A DNA stretch of 64,000 bases from Nannochloropsis oceanica (Eukaryota; Sar; Eustigmatophyceae; Eustigmatales; Monodopsidaceae): contig CP038121.1 of the NCBI GenBank assembly GCA_004519485.1, positions 577,034 through 641,033 on the forward strand. Reading direction: 5' to 3'. Shown here in pieces: positions 1-64,000 of the stretch. Positions within the stretch are counted from its first letter, which is position 1, and the number at the start of each line of letters is the position of its first letter. A program made the translations under genes and the position numbers. The notes beneath the pieces were generated by a model. It searched no databases, was not told where the DNA came from, and worked only from the letters and a program-made list of their open reading frames with translations.

Positions 1-2362
1 TCGTAGCTGTGCCCGTCACATGTCAGAACGGGGTCTCTTGTGGATGAGCGAGAGATGAGGGGGAAGAAGAATAGAAATTTTGAGGAAAAAGGGAAGTTGT
101 GAGACTCTGGAATAAAGAGATACTATGGAAAAAATACAATGGGTAGATCTGATGTACAGCATGGAAAAGAGATAGTAGGTCGCCCTCTCGAGGAGGCAGC
201 GCATGAGGGACCGAAGCAGAGTGTGTTGGAGGATGAGGGGACGCAAGTCTGCTAGGGAGTGTTCGGTCGCTTTTTTGTCCACCTCCAACGCAGCTGACCA
301 GCGATAAAACCTGAAGAAGTCCCCGTCTCTATTATTTCTCCATTTCACCCGTTGTACAATAGTCTTTGCTTGGGGGGAGGAAAATGGACGTGTCAATCGT
401 GGCAATTACCTCATAATGCAGCGGGAGATGGGACACAGAAGTGGTTCAAGCGCCGCGTCGTGCAAAGGCTGTAGTGGATGGGCGGCTTTCGCGGTGGTAT
501 CCATCTGGGAGTGTGTGGGGTGGATGAGGTGAAACCCAGGAAGTGGAGGTTGTGTTGCAAGCCGGCATCCCAACGTAAACATTCAGGTGCTTGTTCTTCG
601 TCAGAAGTTGAGGAGCGAAGGCGCTCGGTCGTGAAAGGATCAAGAGCAGAGTACTAGCAGGCAAAATGCTTGAGCAGCTACAAGGTAAATACCGTTCGAG
701 GCTGCTATTATTAGGTGCACTTATCTCTCTTGGACAGTCAGACAGGGCGGACAGTCGCAACGCCTGCAACGTTCCCTTGCAACGATCCCTTGAATTCGGG
801 GAGAAAATGAGATGGCGCATAATCAATTGAGAACCATACGAACGCGGGGAACAGCGCAGAAATTTATTCAACAATCACTGACTGGGCAGTCGTGTACGTG
901 GTGTTGGTTGTATGTGTCCCTGCTGGCTATGACCAGAAAGAAATAGTGGTGCCAGGTCGTTCGTTACTCTGGGCAAGTGCGGTGGTTCACGTTGGGGTGA
1001 TTCGTCTTTCCCTTGGCTTCTACACCCCATACCACCGCGCACCGCGCATATGAAGGATACGATGACAAGAACAACATAAGAAAATGTCAGACAATCTGCA
1101 AAGCCACGTTTCCCGTAAAAATGGCCGGTACATTTTGTTCGAGCACCACCCCATCTCGAGGATCGCCTTTCAAGCATCTCTCCAGAGTTATTTCAAGGTC
1201 TAGAAGTAGGGCTTTAAACATATTCTCTATTTCAAATGGATCAGAATACATGTTTTCATCATTAACGATCTTGAGCAAGGACTTGCCTCATGTGCTGTCT
1301 CTTTAACAAAAGCTAGTAGACTCACGATAGTAGAGCATTGAGAGTGCTTGTCGTTCGCCGGCGATACTATCTCTATTCTCGTCTTCCTCCGCGTAAATTT
1401 TCGAGACTTCACATACCATGCTTATAAGCAAATTTAAATAAAGGCAGGCTTTCACGCATACATGAACGATGTTGGTCAGGGATCTAAGAGGGTTAAGAGA
1501 GTTAGAGGATTTAGAGGATTAGAGGGAAATGTGCTTGGAAAGCTCAAACCACCGCTTGTTTTTTCTTTTAAGGCTTTATTCTGTATTAACCTTGATATCA
1601 TCACATAAAACTGACTCTTGGCACTTCAGTCTTATGTGTTTTAGCTACCGAAGAGGCCATAAAGGTCGATTCAGGTAGGCGAGGCGTGGAATATGGTGAT
1701 ACCACTTTCAAACGTTCCAATGAAAAAAATGATTTAAACGACATGTTCAAAGCACTCCACGAGCCACGATTCTCATGACGAAAGACACAAATACAGGCTT
1801 GTAGAATCAGTTTGACGACCAGACTTTATTGATGAAGCCGTCTAGGACTTCGACTCCCAAATTCCTACAGCTTACGGGCTTGGACCCCCTCCGAGAAAAC
1901 AATGGCTGGCTGGGCCACACCCATATGACTTTTTATGATGGCCACCCCTCCATCATGCCTCCCTGCTTTCCTTGACCCCTCTTTTCCTTTCAGACGACAG
2001 GGCAATACCAGTGCCGGCTCGCCTCTTCGTCTTGTCAACTTCGTGGGACGTTCGTAACGTGCCGTCGGGCATCCAACGCCGGGCCCATGCATCATGAGGA
2101 CACGTTTTGATCGATGGTCGCTCTAGTGCCTACGCGCATCGCATTCCCCAGGCCAAGCCATATGGCATGGCTCATGTACCTAGAGACCCGTCATGCCTGT
2201 TGCCCATGCTGCAGTCCAACATGAGACCCTCCCTTCTTCCCACTCTCCTCATCTAATCCTAGGTCGCCTCGCCTTGCCTGAGTCCTTCCCTCCCAGGGCT
2301 CATTTTTACCTTCCTTCCCGACCCACGCCATGCCATGTAAGTGATAGATAGAGGAGCAATGG
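1..2362. other. Left-edge region without a supported gene
   Basis: No reading frame here resembles a known family. Open frames on the minus strand (16-405, 446-874, 875-1177) have no recognisable motif and are expected by chance. One stretch on the minus strand, 1087-1278, reads like ordinary protein (rich in E, D, L, with a run LLLDLEITLERC) and could be an exon of an unknown gene, but its flanks do not connect to other exons. Positions 1500-1530 carry a small run of related 'agaggattt' units. The stretch 2100-2360 precedes the Rab gene and probably holds its 5' UTR and promoter. Confidence 0.4.
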
Positions 2363-3611
2363 ATGACATCAAGCCATACGTTTTTTAAAGTGGCCTCTGG
2401 AAAAAACCAACGCAACACCTCTGCACCACCAAACGCAGCGCTCGTCTTCAAATTCATCGTGGTTGGGAACACGGATGTCGGCAAGTCCTCACTCCTCCTT
2501 CAGTTTGTAGAACACCGATTTAATGAGAAACATGCCATGACGGTACGCTTTATTGGAGAGATTAGATGTTTAAATAGGGATGCTCTGCGAGAGCTTGTCC
2601 TAGACGTATGTCGTGCTCCATAATTCTGCCTCTTTCGTTCCCTTGCTCTGTCCACCGTTCAACCATGTCCATCGCTCGGTTCAAAGCCACTTTGTTTTTA
2701 TATTCCTCATCCGTATATTGTAGATCGGCGTAGAGTATGGGCTGAAGCCGGCACAAGTCAAGGGCCGCGACATCCAGATCGAGATTTGGGACACGGCCGG
2801 GCAAGAGTGCTACATGGCTTTGACACGCTCGTAAGCTAGCATGGCAGGAAGAGGTTTAGTCTGGGAAGAGGAAGCAGTCGGGCATCCTGAGCTTAGATTC
2901 CATGTATTTCATGCTTATGGAACCGTTGTATCTTTGCTTGTGTATCGTGCTCGTTGCCCGTCCCCAGCTACTCATAGGCCCACCCCTCCTCCCCCAACAG
3001 GTACTACCGGAATGCCGACGGCTGTCTGGTCTGCTTCGATTTGACAAATAGAAGCAGTTTCGACAGTGTCTCCAAATGGGTTGAACACGCTCGCAGCAAC
3101 AGCGGTAACCCTTACCTCGTGCTCACGCTGGTTGGCAACAAGGCCGACTGCCAGGGGAGACGACAAGTGGCGCGGGCGGAGGCGGAGGCCTTGGCAGCCC
3201 ATCACGGCATGGATTGTAAGTGGGCGATTGAGATGCTTTTGTAATGCTGTTTCACTGATGCCCTTCCTCCCTCGCTCGCTTTCTGGCGGCCGCACGGTTT
3301 TTGGTCAGTGTCATTCTTAGCCTCCCTCCTTTCCGCTCTTCCTCGCAGACCGAGAAATCACTGCCAAGGATAATGAGGCCGTGCAGGGGCTCTTCCACAC
3401 CACCGCAGAGCGGATCTTCAAGGCAGTCGAGAGTGGGCCGGATGGAGAGGCGGGGGCGGTGGGAAGCGATATTGTCATCGACGGAGCCGGTCGAGTCCGC
3501 CTCCGTTCCACCTCTTCCTCTTCCGCTTCCTCTTCCACCGGGAACATTGTGCTCGCTCCAGGAAAGGCCAGCGTAAATCCAAGCAGTGCCGCAGAAGGCG
3601 GTTGCTGCTAG
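2363..3611 (+). CDS. Rab2-like small GTPase
   Basis: Small GTPase of the Rab family, which directs membrane traffic; the sequence is closest to the Rab2/4/14 group. Exons 2363-2542, 2724-2830, 3001-3215 and 3349-3611 join in phase to give 254 residues. Visible motifs: P-loop GNTDVGKSS (residues 35-43), the switch I Thr with IGVEYG, WDTAGQE of switch II, NKAD (guanine specificity) and TAKDN (the G5 position). The protein ends in EGGCC, a double-cysteine tail for geranylgeranylation as in Rab2. The N-terminus before the GTPase fold is about 20 residues longer than usual, and an exon ending at the gtaagt near 2337 could supply a different start, so the first ATG is tentative. A Ser-rich linker (about residues 205-225) precedes the tail. 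It is convergent with the next gene. Confidence 0.9.
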
Positions 3612-5036
3612 ACAGGGGTGGGTGGGAATGAAGGAGGAAGGGTGGGAGATGTATATGCATATTTCTATGGCTTGGAATGAGTAAGTGAGAAAAGCACTTT
3701 AGTGAGTGGTGGAATGTCAAGGGCGAGGAGCCTCCAGGGAAGCCGAAAGCGGGACCTCCGCCACTGCCAACCTCCAACAGCAGTAGCTGTAAGATACGCT
3801 GACGGCCAGTCGAAAAGTGAGACTAATAGAGAGACAGAAACCGACCCAGCGGGGCAGGCAACCAGAAAGGCAACACCCGAAGTACCCCTTTTGAGACTTC
3901 AAATGCACAGGAAAGAAACTGGCACGAAGAAAAGTACCTCCCAGCACACAAGTAAACCAAATGCCTTTGAGGCTACAATCGTTACAATTTGAAGTCTCTT
4001 TGTGTCGTTTCTTTCTATCAAGCTCTGTTATGGTTAGATTTATTGTTACCGTTTATTGCTTGCGTTGTGGGGGGGTTAAAGGGCACATGTCCGCTACGGT
4101 GGCTGATGTGGTAGACATAGGGCAAATATATCCATTCCTATCCTTCCCTGCTCCCCAATCTCCCTCTGAGGGGCTGTGTGTCTCATTCTGCATGGCCTTC
4201 CTCCCTTTTCTCGAAACAGCTCGACATCTGTTAGTCTTTATAAATCATTCTCTCTCCGTCCTCTCATCACATTGTCATGTTCTCAATCTATATTTACATT
4301 CAATTTCCATGTCCCAAAACACATGAATCAAAAAACATTTCCACTCTAATTATTTCTCCACCATCGTGCCAACCACATGCACGCATAGAGGCAGGGCGAC
4401 GGCTCGATGGTTTTCCCCTTCGCTTTCCCTGTCTGCAAAGCGGTGGTGGAGGTGCTTCCACTTTCCCACCGTCGGCTTTTTAATCCTTGTCTTTTTCCTC
4501 TGCCCGATCAGGCACAGTCATGCTCAACCTCTTCTTTCTCCTCTTCCGTATCGTTGTCGTCAATTGTGATCCTTACTCCTGTACTGTCTATGTCTCTTTC
4601 GACAGTACTTCCTCCATACACTCCATACATTGCCTTCCCTCTCATCTTATAATTGATCGCTAGTCCGCGTTCTCTTCTCTCTTTCTTTGTCGCCTGCGCT
4701 TTTGTGTATTTGTCTTTCCTTCGACCCAGGCAGGACAAAGGCCGCCGGGCCACTCCCAGGAGTGCCGCAGCTTTAGCCAAGCCGTGTCTGTTTGCCATTT
4801 CTTCCACCCGAATCGAGGCATTTCACTCCTGCCTTCTTCGGTTGTGAGTTTTCCATCTCTCGGGCAAATGCGTCAGACACAAAGCAGGCCAGTCGGGACA
4901 TCAGATATGTCGCATTTTTTAATTACCACCTGTCAGTGTCATAGAACGCCTAGCGTGTGTGTCCGACTCTCTTTTCTCGAGAACGCCTTGCGTGTGTGTC
5001 CGACTCCTCCCTCCCTCCCTTCCTCTCTCGTCTACC
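3612..5036. other. Intergenic region between convergent genes
   Basis: About 1.4 kb between the Rab stop and the stop of the minus-strand gene. It is T- and C-rich in its second half and holds only pyrimidine-rich open frames without family resemblance. It should contain both 3' UTRs. I see no RNA gene or clear repeat family. Confidence 0.5.
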
Positions 5037-7373
5037 CTATCGGTGCGCTGTGGTGGCCATGGTGCGCCTCAGGTAAGCGTCCCATTCGTGCTTGCTCCTC
5101 TCAAGCGCCAAGTGCCGCATCGACCCTCCCCCACGACGCAGCCTTTCCTGGAATCGGCGCCGGCTGCCGGGCAGGGACATGAGCATGAGCAGGCCGTAGG
5201 CGAGGAGGAGGACGACGCACCACCTCCTCGAAGCTTTGTGGGCGACCACGTCCTTGGGCTCCTCCCGCGGAATGTAGTACTGCTCTTCCTCCCCCTCTTC
5301 CTCCTCCTCTTTTTTGCCAGACGGTCCTTCACGGTGCTTGCGGGCAGCGGCAGAGAGGCGGCGGAGGGGCTGGAGGATGAGTGTGGAGGGGGATGAGAGG
5401 ACGGCACGCCAGCTGCTGGTGGTACTACTGGCGGTCGTCAGGGCCTCGGCGGCGACGGCAGCACCCGCGGCTGCGTCCAGATCTGCCTGTTTGTTGTGGT
5501 TGCCGTGTCTTGGTGCCTCCTGCTCCTCTTTCTGCTCCTGTTCTTGCTCCTTCTTCTCGTCCTCGTCCTCATCTGCCCCCCTGAGATAGACTTGCTCCAA
5601 GCCTTGCAGCCCGGGGCTACTGCTGTCCTTGGCGGCTGGGGGATGGGGAAAAGACGACACGCCCGCAGGCCGAATATGGCTGGGGAGGTGAGGGGGTGCG
5701 TGGTGGGCGGGGGAGGGATGGGAAACGGGGGAAGAGGAGGAGGAGGAGGAGGAGGAGGAGGAGGAGGAGGAGGAGGAGGAGGAAAAGAGGGTGCTGGGGT
5801 GGTGGCAGTAAGCGGCCAGGCGGTCGCGCTTGCGGGGGATGGGGGAGGCGGAGACCGAGGCGGCGGCGTGGGCCAGGAAAGCGGGGTACTGCGTGACAAA
5901 GCCCTTCTTGGCCTGGAGGTGGGTCGGGCAGGGGGAGGAAAGGGAAGGGGGGAGGGAAGAGGAGGGGGAGAGAGGAGGAGTGGGAGGACGTGAGTTGAAA
6001 ACGAGGGCAAACAAGAGCGCACCAGTGACAGACAGCCACAACGATGACCCCTTTCATTCCCATTCCTCCTTCTTTCCTTGGCTGGCACCAACAAGTCCAC
6101 CTACCTGCGGTGAGATCGGGTCGTCGTTCACGTAGTTGGCGAACAGCTCCTGGGCCAGCGCGTGGTTGCTGAAAGCCTCCACCAGCCTGCCGTTAAGCCG
6201 GACCTCGAGCACGTCCTCGGCGCTCCAGGTAAACAAAAGCTCGGTCCCCTTGGAGCAGCACCGGCTGGCCAGGGCGTGCTTGAACGAGGCCTCCAAGAAG
6301 AGCGCCTTGGCTTCGGGCTCCATGTTCCAGCCGTCCTGTGGTGTAGGAAGGGAGGGAAGAGGGAGGGAAGGAATGTGAGAGGGTAGCTGGTGAGTGAAAG
6401 AGAAAAGGTGTGCTACGTTTCCCTTCTTTCCTCCCTGGCCCAATTGCTTCGCTCCCTCTCAATTCCCTTTCATCCTTCGTGCTCTTGTTCTCCTTCTTCT
6501 TGCCCCCGTGTCATTACCTCGAGGGCGCCCTTCATCGTGGAGGCCTTGAGGGGGATCAGGAGCTTGATGTATAGCGACCGCGAGTACTTCACCGGGTCCT
6601 GGACCAAATAGATTGGAAGGGAGGAAAGAAGAGAGGACAGAAAAGGTAAGCATCTGGTATTAGGGGTTTGGTTTCTTGCCTCAGCCCTCGTCTGGTTCTC
6701 CCTCCCTCCTTCAGTTATCACACGCCTGCACGCGCGCACGCACCTGTCCGCTCATCATGGCCTGGAAAAAGGTCTCGTTCTGCTGCAGGCTGGCCACGTC
6801 CTGGCCGTGGAAGGGGCGGAGGACGGGGGACGCGGCGGCACGGTGCGTGTCGATGTAGAGGGCCACCTGATAAATGTTGAGACCAAAGAAGCGGAAGGCG
6901 CCCCCGCCCATGAACACCTGGATGAAGGGGGGAAAGGAGGGGGGTGGGAGGAAAAGAGGAATGGGGGATAAGAGGTGGAGGGTTGGAGAACCAAAAGAGG
7001 GGGGAGGAGGGAGGGAGGGAGGGGGTGCTTACCTGCTGGTGTGCATCCTGGTGGCTGTCGGCAAGGAAGAGGCCCATATCGGCCGGGAACCTCAGGCCTG
7101 AGGCCACGTCCAGGACCGTGTGGCTGCCATCCGTAGCGTGCACACTGTCCGAGGGGAGGGAGGGGGGAAGGGAGGGAGAGAGGGGTGGATTTGAGTGAGA
7201 CGGACGCCGGCGGGCTCTAAACACACATGAGGTCCAGCTACAGCAAGTCCCCTGGTAAGGAACCCTCTGCACTAGCTTCCCCCCCCAGCACTCACACGCT
7301 CCTTTTGTCCCCGGCCCCTCTCGGTCCTCCTCCTTTTCCTCCTGCGACTGCCAGGCCTTGGCTACCTCTGCTC

Positions 7374-7406
<33 letters not shown>

Positions 7407-8819
7407 ACCGCCGCCTCGGCATCGAAGAAGGGCCGGTACTCGATCAGGCGGAAGGCGCGGGAGGCGTTGGCGGCGGCAGGATGGCCGCAGCTCTCCGTCC
7501 TCACACGGCCCCCATCACGGATTAGGCAGATGCTGGGGATGGAGGGATAAGATACAAGGGAAAAGAGGAAGGGGGGAGAAGAGGCCAGGGGGGAGTGAGA
7601 TAAAGAGGGGAAGGACGACGGACATGATGAGATGAGATAAGAGGGGGATGAGGCAATAAAGAGGGACGCCCAGGCAATAAGCACGGCATATACAGATATT
7701 GCACAAGTCTCCGCAAAAATCACAGCGAAAAAATTGTCGCTGCTTTTACCCCTCACTCTTTCCCTCTCTCTCTCCCTCCCTCCCTCTTTCACGCCACCAA
7801 AACGTACCGGCCGTGATCCTGGGAGATGCGGCCCGAGGGCTCCAAATCCCAGCCCTTGGCCCCGCGGGAAGTACACTTGGATACCCATACCTAGATAAAG
7901 GGACAGAGGGGTAGAAGGCAAGGAGAGAAGAACAGGGTGAGGAGGAAAGCGGGAGGGACAGATAGATGGGATTGACGCCTGCATGCATTTTCATTTTATC
8001 CATACTCCCACTCTCCACCCTTCCGCCCCTCCCTCCCTCCCTCTCTCACCTCCGACGTTTTCCTGAAACTGTTCCTCCGTGCCAAGCACTCTGCATTTTT
8101 GCCTGCCTCCTCGCTGGCCCATGTGGCCCCTAGCTGCCGCCCAGACATGAGCTCGAGAGTGTACCTGCACTCAACAAGGGGGGAGGGGAGGGAGGGAATG
8201 AGGGATGAGGCAAGTGAGTCTTCTCGGCCCCACGCAAGGCAGCTACTAAGAGCCATACATTTAACCCTTGGTCCCTCCTTTCCCTCCTCTGGTCCCACCT
8301 CTTGTTCGCCTCCTCCTCCTTCTTCTTGCTGGCTTCTGCCCGCACGCCCCACAGGTTGGCGTCGCCGCAGGGCATCATCAGGCCCACATCCCCCACGCAC
8401 AGCTCGTCCCGCGGGTCCTGCACCCAGTATAATCGACCCTGATGCTCGATCTCCGCGCCCTAGTCATGTCGATCATGAGGGAGAGGGGAAAGGAAAAGAA
8501 GGCAGGAGGGTTAGGAAACTGCACTCCGACTTTCATGTCATATTCTTCCCTTTTTTCTCCCTTCCTTTGACCCTTACTTACTTCCCTACCCATCCCATCA
8601 CTCTTCCAGACCCATTGCTCCCCTTTATATGCATACCTCGCGAACCAAGGAGATAAAGTCCTCCTGGGCATCCGTGTGGCTCGTGGGGCAGGCTGTCAAG
8701 GCACACACCAAGGCCAGTTGCAGCCACACCGCCGCCTTGGGCCGGGCACGAGGACCTGTCGGCGGGCCTGCCACCAGGGCTAGGGCGCGCTTCAATGTTT
8801 GTAGTATCATTCTATCCAA
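5037..8819 (-). CDS. Membrane-anchored protein with chalcone-isomerase-like domain
   Basis: Ten exons in transcription order: 8819-8637, 8459-8299, 8164-8050, 7890-7808, 7532-7296, 7144-7033, 6917-6744, 6598-6518, 6335-6105, 5912-5037. All phases agree; 750 residues. Residues about 30-45 form a hydrophobic signal-peptide-like segment. Residues about 260-470 match the chalcone-isomerase-like fold: GLRFPADMG, FFGLNIYQVALYID, SLYIKLLIPL and LLFTWSAEDVLEVRLNG followed by ISPQAKKGF, the layout of plant CHI-like/fatty-acid-binding proteins. Catalytic flavanone isomerase activity is not implied, and lipid binding is an inference. The last exon adds about 290 residues with Ser and Glu homopolymers and one TM helix (about 689-706). 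The AGC repeat at the end of exon 5 is read as Ser; only the distal gtgagt donor keeps the frame. The region between the signal segment and the CHI-like domain (about 61-259) is not recognised. Confidence 0.8.
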
Positions 8820-11592
8820 ATCGTTCTCTTGTCTACTCTACTGCGGATGCTGCCGAGGAATGAAGGCAGTCCCCTTATCGCAGGCGTGTCGAGGCGGACG
8901 TGTTAGGGAGTTGATGCGCGCCGGCTTGTGAGTGGCCAGCTAGACCCTTTCTCCTCTTTCCGTCTCTTGTATCGCTCTGTGTCGATGGTTATGGTAGGTG
9001 CAATAGTTGAAATGTGTCAGTTTTGTGGCAATGCAAGCTGCCAGCAAGCCCGCGCATGGAGGACGGGCTAAGACATCAAGCGTGGCTCTCTCCCAAAATC
9101 GTGTCGAGTTCGACCGTGCCCTTGCTTTCGGTGCCAGTCGCGGCTCTGATGGGTGCACGACCGGCTGTCGTGTCATGTCTGAGAACGAGGGGAAGGGCGG
9201 CCCAGTTTAAGGAAAGAGGGCAGCCACTATCAGTAGGATAGAGGCGGCGTGGCCTGAAAAGAAGGAAGAAGCACAACAACAACGACAAGCGTGCGGCTGC
9301 AGCGCTGCAGGCAACATCATGAGCAGCAGCTTTAAGTCGGGCACTAAATCCCACGGCATATTGCTGGGGTCAGGCACGCGCGCTTGACCCTGAGCTGAAA
9401 ACGCACACCCTTCACTTCAAGGGAAAGAAAGCCACGACACACCAATCGGAGTAAGAGAAAAAAGGAAAAGTAGGGAGAGAGTATCCTGGCGTGTCACGCG
9501 GAGGCTTTGAGATTACACACGGGGCCTGCAGGGTTCCAATAAAGATGCATGGACATATTTATACTTCCTGTAATGTACATAACAAGGCAGGGCACCAGGT
9601 AAAGCTGCCTTGAGGCCCCTTCAGGCAAGACTTGCACTCGATCACGATCGATCCAAATTTGTGACACCACTTTGAAGTGCCACGGTGCTCGCTTCACCTT
9701 GCTTTTTCTTCAGGAGCGTGGCGTTGTTCGTTGTTGGAAGGGCGTCGTTTTCACCTAAACTTGTTGTTGAGACGGCTGTCTCTCTCGTATTATTTCCCCG
9801 TCATCACAACCACTGCACGCAGCCCAGATAGTGGTCGCCCTTACTTTTTCTTTCATTGTCCTCCGAGCCAAGCCTGCTGATTCAAGTCCACGACACACAT
9901 TGCACATAATGCAAACAACGCAGTTACGGCGGCACGAGCAGCCAATCGGTACATGACAGAATCATGTTGAAGCTTAGTCGATGCTTGGCTCTAGATATGT
10001 GGTATAATCGTGGGGGAGAAATGCTGTGCAGCATATAAAATGAAGCCTCTTACGAGGAATCCGCCCCTTCCTCCCCCGCCACTCCTCGGGCAAAAGTGAC
10101 CCCATGAGAGTCATTCTCTTTTTATTGTGTCATCCGTCTTTTGAAAATGCTCATCAACTTGCTCCGTTCGCTCTTAAGGCAGATGATTCACTGAAGTTTG
10201 AGAGGGGAAGTCAGCACTGACTAAGCCACATGTCACCCAGATAGCACCCACAGATTAAATACATGCGTGCATTGCAATTTTTGTTCTACAATATTTTGGT
10301 CGGAAATGATTGAGTTGGAGCCCGACGGACAGCTCACCTCACATAAGCAGCAGGATGAAAACGGACTAAGTCATTTTTTCTACACGTCGGGACTGACTTT
10401 GTGGCTCACTAGTAGGAGATTAAGTCGTAAGCCGTTCAAAAGCTATCCATAAGGTGGAAAGAAGAGCTTGGAACGAACTAATCATTCCAAGCTGATTGCC
10501 GTTGATCCGATTATCCAATTCTTCAGTGCTGTCGGGACGTTTGTGCTGGGACATGAAACACCAAAATAATCCCATCCCGTCAAACTCCAGACTTGTGAGG
10601 CATGGCGCAATTCAATGGCCTCCAAGCCCCGCAAAGTACTTGAACCCATTTCAGAGTTAGAAACGTCGGTCAATTTACTCATGCATCACTTCATAAGTTG
10701 CGTGGAGAAAGCGCTGACCGAAAGTTGCATTTGCCCCTTTCTCACTCACTTTTGCGGTGGCAGTGACTAGTTCTTTTTGCCGTTCCTACATCCCTCTAGA
10801 ACTATTGCATGCAACCTGCGTCCTCTAGGACTTGCATACGAGGGGGAGCCTTCCAACAATAAATTGTTGCCTATTCACCCCTTATTCATTGTCCGAGTTT
10901 TACTAGCGACTTTGACAGTTTTTTTTACCAGGCAAAGTCCCCGGACGGCCCACACAGGGCCAGGAGGAGGGGGGGAAGGAGGATAAAAGAGGAGGTCAGC
11001 GGGAACGCTACACATAGAGTGTCCGCATATCTTGCCGCGGTTGACCAAACCGAAGATCATGGGGACGAGCTTCCCCACGGACCATACTCGTGTACACCCG
11101 TAGGATGTTACGTGCCCCATTGCCGTCCCGAGACACAAAGTGTTCAAAGGTGTCACACCAACAAAGTCCTCGGATGGCCCGCCCATGACCTCCTCCTCTG
11201 CCTCGTCCTCGTCCTCCTCCGCCTCCTCCTCCTCTGCTTCCACCGCCTCCGCCCCCTCCTCCTCCTCCGCCTCCTCCGCCTCCGCCTCCTCCTCCCCTTT
11301 CCCTTCATTCTCCTCCCCCTTTTCCTCCTCCACCTTCCCCCCCTCCTCCTCCTCTGCTTCAACCGCCTCCTCCTCCTCCTCCCCTTCTCCTTCCACCCCC
11401 TCCTCGTCTCCCTCCTCCTCCCCCTCCTCCTCCTTCCCCTTCTTCTTCTTCCTCTTCCTCCTCTCCTTCTTCTTCTTCCTCTTCTTTTTCTTCTTCTTCT
11501 TCCTCTTCCTCTTCTTCTTCTTCCTCTTTTTCTTCTTCCTCTTTTTCTTCTTCTTCTTGTTTGTCTCTTCTTCCTCTTCTTCCTCTCCTCCT

Positions 11593-11624
<32 letters not shown>

Positions 11625-12332
11625 TTCTCCTCCTCCTTCTCGTCCTCCTCCTCCCCCTCTTGCTCCTCTGCCGCAGCGACTTCTGGAGACATAGCAAAGA
11701 AAAACGTCATGACGCCAGTCTCGTCCCCTTCTTCCATTTCCTCCTGCTCCGATGACGATTCCTCGTCGACTGACACCGAAGCCTCTACGCAGCAGCCCTC
11801 AAAGGGATAGTACTCCGCCTGCCACGCATGCCACCAAGAAGCCGACCCACTCGTCCTCTGTGTCCTCCTCGTCCCTGGCCTCTACGACCACATCGACGTG
11901 GACAGGTCACCCAGAAGCTGTTTACTTCCCTCATTCAAAATGCCGTGCACCCTCTTGACATGCGTTGATACGTGCAATCAGGAAGCCCAACCGGAGAAAG
12001 CGCTTGCACAACCTCAGCATATTAGCTGACGCCTTAGATATATCTCATCACAATATCAAAACCCATCCTGAGGGAGCTACCTCTCTTTCCATGAGCTTCG
12101 AGAGCCTCAACGTGAGAGACGAGGGTAGTTTAAGGGGAGAGTTCATGTCGGTGATCCGATATGCGATTGTGGCCACCAACTGAAAAACAACCCGGAAGTG
12201 CGCGCCCGTCCCCTGTATTGGCTTTCAATTAATTCTCACGTCTTTTCCGCTCTCATTCGCCTTCAGGTCAAATACAATCAAGGCGGGCAGTGCATCCGCG
12301 TATATAGAGACCGCCAGCACAAGCCACGCATT
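8820..12332. other. Gene-poor region with a transposon remnant
   Basis: No supported gene in 3.5 kb. 8820-9400 should hold the 5' flank of the minus-strand CHI-like gene. 9400-10790 shows only short unmatched frames. 10795-11160 is a dispersed repeat (separate entry). 11190-11690 is an almost pure C/T tract made of tcc, cct and ttc units; its long open frames (Ser-rich on one strand, Glu/Arg-rich on the other) are products of composition. 11700-12300 has no recognisable coding; a tatata run near 12300 lies just upstream of the carrier gene. Confidence 0.5.
10795..11160 (-). mobile_element. Fanzor/TnpB-like element remnant, copy C
   Basis: This stretch is an inverted copy of 43670-44032. On the minus strand a frame ending at the TAG at 11008-11010 reads W-C-D-T-F, then RDGNGARNIL, then MVRGEARPHDLRFGQPR. 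R-D-x-N-x-A-R-N is the C-terminal motif that follows the zinc ribbon in TnpB/OrfB and Fanzor nucleases. The second cysteine of the visible CxxC is changed to Phe here, so the copy is probably dead. Only the C-terminal tail is visible; upstream sequence has drifted into an acidic low-complexity tract. The family call rests on this short motif plus its repetition at three or more loci. Confidence 0.55.
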
Positions 12333-13801
12333 ATGCCCACAACAGGTCCTGTTCCCCCCTCACCCCAACCTCCACATGTCCATGCCACGAGCGCCGCAGC
12401 AGCAAAGGTGGTGTTGCTCCCAACTCCTGTCACCTTTGCCATCGCCATGGCAAGTGGTGTCTCTGGTTGGCTCTTTGTTCATCCTGCAGACGTCGTCAAG
12501 GTCAGTGTGGTGACGGGTGCTTTTGCCTCCGTTATGTGTGCCCGCTTGACTAAATCCCTCCATTGCGGCCGCCACATCTCCCTTTCCACGCTCTCCTTCA
12601 GGTTCGAATGCAGCTCTCGGGCAAATCTGGAGGAGGCATGGTGCTGACGGCACAAAACATCATGAAACAAGAAGGCTTTGCAGGTACGACGCGGGGTGGG
12701 TGTGGGTGTGGGGGGGGCGCCGCAGACGCGGCCCATCGGCCTCTCCGAGCGAGCAGGAAGGCTCCAATGGCTTCATCAACCCGACTCGCCATCAACAGCA
12801 TGAGCCTTCTATGGGTTTCTGGTGTCTTTTTGTATCGCTGCTCAATAGCAATGCCACGTCGCATCATGTATGTGTTCCCGCGCACCATGCCTGCAATGTT
12901 TCTCCCCATCTTTTACCTTCTCCTCTTTCGTCTTTAGCCTCGATCAGACGCAGCAGGAGCTCGGACTTTCGCCTCCTCAGATTACATATTGATTCTTCAT
13001 TATATGGTTCGGTGTTCATCGTCTTACTTGTTCTCCATCTCATGAATATCTCATGGTTATCCCTCTTGCTCCTTCTCTTTCCCCCCCCCCCAAGGCCTGT
13101 ACAGCGGGCTGTCCGCGGCCATTGCGCGTCAGATGAGCTACACCACCTTGCGCCTGGGGTTCTTCGATGAGATCAAAGCCCTTGTCGCTCAGCAACAGAT
13201 CCAAGAAAGCGGCTTCACCCGCTCCATGTCGGCCATGACGGCCGGTGCCTGCGCCTCATTCCTGGCCTGTCCTGTCGAAGTCTGTCTTGTTAGAATGCAG
13301 GCCGACGGCAAACTGCCCAAGGCGGAGCAGCGGGGCTACAAGCACGTAGGTGACGCCTTATTGCGCGTAGCAAAGGAGGAGGGCGTACTCACCTATTGGC
13401 GAGGGGCAGGGCCGACCGTGTTACGGGCCATGGTGGTCTCCACCACCCAGCTAGGCACTTATGACCAGGCAAAGGTGACCTTTCAAGAGGGAGGCATGCC
13501 CGACGGCACAGGCCTCCATTTGGCCTCGTCCCTGACGGCAGGTTTGGTGTATTCCCTTGCCTCACTGCCTTTGGACACGGCCAAGACGCGGATGCAGACT
13601 CAGGGGGCGCCGAGCACACAAGGAGGGCAGTTGTTGTACAGGTCCACGGGGCAGACGCTCATGAAGATTGCGGCAGAGGAAGGGGTGCGCGGGTTGTGGA
13701 AGGGCTTCGGTGCCTACTTCTTGCGAGGAGGGGGGCATACGGTCTTCATGTTCTTGTTTTATGAGCAATACCGTGCTTTCGCAAAGTCATTTTATGTGTA
13801 A
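12333..13801 (+). CDS. Mitochondrial 2-oxoglutarate/malate-type carrier
   Basis: Inner-membrane carrier of the SLC25 family. Exons 12333-12500, 12602-12683 and 13095-13801 join in phase to give 318 residues, typical of the family. Three tandem repeats each carry the signature P-x-D/E-x-x-K/R: HPADVVKVRMQ (about residue 51), CPVEVCLVRMQ (about 143) and LPLDTAKTRMQ (about 245). The match is closest to the oxoglutarate/malate carrier (SLC25A11), e.g. YTGL-like YSGLSAAIARQ, ADGKLP, EEGVLTYWRG and LWKGF. It would exchange dicarboxylates across the inner membrane. The substrate is inferred from family resemblance; a dicarboxylate carrier is the alternative. Confidence 0.88.
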
Positions 13802-14460
13802 AGTGAATCGCTTAGCTTAGGGATACATGGGGACGAGTACAAGGTAGCGGAGGGGGTGTGGAAAAGTGAGAACAATTTTGATTGAAACCATCGCGCCGCC
13901 CGCTACGGTAGGGATGAACTGTGTGAGGCTGTATGCCATCAGGGCCTGTGTCGGGAGGTATTCGATGGAAAGAAAAAAAAAGTAAGTTCAACAACGGCTT
14001 GTTCCTGTTGACTGACAGCTTTACGTTGCCGTGCTTTGAGTGAGTGGTGTCTCGCGTAACATTATCCAAATCCACAGCTCTAAGGAACAGGTCTCTATCA
14101 AGTGCTTGTGCTGCCTGATCTTAGTCTTTGCGGAGGAAAAGCGGCACAGTCAAAACGCTGGCTGACGTAAGCGTGCTTGGACCATGGACATGGGACCAGG
14201 GGTGTGTTGATAAGAAGCAATCAACTCAAGATTTCCGACTATTTCCCCATCCAACGACCCCACATAGACGCATTAATTAGGGTGCCATAGGTCTCCAGCC
14301 CCTCGAGGTCGTCAGTCCCTCCTCCTTGCACCAGTCACCACCTCCGCTTCCCGCCCTCCGCCTTCCCGGCCCTCCTATTCCAACCCAACGAGAAGGAGAA
14401 GGAGTCGCAGGACCCGCCGCAGCAACCACCTCCAATACCGGGACGGCTACAGGCACGGCC
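13802..14460. other. Intergenic region
   Basis: Holds the 3' UTR of the carrier and the 5' flank of the b561 gene. A frame open from 14326 runs into the b561 start and would add 45 Pro/Thr-rich residues; I see no other content. Confidence 0.45.
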
Positions 14461-15537
14461 ATGGTAAACTACGGGGGAAAAGGCCCGAAGCCCACCACGC
14501 ACGTCCAAAAGGTGGCCCTGGTGATCGCACATGTCTGCGCTGTGGTCTCAGTCATCCTCGTATCGCGATGGGCTAATGGGACGGGGGAAGGCTTCTTGGG
14601 GGGATTAGATTGGGGGGACAAGAATTTGGTCTTTAACTATCACCCCGTGCTGATGGTGACCGCCTTCGTTTTCTCCTTTACGGAGGCTCTGCTGGTGTAT
14701 CGGACGTTTCCCTTCTCCAAACGGGTCAATAAATCCATCCACCTCGGGTTGCAGACCCTGGCTGTGATCCTCGCCAGCGTTGGCTTGCGGGTACGTGGCG
14801 GGGATAGGCGGGGCAGAGAGAAAAGGAGGGACGAAAGACGTGCATGGGAGAGAGAGACTGAGGAAGACAGACTCCTCAACAATTAAATCATTCTCCCACC
14901 CCCCATCTCTTCCTTCCTTCTCCTCTCCCCCCCTCTTGCAGGCGGTCTTCAAGAACCACCAGGAAACGAATAAGGCTGACCTCTGGTCTCTTCACTCTTG
15001 GCTAGGGCTCGCCGTCTTCATTCTTTTTCTTATCAATTACACCGTCGGAGTGGGCGCCTTCTTCTTTCAGCTGGCCCCCCTGCCTCTGCGTGCCTCCATC
15101 CTGCCCTACCACGTGCTGGTGGGCATCACGCTCTACCTGGCTGCCATCTTCACGGCTCAGACAGGTAAGGAGGATTAACGAAGGAAGGAGATATGGCGGA
15201 TAAGGCCTCAGGACGACCAAAGCAGTTTAGGTGAGAGGCTGCAAATCTCACTTACGAAACCCTGCCGGTTTGGTTGTCTCCCTCCTTTCCCCCTTGCCCA
15301 GGCATCGTCGAGAAACTGGCTCTGTCGGGCAAGTGCACCGCCCACTATCCTCCGACCGAGGGAGGGGTGCATTACTCCTTGCTTAATGACGGCTGTCGCC
15401 TCGCCAACTGGATGGGGCTTGTCCTCTTCCTGACTGCCCTCGCCGGGGCCCTGGCCGTGCTCCCTGCGCAGCATACGCGAGAGGGAGGACGGGGAGGCAG
15501 GGGGTCGAGCCAGGTCCTACTGGAGACAGGGGTGTAG
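14461..15537 (+). CDS. Cytochrome b561 family protein
   Basis: Transmembrane electron carrier, expected to pass electrons (often from ascorbate) across a membrane by two b hemes. Exons 14461-14790, 14942-15164 and 15302-15537 join in phase to give 262 residues. Six hydrophobic segments are visible. The four heme-ligand histidines are in place and evenly spaced: His61 (NYHPVLM), His94 (SIHLGLQT), His128 (LHSWLG) and His167 (YHVLVG). NHQE (residues 115-118) is also family-typical. The ATG at 14461 has a good context; the upstream in-frame ATG at 14326 would add a 45-residue low-complexity extension. The C-terminus is a short Gly/Arg-rich tail. Confidence 0.9.
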
Positions 15538-16400
15538 ACTTTGTGGCATGTGATTGGATACAGGGAGGGAGGCAGCAAGGGGATGTAAAAACGTATGTTC
15601 GGTGAGGGAGGGGGAAGGACGGTGAAGGGAGGGTGGAGGAGGGTGGGTCGGCTGGAGAAAAGGGATTTGACAAATACAGGATCACAGTGGGCTTGGAGGG
15701 CTGAAAATGAAGGAGGAAAGGTAGATGAAGTAGATGAAGGAGAAAAAGAGGGAAACAGGAAGGTGAGAGCCAGGTGAAGAAAAAGAGAAGAACCTGTAAG
15801 CGTGTGAAGTACTGCCCGAACCGTCCATGCTCTCGTTTGGGGGTTATTGCTTGCTTTCCTAACTCTGTATCTCAATCTTCCTCGAATGTGCTGATTTCCC
15901 ATCATTTTCCTTTCGGCCACCGTATTGATTGCCTTCAGAAGCGCCAGCACAAGCATGCGGGTGGATGCGGCAAGGTTTACTGAAGCCTCCTCCTTTGCTC
16001 CTTGTCGTCTCATGCTGTTCCTCCCCATCATCGCGTTTCCTTCTCTCTCTGGTTGATTGCTGCGTGAGTTACTCTGCGCACGGGCCCAGTGGAGGCATGC
16101 CTGTCGTCGCGCCTTATACCTCAGGCCACACCTGGCCCCTCTACTTCACTCCCCTTCCTCCATCTCCTCTACCCCCTCCCCCGTATCCGCTACTTCCATC
16201 ATTCGACTACTTCACTCCCCTTCCTCCATCTCCTCTACCCCCTCCCCCGTATCCGCTACTTCCATCATTCGACTACTTCACTCCCCTTCCTTCATCTCTT
16301 CTTCCCCCTCCCCCGTATCCGCTACCTCCATCATTGGATTACTGCCTTCTTCCTCTCCTTCTCCCTCCTCCTCCTCTTGCGGCGCCGTTCCCCGTTCTTC
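15538..16400. other. Intergenic region with a 66-bp minisatellite
   Basis: Between convergent genes. 15590-15780 is purine-rich and 16100-16400 pyrimidine-rich. The only structured part is the tandem repeat at 16141-16338 (separate entry). A + strand frame through this repeat reads Pro-rich protein, but it looks compositional. Confidence 0.45.
16141..16338. repeat. Minisatellite, three units of 66 bp
   Basis: The unit beginning ctacttcactccccttcc starts at 16141, 16207 and 16273, an exact period of 66. The first two units are nearly identical, the third has several changes, and a degenerate fourth begins at about 16339. The period is a multiple of three, so the + strand frame stays open, encoding a 22-residue Pro-rich unit. 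No gene could be attached to it. Confidence 0.85.
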
Positions 16401-17402
16401 TTACTCCTCGTCATCCTCCATTCCCACGCACCCTCCCTTTCCCTTCTCCTCCACCTCCTCCATGGCACTCGTCCCCCCGTCATCAGCTTTCTTCCCTCCA
16501 GTTTCGGCCTCAGACTCAGCTCTCACAAAGGGACGCATCAACCGTACTCCCCCTTTTAACTCTCCTCCTCCGTCTCCTCCTCTTCCTCCTCCTCCTCCTC
16601 CTCCTCGCCCGAGCAGCTGATGCTCCCGCATGCTAGCCCTGGCCAGGCGAGCATCGGCTTCCTGTTGGAAGCGAGTGAAGGACGGGCAAATGGAGGCCTT
16701 CCGCTTGATGAGGACGGTGTGCGGCGTGCGGGTGTAGTGGGCCACGGGGTAAGGAGGAAGCTGCGGCTGCGTTGCACCTCCTTCCCCCTCCCGCTCCTCC
16801 TCTTCCTCCCCACTGTATGGGTAGAAGTGTCCGCCTTTCCCCTCAATCATCAATTTCTCTCCAGAAGAAAGCAAAAGGGAGGAAAACGACTTGTCGGTTT
16901 CCCGCCGCCCTGATGCAGGACTCCCTCCTCCTCCTCCTCCTCCTCCTCCTCCTCCTCCTCCTCCCCTATTTTCTTCTTCTCCTCCTCTCATGGCGGAGGA
17001 TGGTGAAGTGGAGGAGGTCGCGTCCCACATCATTGTTGAAGACATACTCTTACAAACGCGTGATAGTACTGCGATTTCCGGCCAGTTCTCCGTTGTCAGC
17101 ACCCCCTTTCCTTCTCCCACGCTACTCTCACTGCTGCCACCGTGTCGCGTGGACGGGAAGGAGCACGAAGAGGCGGGGCTGTCCCACTCTCCGATACGCG
17201 GCGCGTCCTGCGCAGTCTTAGTAAAAAGGAGCGATAAGTCGATTGGTGCCCGCTTCCGCTCGGCCACCCGGCGGTCCCGTTCTTGGTCTCGTAGGAGGGC
17301 GGCCACACGGGCTTGGTTGAGGACGGACAGGGTTTGACGGCCGCCCTGGGAAGCAGGAGGGGTGTCTTGTTCGCCGCTGGTGCTGGTGCTGGTAGATGTC
17401 AT
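16401..17402 (-). CDS. Unrecognised low-complexity protein
   Basis: Single open frame of 333 residues on the minus strand. The chosen ATG (17402) precedes a Thr/Ser run and lies about 270 bp from the divergent poly(A) polymerase start. I do not recognise a domain. Features seen: an N-terminal stretch with many charged residues (VAALLRDQERDRRVAERKR), a poly-Gly run near the middle (about residues 137-150), an acidic run, and a more ordinary segment PHTVLIKRKASICPSFTRF. Composition outside the Gly and Glu runs is protein-like, which supports it being real. A longer frame with a start at 17537 exists but adds only compositional sequence. Confidence 0.5.
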   Translation of the reverse strand: MTSTSTSTSGEQDTPPASQGGRQTLSVLNQARVAALLRDQERDRRVAERKRAPIDLSLLFTKTAQDAPRIGEWDSPASSCSFPSTRHGGSSESSVGEGKGVLTTENWPEIAVLSRVCKSMSSTMMWDATSSTSPSSAMRGGEEENRGGGGGGGGGGGGGGSPASGRRETDKSFSSLLLSSGEKLMIEGKGGHFYPYSGEEEEEREGEGGATQPQLPPYPVAHYTRTPHTVLIKRKASICPSFTRFQQEADARLARASMREHQLLGRGGGGGGGRGGDGGGELKGGVRLMRPFVRAESEAETGGKKADDGGTSAMEEVEEKGKGGCVGMEDDEE

Positions 17403-17674
17403 CTTTTTTTTTTTAACTACGAAGAGCAAGGCGTATCTTAGGCGCGGGGGGGGGTGGAAGAGGGGGGAGGATGGGGCGTAAAAGGGGATGGGAGCGTATG
17501 GGACGCTGAGGGGAGGAAACCGCGGCGCGAAGGACATGCAGCATCACACCCTCCCTTTCAAGCCCTTCCTCCCCAACCACACTACCCACGCATTGACCAA
17601 CAGGCAATATATTTTTTATTCGCTGACCGCTGTAGAAGTAGGAGTAGCACCCGTTCCTGCGGCATCAAGCCAAT
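17403..17674. promoter_or_regulatory. Short divergent promoter region
   Basis: Only 272 bp separate the start of the minus-strand unknown gene (17402) and the poly(A) polymerase start (17675), so both promoters must lie here or overlap the genes. An A-run (T-run on +) abuts the minus-strand ATG. No TATA box or other factor site is convincing. Confidence 0.35.
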
Positions 17675-20600
17675 ATGACGGAGACCAAGGCCAACAAACA
17701 AGACAAGAAAGAGGCGGGTGACGAGGAGGAGGAGGAGGAGGAGGAGGAGGAGGAGGAGGCCTTCATCCAGTTTCACGACTCGGACGACGGTACGGGCGTA
17801 GGGATTGTCATCGAGGAGGATGGAGGGGAGAGTGAGAGAGGGGGGGGGATGGTTGGAGTTTAGGTAGTGATTTGTTTGTTTCTGCTGTTTGCATGCTCTG
17901 CGGCAGCCTCTCAACGCCTCCCTCCCCCTCTCCACACCCAACACCACAGACGACGATGGCGTCGCCGCCGGTGCACAAGTAGGGGTTGATGAGGAGGACG
18001 GGGAGGGAGGAGACAAGGTAGAAGAGGACGGGGGGTTGCTGCGACCATATACAGATGTGCCGTGGCATCGGAAGGGTGGCCTGGTCACTGTCACCACAGG
18101 AGGCGGTGCAGGACAGGTACGGAGAGGGGATGGGGGAAGGATGAGGGATGGCGGGGGATCAAGACAGGAACTGCTTGTGCTGACGTTCATACGCCGTTAA
18201 TAATAAGGCACAAACCTCCTTTCTTTCCCCTTCCTTTGCTTCTCTTCGCCTCACGTCCTCCCCCTGTAGAAACCCATCACCAGCACCATCAAGACGGACC
18301 CGACCTCCCTCCCTCCCCTCCTGCGGCTGCACAATGAGCTCTTGGATTTTTGCGATTTGCTGGCACCGACCAAGGCGGAGCTAGAGGCCCGGCAGAGGGT
18401 CACCAAGATTGCCTCCAACACGGTAGATATGCGGGGAAGGAGGAACCATGAATGGAGAGGAGGGGGAGGGGGGAAGAATGACATTGCGACCATGTCTGGT
18501 TTGGTGGGTGCACTCACCACCTCTTTCCATCGATCTTTCTCTCCCTCCCTCCCTCCCTCCCTCCCGTCCAACGCGGCAGGTGAAGGCGTTGTGGCCGGAC
18601 TTCGACGTGCAGGTGTTCGGGTCCGAAGCCACCAAGGTGAGGCCAGCGAGAGGGACAGGGAGAGAGGGAGGGAGGGAGGGAGGAAGGGAGGGAGGGAGTG
18701 ACGGAGTGACGGAGTGAGGGAGGAAGGAAGGAAGGGAGGGAGGGAGGGAGAGAGGGAGGGGCCAGACGGTGATTTTAAAAACTGTTGCGTTTGTCTTGAT
18801 TCGCCCCTCCTTCTGTCTCTCCCTCCCTCCGCCGCTCATCCTTCTCCCCTTACCGCAGGTCTTCCTGCCCGAGAGCGACATCGACATGGTGGTGCTGCCA
18901 CCCCAGGAGCTGCCCGTGCACCAGGTCCGCAACAACCTCTTCCAGCTCGCCGAGGTGTGCGGGAAGGCGGGGGGGGAGGGAGGGATGGAGGGAGGGAGGG
19001 AGGGAAGGAGGGAAGAGACAGTGGTGAGAAGAGATGTGCCCCGAGGTGGAGGCGTTTGCCTGATACGCAGGAAGCCCGTCACCAACCCCCCTCCCCTTCC
19101 CCCTCAGGCCTTCAAGCAGGAGGAGTCGGTGACGGGCATGGAGGTGATCGCCAAGGCCCGCGTGCCCATCATCAAGCTCCGCTTCCTCAACCTGCAGGTA
19201 AACTGGGAGCAGCGCGGGGGAGGGGAAGGGACGGAGGGAAGGAGAGAGCTCAGGTGGAGGGGTATTACGGCACACATCTTCGAGACCATTATTCCATCCT
19301 TCTCCCCCCGCGCTCCTCCAGGTGGACATCTCCTTCTCCTCCGACTCCGGGCTCAAGTCCGCGCGCTACATGCTCGAGCGCATGGAGGCCCTGCCCCCCC
19401 TCCGGCCCCTCATCCTCGTCTTCAAGTACTTCCTGGTCAGCGGGAGGGAGGGAGGGAGAGAGGGAGGGAGGGCGGGTCATAAGAACCCGTCGATGGTGAA
19501 AAGGAGAGAGAAACGTGACAAGTGGGAAATAATGGGTTCATACATGCCGCCCTGTGACCGTCCCTTCCCCCCTCCCTCCCTTTTGCCCTCCCTCCCCACC
19601 CGTAGGCCCAGCGGGAGCTGAACGAGACTTTTACGGGCGGCTGCGGCTCCTTCCTCCTGCAGCTCATGCTCATCGCCTACCTTCAGCACGCGCAGAAGGA
19701 GGCGGAGGAGGTGAGGATGGGAATGAGGGAGGGAAGGGGGAAGGGACGGGAAGGGGAGATTTCGCCTCTCTGTGTCTGCCAGGCAAATCCGTGGGTCCGT
19801 CCGCCAATTCAATTAAATCGTTAAAATTATTCATTTTTTATATATGTATAAGTCGCTCGCTCGCCTGTCTTCTTTCTTCCTCCCGAATACTTCTGTGCAG
19901 TCGCGCTCACATCCGTCCACCTTGCCCTCCTTCCCTCCCTTACTCCCCTCCTCCCTCCAGGCTAGCGGCTCGGAACGCACTCTCAACCTGGGCTCCCTAT
20001 TTTTGGGCGTCCTTCGCTTCTACGGCCACCAGCTCAACTACGAGGAGGTGGGCCTGTCGGTGCTGGGGGATGGCATCCTCTTCAGGAAGGTGAGGCCCAG
20101 GGGGAGGGGGGAGAGGGGGAGGAGGAGGGGGGGCTTATGATGGGATGGGCAGCACCATCTCATATCCCCCCATCCCCCCCTCCTCCCCCTCTCCCTCCAG
20201 CTGGAGCGCGGGATGTTCTCGTACGACCGCCCCTGGGTGCTGGCAGTGGAAAACCCGCTGGACTCGACGCTGGACGTGGGCAAGAACAGCTACAACATGC
20301 CCCTTCTCAAGGAGGCCCTCGCGGAGGCCTACACCCGCCTGCACAACGTTCTGGTCTCTCCGCCGGCAGGTGCGTCAGGGGGAGGAGGGAAGGAGGAGGG
20401 GGGGAGGGAGGGGCAGTAGAGACTCTTGGATTTGATCGATTCCCGGTTGGTGGGTGCTTTCCTCGGACCCACCTTCCCTCCCTCCCTCCCTCCTCCCTCT
20501 CTCCCTCCCTCCCTCCTTCCTTCCCTCCAGGCAAGCCCATCTCTCTCCTCGCCGTGGTCATTCGCCCCGATCAAGTGCTGTCCGGGCGGCCCATGCCCAA

Positions 20601-21055
20601 ACGCCATATCTTTCAAACCCGCGTCTTCACTCCGCGCAAGCCTTATCGACCTCAGGTAGAGAGGGAGGGCGCGAGGGAGGGAGGGAAGGAGGGAAAGCCT
20701 CTGAGGGCTCGTGGAATCGGGCGCCTTCGACTCCCGTCTCCTCTTTGAATTCCTATGTCCCTGCCTCCCAACACAGGTCAGCAGCAATGACAACTACCAC
20801 AGTAGCGCCAGCGGTAGCTTCGGCGGCATCGGCGGCATCGGCGGGGGGGAAGGGGCTGGGGGAGGGAGGGAGGTGCGCATGGTCTCCACCAACGACTATG
20901 GAGGAAGAGGAAGGGGAGGAGGTAGTGGAGGAGGTGGGGGAGAAGAGGGAGGGAAAAAGCGCGGTAGATGGTCGGGGGGGCGGAGAGAGGATCAGCCGGC
21001 GTCTGACTTCCAAGCACGGGGGGACTACAACTTCAACAAGAGAGGCCGACGCTAA
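17675..21055 (+). CDS. Non-canonical poly(A) polymerase, Trf4/5 (PAPD5) type
   Basis: Nuclear-type RNA 3'-nucleotidyltransferase that would add short A-tails, as in TRAMP-like surveillance. Twelve exons: 17675-17789, 17950-18116, 18270-18422, 18580-18636, 18859-18954, 19108-19197, 19322-19435, 19606-19710, 19961-20089, 20201-20369, 20531-20655, 20777-21055. All phases agree; 532 residues. Catalytic core: VFGSE (Gly159-Ser160), then S-D-I-D (Asp171, Asp173) and VDISF (Asp228), the three carboxylates of the polymerase-beta fold. The PAP-associated domain follows (TLNLGSLFLGVLRFYG, VENPLD and NSYNM). The N-terminus has a Glu run and the C-terminus is Gly/Arg-rich, likely RNA-binding. The usual A-T-G-L after the GS motif is A-T-K-V here. 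Confidence 0.92.
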
Positions 21056-22101
21056 GCTTCATCAAAGCCCAAATCCAAAATCATGAAAAAGCAATGGGAC
21101 GCTTAAAGCGAAGGGAGAAAAAGAGAGGGAGGAGAGTGGCTGGCCCGGGTGGGGTCATGTTTCTTCTTCTCGGGGGGGTCGGATTGAATGTGCCCACACT
21201 CCCCACCCCCGCTTTGATCTGCCCATGATCTCGACTCTCTCTTTCCTTTCCCGTCTGTCTCCCTTCTAGCTGTGCATCTGCTTTCTCTCACTTCCCTTCT
21301 TTTCCATCGTTTTGGCGCCGTCATCCATCTCGTAATTGTTGTGCTGTATCCCTCCCTATTTCCCGCATTTTTCCTGTTATTCTTCTCCTCCTTCTTCCTC
21401 TTCTACTTCTGCATTTTCTTCTTCCCTTTCTCCTTCTTCTTCTTCTTCTTCTTCTTTTTCTTCTATTTTCGTTTTGCTTCTTCAGCTGCTTCTTCTGCTG
21501 CTGCTTCTCCTTCTTCTTCTTATTCTTTTTCAGCTGCTGCTGTCTCATCAATATCGAACAACTTGTCGTCATATTTTTCCAAATCTATACATACACCCTC
21601 TCCCTCTTCCTTCCCTCCCTCCCGTTCTCCCTCATCCTTCCCTCCCTCCCGTTCTCCCTCATCCCTCCCTCCCTCCCTTTCTCCTTCCCTCCCTCCCTCC
21701 CCCGGCCCTCCTCTCCGAACGCCAGCTCCCAAGCGTGCTGTTTTCAAGACGCCAGCGAGTGCCCCCTCCACCACGTGAGTGAGTGAGTGAGTGTGTGAGT
21801 CTGCGTCCCCGCCACCGCACCCTCTCCAACGCGGACTTCAACGCTTCCGATTTCTCTTCCTCATCCTCCCTCCCTCCCTCCCTCCTCTATGACCACTCCC
21901 AGCGCTCCTTTCCCAGCATTCAGCCCAGCCCCTGACATTGCTTTGTCTCTCTCTGCCTCCTCTGTTTCCCTCTGCCTCCTCTGTTTCCCTCTGTCTCCTG
22001 TTTCCCTGTGTCTGCCGCCCCATGTCCCGACGCAAGACGCATCAACACCCTGCCCTTACCTCCACCACTGCTGCTGCTGCTGCCACTGTCTATCTGCCTA
22101 T
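21056..22101. other. Intergenic region between convergent genes
   Basis: Pyrimidine-rich on the + strand, with ttc/ctt runs at 21380-21530 and direct repeats of a ctccctc/ttccctc unit at 21600-21700. A (gtga)n run sits at 21777-21795. No gene supported. It should contain two 3' UTRs. Confidence 0.45.
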
Positions 22102-24776
22102 CTAACATTCATTCCCCAGGCCCCACACCGCGCTGTTGCTCGCCAGCGACAAGAGGCGCTCCATGTCCCGACGGAGGGGGGAGGGCGTGGGCTGGTCTTT
22201 CCCATGACCGCCGAGGAGGATGCGACTGGACCTGATAAGAGGGAGGGAAGGAGCAGGGGAGGAAGGGAAAGAGGGACAGGTTCAATTACATGGAAGCGGG
22301 GGCTTAGGGAAGGAGGGAGCGAAGGGGGAACATACCGACGGATGGGTGTGGAGGTGGAGCGGGTCCCGTCGCCGTTAAAGCGAGAGACTTCCAGCAAAAA
22401 CGACCCGCCGCCACCGGCAGGGGAGGAGACCGAGGGAGAGGAAGGGGTGCAACTCTTGGTCTTCTTCTTGTTGGGCATCGGGGTGCCCTTGCGTTGGCCC
22501 GAGGTCGCGTCCAGTTCCATGGCAGGGCAGACGCCAGGAGAGGACTGCCGAGGGAGAGAAGGGAGGGGGGGGTAAGGGGGAAGAGGTGAATAAATGCATG
22601 TGTATGTATGCAGCCACAGGGCCGAGTAGACCGGTTGATAACTCGGTGTGAGATAAAGATCCATCTCTCCGAGACTTGCCTTCGTTCCAGCTCCAGCTGC
22701 CGCGAAACCGCCATCGTGGTCACCGCTCTGGCCGTTCTCGACGTCCTCAAACCCGCCATCGCTACCGTCGCGATCCTCCTCCTCCTCCTCCTCCTCATAC
22801 TGCTGCTGCTGCTGCAGCTGCTGCTGATCAGTCGAGACACGTGCAGGCATCGCCGTCATCCTCAGCCGAGCCGCCCCCGCAGCCATAGAAGAACGCCATG
22901 GGCCACGGCCAAGGGAGCGGGCAGGAGGAGGCGGAGGAGGCATGTCTGGATACTGCTTATTGTTACTGCTGGTGCTGGTGCTACCACCGCTGCGGCTGGG
23001 CAGGGTGGCAGTGATAGTATTGGTGCTGTCCTTGGCCTTCCGCGCCGAGCCCAAGAGAGACCAGTCGCCCTCCTCCTCCTCCTCCTCCTCCTCCTCCTCC
23101 TCCTCCTCCTCCCCCTCTTCCTGTCTCTCCCTGTCCTGCATCTGCTTGCTGTAGCCTTCCCAATGGCCCTCCTCACCACCCTTGTCACCCTCGTCCTCCA
23201 TTGGCGACGAACCCGCCCTATAACCGTCACCCTCCCTCGCAAACAACTCCATCCTCCCATCCTCCCCCTCTTCCTCCTCTTCCTCCTCCCCCTCGACTCT
23301 TACCTCTCCCACCCCCTCCATGGGCAAGGCCACCACCCGCCTCGCCCCCCCACTCTTGAGGATGGCTGTGGGAGACATCAACAGCGATCGACGCCGAGCA
23401 GAAGAGGGCGCCTGCCCTTCCTCCCCCCCTCCCTCCTCCTCCTGTCGCCGCTGCACAAGGAGGGAGACACGCCGGGCCCCTGTGGAGAGGGGGCTCATGA
23501 AGGGTGCTGCAGTCGAAGCCGAAGGCGGAGGGGTACGCTTGGCAGGGGAAGCGTATGAGGAGGGAGCGGCGAAGGAAGGGAGGGAGGAAGGGGCGGTTCG
23601 ACGAGGAGGAGGGGGCATAGGGTCCGTGGCAGCTGTAGTGGAAGGGGAGGATGCCAAGCGATGATTGGCCGCTCGCAGCAAGCTGGCCCGTTTGGCCTTG
23701 TCGTCATGCTGCTGTTGCTGCCGCTCCTGCTGCTGGCGTTGCGCCGGCTCCGCCTCTCTTCCAAACAAGTCTCGCGTCACGAGTGCGTCCACCCCCCCTC
23801 CTTCTCCCTTGTCTTCCTTCGTCAACTCGTCCGTATCGTCGCCATCATGCGCCGACATGTCGGGCGGAATCCGACCAGAGAAGACTGTGGTGAGAGAAGA
23901 GGCACATAAGGTCTCGACCTCCTCCTCCTCCTCCTCCTCCTCCTCCTCCTCCTCCTCCTCCTCCTCCTCCTCCTCCTCCACGTCCTCCTCCTCCACGTCC
24001 TCCTCCTCCACGTCCTCCTCCTCCTTCTCCACTTCTTCCTCCTCCCGTTCCTTCAGACGTTCCACCGCCTTTTCCCTCCCCTCCTGCAAGACCCTCTCCT
24101 CCCTCGCACCGCCGAGCTTCACTCCCCTCATGCCCTCTTCCCACACCCTTGCCGCATCCGTCCAGGCTCCTTCCGCTTCCTCCACCTCAGCCCGCGCCAA
24201 CCAGTACATAGCCTTGCCCTTGTGAATGGGCTGGCGTTTCCCAAGCTCCGTCAACAAGGTGCGGGCCGCTCCATGGCACCCCAAGTCCATCAGCTGCCGC
24301 GCTTCTTCAACGGCGGCAGCCAGGGTGGTGGAGGTGGAGAACGAGGACGAGGACGAGAGAGGGCCAGTGTGAGAAAAAGAGGACAAGGAGAATGAGGAGG
24401 AGGACGAAGAGGCGAAGGCCGCAGAGACTTGGGATTTGACATACGCGGTGTTCTTCGAGGTGGTGGTCGCCATAGTCGTCGTCCGACTGTTGAAGCTGCT
24501 GATAGGGCAATGCATGGCCAAGGGGGTTGTGGTAGGAGAACGCATAATTTGCTTTTTCATGCTGCTGGCCGTGGGAGCTGTCATGCCCCCGCGTGTAGTG
24601 GCCTTCATCTCGCGCCCCATCATCTCACTCGTCGATGCAGGAGGGGCCGCTGCGCTTGCTACTGTGGTAGTAGTGCCGCCCTTCTTGTTGTGCTTGTGGC
24701 TCTCAATGAGAGTGAGGCGCGAGGCTGCCGTCTCTGCGACAGAGGCTGCTACGTTCTCCTTGTTGGGGGCCTGCAT
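22102..24776 (-). CDS. Ser/Glu-rich protein of unknown function
   Basis: Three exons: 24776-22632, 22544-22336, 22231-22102, in phase; 827 residues from this start. The frame is open upstream to an ATG at 24917, but a duplicate of this 5' end at 27696 keeps the ATG with the same first residues (MQAP) while upstream frames disagree, so 24776 is preferred. The protein has long Ser runs and a run of more than 15 Glu encoded by gag repeats. One ordered segment (about residues 150-220: LMDLGCHGAARTLLTEL, MYWLARAEVEEAEGAW, WEEGMR) looks like helical TPR-type or CKAP2/BUB1-like repeats; this is weak. The first intron begins with a poor donor (gtctac), so its end is tentative. Function not known. Confidence 0.6.
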
Positions 24777-25035
24777 GATGGCTGTTTTGTCAAAGTAGTA
24801 CATGAGTGGGATCGTTTTTGTGAGCGCATTAAGTGGAAGAAGCGACCACCCCCGCCGTGTAGGGGTCCAGCGTGTTAGTCGCTTGTCATTCCCGAAAACA
24901 ACCGTGGGGCTTGGCATCCAGGCTCTAATTTAGTGGGATTTTTGTGGTCATCCTCTGAGATGGTGCTCTACCTCTTATCCCCAAGGAGGAATTGTGGGCT
25001 GAGCGGTGTGACACGGGGGTCCAAACTGGCGTTTA
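24760..25035 (-). repeat. Duplicated 5' gene segment, copy 1
   Basis: This segment contains the start codon and upstream flank of the minus-strand gene ending at 22102. It is a diverged direct repeat of 27685-27940: both share, on the + strand, ggcctgcatg, atggctgttttgtc-like text, gtgagcgcat, cttgt(c/t)attccc and ccccaagg. The first codons (ATG CAG GCC CC) are common to both copies. It therefore looks like a duplicated promoter plus first codons. Confidence 0.7.
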
Positions 25036-25445
25036 AATGGGGGGAAAGGAAGAGAGCGGGGGTTTGTGGGGTGGCTAATTTGTTGTATGTGCACGCTTTT
25101 ACTGTGCATCATAGTGTACCATTATGTGGCTTTTTGTGGTGGGGCGGCTTTGTGGCCGTGATGGTCGGATGAGTGTGGTGGTTGGGTGAGGCGGCGTTTG
25201 CCCATTCGCCAGACGACCATTGTAACGGTTTGAGTGGGGGGTCATGAGGTCTCATGTGAGACCAAGGGGACCATTGATGAGACGTCACGCTGGATTGGTG
25301 AGGTCAGTGCGCCTCCCGCGAAGGGAGCACGGACGTTATTGCTCGCTACTAAGGATATCTATTTATGAGCAATTTCGCATTCGAGAACGAGGCGTGTATA
25401 CAATACAAGAGTGGTGGCTTCAGGCAAGCCTCAACCCCTCAATTG

Positions 25446-26495
25446 CAGGGTTGGGCATGTGCCACGTGCACCTGGAGTGCACGTGCGCGAGCGCACGAAA
25501 TAAAAGACAAATGTTAGAATAAGTCACGAAGAAAAATACCTTTGTTGGTTCTCCTTGGAATATGTGGCTCCAAAGGCCAAGAGGAAGCTATAGCCACACT
25601 TTTTGGGGTGAAAGATGAAGTGCTCGGTTCAGATTTTTCGCCAAACCTGATTCGCCAAAGAAAATGTGTTCCCAAGCTCCACCTAATATAATCTCACACC
25701 ACCACAACACTTATTACAGCGCTATGGATAATGGATAGGACCAGCCTGGGTGGGGAGGCTCAACAAGATGCCGCGGTAGCAACACATTTGGGCTCGTCCT
25801 CTACCGCGCTCACTCCGGGAGCCACCAGGAACGACTCAATCGACCTTGTTATCTTGCGGAAAAGAAAATCTGCACCCCCAAAATTCTGAACTATAGGTTC
25901 AAAAGATTTTCACCGACGCAGCTTCTCGAGCTCTCTTGCGCAGTGACTTGTTTGACCATTCAGGCGCAGCTGCCGGACAGTTTCGTGGAGAACCCTGTCT
26001 TTGTTGAATTCTGCAGTTTTATCACCGGTGGGCAGCTCGCATCCAACAGCAGGAGAACAAATGGCAGGCACTACAAGCGTATGTATGCCATTATGATAGA
26101 AGATTTGTGAGCGCTGGTTATCCAAAGTGGCCCGACCATTCTCTACAGTATATGTGTGTGACATTTGGTCCAGCCGTGTCAAGGACGCTTTCATGGTAAT
26201 TTTGATCACCTACATTGGAGAGGACTATAAGTACTATGAGATCACAATGGGTTGCATCTTTATGCCTGGAAAGCATACCGCGGTGGCGATCGAAGAGAGT
26301 CCGAGCACTTCATATTTCATCCCAAAAAGTGCGGCTATAGCTTCCTCTTGGCCTTTGGAGCCACATACTCCAAGGAGAACCAACAAAACTTTTTTCTTCG
26401 TGACTTATTCTAACATTTGTCTTTCTCTTTGTGCGCTCGCGCACGTGCAATCTAGGTGCACGTGGCACATGCCCAGCCCTGCCCTCCATGCGCTG
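25446..26495. mobile_element. Element with ~180-bp terminal inverted repeats
   Basis: 25446-25625 and 26300-26495 are near-perfect reverse complements. Shared landmarks include gggcatgtgccacgtgcac, gcgcgagcgcac, acaaatgttagaataagtca and gtggctccaaaggccaagag. The interior, about 650 bp, has a small + strand frame (25731-25889, 52 residues) and a minus-strand frame of 99 residues (25910-26209), neither of a family I know. Long inverted repeats around a small interior suggest a non-autonomous DNA transposon or a foldback element. Target-site duplications were not resolved by eye. Confidence 0.7.
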
Positions 26496-26778
26496 GTAAG
26501 AAGAGCACCACAGCTGGGGTTTGGCAGCAGCAGTGGCGATGCGAAAAGCAGAATAGAAAAATAGAAGAGAACGAGGAAAGGAAGCGAGCTTGCATGCACT
26601 CATCTGTTTTTATATTAAAATTCGCACGATGTGAGTGACACGTGTCCCGAGACGTCTGAGGTGGTCGGGCCGTGTGATGATCGGTATAGATCAGGTTAGA
26701 GGTCTGTGTGATGAACACAGTGCCTCCGCCTCCTCCTCCTCCATCTCCTCCGCCTCCTCCGCCTCCTCCTCCTCTGCT

Positions 26779-27696
26779 TCAACAGCCTCCATCTCCTCCA
26801 TCTCTTGATGGCAAGGGAAGTCCGACATACCCTTGGGCTCCAGCCGCGGTGATCCTCCCGTACGGGGCAGAGATCTGACCACGCAGGATCACATCCCGAA
26901 AGAAGCCTCCCTCATCAGTTATGGCAGCGACACTCATAAATGAGTGGAAGCCCTTCGTAATAGAGAGGGCCATGACCGCCCCCCTCTATTCAGATGATAC
27001 TTGTGGAGCAGTATACGCAGCGCTTGGACTGCCACGAATGCAGCGTCAGCCCCTCCGCGGTTGAGCAAGACGACGATGGGCGCGAGTTTGCCTTCGATTC
27101 TCATGTCCGTGTATACGATTACCCCCTCGCAGCTGAACCATCATGGAAAACACGGCACCATCGTCGGTGCTGTACACATTGCGAGTGATAAACAGGGTCT
27201 TGCCCGTCCATGCTGCCTCCTATACGGCAATACATCTAACTGCAAAAGGATTGTCACCGCGAAATGTAGCGGCGAAAATATCACCTGAGACCGAGTACCG
27301 AGCGATTGCGGCAGCGAGTGTGTACCCACTGGCACTCTGGTCTATAAATGGAAAGTTCTGTTGTACTGGCCGAACAGGCATACCAAAAGTCTTGACGTTG
27401 TCCACACGCGCGGGCAGGATGCTGGGAAAGTCATCCTCAAGAGGAGCGATGAAACAGGTTATTACTCTGACGCTGATGTCAGCTTTGTCACCGATGGTGC
27501 ACATTGACGTGAGCGAACTAAAATATTGGTGGAATTGGCCAGGTGTCGTTTCATTTCACCTAGCCGGTGGTTTACCACCGACAACATGAGCCAAAGGAAA
27601 GAAAAAAACGCCATCATTATGATCGTGCTCCTCCTTCTGCTGCTGCTGCTGCTGCTGCTGTTGCTGCTGCTTTCGCTGGTTCTCGGGGGCCTGCAT
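26779..27696 (-). pseudogene. Broken gene of unknown family
   Basis: On the minus strand a start ATG (27696) opens MQAPENQRK followed by a Gln run, then a probable short intron. A protein-like frame begins at about 27504 (CTIGDKADISVRVITCF, FGMPVRPVQQNFPFID). The frame meets an in-frame TAG at about 27220, continues beyond it (WTGKTLFITRNVYS), and then shifts twice: once in a G run near 27110 and once in a G run near 26970. The rest reads VVLLNRGGADAAFVAVQAL and ISAPYGRITAAGAQGYVGL. Quality of the frames argues for a former gene. I do not recognise the family. The two G-run shifts could be sequencing errors, but the nonsense codon would remain. A Glu-rich frame lies at the 3' end. Confidence 0.5.
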
Positions 27697-27940
27697 GGTA
27701 GCTGTTTTGTCTAGTGTAGTGTAACGATGGGGTCATATAAGTGAGCGCATCAGGTGGAAGGGGCAACCAACCCCTTTTTGTTGGGGTCAACTTGAATTGA
27801 ATGCTTGTTATTCCCAAGAAAAATCGTGGTGTGTGTGACAGGTTTTTGTTTCATGGAGAGATAATGCTCTATCGTTTGTCCCCAAGGGAAAACTGCAGGC
27901 TGAGCAGTGTGACATAAGGGCCCACTAGATCCGGAAAACA
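27685..27940 (-). repeat. Duplicated 5' gene segment, copy 2
   Basis: Second copy of the segment at 24760-25035, same orientation, diverged by many substitutions and small indels. It supplies the start codon and upstream flank of the broken gene ending at 26779. Confidence 0.7.
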
Positions 27941-28299
27941 TATTTACAAGGCTTAGACTTTTGTGTAAAGAGATGCCTTGCCATATGTGCCTGCCTCTTC
28001 GCCGGGCTCTGACCGATCCGACGAAGGAATGAACGATGACGACTGCGCCACTGCCAGGTCATACCTTTCTACGCCTCGACCGTGTGTCCCATACCAAGCA
28101 TTTGCCATCCAAGTCAGTCCCCTCGCATCCTGGCAAATGAGTGCCTACATATTGCCTCAAGGTACTTTTGTTGCGGGCTTAACCCCTCCTTTCTTTACAA
28201 CAAACGCTTGGTTAGACGCGGACCAATATCCGCCTCACCATCATCCATGTCGATCCCCGCCCATACCCATCCTACAACACACCCCACACTCCCCTTTAC

Positions 28300-31200
28300 A
28301 TGCAGTGCACCATGACCGGCCGCATAGGGCGGCAAATTTCTCTTTTATTTCTTTTCGTCCTTGCTGGCGTAGCCCGTGCCTTCTTCTTGGGCGGGCACAA
28401 GGCAACTCCAGCAGCAATTGGGGGAGGAGGTTTCTTGCCATCCTCAGGGCCTGTTCAGGCATGGACCACCACCTCCCTGTCCTCCTCTGCCGTATACACC
28501 AGCAGCTCGTTGTACGCCGCAGTGGGAAGCGTGATGGAGAAGCCCGTCAAGATTCCTGAGACGGACAGCGGGGAGAACAAGAAGGTCTTTGAGCGGCTCT
28601 TTGTCCAACTCAGCAAGGAAACGAGCGAGGTAGGTTTTCCGGCCTCTATGTATGTGATATGTGAGGTGATTTGATCTTGCTGTCACTACGCGTGTCTCAT
28701 TTTTCTGTCTTCCTTGTCCCCCATGGCCGCTTTGTTGATCGACCTTTCCGCCTATTTCTCAACTTAATCCATCACCCCCCCCCCCCCCACCCCTATCCCC
28801 TCTCCTGCCTTCCTCCCTTATCAGATCCCCCAAGCTTCTCTCGACGAGGCTCTGGCCCTGGCTGCCCGCGGTCGTAGCTGGAGCCGTGCCATGAAACTAT
28901 TGCGGTTGCCGACAGCAAGGCCCACAAGAGATCAGTACCACATGGCGATCGTGGCGTGTAAACGGGCGCAGCACAAATGGTAGGGAGGGAGGAAGGGAGG
29001 GAGGGAGGGAGGGAGGGAGGAAGGGAGGATGGAGGGAGATGGACGCAGTCAATTAACCTGAGCATATTTCTCTCCTGCTTTACATATCTTAATTCACATG
29101 TCTCCTCCCCTCCTTTCCTCCCCTCCCTCCCTCCCTTTCTTTCCCCCCCCAGGCGCCAAGCCCTGGAGCTGATCGACGAGGCCGTGGCCCGGGGTCTGCA
29201 GCCCAACGCCACCTCCTTCCAAGAGGTCATGTCCATCTGCGCTGTCGCCCAGCGCCCCAAGGAAGCCGTCTCCGTCCTGGACCGGATGGGGAAGGCGGGG
29301 GTGAACGCCGGCCTCTCGAGCTACAACATCGCCGTGTCGGCGCTCGCTCATCAGGGCCAGTGGAAGAAGGCTCTCAAGATCATCACCTACATGGAGAAGC
29401 AGGCCGTGTGGCCCGACACCAAGACCTACACCTCCGCAATGGAAGCCTGCGCCAAGGCCGGCGAGTGGCAACGGGCTCTGCTTCTGCTAGAGGAGATGGT
29501 GGCGCAGAAGGGGGTCCCTCCCTCCACCCCTACCTACAACGCCGCCATGCGCGCGTGTGTAGTGGGCGGACAGGACGACCGAGCCCTGGCCTTCCTGGAC
29601 GAGATGCTGCGAAAAGGCGTGGGGGTGGACGAGGACTCCTTCGGCATCGCCATCAAGGCCTGCGAGGGGGCCAAGAGGAAGGACAAGGCGCTCGAGCTCT
29701 GGCAGGAGGAGATGCCCCGTCAATCTCTCCCTCCTTCCCTCCCTCCCCTCGAGGCCCTTCTCCGCGTGCTGGTCAAGACGGAGAGGGAAGTGGAGTCCTG
29801 GCCGGCGGCCTGTGCGATCATTGATGCCCTCCCTCCCTCGTCCCCGTCCTCCTCCTCGCCCTCCCTCACCCAAGCAGACGGTGCCATGGCCCTGGTCAGG
29901 GCGGCGAGAAGCTTGCAGTTGCCGGCGGAAGGACCGGGGGAAGAAGGGGTGGTTGGGAAGTATGTGGTTGGAAAGCTATTGGCAGCAGGGAGGGTGGGGG
30001 AAGCGGTGCGCCTGTGCTCGGAGGAGGACCGACTGGGCTTCGCGGTCATGAGGGAGGGAGGCAGGGAGGGGGGGAGCGAGGAGAGCGTGGCGTGTTTGGG
30101 GGTGTTGTTGCAGTGGAGGGAGGCGGTGAGGATGAGACAGGGGGCGGGGCCGTGCGCGAAACCGGACCTGGTGCGAACGAGGCTGGAAATGGAGATGAAG
30201 GAGTCGGGGGTGCTGGGGAAGGAGGACGAGGAGATGAACGCCGTCAAGGCCCTGTGCGAGGACGGGGAGCTGGACGCGGCGATCGAGAGGATCCGGAGTA
30301 AGGGCGGCAAGCCCAGGCCGAGCGTGGTGAACTTGGCCATGGAATACGCCGTCGTCATCTTCAAGGACGTGGCCGGTGCGTCTGCCTCTCCCTTTGATGT
30401 CGTGATTATTTTGAGTGAATCTGTGTGTATGAGTGTGTGTTTGAGTGTTTTCATTCATAATTTTTTCCTTCCTTATGTCCTTTAAAAAGGCTCTTTTATG
30501 TCATGCGCACCTCTTCCCTCCCTCGCTCTCTCCTGCCCAATTTCCCTTCCCCCCTCTCTTCCTCGCCCTCCAGAAAGATACAAATATATAATACGAAACA
30601 TTCACTCATCTCTTCTCTCTTCCTCTCCCTCCCTCCTTCTCGCCAGCTGCCAAGAAGATTTTGGAAATCCCGGGGGCCGGCTCCCGTCCCTTCTACAACA
30701 GGGCCTTGCGGGTCGCGGCGGCGGCCAAGCGTTGGGGAACGGTGGCCTCGCTGCAGAAGAAAATGACAATGAATGGGATTGTGTCCGATGCCGAGACGTT
30801 CCTGCAGCTGATTGTGGGAAGTACTGAGGCTGAGAGCTTGACGCGGGTGCAGAGGTAAAAAGAGAGGGAGGGAAGGAATGGAAGGAAGGGAGGGAGGGAG
30901 GGAAAGGAGGGACCTCGTTTTTATGACCATAGTTTTTCATTGCTCCTCCCTCGTATATCTCTCTCCTCTCTCTTTTTTCACAGATACCACCACCAAATGG
31001 AAAAGGAGGGCTTTGCCACCGAGCCCGCCCATGCCGTGGCCCTTATGGCCTTCTACAACGACAAGCGCAAGTACTCCCTCTCCCTGGCCGTGTTCCAGGA
31101 GCAGGTAGCGAGGAACAGCGAGGCAGGGGGGGAGCAGCGGGAGGAGATGACGAGGCTGGCGCTGGAGGCATGTGCCATAGGGGGCCTGTGGGAGGAAGTC

Positions 31201-31779
31201 CAGGAGATCGCCGCAGCCGCACGTCTGTCGGTAGAGGAGGATGCCGCAGCCCGCACGGCGCTGTTGGAGGCCATGGCACGCGCGGGGGGTATGGTTGGGG
31301 AGGTGGAGAAGAGGGTGCGCGGGCTGGAGAGCGGGAAGAGTTTGGATGTGGCTGCGGGGAACGCCCTGTTGAGGGCGTACCAAGTAGAGGGACGGGTGGA
31401 GGAGGCGACGAGCACGCTGCAGGCTATGGAGTCGGGGTTGTTCAGCGTGCCCCCCTCGGCGGCCTCGTACGAAATCGTCATGGCGGCCCTGGCTGCCACC
31501 GGCGTGGCAGAGAGGGAGGCGGAGGCCGCGTCGCTGTTTGCGAGGCAGCAGCCCCCGTCCTCGGAGGGCTTCCGGCTGGCGCTGACGTGCTTGTGCCGTG
31601 GCGGTCGGTACAAGGAGGCCCTGGGCTTGCTTCCCGCCTTGGGAGACACGTGCAATGTGGACCCGAGCGACAACTTGCTCAAGGCGGCCATGAAGGCCGC
31701 GCTGGGCATGGGCACGAAGGAATCCTTGCCCGCGCTTCGAAAGCTGGCGGCATCGTCGCCGTCAAGCTCAGCCTTGTAG
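28300..31779 (+). CDS. Plastid-targeted pentatricopeptide repeat protein
   Basis: Exons 28300-28629, 28825-28979, 29153-30375, 30647-30854 and 30984-31779 are in phase; about 903 residues. A signal peptide (LLFLFVLAGVARA) is followed directly by FFLGG, the A-F cleavage motif of plastid proteins in secondary-plastid algae; a second in-frame ATG at 28312 gives the same signal. From about residue 160 to 340 there are tandem PPR units of about 35 residues, e.g. SYNIAVSALAHQGQWKKAL, TYTSAMEACAKAGEWQRAL and TYNAAMRACVVGG. More degenerate helical repeats continue to the end. PPR proteins bind organelle RNA for processing or translation; the target is unknown. Exon 3 has a Ser/Pro-rich insert with no counterpart in PPR units. 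Confidence 0.85.
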
Positions 31780-32223
31780 GAGGTGGCAGGAGAAGGGGGT
31801 ATAAAAGAAAGTAAGGCACGTGTGTGATTTTTAGGGGAGGGGTTCAGGGGAGGATCTTTCGGGTTGGAGGAAGGAGGAAGAGGGGAAGGGCGGATATACT
31901 TGTACGACGGGAAACATTTAAAAAAGAAGAAGAAGGATGCAGAGAAGAAACAAATTTTTGGTTTGTGTTCAACGGATACATGTACAGACGGTCTTGATAC
32001 GTACAGTTGTCCGGGAACGCATTGCATTTGGCGGAGGCGGTGACATATGCGCTCTAGCTTTAAAGCATCCACTTCCGCATAACTTATTTTTCTTTTTTCT
32101 TTCTGGTCTAGGTTCGTCTCTCCCCCTCTCCGCTTCTCGTCTCCTCCATTACTCAGGGATACTTCATTGGCAAGACACAGTGCACTGCGTTCCCCCCTTC
32201 CACCCGCCTTCCCTTCCTCCCTC
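31780..32223. other. Intergenic region between convergent genes
   Basis: Holds the 3' UTRs of the PPR gene and the oxalyl-CoA decarboxylase gene. An A-rich run sits at 31918-31960. Nothing else seen. Confidence 0.45.
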
Positions 32224-35200
32224 CTAGTTGTGATCCTGCAGGCTCCCGCTCTCAGTCCCGCAGAATGGGTCGATGACGATGTTGATGAGGGTGGGGCCCG
32301 TCCCTGCGATTGCCTGGAGGGAGGGAGGGGGGGAGGGAGGGAGGGGGGGAGGGAGGGAGGGAGGGAGAGGAAGGTGTGTGAGTGTTGGTCTTACACACAA
32401 TTCCTCCGCCCGTTGGATGTCAGTTGACTCGATTCTGCGAAACAGCCCACTGCACAGATTTTCTCTTGTCCCTCCCGCCCTGCCTCCCTACCTGCGCCAA
32501 GGCCGCCTCCAGCTCCTCTGGGGTCGCGGCCGAGAGGCCCCGAGCGCCGAGGCCGATGGCCACGAGGTCGTATCGCAGATCGGGAGTGAAGGCCGTGGGC
32601 GTGGGGTCCTGGGGGAGGGAAGGAGGGAAGGAGAGTAGGGGAAATGAAGGCAATCAGTAGTGGGCGAGAATGGGCCAAAGGGCCAAGCTGGGAGTAATTT
32701 GACTTTGTGCTGCCTGGAATCCATCCCTCTGCCTCCCTCCCTCCCTCCCTTCTTTCCTCCTTCCCTCCCCCCCATCCCGCTTTACCTCCGGGAAGGCCGT
32801 GCCAGGGTCGCCCTCGAACTTCCCACCGTAGATACCGTTGTTGTTGAAGACCAACACGATGATCTTGAGCTTGTAGCGGGCCATGGTCTCCACCTAGGGC
32901 ACGGGGGGAGGGAGGGAGGTAGGTAGGAAAGTATTATGAATCGATGCATCATCTTCATCCCATCGATTCCTCCCCCCCTTCCTCTCCCTCTCCCTCCCTC
33001 CCTACCTCCATGCCGCTGAATCCGAAGGCACTGTCGCCCTCGATCGCAAAGACACACCGCTCGGGTCCATGCACGGCTGCGGCACCGATAGCGTAACCTA
33101 GACCTACGCCCATAGTGCCCCACGTGCCTGAAGGAGGGAGTGAGGGAGGGAGGGAGGGAGGGAACTGCCGTTGGTTCGGGTACTACTGGAGGGAAAGAGG
33201 GAAGGAAGAAGGTGAGGAGGGAGGGAGGGAGGGAGGGGAAAGCAGGGCGTACCAGCGTCGAGGCGGGCGCGGGGCGTGGTCATGTTGAGGAGGGAGCGGC
33301 CGATGTCCATGGTGTTGGCGCCCTCAGAGACGATGACGGGGGGGGTCTAGGAGGAGGAGAGGAGGGAGGCATGTGGAATGAGCGGTCAGTAGTTTCACGA
33401 CAGGAGGGAAAGAGGGAGGGAGGGAGAGAGGGAGGGAGGGAGGGAGGAGGGGGCAGGTACGTACGGGGAGGGCGGCGATGGCCTTAAGGATGACGGCGTA
33501 AGTGGTGTGATAGTCAAGGGGCACCTTGACCTTGGCCAGCTTCGAGGCCATGGACTGGCTGTTTTTGGCGACCTGTGGTGGGGGGGAGGGAGGAAGTATG
33601 AGGGGGGGAGGGAGGAAGGATGAGGACAGAGGCACCGTCGTCTTGGGCCATGGACAGGCTACTCCTAGGGCGGAGCGAGAAAGGGAGGGAGGGAGGGGAG
33701 GGAGGGAGAGAGGGATAGGTGGTGGACTATCTGGCACGAGGAAGGGAAGGAGGAAGGGAGGGAGGGAGGGAGGGAGGGAGGTGGGGGTACCTTGGCTTGG
33801 ATGGCTCCGACCCACTCGCCGCCGGCGTCCACCTTCCAATTGGTCGCACCCAGGCCCTGAACGGGGGATGGGGACATGCGAGGGAGGGGGGAGGAGGGGG
33901 TGAAGAACAAGATTAGATGCTGGAGGAGGAAATGATCGAAGAGGGGAAGGAGAGAGGGGGGAGGGAGGGAGGGAGGGAAGGAGGGCGGGTATACCTTGTA
34001 CAGTGCGCTGACAATGGTCTTGGCGTGGCCCGTCAGGTGTCGCCGCCGCTCCGACTCGGGCAGGTCCTGCGGCATCGGAAAAACAAAAGAAACGAGGGAG
34101 GGAGAGAGGGAAGGAGGGAGGGAAGAAGGGAGGGAGGGAGAGAAGGAGGAGGGGAAGGAGGGAGGGGGAGGGAAGGCAAAAATGTACAATAAAGATGAGC
34201 AACTGTCACGATACACTCGCACGGTGTCCCTAGCCACCCTCTCTCTTTCTCCCTCCCTCCCTCATTCCAGACCTGAACCACGTCCACGAGGATAAAGGTC
34301 GCCTGTGGGTTCCAACGGGGGGGCTCGCCATAGTGCAGGATCCAGTTCAACCGCGCCCCTACTACCAGCACCACATCGGCCTGGAGGGGGGGGGGGCGGG
34401 AGGGAGGACGGGAAGGAAATGAATGACGTGGCAAAGGAAAAGTCGACAAGCCGGAAGTCCGCGCTTTGACCATCCTCGTTTCCGCCCTCCCTCCCTCTCG
34501 CCCTCCCTCCCTCCCTCCCTCCCTCCCTACCTCCTTCAAGACCAAGCTCCGCGCGGCCGCCGCCGAGAGCGGGTGGTCATCCTCCACCACCCCCTTCCCC
34601 ATGGGCGTGGCCAGGAAGGGAATCCCTGTGCCGGCCACCAGGGCGCGGAGCTCATCTATAGGGAGGAAGGGAGGGAGGGAGGGAGGGAGGGAGGGACGGA
34701 CGGAGGGGTGAGATGGGTGATGTATTATCATTCGTGGAGCCAAATTGGCCCTCCCTCCTTTCCTTTCTCCCTCTCGCCGTCCCGCCCGCCCTCTCTCCCT
34801 CCTTGAGCCTGCAAAAAGCATCTGGGCTGCTCAAGACAGATGAATACCTAGTTATCACAGCCGACCTCGTCTTCCCTCCCTCCCTTCCTCCCTCCCTCCC
34901 TCCCTCCCCGCTCACCCTCTGCTCGTGCGTAGGCCGCGCCCTTGCCGAAGACCAAGAGGGGCTTCTTAGCCTCCTGGAGGAGGGCCAGAGCCGAGGCCAG
35001 GGCGGTGGGGTCGGGGGTGAGGCCCGCAGACTGAGGGAGGGAGGGAGGGAGGGAGGGAGGGAGGGAGGGAGGGAAGGAGGGAGGGAGGGGTGGGTGAGCA
35101 GGCGCGCGCATGCGGGAGCCGAGGTAGCGTGGGTCCATAATGTTGGTCATGCTTCATCGAGGGCTTGAACGGGTGATGACGACAAAGGGGGGGCGAGGGA

Positions 35201-37219
35201 CGGGAGAAGAGGGAAGAAAGAGAGAGAGGGAGGCTCGTCACACCTCTGCCTCCCGAGAAGCACAGAAAGAGGGAGGGAGAGGAAGTGAGCGGCAGATACC
35301 TGAATGCTGGCGAGAGTGGGGGCCACGGCCGCGGCCTTGTCGAGCTCTACCGCCTCCTCCGTGGGAGAAATTCTGCGACAGGTGGGGAGGCAGGGAGGGA
35401 GGCAGGCAGGCAGGCAGGGAGGGAGGGAGGGGGGGGGGGGCTTAGAATTAAAAGAAATGTAAAAAATGACACGCCAGCCCCACTCCTCTCTTTCCATTCC
35501 CTCCCTCCCTCCCTCTCTTGCTCCCTCTCTCCCTCTTTCCATACCTGGAGTGCAACACGTCGGCGGGCAGGTCAATGTAGGCCCCTCCGGGCCTCCCTGA
35601 GGCGGCCAGAGTAACGGCGTCGGCTACGGCCTGGGGAATGGCCTCGATGGAGGTCACGGGGAATACCCCCTTGGCATGGCGCCTGGCCGCCTCGAGCTAC
35701 GAGGGAGGGAAAGTAGAGAGGGAAAGGAGGTTATGTCGTTTCTGCTTAGTTTCCTCCATGTGATGTTTCCCCTTTCCCCCCTCGGCCCTCCCTTGCCCCC
35801 TCCCTCCCTCCCTCCCTCCCTACCTGATCCAGTTCCTGGAAGCCCCCGCCCTTGCCCCGATTGCTGCGGGCGGTGGAGCCGGAGAGCATCACCACGGGCC
35901 AGGCGTTCGTGCCTGGGTAGGGAGGGAGGAGGGGAGGGGAGGGAGGGGGAGAGGGCGGGTGGGACGAGGGAGGGAGGAGGGCGGGAGCGATAGATGTTGG
36001 GCTGGAGGGGGAGGGACGCGGCTTACCGGCGTTGGCGAGCCCCGCCAGCCCGTGAACGACGCCTGTGAGATGAAAGTTTCACCGTGTGTTAATCAGATGG
36101 GACACTATATGTGAATCTAGGCTAATCTCTTGAGTAAATGGAATGAATGACACATCTTAATCAAGAGACCCCATTTCTTTCATATAAGGTAACGCCACAC
36201 GAAGGTGAAGCGAAAGTGCTCAGTCATCACCCGCTATTCCTGCCTCCCTCCCTCCCTCCCGCCCTCCCTCCCGCCCTCCCTCCCGCCCTCCCTCCCGACC
36301 TGGCCCTGACACGGTGAGGAGACCGGCAGGCTTGCCGGTCATGTAGCCGATGGCAGTGGCGGCGTAGGCGGCCGCTTGCTCGTTGCGGAAGGCCAAAAAA
36401 CGGATGCCCACCTCCTGGCGAGAGGGGGGGAAGGGAGGGAGGGAGGGAGGGAGGGAGGGAGGGAGGGAGGGAGGGAGGGAGGGAGGGAAATGAGTGCGGT
36501 TGTCGCTGCACAAGGAAACGACACAGCGAGAGGAAGAGGGACACGAGGGAGGGAGGAAGGGAGGGAGGGAGGGAGGGAGGGAGGGAGGGAGGGAGGGAGG
36601 AAAATAAGTGCGGTTGTCGCTGCACAAGGAAACGACACAGCGAGAGGAAGAGGGACACGAGGGAGGGAGGAAGGGAGGGAGGGAACAAGGCAGTACCTGC
36701 GCCGTGTTCCCCAGGCGCGTGACGGGGATGCCGACGACGCCGCACATGATGTCCATTCCCGCCGCCTTGAGGGCCTTGGCCGCCAGGAGGTAGCCGTCAG
36801 TGCCTTTGGGGGGGGGAGGGAGGGAGTGAGAGAGAGGGAGGAAGGGAGAGGTGAGGAGTAGGTGGAACTCGGCGGCTGAATCTTTCCCGATTGGAGAGAA
36901 AGGGAGAGGGGAAGGGAGGGGGATGAAGAAAGGAAGGGTGGGAGGAAAAGAGGGAGGAAGGGCGGGAGGGAGGGGTAGTGAGTACCTTTGGAGGAAGCAT
37001 CGGCAGCGGGGGTGGAGGAGGAGGAGGAGGAGGGGGAGTCGGCCGCGGGCGAGGCCCTGTGAAGGCGTGGCAAGAGAGGGAGGGAGGGGGGAAAGCAAGC
37101 AAGTGGATGGACGTGAGTAGGTCGGCGGCAAAAGGAGGGACGTACGTCCGTGAGGGTGCAGTCGTCGTCTGGAGAGAGGATGAGGCTCCTTCCTTCACTT
37201 CCGCCTTATGCTGCTTCAT
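32224..37219 (-). CDS. Oxalyl-CoA decarboxylase
   Basis: Thiamine-diphosphate enzyme that converts oxalyl-CoA to formyl-CoA and CO2. Nineteen exons in order: 37219-37146, 37056-36986, 36803-36697, 36414-36300, 36062-36027, 35912-35824, 35696-35545, 35372-35300, 35030-34916, 34655-34531, 34380-34273, 34066-33995, 33856-33791, 33572-33465, 33346-33253, 33127-33006, 32893-32786, 32608-32492, 32313-32224. All phases agree; 613 residues (family about 565). Seen: [11 protein letters not shown], the cofactor-activating Glu96 in FRNEQ (bacterial enzymes have HEQ), [34 protein letters not shown] typical of this family, and the ThDP motif GDSAFGFSG to FNNNGIYGG (about 499-532). It ends [10 protein letters not shown]. 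The first about 50 residues are Ser/Ala/Lys-rich without clear targeting. The upstream neighbour is the ligase that would make its substrate. Confidence 0.92.
36487..36686. repeat. Tandem duplication inside an intron
   Basis: A unit of about 114 bp is repeated nearly perfectly: the text gagtgcggttgtcgctgcac occurs near 36491 and again as aagtgcggttgtcgctgcac near 36605, each followed by about 45 identical bases and a (ggga)n run. It lies in the intron between decarboxylase exons 3 and 4. Confidence 0.85.
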
Positions 37220-37593
37220 TCTCTTCTCACTCTTACTCTTTATCTTGCTTTACTCTGCACCCTTACTCTTTTCATTTAATTTTTATTCTTCTCGTTCATA
37301 TCCTCCTTCTTCATTCCCTCCTCCTCTCATTTTCTTCCCCCCTCCTTCTTCTTTTTCTTCTTCCCGTCTTCCCTTCTTGTAATTCATGCAACGGGCCTGC
37401 GCGCCCTCAACCAGGCCCTCCCCCGGTCCCTCCCCCGGCTCCTCTCCCGGTCCCTCCCCCGGCTCCTCTCCCGGTCCCTCCCCCTGACTTGATGCATCCT
37501 TTCGTCCATCGCAATTGACTCTCTTCTTCCTCCTTCTCCTCCTTCCTCGTCCTCTCCCTCGTCTTCCTCCCTCCCTCCCTCCCTCCCTCCTCC
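37220..37593. other. Spacer between oxalate genes
   Basis: About 370 bp between the ligase stop (37594) and the decarboxylase ATG (37219). Its minus strand is purine-rich near 37220, unlike the pyrimidine-rich 3' ends of introns here, which favours a real intergenic spacer. 37421-37495 repeats tccctcccccggctcctctcccgg-type units. Confidence 0.45.
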
Positions 37594-38709
37594 TCACCCC
37601 TTCAAAAAGTGTTCAGCCACGATGCGCCGTTGAATCTTGCCCGTGGCCGTGCGCGGAACCTGGAGAGAGGGACGGAGGGAGGGACGGAGGGACGGAGGGG
37701 CAGATAGCATGAGGAGCCAGCGAGGGGAGAAAGGGAAGGAGGATGGAACGAAGAAAGGGGGGAGGGGGGGGAAGGACGTACGTTGTCGGCGATGTACAGC
37801 TTCTTGGGCAACTTGAAGTCGGAGAGGGAGTGGCGGCAGTGGGCGAGGATGTCCTCCACCGTCACGGACGAGCCGGGCTTGACGATCACCACGGCGTTGA
37901 CCTGCAGGCAGGGAGGGAGGGAGGGAGGAAGGGAGGGAGGAAGGGAGGGAGGAAGGGAGGGAGGGAGGGATGTGAGGAGACTTTGAGAGGGAAGGGACTG
38001 CGGCTGCTCCTGCTAGTACAGGGTTACACTCCCTGTCTGGACAAGAGCACCTCCCTCCCTCCCTCCCTCCCTCCCTCCTGCCCTGCCTCCCCTCCTCCCT
38101 TTCTGTGTGGACTCCGTACCTCCTCCCCGTACTTGGAATCGGGCGCGGCGAAGGAGACGGCCTCTCCCACCATGGGGTGGGAGAGCAGGACGGCGTCCAC
38201 CTGAGGGAGGGAGGGAGGGAGGGAGGGAGGGAGGGAGGCAGGGAGGGAGGGAGGGAGGTGCATGAGGCCCGTGGTCAGCGGCCTGGCTCCAAGCGACCTC
38301 CAAGACGGGGGGGGCAAAGCCGGCGAGAGGGGGGGATAGAAGGGCGGAGAAAGGGAGGGAGGGGAGGGAGGGAGGGGAGGAGGGAGGGGGAAATACGCTG
38401 TATACCTCGAGAGGGGAGATTTTCTCTCCGCCGCGATTGATGAGCTCCTTGAGGCGGCCCGTCAGAGTCAGGTAGCCCTCCGCATCCAGCCTAAGGGAGG
38501 GGGGAAGGAGGGAGGGAGGGAGAGAGAGAGGGAGGGTGAAAAATTAAGGGGAAAAGACAGTATGTTCGATGAAAAGAAGAGAGGCTGCAAAAGAGGGAGG
38601 GAAAGAGGAAGGGAGGGAGGGAGGGAGCGGACGTACGTGCCCTGGTCGCCGGTGTGGAACCATCCGCCCTCGAAGCCCGTCTTATTCGCCTCGTCGTTGT
38701 TCACGTAGC
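37594..38709 (-). CDS. Oxalate-CoA ligase (AAE3/Pcs60-like), 3' part only
   Basis: Acyl-activating enzyme that would make oxalyl-CoA from oxalate, ATP and CoA. Visible exons: 38709-38637, 38490-38406, 38200-38120, 37901-37782, 37659-37594, in phase, about 140 residues of an expected 510-550. Motifs: GYVNNDEANK and FHTGDQG (the TGD motif; this wording is typical of AAE3/Pcs60), LTGRLKELINRGGEKISP (hinge and core), and the catalytic Lys in TATGKIQRR near the end. The 5' exons, with the AMP-binding P-loop, should lie in or beyond the N gap at 38733. The protein ends HFLKG with no peroxisomal SKL-type tail. The stop is overlapped by a good splice donor (see findings). Oxalate specificity is inferred from resemblance and from the adjacent decarboxylase. 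Confidence 0.85.
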
Positions 38710-38732
38710 CTATGGGAAGGAGAGGGGCAAGG

Positions 38733-38832
38733 NNNNNNNNNNNNNNNNNNNNNNNNNNNNNNNNNNNNNNNNNNNNNNNNNNNNNNNNNNNNNNNNNNNN
38801 NNNNNNNNNNNNNNNNNNNNNNNNNNNNNNNN
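38733..38832. other. Assembly gap of 100 N
   Basis: Exactly 100 N, a customary placeholder for a gap of unknown size. Two genes enter it: the ligase from the left (its 5' end missing) and the coiled-coil gene from the right (its 5' end missing). Confidence 0.98.
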
Positions 38833-40416
38833 GGAGGGGAAGAAGGAAAAAGGAGCACAGAAGGAGAAGAAATTGCAGGTATGTCTTCCTCCAGCGATTG
38901 TCCCTCGCTCCCTCCCTCCCTCCCTCCCTCCCTCCCGCCCTCCCTTCCTCTCTCCTTCCCTCCCTCCTCATCACTCCCTCCTCCCTTCCTCCTGGCGTAT
39001 ATCCATCCCCTCTATTCCCTCCCTCCCTCCCTCCCTCCCTCCCTCCCTCCCTCCTATCTCCCTCGACCAAGATCAAGGGCGGGTGGGAGGGACAGCGCGA
39101 AGAGGAGCAGAGAGAGGCCGCCCGCCTCCTCCAGAGGAAAGTGGAGCTGACGGCAGCGATAGAAAAGGGGAAAACAGCACAAGCAGAGGTCAGGAGGGAG
39201 GGAGGGAGGGAGGGAGGGAGGGAGGGAGGGAGGGAGGGAGGGAGGGAGGGAGGGAGGGAGGGAGGGAGGTAGTCAGGCGGGACGAAAGATCGATGATGGA
39301 GACCGAGGCGAAGAAGACAGCGGCGGTAGCCCTCCCTCCCTGCCTTCCTGCCTGCCTGCCTCCCTCTTTCCCTCCCTTTCCTCAGGCATCCCCCCCCCCG
39401 CACCACTTCCTCCACTCCCTCCCTCCCTCCCTCCCTCCCTCCCTCCCTCAGGCATGGGCCGACTACCTTTCCCGCCGCTCCTCCCTCCTCGGCCTCTCCC
39501 AATCCCTTTTCCAATCCCGTGCTGCTTTCGCCGACATTAAACGCACCCACCGAGCCCTCCTCCAGGAGCATGGATACACCAACGGTACCCCCCCTCCCTC
39601 CCTCCCTCCTTCCCTCCCTCCCTCCCTTGCAACCGTCTCCCACCAGCTGCAAGTTATTCAAAACCGAGCCCAGACACTCATCCCTCCCTCCCTCCCTCCC
39701 TCCCTCCCTCCCTCCCTAGGCAAGCTCCCTCCTAATCTACGTGCAGCCGTCTCCCACCAGCTGCAAATCATCCAAAACCGAGCCAAGAAAGAGGCTCAGT
39801 CAGCAGCAGGTAGGGAGGGCGCGAGGGAGGGAAGGAGGGAGGGAGAGAGGGAGAGAGGAGGGGAAAAGAAGACGAACGAATCAAATGTCAATTTGTCACA
39901 TTTGTTATTTCATTCATCGGGTTTTCCCTCCCCTCTCTCCCTCCCTCCCCTCCCTCCCTCCCTCCCTCCCTCCCTCCCTCCCCCCCTCTCTCCCTCCCTC
40001 CCCTCCGTCCAGGAATCACGGCGCCCGACTCGTCCGAGGCCGAGAACGGCGGCAGCGAGGAAGGGGAGGAGGGTAAGGAGGGAGGGAGGGAGGGAGGGAG
40101 AGAGGGAGAGGTACCTCAAGGGCGCTCTCTCCTGCGTCTGTTTCACCCCTTCCGGCTTCTCATTCCCTCCCTCCCCCCATTCCTCTCTCCCTCCCTCCCT
40201 TCCTCAGCCTCCCCCCCCCGCCTGGAGCCGCGAAAGACTCGGAACAAGACTGCAGCGGAAGAAGGGAAGAAGGAGAAGGAGGAGGGCGGGAAGGAGGGTG
40301 GGGAGAAAAGCGAGGAGGAGGAGGAGGAGGGGGCTGAAGGGGGGGGAGGAGGGGGGGGTGGAGGAAGAGGGAATTTCAAGAAGAAGAAGTCGGGGGGCCG
40401 GAAGCGTTCAGCGTAG
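38833..40416 (+). CDS. Coiled-coil, Lys/Glu-rich protein, 5' end in gap
   Basis: Visible exons: up to 38878, 39072-39188, 39452-39584, 39720-39809, 40013-40072, 40208-40416, in phase; about 217 residues. Charged helical segments come first (EEEQREAARLLQRKVELTAA), then an ordinary helical stretch (WADYLSRRSSLLGLSQSLF, FADIKRTHRALLQEHGY, LRAAVSHQLQIIQNRAKKEA). The tail is Glu-, Gly- and Lys-rich, ending KKKKSGGRKRSA, which could be a nuclear localisation signal. I do not recognise the family. The intron before 39720 carries a decayed copy of the next exon. Confidence 0.65.
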
Positions 40417-40978
40417 GGAGGGAGGGAGGGAGGGAGGGAGGGAGGGAGGGAAGGAAAGAGGGCATGCATAGAAGAATCATGGAGGAGGCTATTATGAAGT
40501 GTAGGTGGGGAAGATGGAAATAGGGATGGTAGGGCAAGAGGGAGAGAAAGAAGAAGAAGTACGAGCCGAAGCAGAAGTTAATAGTAGAAAAAAAAGAAGG
40601 AAAAGAAGAAGAAGAAGGTGGCGATGAAGAAGATGATGCGGATGATTGAAACAAGACGACTTATCAATGTGGTAGGAAATAACTTTAAGATTCTCGTCGT
40701 GCTTATGAATATTGTCATCGTCGTTCTTGCTCTTCTTTTTTTTTTTTCCCCGGGAGGGGGGAGGTCACATGTTTCGTCCTCCCTCCTATCCTGTTATCTT
40801 CTTCTCTTTTTCCTTTTCATAGCACCCCGGGTTATCGAAACAAATTTAACACTAAGGAGGACGAGGGAGGGAGGGAGGGAGGGAGGGAAGGAAGGAGGGT
40901 AGGGTTTGGCCCGAGGGGTCCTGAAGGAGATCCTCCCTCCCTCCCTCCCTCTCTCCCTCTCAGATGGAATGGGTATGC
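40417..40978. other. Intergenic region between convergent genes
   Basis: Starts with (ggga)n from the 3' end of the coiled-coil gene; an aag/gaag-rich stretch spans 40540-40640 and a T-run lies near 40740. No gene seen. Confidence 0.45.
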
Positions 40979-42261
40979 TTAGTAGTAGTCGCCAGTGGCC
41001 TTGCCCTGTGCGTCGAGGAGACCAGCCCTGGGAAGCAGAGGGAGGGAGGGAGGAGGCACGATCGTTACTCGTAAGACGGTTTCGGAAGAAGAGTCTGTAA
41101 CTGTCGGGGAAGTGTTCAAACTGCCCCTCCCTTGCTCGCCTCCTTCCTTCCTCCCTACTTACCAGTACTTGCTCTCGAACTCGGCCTTGAGGTTGACATT
41201 GATATACGCCTATCATGGAGGCGAGGGAGGGAGGGAGGGAGGGAAGGGGCGGAGTGTCCGGGTGGAGATGAATTTCTTCATTTGTTCCCAGGGCTCAAAG
41301 GCTCATTTTCCACTCCCTCCTTCCCTCCCTCCTCCCTCCTTCTCCTTCTCTACCCTTCCTCCCCCCATCCCGCCCGCATTACCTCGATCATATTTCCCTT
41401 GGCGCGGACGGGGAAGACGGCCAGGTCACGAGCCTCATAAAGCTTTCCAATCAGGGGGCCGAGGAGGGGAGGGAAAGGGCACCACTCCCCTACCAGCTCT
41501 CCCGTTTGCAGCGAGAAGGCAGAGCCAGACTGAGGACAGATCACACAGCCGTCTTGCAGGCGGCCGTCGGAAAGAGGGGCGGACATAAAGGGGCTAGGGA
41601 GGGAGGGAGGGAGGGAGGGAGGGAGGGAGGGAGGGAGGGGAGAGGTGACGATATAAAGCAGGAATGAATGATTTTGGAGGACGAAGGAAACGAATCGACG
41701 TGATACAAGCAGAGGTGAAGGGAGGAAGGGAGGGAGGGAGAAAGGGAGAGAGGGAGGGAGGAAGGGGGAAACCAGAAACCCCCCACATACCTGCACCCAG
41801 CCGTGCAGTACACAGTGCCGTCATTGTCGGCGGCAAGGAGGAGGGAGAGACCATTCGTGTCAAAGGGGATCATGTCTCCGGGGGCAATCTCACTGGCCTT
41901 TATAAGGGGGACCCATTCGCGCTTGAGGATACACGGTGAGAAGGGGGGAATGAAGGGGTGGGAGGGAGGGGAGGTGTGGGCAGGGGCAAGAAGTGTCTGC
42001 GGTGGGACGGAGGCGGAGCGGAAAAGAGAAGAGGATAGATTGGAGGGAGAGGAGAGGGCTTCAATGTAGATTCTAAAAATGCTGTACCTTTTCCGGGATA
42101 TTCTTGACGCGGATGGCTCCATCTGCTTGCTGAGGCCCAGCCATAAGGGCGCTAGGACTGGGGAGGAAGGCAGGACGAGGAACGAGGAAGGCCATGGTGG
42201 TGGTGGTGCTAAGCGACATCAGGAGGGAGATGAGGGAAGAAGCGAGGGCAAGGCGAGGCAT
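40979..42261 (-). CDS. PSB33-like Rieske-fold plastid protein
   Basis: Exons 42261-42088, 41921-41791, 41593-41383, 41209-41163 and 41027-40979 are in phase; 203 residues. The N-terminus is a signal peptide (SSLISLLMSLS) followed by TMAFLVPRPAF, an A-F plastid-targeting junction. The mature part resembles PSB33 of Arabidopsis (TEF5 in Chlamydomonas), a thylakoid protein linked to photosystem II: EWVPLI, then LQDGCVICPQSGSAFSLQTG, EWCPFPP and LAVFPVRAKGN. In a true Rieske protein CxH and CxxH motifs bind a 2Fe-2S cluster. Here the corresponding positions read CTAGC and CPQSG, with no ligand histidine, as also known for PSB33. So the fold is kept but a cluster is unlikely. The exon 2 acceptor is aag. 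Confidence 0.8.
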
Positions 42262-43162
42262 CTTAATCAGAATACTGTAGTTGAGTTGAAAGTCTGGCCG
42301 GGGGAGAGTCGGGGCAACAATGGTTGAGTGAGCATGCCACGAGGAAGGGGAATAAGTCAAGTGATAGGACATGAGAGTTGCGAAGATTGAGACACGCAAG
42401 CAGCATAATTTTTTTTGACAAGAAATCCCTTATGTCATTCACGCGCCAGTGGCATTAAAAAAGCTGGGGGAAAATGCACGAGGGCAGAGGGAGTAGCCAT
42501 CGTCGCAGGGTAAGCCTGCGACGATGTCAAGGGCCAACGACGACTTTTGCAAAATTTTACAGGCCCCAAATGAAAGGACACATGGAGGCTCAGAAATAGA
42601 CAAACAAATAAACAAATGTGTCATAGAACAAGGGATAAGGGATTGTGTCCTGCGTGTGCCCTGGGCGTGTGGGCCAGACGCGTGCCTTTGATTGAAGTGT
42701 TACTTCTTTGGCGAAGGGCGGCATCTTGATTTTTCTTTTTACTCTTTGGGTGGGGTGAAAGATTGATACCACAAAAATACAAACAACTTCGGGCGAACGA
42801 AAAGATTGATCGAATAGAGCATAGACATTTTAGGGATTTGCGTGTCCTGATTTGCCACAAGGAGTACTTTGATGGCCTTGTTTTTCGTACGTTAGAGGAG
42901 GTTACTGCTCTGAACATTTTCTGACGTATTTATTTTTTAGTATCGAACATGTGAACCCAAAATGGCTATACTGACCAAGGTTAGGGTTATCTATGAGACA
43001 CAACGTATTCATAATGTAATTGCTGCATGGCGATTTGGGTCTTGCTTTGGCTTTCCAACCGAATGGATCGGGGAATTGATCAGGTTAACCAACAGTTGGC
43101 GAATGATTTACATATTGTCTTGGGCAGATCTTTTGCTTGCCGCAACGGAGACGAAGACGCCA

Positions 43163-43390
43163 AGGAGAGGGCAGATTGTGTGACTGTTGGTGCTGGTGAA
43201 GGCTTCTTCAAATTGCGGTGGTGGTGCTGCTGCAGTGGCTGATGAGGAGGCCTCACAAAGTTCATGTCGCCGGCCTCGGTTAGTGGAGGAGATTTCAGAG
43301 CAGATGGAATCTTGGTGGTGATCATGATGCTCCATGGCAGACTTGTTTACTCCACGTGCTGAAGTGAATGTGTGGATCATGTACAGTGTG
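43163..43390 (-). pseudogene. Copy of the ankyrin gene's first exon
   Basis: On the minus strand this reads SAMEHHDHHQDS followed by a Ser/Gln/Pro-rich stretch. It aligns with the first exon of the ankyrin gene (52447-52737), which reads STMERHDHHHHS at the same place. On the + strand both share ctgttggtgct, gctgctgc, gtgatgat-like text and atgctccatgg(c/t)aga. No ankyrin repeats follow here, so it is a fragment. It sits directly beside Fanzor-like copy A. Confidence 0.5.
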
Positions 43391-43445
43391 CGTTTCTCGC
43401 TGACATTTATGAGGCTTCACAAGATACTGATAGATTGACCTGTTG

Positions 43446-43658
43446 ATTGATAGGCTTTTGATGCATCTTTATGAAACATAGGACTTCCTTCCCTTCCTTC
43501 CTCTCTTGATTACCCCTCTTTTCCCGTCGATGGTTTATTGAGAAACGCCACAAACGGGTAACATTCGACCATGAGACCTAATTTATTATTCATTTTTACC
43601 TCATTTGTATATGTCTTTCATGATCACATAAATACGCATATTGGTGGCAGGTAAGGGG
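43446..43658 (+). repeat. Dispersed repeat, first part of copy A
   Basis: 213 bp closely matching 48641-48852 in the same orientation (ttgataggcttttgatgcat, acttccttcccttccttcct-like, attcgaccatgagacct). It runs straight into the zinc-ribbon tail of copy A, so it probably is the upstream part of the same element. Confidence 0.85.
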
Positions 43659-44032
43659 ACTGTACTGGTGTGACACCTGTGAACAATTCGTGTCCCGGGA
43701 CGGCAATGGGGCACGTAACATCCTGCGGATATACAGAAGTATGGTCCGTGGAGAAGCTCGTCGCCATGATATTCGGTTTGGCCAACCGCGGCAGGATATG
43801 CGGACACTGTTTGTGTAGCCTCCCCGCAGACCTCCTCTTTTATCCCCCTCACCCTTCTCCTCCTGGCCCTGTTTGGGCCGTCCGGGGACTTTGCTTGATG
43901 AAAATCCTGTCAAAGTCGCAGTAGAAAAATCGGACGAGAATAAGGGATGAATAGGCAACAATTTAATGTTGGAAGGCTCCCCCTTGTATGCAAGTCCTAG
44001 AAGACGTCAGGTTGCATGCAATAGTTCTATAA
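43624..44032 (+). mobile_element. Fanzor/TnpB-like element remnant, copy A
   Basis: The frame 43624-43818 reads LYWCDTCEQFVSRDGNGARN, then ILRIYRSMVRGEARRHDI and a TAG stop. CDTC is the second CxxC of a zinc ribbon, and RDGNGARN is the motif at the catalytic C-terminus of TnpB/OrfB and Fanzor proteins. A TGA lies 5' of the frame, so either an intron joins here (ggtggcag is an acceptor-like site) or the copy is truncated. The 3' flank to 44032 is shared, inverted, with 10795-11160. RuvC-I and II segments were not found. Confidence 0.6.
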
Positions 44033-44741
44033 AAAAGAAGTAAACTGGGTTTGTGGTTACAATAATCATGTAACGAAGTGGACATGCCTTTTCTGGATAG
44101 GATGGCTTCGCTGGCGTTGAAAACATTGAGGACCGGCTGAGGGAGACCGACCGCAGACACGGGGTATTTCCAATGGTCACTCCGAACTCAATTCCCGCTG
44201 TGAATCCTCCCACATCCACCACCCTAAATTCTCAGTGGTTAAGTTTGAAATCGATCAAGTAGACTCACAAAAGAGAATGTTAAAATAGAGAGTCGACAGC
44301 AAAATGCTTCATATCATTCAAGTTGTCGTGATTCCAATTGTTATGTACATGAAGGAAATGATTGGTTAAATAATTAAAAAATAAATAAAAATTGGTTGCG
44401 CTTCTTTTCCGTTTCTGGCGCTCTCACCTTGTCCTTGTTCTTGCTTCCTCTTGACGCGTTGACCGTGACTGAGTGAGCTCACGTCTACGGCTGCCCAGGG
44501 CATAGAAGCACATGGGTATATTCATGTAGCACCTCCTATCCAGTCTTCCTTCATTGGTGAGATAGAGAGGTTGCCGCAAGAGCTGGAGAGTCGGCAGAGC
44601 GCATCATCGGGCTAAGGACTCACTCTCCTCCCCCATCCTTGTATACACATTACAGACACAAACCCAGATACAACGACGCATCCCTCCACGTCCAGGGATT
44701 ATAGAGGAATCAAGCGCTGAGTCAAGCGCGCGGGCGCGGTC

Positions 44742-47700
44742 ATGCTTTCTGCTGCCGCAGCCAATGACGCTCCTCTCCTCCTGGGCCGGGGAGATCTCCA
44801 CCATACTGCTTCCACCGCCTCCTCTTCCTCTTTCCGACCTGACGGCTCGGTAGCCATGGCCCTAGCTAGTGTAGCGACGGCGATCTCGTTGTCCATATCT
44901 CTGTTTTGCATCTACAAGCACTTGACTAATTACAGCGTGCCAAGGTATTCGGGACGCACGGGACGGAGGGAGGGAACGAGGGATGGAGCAAGAATATGCA
45001 TGGGTTGGCGCGGACACGATTCCCTCATCCTCTTGCCCCCTCCCCCCTTTCCAACCCTCAGAATACAGCGCTATATTATTCGCATCCTTTTCGTCTCCCC
45101 TGTCTACGCGCTGGGGTCTCTGTTTTCCTTGCGGTTCCCGGAGGCGAGCGTGGGCCTGGAGACGGTGAGGGAGGGAGGGAAGGAAGGAGGGAGGTAGGGA
45201 GAGAGGGAGAGAGGAAGGGAAGAAGGGAAGGAGAGAAGGTGAGGAGGCGGCGACATCGACGTGTTTGGCATTGATTAGGATACGTGGTCGACTATCAAGG
45301 TGGTATGGCGTTACCAACAAGAAGCGGAAAGATCGATCTCTCCTCTCAGGCATGTCTCCCCCCTCCTTCCCTCCCTTCCACCCTCATCTCCTCCCTCCCT
45401 CTCCTTGCCCAGGTACGCGACATGATGGAGGCCTTTGTCATTTACTCGTTCCTGGCCCTGGTGTTGGAGTATGCGGGGGGTGATGCCACGTGCTTGAACA
45501 GGTGGGTGGGGGGAGGGAGGGAGGGAGGGAGGGAGGGAGTAGAGAAGGAGGGGAGGGAGAACTTTGCCTCTGGATAGCATTCTAAGACGGGTATCCTGTG
45601 TCTCATGCTCGTCTTCTGTCCCCTTCTTCCCTCCCTCCCTCCTTCTCTCCCTCCTTTTCTCGCCCGTAGAATCAAGAATGAGCCCCCCCTGCGGCACCTC
45701 TTCCCTCTCTGTTGCCTCAGCCCCATGCCGCGCGACGGTCGCTTCTTGCGCGTGTGCAAACAAGGTGAGGGAGGGGGGGAGGGAGGGAGGGAGAAAGGGA
45801 GGGAGGGGGGAGGGCGTGATGAGTGCGTGGGTAGGCGAGAACGACGGAATGACGACAAGACTCCTCCTCCCCCTCTCCCTCCCTCCCTCCCTTCCCGCAA
45901 GGCACACTCCAATTTGCCTCCATGAAGCCCTCCATTCACCCCCTTCCCGTCCTCCCTCCCCCCCTCCCGCCTTCCCTTCCCAGGCACGCTCCAGTTCGTC
46001 TTCATTAAGCCCTTCATGGCCGCCGTCTCCCTCATCGTTACTAGCAAGGGGCTCTTCTGGTCCCGGGGGTACCAGGTGAGGGGGGGAGGGAGGGAGGGAG
46101 GGGGGGAGGGAGGGAGGGAGGGAGGGAGGGAGGGAGGGAGCCTCGTGGTCATCTACATCATCGTCTTCTCCCTCCCTCCCCGCAGCCAAGACACCCATCT
46201 CTCCCCCTCCCTCCTTCCCTCCCCCTCCGCCTCCTTCCAGGCCTCCCTCCTACTCATCTACAACGTTTCCTATTCCGTCGCCCTCTATTGCCTCGCGCTC
46301 TTCTACCTCGGTCTCAAAGATATCCTAAAATCCTTCTCTCCCATCGCCAAATTTCTCGCTGTCAAGGCCGGTGAGAAAGCAAGCCCGCCCTTTCTCTTTC
46401 CCTCCCTCAGTCCCTCCCTCCCTCTTTCCTCACTCGTCTCACCCCCACCTCTCTCCCTCCCTCCCTCCTTCCCGCCTTAGTCGTCTTCGCCACCTACTGG
46501 CAATCCCTCCTCCTCCTCCTATGGGCCGGGGAGGCCAACGCTAGCCGTTGGAACAACTTCATTCTCTGCCTTGAGATGGTGCCCTTCTCGGTCTTCTTGG
46601 GTGAGGGAGGGAGGGAGGGAGGGAGGGAGGGAGGGAGGGAGGAGGAGCGAGGACTACACCCACACACACACCTCTCGTCTTTCTTGCCTCCAGGCCTGGC
46701 CTTGTGCCTATATATGTATGTATATGTAACAATAATATAAAAGTCTTATACACCGTAACTTACACTGACCCTGTGTCCAGGCCTGGCCTTCTCCCACAAG
46801 GAGTACCGCCAGTCCCTCCCCGATAATATCGACGTGCTCCACAACATGAAGGAAGTGCTCAGTGTCAGGTAGGTAGGTAGGTAGGTAGGTAGGGAGGGAG
46901 GGAGGGAGGGAGGGAGGGAGGGAGGGAGGGCATGCAGTCTTATGAAATGTCGCTCCTTTGTTTGCATCGTGCGAATCCCACTCCCCCCACTCCCCCCACT
47001 CTCCCTCCCTCCCTCCCTCCCTCCCTCCCACCCTCCCTCCCTCCCACCCTCCCTTACCGTCTAACTCAGGGACGTGGTCGCTGACGCCTACCACAACTTT
47101 ATGCCAACCTATCAGGTGAGCACCCTCCCTCCCTCCCTCCCTCCCTTTCTCCCTCCCTTCCGCCATCCCTTCAGCAGTCTCTCGCTCTCGAGGGCCTCTT
47201 TTCCTTCTTTCCCTCGCTACACTCCTAGTCTCTCTGCTTCCCTCTCTTCCTTTCGCTCTTCCTCCCTCTCTTTCTTACTATGTTTTTTCTCCCTCCTACC
47301 AGCACCACCACTCTCGCTCTTTGCCTTTCTCTCTTGATGTTTCTCGCCCACTCGAAAGGAGCACACTCTACACAGACACTCCTTCCCACTGACACTCTCC
47401 CTTTCCTTTCTCCCTCTCTCTCTCTCTCACTCTTGATGTTTCTCGTTCCCTCGAAAGGAATACACTCTACACAGACCCCAAGGCGCCGGTGGCCGCAGCA
47501 GCGGTACGTCTTCCTCCTTCCTTTCCTCCTCCCCTCCTTCCTCCCTACCTCCCTATACTATCCCCACCCTACCCCTCTACCCTCCCCTATTACGAGAACG
47601 CAGAACTCACACCTTCTTGCCCTCCCTCCCTCCCTCCCTCCCTCCCTCCCTCAGAACGCAAGTACCGTGCGCACACTTTCCTGGCAGGTAATATTGATGC

Positions 47701-48043
47701 CCTCCGTCTCCGGGACCACGACGGGGGGCTGGAGGGAGGGAGGGAGGGAGAAGAGGAGGGCGGGATGGAGGGCGAGGAGGGCGAGGAGGAAGAGGAGGAA
47801 GAGGAGGTTGAGGTGGAAATAGAAGGGTTGAGTGGGGGGAAGGGAGGGAGGGTAGAAATGAAGAAGAGAGGATACTCGGCTGCTCCTTCTTCTTCTCCTT
47901 CTCCTGTACGGAAGGTCACTTTTGTGGGGGGGCACGGAGGGAGAGAAGGAGGGCAAGGGGGAGGAGTGAAGGGAGGAGGGGCGGCGTTGCCGGCGTCGCC
48001 GCTGGAAGGTGGAAGAAGGAAGGAGGGAAAAGTAAACTTCTAG
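44742..48043 (+). CDS. TMEM184/OST-alpha family membrane protein
   Basis: Multi-pass membrane protein of the organic-solute-transporter-alpha/TMEM184 family. Eleven exons: 44742-44944, 45062-45164, 45413-45501, 45670-45764, 45984-46075, 46241-46370, 46481-46600, 46781-46868, 47070-47115, 47458-47503, 47655-48043. All phases agree; 466 residues. Diagnostic text: RIQRYIIRILFVSPVYALGS, ALVLEYAGG, CLSPMPRDG, FVFIKPFMA, YNVSYSVALYCLALFY and AYHNFMPTYQEYTLHR. Seven hydrophobic segments are visible. The C-terminal about 110 residues are Glu- and Gly-rich. Its transported substrate, if any, is unknown. Three introns hold decayed copies of the start of the following exon. Confidence 0.87.
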
Positions 48044-49210
48044 GAAGTCTAGGAGGGAGGGTGTGTATACAGAGAGTAACATAGACGTGATAGAGTAAAT
48101 CCGAGTTTTGGAGGCGACGACAGACAGACCCGACCTCAAGAACGAGAAGAACGAGGAAGGAAGAAAAAAAATGGATGGATAGAAGCAGCCATCCAGAGGG
48201 TCCGCCTGCGCTGTGACCGACCAAGACCATGCTCTTTATTTGCCCCATCAGCGTTGGTGGTAAAAGAGTCTTAGGCCGACCACGTCCGTTTTCATTATTT
48301 AATTATCTTGGATCTGTTCTCCTCCTTGTGATGCCCGACTTCTCTCTTCCTTTCTCCCTCCGAGCGCCGTCACGTGCGGTGGGAAGCAGGGCGTCCGAAC
48401 TCTATCTGTTCTTCTCCCTTCTTCCCTTCTAGAATCTGCTTGGAACATTGCATGTGTTCTCACTCCCTCCGACCTTTGATGATGTATAAATTTCCCTCTT
48501 TTCCTTCTCCTTCTTCTCCTTCTTATCCTGCTTCTTCTCCTCCTCGCATATGCCTGTTTTCGTCGGAGTCTGTCTGTGGATCCCTCATTCATGCATGCGT
48601 GCATCGCGCCGTTGGGACTGCCTCTTTCTATTTGTCATTCATTGATAGGCTTTTGATGCATCTATATGAAACATAGGGCTTCCTTCCCTTCCTTCCTCTT
48701 TTGATTACCCCTCTTTTTCCGTCGACAATTCATTGAGAAACGCCGCAAAGGGATAATATTCGACCATGAGACCTGATTTGTTGTTCATCTTCACCTTCTT
48801 TGTATATGTCTATCATGATTACATAAATTCGCATGTTGGTGGCAGGTAAGGGAAAAAGAGTGTCGTCTGGTCCCCTCCTGGCTTGACTCCATTGATTGGT
48901 TGGTCTGTACCGCGCGGGTGGCAAGCCCAAGATAGCCGACGGTGGCCTCGCTTATCCCACCTGAGCCCGCTTTGCCATCGCCGGGGGTCCTGTCTCCTCT
49001 TCTTGTCATCCGGCATGCCAGTCATTCATTTTCTTTTCTCCATTGCTGTCCTTCTCTGCTTACGCATTTACACCGCACGCACTCACACACATCTAGAGCC
49101 CATGCATCCGCCTTCCCCTCCCTCCCTACATCCGCCAAAAAGATGTACGATTCATTTCCTCCCTCCCTCCCTTCCCCCCTCCCTCCGCCCCTTCCTCCCT
49201 CCCTCCCTTC
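48044..49210. other. Intergenic region with repeat copy B
   Basis: Between convergent genes. 48641-48852 is the repeat described separately. The rest, including 48853-49200, shows no gene. Confidence 0.45.
48641..48852 (+). repeat. Dispersed repeat, copy B
   Basis: 212 bp matching 43446-43658 at high identity without large gaps. The match stops exactly at ggtggcaggtaaggg, just before the zinc-ribbon tail begins in copy A, so this copy lost, or never had, the tail. Confidence 0.85.
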
Positions 49211-51990
49211 TTACTGGGCCCCGGGCAGGGAATAGGAGCTTGAAGCCACGACCTTGCGTCTGTAGTAGGTGTCCTCCACTTCCTCGTCCTGCGGAGGGAG
49301 GAAGGGAGACAGGGAAGGAGGGAGGGAAAAGATGGGGTGAGAATCGCGTTGGCACTTGGTACGACCGAATGGGAGGGTAGGGAGAGGGAGGGAGGGAGGG
49401 AGGGAGGGAGGGAGGGCAAGGCGTACCGTGCAATGAACCTCGTCCTCGGGGAGGTGGCAATGCGTGGTCTTTCCCATCAGGTCCTGGAGGGTGGAGAAAG
49501 CGGGGCTGCTCAGGCGGCTGGTGGCGTGGGCGAAGACCTGGGAGGGAGGGAGGGAGGGAGGGGGAGTTGGTGGAGATACGCTGACAATGAATCTCCCCCT
49601 TCCTCCTCCCTTCCTTCCCTCTCTCCTTCCCTCCCTACTTACCCGCGCCACGACCTCCTTGTCAAGAGCTGTCCCGGATTGCCAGGAGGAAGGGGGGGAG
49701 GAAGGGGGGGAGGAAGGGGGGGAGGAGCACATCGGCAAGCCGTTTAGGCCACGGGTGCGTTTGTTGGAAGGGAGGGAAGGGGAGGAAGGGAGGGAGGAAG
49801 GGAGGGAGGAAGGGAGGGAGCGAGGTGCGAGGCAGTGGAGGCTGGGGGGAGGCAAGGGGGAGGAGGCCCTGCGGTGTGTGAGGAGGACCCGGGGTTCGTG
49901 AGGAAGAAAGTGTACGTCCAATCCCCCTCCCTCCCTCCCTCCCTCCCTCCCTCCCTCCCTACCCGGAAGAGCTCAAGGGGTTGGCTTTCTGGTAGCGACT
50001 GGCCAGCGAGGCAGGGGGGGAGGGCGAGGTACGGGGGGAGGGAGGGGAGGGGAGGCGGGCGTCGAGGTAGACCTGGGAGGGAGGGAGGGAGGGAGGGAGG
50101 GAGGGAGGGAAGGTAAGAGAATTGTCCTGTTTTCTTAAAAATGGAATGGCATGATTGGCGGTGAGCATGACACAGACAGAGAGGCCTTTCTCCCTTCTCT
50201 TTCCCTCCCTCCCTCCCTCCCTCCCTCCCTCCCTCCCTCCCTCCCTCTTTCGTACCCGCCGGGCCTTAGCCAGCAGATACGAGCGCTCGGCCTCCTGTGA
50301 CCGCAGAAGGAGGGAGGGAGGGAACGAAGGAGGAATGTCAGCCGGTGGTATGGACATGCAATAGAGGGAAGGAGGGAGGGAGGGTGGAGGGTGTACCTGG
50401 AGGAGTACGGCGCATCCCTGCGGCTGGCGCCAGCGAGCTATGTCCAGGGGCCTTAGGCAGTCCCAGTCAGAGAGGGAGGGGTCGGCACCCGCCTGAGGGC
50501 GGGGGGGAGGTAGGGGGGGCGGATGGGAAGTGAGGAGGGAGGGAGGAAGGGAGGGAGGGAGGGAGGGAGGGAGGGAGGGCGTACCTCGAGGAGGAGGCGG
50601 ACGGCGGCGGTGCGGCCCCGGTGGGTAGCGTACCTGAGGGAAGGAGGGGGGGGGAGGGGAATGAAAGGATGAAGAGGAGGGAGGGAGGGAGAAAAAGAGG
50701 ATAAGAGGAAGGAATGGAAGAAAAAGAGGGAGGGAGGGAGGGAGGGAGGGAGGGTTCTTCTCACCAGAGGGCGGTGCGGCGACTGTCGTAGGTGGCGGCA
50801 TCGAGGTCGATGGAGGAGGTGGGAGAGGAGGAGGAGGAGGGGCTGCAGGAATCGGGACAGGGAGGGATGAAAGGAGAAAGGTAGGGAGGGAGGAAGGGAG
50901 GGAGGGACGAAAAGGGGAGGCACGTGAGTTAGCGTCCACTGACCTCAGTTCTACATTCCCTCTGTACCTCCGTCCCTCCGTCCCTCCCTCGCTTCCTACC
51001 TGCCGTCTCTCTTGAGGCCCAGCAAGGCGCACAGGACGCCGACATGCCCCTGCAACAGGGAGGGCGGGAGGGAGGGAGGGAGGGAGGGAGGGAGGGAGGG
51101 AGGGAGGGAGGGAGAAAAGGCGGGCCGGTTAGAACGACGAATGAAAGAAGAGAAGGGAGGGAGGGAAGGAGGGAGGGAAGGACTCCCTACCTGAGATGCA
51201 GCCGTGAGGAGAGGAGTTCGTCCTCGAAGATCGGAACGGCTCGGGTCTGCGCGGTGGGAGAGGAGGGTCAAGACCACGTCGACCTGGCCCTGGGGGAGGG
51301 AGGGGGGGAGGGAGGGGGGGAGGGAGGGGTGTGGGCATGATGGTGCCTTTCCCTCCGTCGTTCGAGACGCCCTCCCTCCCTCCCTCCCTCTGCACCCACC
51401 TTGTTGGCTGCCCAATAGAGTGCCGTGCGGTGTTTCTCGCCCACCTGATCGATGCCCGCGCCTCGTCGGAGGAGGTAGAGAACCATCTGCGGGAGGGAGG
51501 GAGGAGGCAAAGAAGAGGTCACAGACCGAGTTTTTTCATTTTACCGTCCCCTGCTGATTGTCAATAGCCCTCATTCCCTTCCCCATTTCCTCCACTCCCT
51601 CCATCCTTTCTTCCCTGATTTTACCCCCCTCTGCGCCGCCTCCCATCAGCGCTGTCGTCCCCTCCTCCCTCCCTCCTTCCCTCTCTTCCTCCCTACCTGC
51701 ACGTGCCCCCTCTGCGCGGCCTCGATCAACGCCGTCGTCCTTCCCTGCATGTCTGCGGCCGTTAAGACTCGGCCCAGTTCCGGGTAGGCTGCCACGAGAC
51801 GCTGCACCTGAGGGAGGGAGGGAGGGAGGGGTAAGACGGGGGGGGGAATGTGAGTGGTCAAAGAGCAGCAGAAGATCCCTCCCTTCGTCCCTCCCTCCCT
51901 CCCTCCCTCCCTCCTTTCTCACCTCAGCCACGTCCCCCGCCACTACTGCTTGCACCAGAAGGATCCCTGTCCGCCTGCTGTCGCTGCCGC

Positions 51991-52023
<33 letters not shown>

Positions 52024-52737
52024 TGTTGCCGCCGTTGCTGTTGGCACCATTGACACACGTCCCAGGGGCGGTGGCGGCCGAGGAGGGAGAGGAAAACGAG
52101 GGTGAAGACCGAAGAAGAGGAGGAGGTGTAGGGGGGGGATAGGGGGAAGAGGGGGAGGAAGCCGTGGCTGGCGGAGGTGGCGAAGTCGGAGATGGCGTGG
52201 GCATGTACAGCTAAAGAGAAAGATGAAAGGGGAGGGAAGAGGGAGGGAGAAAGATGAGTACACGCAACAAGCAGCCTTCATAAAGACCTAAAAATGCAGC
52301 GACTCAGACGCATATGTAATGGACACACCCCAGCCTGCCTGTTTGTCGTGTCTTGCCACTCTCTCCCTCCCTCCCTCCCTCCCTCCCTTCCTTCCTCCCT
52401 TCCCACCTCCGAGCTTCTTAGTCTCCTCCCCCTTCTCTAAGCTCACCTTTCCTTCCCGCGACAGGTACGAGGGCGAGATGTACTGCGATCCTGTTGGTGC
52501 TAATGAAGATTGCTGAAGGCAGCGGTGGCGCTGCTGCTGCGGCTGCTGAGGCCGGTGAGTGTCGCCGGCCCCTGTAGGTGGAGAAGATTCAGGGCCGTAG
52601 GAGTGGTGATGATGGTCGTGACGCTCCATGGTAGACCTGCCACTCCACTTGCCAAAGTGATTTGGTGGCTCACTGTACTGTGGCGAGGAGGGGAGGTGGG
52701 TGGAGTGTTGTGAGCTCATAATATTCACCTGGCACAT
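49211..52737 (-). CDS. Ankyrin-repeat protein
   Basis: Fourteen exons: 52737-52447, 52210-51923, 51807-51697, 51486-51400, 51289-51191, 51049-51000, 50842-50765, 50633-50585, 50492-50397, 50294-50256, 50072-49963, 49868-49643, 49537-49427, 49288-49211. All phases agree; 570 residues. The N-terminal about 190 residues are His/Gln- then Ser/Pro-rich. From about residue 185, at least five ankyrin units follow: GRTTALIEAAQRGHVQ, HRTALYWAANKGQVDVVLTL, GRTPLLTAASQGHVGVLCAL, RRTALWYATHRGRTAAVRLL and DPSLSDWDCLRPLDIARW. Exon borders fall between repeats. The C-terminus (LQDLMGKTTHCHLPEDEVHC, EDTYYRRK) is not recognised. Ankyrin repeats mediate protein binding; the partner is unknown. The first exon has a dispersed partner at 43163-43390. 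Confidence 0.85.
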
Positions 52738-55091
52738 GTCGGTGCTCCTCCCTTCGCGATTCGAAGGCGTTCAAGCATGCTGTCTCGTGCATCCTTCCCT
52801 CCCTCGCGCCCGGTCGTTCTTCGCTTCACCGAAGCGTACATACTGCGGGCCTAGCAGTGTCAGCGTGTGAGTGTCCGAGAGACCTCGCAAGGAAGATAAA
52901 ATGACACGCAGAAAGCACGGGAGGCTGGCTTCTGAGCCGTCCTGACATCGATGCAGCAGCTGTCTGAATCCCGCAGCTTTCATGCACCGGCACTAGGGCC
53001 AACGGCTTTTTATGAAGGACTTGTACTGGTGTCCATTTATGTGTGCGTGAGTGAATGTGTGCATGCACGTGTGTATGCAAAGAGGGGGGAAGAAGGGACA
53101 CGAAAGAAGGACAGGCGGCAGCAGAGACGTAAGGGCAAGCAGATGAATGGGACCTAAGGAGGGGGGTTTGAAAAGCTTGCAAAGGAATGAGTGCCCGTTT
53201 CAAACGAATCACCAAATTTATCCAGATAGATAGAACGTCAAAAATGTTGTGCACTTCTAACAGATGGTGGTGGTGGCGGCACAAGAAGGCGAACTAGGGA
53301 TGTTTTTTTTGAATTCCAAACTCGGCGCCTCTCGGCTTCTCTCTGCTCTTTTGACTCTTCCATGCGAATGAATGCGTATGAATCCTCATGCCTGCATGAT
53401 TTAGATAAATCCAAAACACAGGGTTGAGTGAGATGGACCCGAAAATGTGCCTTTCCACATGCTGTACAATGACCCTGAAATTTTTGCCTCGCTTGGGAGT
53501 CGCATTCCCATGCAGTTAAATGAGGGCATTTTATGTGCCCGGCTCCCCGGCTTGCCTCGTCCTCGCTGTTGGCGTGTCGGCGATGCCAGCACCACGCATC
53601 ACTAACGCAGCCACGGACGGTGCAGATCCTGGTAAATGGCACACGCACAAGTTTAACAGTCTTGCAATTTCCGACATTTTGTTTCTCTTGTGTCCAAGAT
53701 GAAAAAAATGTTCGTGGAGACGATGGGTTCGGCGACATGTAAAATGCCTCCCCCACATCCAGACATTGCTCGACTTGTCACACATCCCTCGCCGATTTCC
53801 CACGATTCAAATGCGAGAGCACGAGAGAGAGCACATTCAGGATAGGACCCTGCACAAAGGGACGGTGCATGCGTGAAAGAGGGGAGTCACCGACAGAAAA
53901 AATTAAATTGGATAGAGGGCAGCAGCCGCAGCTGTACCACCTCCATGATGTCGGGCAAGAAAGGGGAGCGACACCCCTCCCCTCAAGATAGCCCGCCCGC
54001 TCCGGCCATCACTATTACTCTGACCTCCCTTCCCCCCCCCCTCTACCCAACACCCACCACCTGTACAGGTGTCCTCAAGCCAGCTTGAGAGCGAATCACA
54101 GCATCGTGAGGACAGATGAGTGAGAAAAAAGAGTTGAGAAGCGTATGTGCCGCTTTCGTGTGCTTACCGCCAGGTGATCACGCGGGCAATCCGTATGTGG
54201 GATTTGCGATGTGATAAGAAGAGGGTGCACGAGAGTATAGCTGTGTATCCGGGGAAACAGAAAGTCTCGAAAGCATCCTCTCAGGGTTTCACGGGTCGAG
54301 GACAGACCTGAGGAACTGTCCATGACATTTCGCTTCCCCGCATACATAGCTAGAATCTCACGCCCCCGCATGTCTCGCACCTTAAATCCCACAATCGGAT
54401 TGCCCATGCGGGGATCCTGCCGTTCTACTCGCGTGGCGCACCGTGGTCGTGAGGTGCTCGTTGACAGTCGCCGTGATGTTGTGCTTCCGACACACCTTCC
54501 GACACACCTTGAGAACCGCCTAGTGCAATATCTGGAAACAGTGCGTACCTCGGGGCGACAATGCGGCACACCACATCCTAACACCCGGCGCGTGTACAAA
54601 AATCTTGTCCGTGGCGACACTCGAGTATACGACCTTCGGTGTGCCCGAGGATGACAGGGGATACGAACGCTGCTGTAGTTGGCAAGAGAGGACACGAAAT
54701 AACAGATCGGATCGAACGAATGCTGTAGATGGCAAGAGGGGACATGACAGATCGGATCGAATGAATCCTCTAAACTTGCACTTGTGTGCGTCGTTGGTCA
54801 AGCAATATTTGGACCAAATCGAATGGAGGTGATTGCACATTCAAAAAATGTGTCACAAAGAATCAGCACACCGATGTGACAGCGACACCGACGCCCACAC
54901 CGCCAATCATGACTCTTTGTGATTCTTTTGCCTTCTTCCTTTCCTTTTGTATAACCCGACCTGCACGCTCCCTCTCCCTCCCTCCCCCCCTCCCTTCCTC
55001 CCTCCTCTTGAAATACAATTATTCTCCATACACAGCAAAATTGACCCTCCCTTCCTCCCTGCCTCCCTCCCTCCCTCCCTTCCTCCCTCCC
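52738..55091. other. Repeat or gene-poor region
   Basis: 2.35 kb without a supported gene. 52738-54090 shows only unmatched frames (e.g. 53238-53756 minus, 172 residues) and a gt-rich run near 53040-53080. 54300-54700 is related to the Fanzor-like copies (separate entry). 54900-55091 is the 3' flank of the next gene. Confidence 0.45.
54480..54700 (+). mobile_element. Very decayed relative of the Fanzor-like element
   Basis: Around 54550-54640 the text cggggcgacaatgcggcac, then tgtacaaaaa and tgtccgtggcgac follows the same order and spacing as the RDGN-ARN tail at 43690-43780 (cgggacggcaatggggcac, tatacagaag, ggtccgtggag). Frames are disrupted. Homology is likely but weak by eye. Confidence 0.35.
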
Positions 55092-58000
55092 TCACACAAG
55101 GGAGAGGCAGCCCATATAGGCGCTGTCCGCCGCCGGCAGCCGTACCATCCACACCCGCACTAGCCGGTCTCGAGCAAGCCCTCCTTCTCGCTCTCTCTCC
55201 CGCCCTCCCTCCTCGGTGGGAGAATAGGAGGGGGGAGGAGGGAAGGGGAGGGGGGAGGAGACGACGACGGGCGAGGGGCTGGGGCTGGCTCTGAGGGAGG
55301 GCGGGAGGGAGGGTGGGAGGGAGAGAAGAAATTTGTGTGGGCGGATCAGCGGGCGGTGCGGCGGATGGAGAGAGGGAGGGGGAAGGAGGGAGGGAGAGAG
55401 AGCAACCACGTACCGATCTGCGCTCTCTCGCAACCGCGCCTCCCAGCCTTTCTCCCAATCGACTTCCCTCCCTCCCTCCCTCCCTCCTTCCCTTCCTTCG
55501 TAGTGATGTTGGGGGAGTATGAGGAGGAGAAGGAGGGCGAGGAGGGCCTCGAGGGTAAGCCCTTCCATCTCTCGCATCGGCCGTTGAGTCAGGACCTGGG
55601 AGAGGGAGGAAGGGAGGGAGGGAGAGAGGGAGGGAGAGAGGAAGGGAGGAAGGGGGAGGAATTGGACGGGGGAGAAAGAGGAAAGTTTTGATGAGGGAGG
55701 GAGGGAGGGGAGGAGGGAGAGTGGGAGATAGAGGTATGCTCAAGGAGCGATATTTCCTGAGAGCAGTCATTTCCTGCCGATGTCGACGCGACGAGGGAGA
55801 GGGGGGGAGGGAGGGAGGGAGGGAGGGAGGGAGGGACGTACCGAGAAGGCCAGGTTCCCCGAGAGCAGTCGCCCGCCCTGGTCGACGAGGAAGAGGGGGA
55901 ACTCGTTACCCAGCTCCCTGAGGGTCCACAGATTTTGCATGAGCGATTGCTCTTGGCAGCTGAGGGAGGGAGGAGGAGGGAAGGGGGGAAAGAGGACTAA
56001 GCCGCATATATCCAGTGCCAGATTCCCCTCACCTCCTTTCTCCCTCCCTCCCTCCCTTCCTTTCCCCCTCCCTTTCTCCCTCCCTTCCTCCCTCCCCGCC
56101 GACCGCATGAGCAACAGCTGACACGCCGCCCCCTCATCGCCCGTCTCCTTCAGCCCCGACAGGGACGTCCGATCCACCCCCTCCTCCCTCCCTTCCTCCC
56201 CCCTTCCCTCGCTCAAGGGGGGGTCCACAACCGCAAGAGCCTCGGGGGCTGGGCGACGGAGGGCCTGCCGCATGTCCTGAGGGAGAAGGGGGGGAAAGGA
56301 GGGGAGGAGGGAGGGAGATAGGAAGGGAAGGGTGGTGAGCGATGGAGGGCGTGAAAGAGAGCTTCTGCATGTTCCGTGGAAGAAAGGGAGGGAGGGAGGA
56401 CGGAAAAGTGAGCAGATGGAACCGAAGGGAGGGGATTGTAAAAAAAAAGAGGAAAAGGAGGGAGGGAGGGAGGGAGGGAAAGGGGGGGGGGAGGTCTACC
56501 TCTGTCAGCTCCGGCACTTTTCGCACGGAGGAACGAACGAGATGGCCAACACGGACGACCTCAGTCCCCGGCCCTCCCTCCTTCCCTCCCTCCCTCCCCC
56601 TTCCTCCTTGCAAGGGAATTGGAGGAGGAAGGGGAGGACGAGTAGGAGGAGGGGGTGAGGTGGAGGAGGAGGGAGGAACGCGGTTCCTGTGTTGGTCGTG
56701 GCGGGATGAATGAGAGTCGCCGTGCTTGGCTCTGCACCCTCCCTCCCTCCCTCCCTCCCTCCCTCCCTCCCTCCCTCCCTCCCTCCCCCGCTTCCTCGCT
56801 CGGTACCTGGCCTCGATGAGCGGGGTGATGAGGAGGGACTGCACGAAGAAGGTGTCGCCTCCTCCCTGGATTAACACGTCCGCGGCCGCGTAGCCGTACC
56901 TGAGGGAGGGAGGGAGGGAGGGAGGGAGGGTGGTGGTTCGTGGGATGGGAAAGAATATGAGATGAATGGAGGGAGGTGGGTATAGAAGGAGGGAAGGAGG
57001 GAAGGAGGAGGGGATGAAGGGCACACGTGTCCTTACCAGGCGACGCTCTCGAGCAGGCTCTTCCAGCACACATACATACACACAGTACGACAAACACTCA
57101 AATCACTAACCCCCACTCCCACACCCCCACACCGCATGTCCTTACCAGCCGACGCTCTCGAGCAGGCTCTTCCAGGAGGTGAGGCCCTCCAGAGGCACGC
57201 CCTTGAAGAAGTCCAAGTCGTTCCTGAGGGAGGGGCGGAGGGAGGAGGGTAAGCAACCTTAGAAAAATGCCCTTTTGGAGTAGTGGCGGTTATGCCAAAG
57301 GGAGGGAGGGAAGGAGGGAGGGCGGGGCACGCACCCTACGATTTCGTGGGCATCCCAGTGGAAGTGGGAAGACCAGGATTTGTTCACGTGGAGGATAGAG
57401 AAAGGCGGGTGCAGGCCTAGCACGGCGCGGGGCTCGGAGGGGGTCAGCTGGAGGGAGGGAGGGAGGGAGGCGTCATTTGGGCGGGCTCGGTGAGTTGAAG
57501 TCGATAGGAGAGGAGGGAGGGAGGGAAGGGGGGGGGGGGGGAGGTACCGTCAGCGCCTCTCGGACAGAGCAAGGAGAGTGGGCGACCATCATGGAGAAGA
57601 GCATGGAAAGATCGTGTCGCTGTCGGGAGAGAAGCTCGGCCTTTTCTCTGTGGAAGGGATGGGGAAAGGGAGGGACGTCAGGAAGGCGTCCAAGGCAGTA
57701 AGTAGCCTCCGAGGGAGGGAGGGAGGGGGGGAGGGAGGGGGGGAGGGGGGCGACTTACTGCGAGTGTTGTGTCCGTTCCCGGTGAAGCTCCGAGTCATAG
57801 TAATTCACCTGCAGCAAGGCGAGGAACGACAAGGCAAGGATGAGAAACATGGCACAGCAGATAGACAAGAACGAGAAACACCATCGCTCACCCTCCCTCC
57901 CTTCCTCCCTCCCTCCCTACCTGGAGCTGCAAGGACGTGTTCTGGACCCGAGCGGCCGACAGGGCCTCCTTCATAGAGCGGAGGAGCTGTTCATTGGCCC

Positions 58001-60253
58001 CTCCATGGGAAGCCTGAGGGAGGGAGGGAGGGAGGGAGGGAGGGAGGGAAGGGGAATTGTGAGTCGACGTGCTGCGCCTAGCCGATCACGTCTCCCTCCC
58101 TCCTTCCTTCCTTCCCTCCTTCCTCACCTGCACTGCCTTCTGCTGTGCCGCGGCCAGGGCCCGGGCCTGCCTCTCGGCCTCCAGCGCTTTCTCCTGGTGG
58201 TACGTAAAACACCACAACATCAATACATAGTGAGTCCTTTTCGCCCTCCTTCCCTCCCCCCTTTCCTCCCTCCCTCCCTCCCTCCCTCCCTCCCTCCGAA
58301 CCTGCATCTGTCGCCGCAATGCCTGCACTTGCCCTTGGGCCTCCGCCAGCTGGGCTTGCTCCTCCTGAGGGAGGGAGGGAGGAAGGGAGGGAGAGGGGGC
58401 TCCCTCCTCCCTCCCTCCTGGCTGGGCGCCTCTCTGGCCGCCAATCGGGCCCTTTCCTTGCCTCCCCTTCCCCTTTCGTTTCCTTCTCTTCTTCCTCCTC
58501 TTCCTCCGCTCCTTCCTCTCCTCCTCCTCCTCCTCCTCCTCCATGTCCTCCCTGCTCAAGCGGCAAGAGGGCACCTGCTCCCGGGCTGGGAGGGAGAGAG
58601 AGAGGGAGGGGGGGAGGGTGGGAGCGGTTCCTTGTTGAATGGATTTGCTAACTTCCAGCTGTCTCGTCTTGTTCTACCCCCCTCCCTCCTTTCCCTCCCT
58701 CCCTCCTTTCCCCCCCTCCCTCCCTTCCCTCCCTTCCTCCCCCCTTCCTCTTCCCCCCTCCTCACCTTTCCTCGGCCTGAGCCAGGCGCTAAGGCCGAAT
58801 CGGTCTCTGTGCTGGTACGTCATCCAACCTACAAAGGAGGGAGGGAGGGAGGGAGGGAGGGAGGGAGGGAGGGGTAGAGTGAGAGGCTGGCAGACCGGGC
58901 GCATGACTCGTCCCCTCTCCTCCCTTCCCGCCCTCCCTCCCTCCCTCCCTCCCTCCCTCCTTGCCTGATTCTCGGTGCCTCTCCAGCTTGTCCTCTTGAT
59001 CGAAACGGGAGGAGAGCAGCTGAATCAGAGGGAGGGAGGGAAGGCGGGAGGGAGGGAGGGCACAAAAGCAGAGATCGATGAGTGAGGTAGTATTCATAGT
59101 TTAACACAAATCAGCCTCCCCCCCGATCTCCCCCCTCCCTCCCTCCCTCCCTCCCTCCCACACGCCCATGGACGTGGATATCACTGACCCACCCCTCCCT
59201 CCCTCCCTTCCTCCCTCCTTACATTCAGCGCCCCTAGGGACAAGACCACTACCACTCCATAAGCTGCCATGCCCATCACCATGGACAGGATAGGTGCCCC
59301 TCCCTCCCTCGCTCCATCCCCCCCTCCCTCAGCCTTGGGCGAGGAGGAAGCGAGGGAGGAGGAGGAGGAGGAAGGGGAGGAGGACGAGGACTGCCAGAAG
59401 GTGGCGAGTAGACCGAGGAGGGTGAGGAAGGCAAGGGGGAGGAGGTCCTGAGGGAAGGAGGGAGGGAGGGAAGGGAGCCGATAAAGTGGTGAGTCCCTGT
59501 AGGCATCATGGCATTCCTCTGGTGGTCTCCCTCCCTCCCTCCCTCCCTCCCTCCCTCAGGACCTCCTCCCTCCCTCCCACCTCCCCCCCTCCCTTTCTCC
59601 CTCCCTTCCTCCCTCCCTCCCTTCCTCACCGTAGATGAAGGCAGGGCGATCCATTTGTTCTTCGAGTCTTGGCTCCTGGTCGACGACGCCCCGCGGGAGA
59701 AAGAGGATGGGAGGGAGGAGGAGGAGGAGGAGGAGGAGGAAGAGGAGGAGGAGGAGGAGGAGGAGAGGGAAGACAAGGAGGCATCGTCCTGCTCGCCCTC
59801 CCTCCCTCCTTCCCTCCCTTTCTCCCTTCGTCGGTGAGGGCGGCGCCTCCTTCCACGCCCCATCCCTGCCTCCCTCCTCCTCGTGCTCTCCATCTCCCCT
59901 GTCTCAGGCCACCTGGCAACATGCCCTGCTGCCCCCTCTCCCTCCTCACCTCTCCCCTCCATCTCTCTCTCCTCCTCGCTCTCCTCCTCCTCGTTCACAT
60001 CCTCCTTCCCTTTCTCCCTGTCCCCCTCCTCCTCCTCCTCCTCCTCCCGCTCGTCGTCGCCATCCCGCCCTTCCCCCTCTCCTGCGTCAGCTGTCGGTGA
60101 AGACTTCCTCCTCCAGCGGCTACCATGACCCATTGCATCAGTAGGGGTTGACGTGCAGAGAGGAGGGTCCGACCCTCCCTCGCCCTCCTCCTTTCCCTCC
60201 CTCCCCATCCAAGTCTCCAACAAAGCTGTAGATGACGGCAGGGGTCGCGTCCG

Positions 60254-60294
<41 letters not shown>

Positions 60295-60691
60295 TCCTCC
60301 TCCTTCGGCTTCTGCTTCTGGTGCCATTACCATTGCCAGATAGTGATGTTGGTGAGTTTGAGGGCAAGGGAGGCCTGGTGAGGGAGATAGAGAGGGGTTG
60401 GGATGAAGAAGGGCTTAGCCCACCTCCTCCTTCTTCTCCTCCTCCTTCTTCTCCTCTTCTTCTTCTTCCTTCCTCTTCTCCCCGTCCAGTACCTCCCCCT
60501 CTTTCCCCTCCTCCTCCTCTTTCCCCATGCTTCAGGATCTGTCCTCCTTCCTCCCGCCGCCTTGCTCTACCCCTCGTGTGGCTGCTGCCCTCCGCTCGGG
60601 CAGCCTCAGCTTTGCTACCGCTACTTGCTGCTTTCATCGTCGTCGTCGCGGTCGTCCGTGATACTGGTGGCGGCGCAGCGAGCTCATCCAT
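55092..60691 (-). CDS. Two-TM protein with coiled coil and PAS-like domain
   Basis: About 18 exons: 60691-59630, 59447-59223, 59019-58965, 58828-58766, 58585-58575, 58364-58302, 58193-58128, 58013-57921, 57808-57759, 57647-57548, 57447-57335, 57223-57146, 56899-56807, one ending 56500 with unclear start, 56276-56104, 55959-55842, 55595-55414, 55290-55092; about 945 residues. The first 350 residues are Ser/Arg/Glu-rich. Two TM helices follow (LLPLAFLTLLGLLATFW and MAAYGVVVVLSLGAL), then a coiled coil (EQAQLAEAQGQVQALRRQ, EKALEAERQARALAAAQQ). Residues about 600-690 look like a PAS fold: FSILHVNKSW, then FHWDAHEIVGNDLDFFKG and DTFFVQSLLITPLIEA. A second related stretch (FPLFLVDQGGRLLSGN) follows. 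Exon 3 ends in a GC donor and exon 5 has 11 nt. It could be a membrane-bound sensor; ligand unknown. Confidence 0.65.
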
Positions 60692-61476
60692 CCTCCTGAT
60701 CCTTGGATGCTTCTTCCTCGCTCGAGTTGTGGTGTCACTATTACAAGAGGTTCCAGCAGCAGCAGCTGCGGCAGCAGGAGGAAGGGGGCAGGAGGCTAGG
60801 TGAGCGCAGTACTACTTGGAAAAGAACAAAAAAAAAAGCCCCAGCGGCATGTACGAGAGCGCCGATCTCCGCTATGGGAGTGTCTACCTGTGATGCTGGT
60901 GGGGTGATGGGCTTGATTCAGTAGGTAGCTGATCTCTCTCGCTAGGTGCCAGCGGTGCGGGGCTGCCCCGTGACACAAACCTCGCCCCTTTATCTCCAAC
61001 TTGAAATTCCACAGCGGATTCGTGCCTCCCCTCCCCTGATACGTGATAAGCGAGAGCAGCCTGCTGCCGACTGGCATTCACAGTAAAACACTTTATACAC
61101 AACACAGAAAAGACACGCGCAGCCACTGCTGCACACGGCACTCGGACACCAGCAGCTACACTTCGAGGCCCCAGACCAGCTGCCTTCCAGGCTGCTCTTC
61201 TTGTCCTCGGTGATAGCCTCCTCGCTCCCGTACTTGACCCTTGTCAACTCCTCCATGCTATCCATCCTGAATTGTATTTCCCTTCTCGCCCTTGTCTTCG
61301 TCCTCTACTCAGCCTCTCTCGTCTCTGTAGATAGTGTCAGTAGCAACAAAGCCAAGCATCCTTCTTTTCTTCCCTGCCGTCCTTCCCTCCCTCCGGCCAA
61401 CCCATACCTCGCTGTACCCAGCAGAGCACGAGGGCGTTCTAGAAAGAGCAGTCGGAAAAGCAGCAGCAGCAGCGTC
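60692..61476. promoter_or_regulatory. Divergent promoter region
   Basis: 785 bp between the PAS-like gene start and the preferred hydrolase start. The part 61201-61476 is open in the hydrolase frame and would encode an N-terminal hydrophobic segment if translation began at 61201 or 61255. No core promoter element is convincing. Confidence 0.35.
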
Positions 61477-63445
61477 ATGGTAGTACAAGCACCTATCTCC
61501 ACGCCTGGGTAGGCACTTTCACTCGAGAGACCTGCAGCCATCCATTGCCCCGCCCTCCGTCCCTCCCTCTTCCTCAAAATACCCCCCAACCATCTCCTCA
61601 CCTTTCCGCCCTTCCTCTATCCCTCCCTCCATCCCTACTCTAGCGCTCATTCTCTCACACTTGTCAACTCCAAGACCGGAAACAAAGTTGCAGGCATCCT
61701 TTCTGTCAAGGTGAGGGAGGGAGGGAGGGAGGGAGGGAGGGAGGGAGGGGGATGAGGGGGAGAAATGAAAGCTATGGAGAGGTGAACGCGAGGAAAAGAA
61801 AAGTCAGATTACAATGAAGAGAAACTCAGGCGTGCCGTGCTTTCTTGTTATTTCCCCATCCATCACACTACACTCTCCGTCTTCCTTCCCTCTCTCCCTC
61901 CCTCCCTCCCTCCCTCACCCAGGACCCTGCTTCCTCCTCCCTCTGTGTAATCTGCCATGGTCTCTGCAGCTCCAAGGAGACAGGCATCATCCGCACCCTA
62001 GGCGAGGATTTAGACTTCAATACCCACCGGTACGCCAGTCCAGTCCCTCCTATTTCCCTCCTTCGTCCTCGTTCGCCTTCTGGTGCTTCCCTTTCACGTC
62101 CTCTCCTTCCTTCCCCCTATCCCTCCCTCCCTCCTCACCCTCCCTCCCTTCCTCTCAGATTTGATTTCGCCGGCAATGGAGACAGCGAAGGTGACTTCCG
62201 CTACACGGGCTATGACCAAGAGGTGGAGGACCTGCGGGCTGTGGTGGAGGTGAGCCCTCCCTCCCTCCCTCCCTCCCTCCCTTCCCTCCCCTCCCTCCCT
62301 CTCCTGACCACTCTGAAGGACTCAAACATGCGCCATTCCCTCTTTTCCTCCCTCCCTTCCTTCCCCAGGGCCTGCGCTCGCGAGGGTGGAACGTAGCTTG
62401 TATCCTGGGCCACTCGAAGGGGGCGCATGCCGTCCTCCGTTACTCCAGCACCTACGGCGACGTTCCCAAGGTAGGACGAAACTACCCTCCCTCCCTCCAT
62501 CCCTCCTTCCCCTTCCTCCCTCCCCCTCCTCCCCCCCCCTCCTCCCCCCAGGTCTTCTCTCTGGCGGCGCGCTTCGACTTTAGCCAACAGCCGGCCAGCC
62601 GTTTCACGCCCGAGCAGCTGCAGGCTATGGAGAAGGACGGGTGCGAAGGATGATGGGGGGGGAAGGGAAGGAGGGAGGGAATGAAGTCTCCCCTGTTCGA
62701 GCCAGTATTAAGTCTGCCCTTGTCACTCCTGCCATCTGCTTGTCTGTCGTTCTACACGGAGAGACAGACAAAAAGCGGTTTCCTCCCTGTGCCCGTCTCG
62801 TATTCACTCCCTCTCGCCCTCCCCTCCCTCCCTCCCTCCTTTCCTGCCTCCGTAGCTTCTTCCTGTGGAATGTCCGAGGGAGGGACTATAAAGTCACCAA
62901 AGAAGACTTCAAGGAGCGAGACAGCGTGAGTATTGGAGGGAGGGAGGGAAGGCAGGGGGAGGGAGGGGAAGTCAGTGAAACGGAAGCGAGAAGTGGGGGG
63001 AATGAAATTCAGGTCGAGGAGAATACCACAACGACTGTAACAAATTCACTCATCTTCCCCCTCCCTGCCTCTCTCCCTCCCTTCCTCCTTGGCGTAGGTG
63101 GACATGGTTCCCCTCCTCGAGAGAGTGAAGACCACGCACCCGTCTGTCCCTCCCTTCCTCCTCCTCGCCCACGGAGAAGCAGACGAGACAATCCCTGTCA
63201 AGGACGTCGACTCCATCGCCGCAATCCTGGGTCCAAGGTGAGCCCTCCCTCCCTGCCCCCCCTCTCATTCCCTCCCTCATCCTTCTCTGAATCAATCCTT
63301 TACTGCCTCACTCCCTCCCTCTCCCCCTCTCCCCCTCAGTTTCTGCCGCGTGGTCCGTATCCCCGGGGCCGACCACTTTTACCGGCGGCCGGAAGACGCC
63401 CAGGCTGTCGTTCAAGCCGCCTCCCGCTTCTTGAAAGAGGGGTAG
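61477..63445 (+). CDS. Alpha/beta hydrolase
   Basis: Serine hydrolase of the alpha/beta fold, small esterase/lipase-like. Exons 61477-61508, 61644-61710, 61923-62029, 62159-62249, 62369-62470, 62552-62640, 62856-62925, 63098-63237 and 63340-63445 are in phase; 267 residues. The oxyanion region is CHGLCSSK, followed by FDFAGNGDSEG. The nucleophile elbow is GHSKG with Ser115, the acid is Asp215 in HGEADETIP and the base is His245 in ADHFY, so the triad is complete. The start is uncertain: in-frame ATGs at 61201 and 61255 would add a hydrophobic signal-like segment (ISLLALVFVLYSASLVSV). From 61477 the length fits the family. The substrate cannot be told. Confidence 0.87.
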
Positions 63446-64000
63446 AAGGAGGGGTGGAGACTCGTGTGGAGGAGATGTAATAGAAAATAAAGAGTAATGG
63501 GGCAAGAGTCGTTGTTGTTCTTGGACGTCTGTCCATGCTTTGATTTCAAGCCGTCTTTGCCGGTAACCTGATTCACTCCTCTGTTGCCACGGTCTATCGC
63601 CTGTTCACCCTCCCCCTTTCGCTCTCAAGCCCATCTCGCAGGCCCCCTGCTGTACCCGCCTCCACTGCTCCGAGGTCGTAAACCGTGAGTCCTATGCATA
63701 CACATTTCGTTTCCGGCCCCAAGGATGTGACGGCTTCGTTTTGGGGTAGCGCAAAGTCTTCGGGAACGCAACAACGGCGTTCGGCACGCAACCGCACGCA
63801 ACGCCCCAACGCCCGGGGGAAGGGAGCAGATGACGCGCCTCGCCGATAAAGGACATGACTGCACTCAAGACAAAATCGTCTCAACGAGTCAGAGATGTCC
63901 TCATTCATGCCGTGCAAGGCGTGGTTCCTGGCAACGTGCGTGCAAAGAGGCGGCGTCGAGATGTAGGGCATAAAAATCAGAGCTCTGTGTCGGTCGCTGT
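63446..64000. other. Right-edge region without a supported gene
   Basis: Contains the 3' UTR of the hydrolase (aataaagagtaat at about 63486-63498 could be a polyadenylation signal). A minus-strand frame at 63594-63971 has no recognisable motif. Confidence 0.4.

Follow-up and report, generated by a model that had tools for sequence, protein, structure and literature searches.

The window analysed here, a stretch of 64,000 nucleotides from Nannochloropsis oceanica (contig C23, positions 577034-641033), has its right edge at the very end of the contig and contains two genes in which 20 introns (the hand set) were placed by eye from the sequence alone, 14 in a decarboxylase gene on the minus strand and six in a PF03619 gene on the plus strand (Table 1). 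Both genes run on past the part whose exons were joined. The joined exons of the decarboxylase gene form a single open frame of 500 codons, and the encoded product contains the TPP_enzyme_N, TPP_enzyme_M and TPP_enzyme_C domains, in matches that span the exon junctions, with oxalyl-CoA decarboxylase as its best PDB match (E 1.2e-124). Those of the plus-strand gene form a single open frame of 220 codons, whose product matches PF03619 (Solute_trans_a; E 2.5e-52), again across the exon junctions; we take PF03619 to be the family that holds the TMEM184-like proteins. The introns have GT-AG ends and their removal joins conserved exons in frame, as in ordinary spliceosomal introns that carry microsatellites. 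On re-reading the sequence, all the intron coordinates of the first-pass annotation were found to be correct. Rfam models at gathering scores and ARAGORN gave no match within the window.

Some further features of the non-coding DNA were noted. Window positions 38733-38832 are a run of 100 Ns within tract-rich DNA. Directly upstream of the first joined decarboxylase exon, at 36432-36684, lies a tandem repeat with a unit of 114 bp (a tract plus a unique part; 2.2 copies, 97%), so the non-coding DNA here grows by larger tandem duplication too. Two copies of the acceptor with its exon start, CAG-GCCTGGCCTT, lie at 46690-46790, the first of them inside intron 46601-46780, and this doubling is a possible relic of tandem duplication.

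Table 1. Hand-placed introns and the tract-rich end of the contig, in window coordinates
Feature	Position	Strand	End class and remarks
PF03619 gene intron	45502..45669	+	G5-C3; among seven folded singly
PF03619 gene intron	45765..45983	+	G5-C3
PF03619 gene intron	46076..46240	+	G5-C3; predicted MFE -117.7, with quadruplexes allowed -147.8
PF03619 gene intron	46371..46480	+	C5-C3, same strand at both ends
PF03619 gene intron	46601..46780	+	G5 only; second copy of acceptor and exon start near 46694
PF03619 gene intron	46869..47069	+	G5-C3; six GTAG units at start, then GGGA units
Decarboxylase intron	32609..32785	-	G5-C3
Decarboxylase intron	32894..33005	-	G5-C3
Decarboxylase intron	33128..33252	-	C5-C3; predicted MFE -3.7, without stable stem
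Decarboxylase intron	33347..33464	-	C5 only
Decarboxylase intron	33573..33790	-	C5-C3
Decarboxylase intron	33857..33994	-	C5-C3
Decarboxylase intron	34067..34272	-	G5-C3
Decarboxylase intron	34381..34530	-	G5-C3
Decarboxylase intron	34656..34915	-	G5-C3; predicted MFE -139.4
Decarboxylase intron	35031..35299	-	C5-C3
Decarboxylase intron	35373..35544	-	G5-C3
Decarboxylase intron	35697..35823	-	G5-C3
Decarboxylase intron	35913..36026	-	C5-C3
Decarboxylase intron	36063..36299	-	G5 only
Tract-rich end of contig C23	12968..64000	.	18 to 67 tracts per full 10 kb vs 1 to 9 in the preceding 90 kb

The ends of each intron were classed by the presence of GGGAGGG or CCCTCCC within 60 nt of the splice site, denoted G5 or C5 at the donor end and G3 or C3 at the acceptor end. 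Introns beyond the hand set are ab initio predictions. Earlier ab initio models were discarded as they gave too few or broken genes, and the use of a single model was dropped as too poor at recovering the hand-placed introns, single runs recovering 4 to 14 of the 20. The final calls were taken from a vote over 15 settings, which at five or more votes recovered 14 of the 20 with one conflicting call; this recovery is not independent, since six of the nine peptides with which the models were seeded came from the hand genes (four from the decarboxylase and two from the PF03619 gene). The background model was strand-symmetric and so had no preference for GGGA or CCCT. The class counts exclude introns longer than 600 nt as well as overlapping alternatives with fewer votes, and gene finding excluded a 3.7-kb piece (C1:19414-23139). 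The hand set and the vote together gave 131 introns up to 600 nt long, 82 of them from tract-rich DNA (C23 beyond 590 kb and C1:100-160 kb) and 49 from a tract-poor region (C23:500-590 kb). Genome-wide counts cover 29,264,788 bases in 32 contigs, the largest of 1,670,642 bases. For patterns anchored at the donor, forward counts were used and judged one per donor, the reverse counts being inflated by overlapping tract starts; for patterns anchored at the acceptor, reverse counts were used for the mirror reason.

That many introns begin with GGGA and end with CCCT, as first described, is evident in the hand set, where 11 of the 20 introns are G5-C3, six are C5-C3, two have G5 only and one has C5 only. 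Tracts cover 41.9% of the 3466 intron bases in the spans of the two genes vs 2.0% of the 2174 exon bases. The first description had understated how frequent the C5-C3 introns are and that the tracts follow the region. At the 3' end, tracts of the hand set read CCCT in 17 introns and GGGA in none (p 1.5e-5), and at the 5' end they read GGGA in 13 and CCCT in seven, a bias that is not significant (p 0.26). The 82 tract-rich introns, with 39 C3 and 4 G3 ends (p 3e-8) and 40 G5 and 12 C5 ends (p 1e-4), have the same polarity. GGGA at the donor is about 2.4 to 3.3 times as frequent as CCCT. The 49 tract-poor introns have only a few tracts of each kind (G5 4, C5 2, G3 2, C3 4). Within tract-rich introns, G tracts gather within 60 nt of the donor and C tracts within 60 nt of the acceptor; G-tract cover in 76 of these introns is 44% at +16..30 and 0.4% at +81..100. 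The middle of introns longer than 150 nt holds C tracts alone in 19 cases, G tracts alone in eight, both in six and none in 27. A milder form of this arrangement is suggested by 32 tract-free introns (G 0.318 and C 0.200 on the 5' side; C 0.345 and G 0.188 on the 3' side), and the tracts magnify this ordinary base asymmetry of splice sites. Genome-wide, CCCTCCC precedes the acceptor pattern YTNCAGGT in 264 cases vs 78 in the control, and GGGAGGG does so at the level of background (58 vs 62). The polarity of the tracts at splice sites is real and beyond chance.

The tracts are also unevenly distributed along the chromosomes. Over the last 51 kb of C23 they are about tenfold denser than in the preceding 90 kb; the count per 10 kb is 1 to 9 in C23:500-590 kb and then 35, 18, 67, 57 and 64 in the five bins that follow. 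C1:100-160 kb has 19 to 34 per 10 kb. Among the first 100 of 142 matches to long GGGA tracts (C1-C19), the outer 20% of the arms holds 48 (p 5e-10) and the central half 18, an outward lean also seen in a KS test of these places (p 1e-12). The strict donors with G tracts on C1-C4 have the same outward lean (33 of 59 among the matches listed), and the lean is weak in a comparison set of short motifs (23 of 77, p 0.04). As a side observation, 72 of the same first 100 are found to the right of the midpoint of their contig. Identical matched strings at C1:1667595-1668130 and C3:1504145-1504676 suggest that a segmental duplication links two chromosome ends. Intron density per kb of CDS is 4.1-5.4 for genes at the C23 end vs 1.8-2.1 in C23:500-590 kb and 2.1-2.7 in C1:100-160 kb, which is tract-rich as well (three of the 15 ab initio models in each case). 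The first-pass annotation had held that equal abundance outside introns would speak against a role of the tracts in introns; at the C23 end abundance is not equal (tracts make up 31% of introns, 2.4% of exons and 14% of other DNA), and in C1:100-160 kb it is nearly so (12% of introns and 10% of other DNA).

The idea that the two tracts are paired for a purpose fails the test proposed with it in the first-pass annotation, as paired ends are not clearly more frequent than the product of the single frequencies. There are 11 G5-C3 introns in the hand set vs 11.1 expected under independence (n=20), and 23 vs 19.0 among the tract-rich introns (n=82; Fisher p 0.12, or 0.055 to 0.31 at other vote thresholds). 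Co-occurrence beyond independence, by which a bridging repeat would be recognized, appears only in the unstratified sets (23 vs 14.4 for all 131 introns; Fisher p 0.004 to 0.07 in a separate count), where we ascribe it to the mixing of tract-rich and tract-poor regions. Nor does the acceptor tract depend on the donor tract in tract-rich introns, C3 following G5 in 23 of 40 and C5 in 9 of 12, a small number of C5 introns (p 0.33; 0.32 to 1.0 over four thresholds). A genome-wide count of strict donors on the forward strand (CAGGTRAG with a tract within 28 nt, C3 being CCCTCCC 60-90 nt further on) likewise gave C3 in 46 of 146 cases after G5 vs 20 of 48 after C5 (Fisher p 0.22). Controls read backwards gave 94 and 61 G5 donors and 12 and 12 C5 donors, of which 61 and 12 were taken as unique, so that background may account for about 42% of the 146 G5 donors; for pairs they gave 2 and 6 G5-C3 and 0 and 0 C5-C3. 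G5 is followed by a further G tract in 16 of the 146 (controls 20 and 6).

The proposal that the two ends can pair into a stem agrees with structure prediction. The six G5-C3 introns named by the first-pass annotation, together with intron 45502-45669, are predicted to fold into structures with MFEs of -55 to -139 kcal/mol in which 30-54 pairs bridge the ends and hold them at an effective distance of 3-15 nt. For 21 tract-rich G5-C3 introns the predicted medians are 45 bridging pairs and 9 nt, and 23 G5-C3 introns folded with their flanks have a median MFE of -115. Quadruplexes, which had been proposed as well, are also predicted and enter the MFE structure in three of the four introns tried. 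Six C5-C3 introns have a predicted median of two bridging pairs. The median effective distance predicted for 17 tract-rich introns with no end tract is 12 nt, so closeness of the ends alone is not special to G5-C3 introns. Stems of this kind would bury the pyrimidine tract, with a predicted median unpaired probability of 0.12 in 23 G5-C3 introns vs 0.84 in nine C5-C3 introns, and also the donor (0.26 vs 0.52).

Matching of each intron end with its own partner was compared with swapped partners, using duplexes between the 60 nt at either end (55 nt in the hand set) of introns of 130-600 nt. In the hand set, own ends have no advantage over swapped partners (-45.4 vs -47.6; p 0.80), nor do they in tract-rich G5-C3 introns (n=21, p 0.22) or tract-poor introns (n=31, p 0.64). 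They do pair better over all 96 introns (p 0.0026) and over all tract-rich introns (n=65; -43.1 vs -38.2, p 0.012), and when swaps in the latter are confined to 8-kb blocks the swapped value becomes -41.1 and the excess falls to p 0.11. Local tract density may explain this excess, though there may still be a weak real effect. The lengths of the tracts at the two ends are uncorrelated (rho 0.09, p 0.68, n=21). For 18 pairs of neighbouring introns in the two genes, the duplex across the exon (last 60 nt of one intron vs first 60 nt of the next) has a mean of -50.1 vs -44.3 kcal/mol within the intron, and is at least as stable as the intron's own in 8 of the 18. Stems of identical repeats have no address.

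The start of intron 46869-47069, (GTAG)6-(GGGA)n, looks like slippage of the donor unit. In the local set of 39 donors the A of each GGGA unit tends to stay in phase with the donor (23, 11, 4 and 1 over the four registers), as it does in the 13 donors of the hand set (8, 4, 1 and 0; p 0.007). The 57 different strings of 59 genome-wide donors among the first 100 matches listed have no register (p 0.50), nor do the 20 of them with unbroken purines (p 0.24), and the local bias may reflect the choice of donor by the gene model. C3 tracts have no register (p 0.73), and the 12 C5 introns are spread over the four (2, 3, 5 and 2).

Based on these observations, we consider it probable that the pattern arises from a regional tetranucleotide expansion polarised by splice signals, with complementarity of the ends as a by-product. 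The GGGA/CCCT tracts would be microsatellites expanding in a chromosome-end compartment and surviving where selection allows, i.e. in introns and intergenic DNA, and the splice signals would set their strand. The acceptor needs pyrimidines, and tracts there read CCCT, as in all 17 hand introns that have one at the 3' end and in 39 ends vs 4 with GGGA in the wider set. At the donor, GTRAGG is rich in purines and G is tolerated or favoured just inside it, and tracts there mostly read GGGA. A purine-rich start is by composition complementary to a pyrimidine-rich end, and stems would follow as a by-product, which we infer from the independence of the two ends. Tract growth from the donor unit by slippage, to which (GTAG)6-(GGGA)n and the local register bias point, is a further and weaker suggestion, as the bias is missing genome-wide.

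A different view would be that the tracts form a bridging stem that joins the splice sites and aids splicing. The very stable predicted folds, the 11 G5-C3 introns of the hand set and the better pairing of own partners found when swaps are free of neighbourhood limits are in its favour. However, the two ends are independent in the hand set and genome-wide, the C5-C3 introns of the same genes have no such stem, introns without end tracts are close-ended in prediction too, and pairing across exons is as stable as pairing within introns. The introns of the tract-poor 90 kb, moreover, contain few tracts, the stem would hide the pyrimidine tract and the donor, and the genome encodes a relative of the U2AF large subunit (C23:436221-437264; E 2.6e-89, 302.5 bits, below the cut-off of 310.3). 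The GGGA/CCCT stem is physically plausible, but on these data it is not supported as what the pattern is selected for, and we judge this view to be quite unlikely. The closest parallel is the AC/GT class of fish introns (Lin et al., as described in PMC7404189 and PMC9198270), whose complementary simple repeats at the two intron ends are predicted to bridge the splice sites and are reported to assist splicing; one of these reviews mentions a suggestion of G-, C- and GC-rich repeats in mammals. Membership of that class would call for splicing that depends on the stem and not on U2AF2. The introns described here resemble that class in having complementary repeats at opposite ends (11 of 20 hand and 23 of 82 tract-rich introns) and a stable predicted stem near the splice sites. 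They differ in that the repeat is the tetranucleotide GGGA/CCCT in a stramenopile alga, known from sequence alone, in that co-occurrence does not exceed independence, and in that same-strand C5-C3 introns are common.

Intronic G-run enhancers and polypyrimidine tracts are known splicing signals, and the two tracts could each have been selected separately, the 5' GGGA as G-run enhancers or RNA quadruplexes and the 3' CCCT as a polypyrimidine tract. As with these signals, the sequence is G-rich after the donor and pyrimidine-rich before the acceptor even in tract-free introns, the G tracts gather close to the donor and quadruplexes enter the predicted structures; potential quadruplexes near 5' splice sites are, in the available part of one account, said to be common in mammals (PMC5778605). 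Unlike these signals, the tracts are stretched into long tetranucleotide repeats and are regional, seven of the 20 hand introns begin with CCCT, and most tract-poor introns have no G tract, and we regard separate selection as unlikely. The layout also resembles inverted repeats, and the introns could belong to a mobile introner-like family with the tracts as terminal inverted repeats, to which the higher intron density of the C23-end genes and an identity between intron start and exon start slightly above shuffled (p 0.03) would conform. However, 146 introns masked for tracts have almost no sequence in common (four BLAST rows from three pairs, 26-29 nt), there is no excess of a direct repeat between exon end and intron end (p 0.92), and C5-C3 introns lack inverted ends; a mobile origin therefore appears very improbable.

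Simple and low-complexity repeats, the same bulk class of sequence in the same species, make up 8.7% of the assembly of N. oceanica CCMP1779, in an account whose available portion does not mention the motif, its strand polarity in introns or its clustering at chromosome ends (PMC3499364). In the open-licence literature, we found nothing on tetranucleotide or simple sequence repeats together with introns in Nannochloropsis, and nothing, judged by title, on its introns in a subtelomeric context.

The pattern is a warning that complementarity between intron ends can emerge where pairing has not been selected for, since purine-rich donors, pyrimidine-rich acceptors and a region that expands tetranucleotides are enough to produce it, and the independence and swap controls used here can be applied to claims of functional bridging repeats elsewhere. 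A secondary effect of the tracts on splicing is possible. It is unlikely that genes at the chromosome ends now need GGGA/CCCT stems or 5' quadruplexes in order to splice the introns in which these occur; if they do, this would be an algal class of repeat-assisted splicing that arose by repeat expansion and became partly locked in, and the own-partner excess seen before neighbourhood blocking would be its weak trace. G5-C3 and C5-C3 introns adjoin in the same genes of this alga, which makes them a natural experiment in which the effect of the stem on splicing is measurable inside one transcript.
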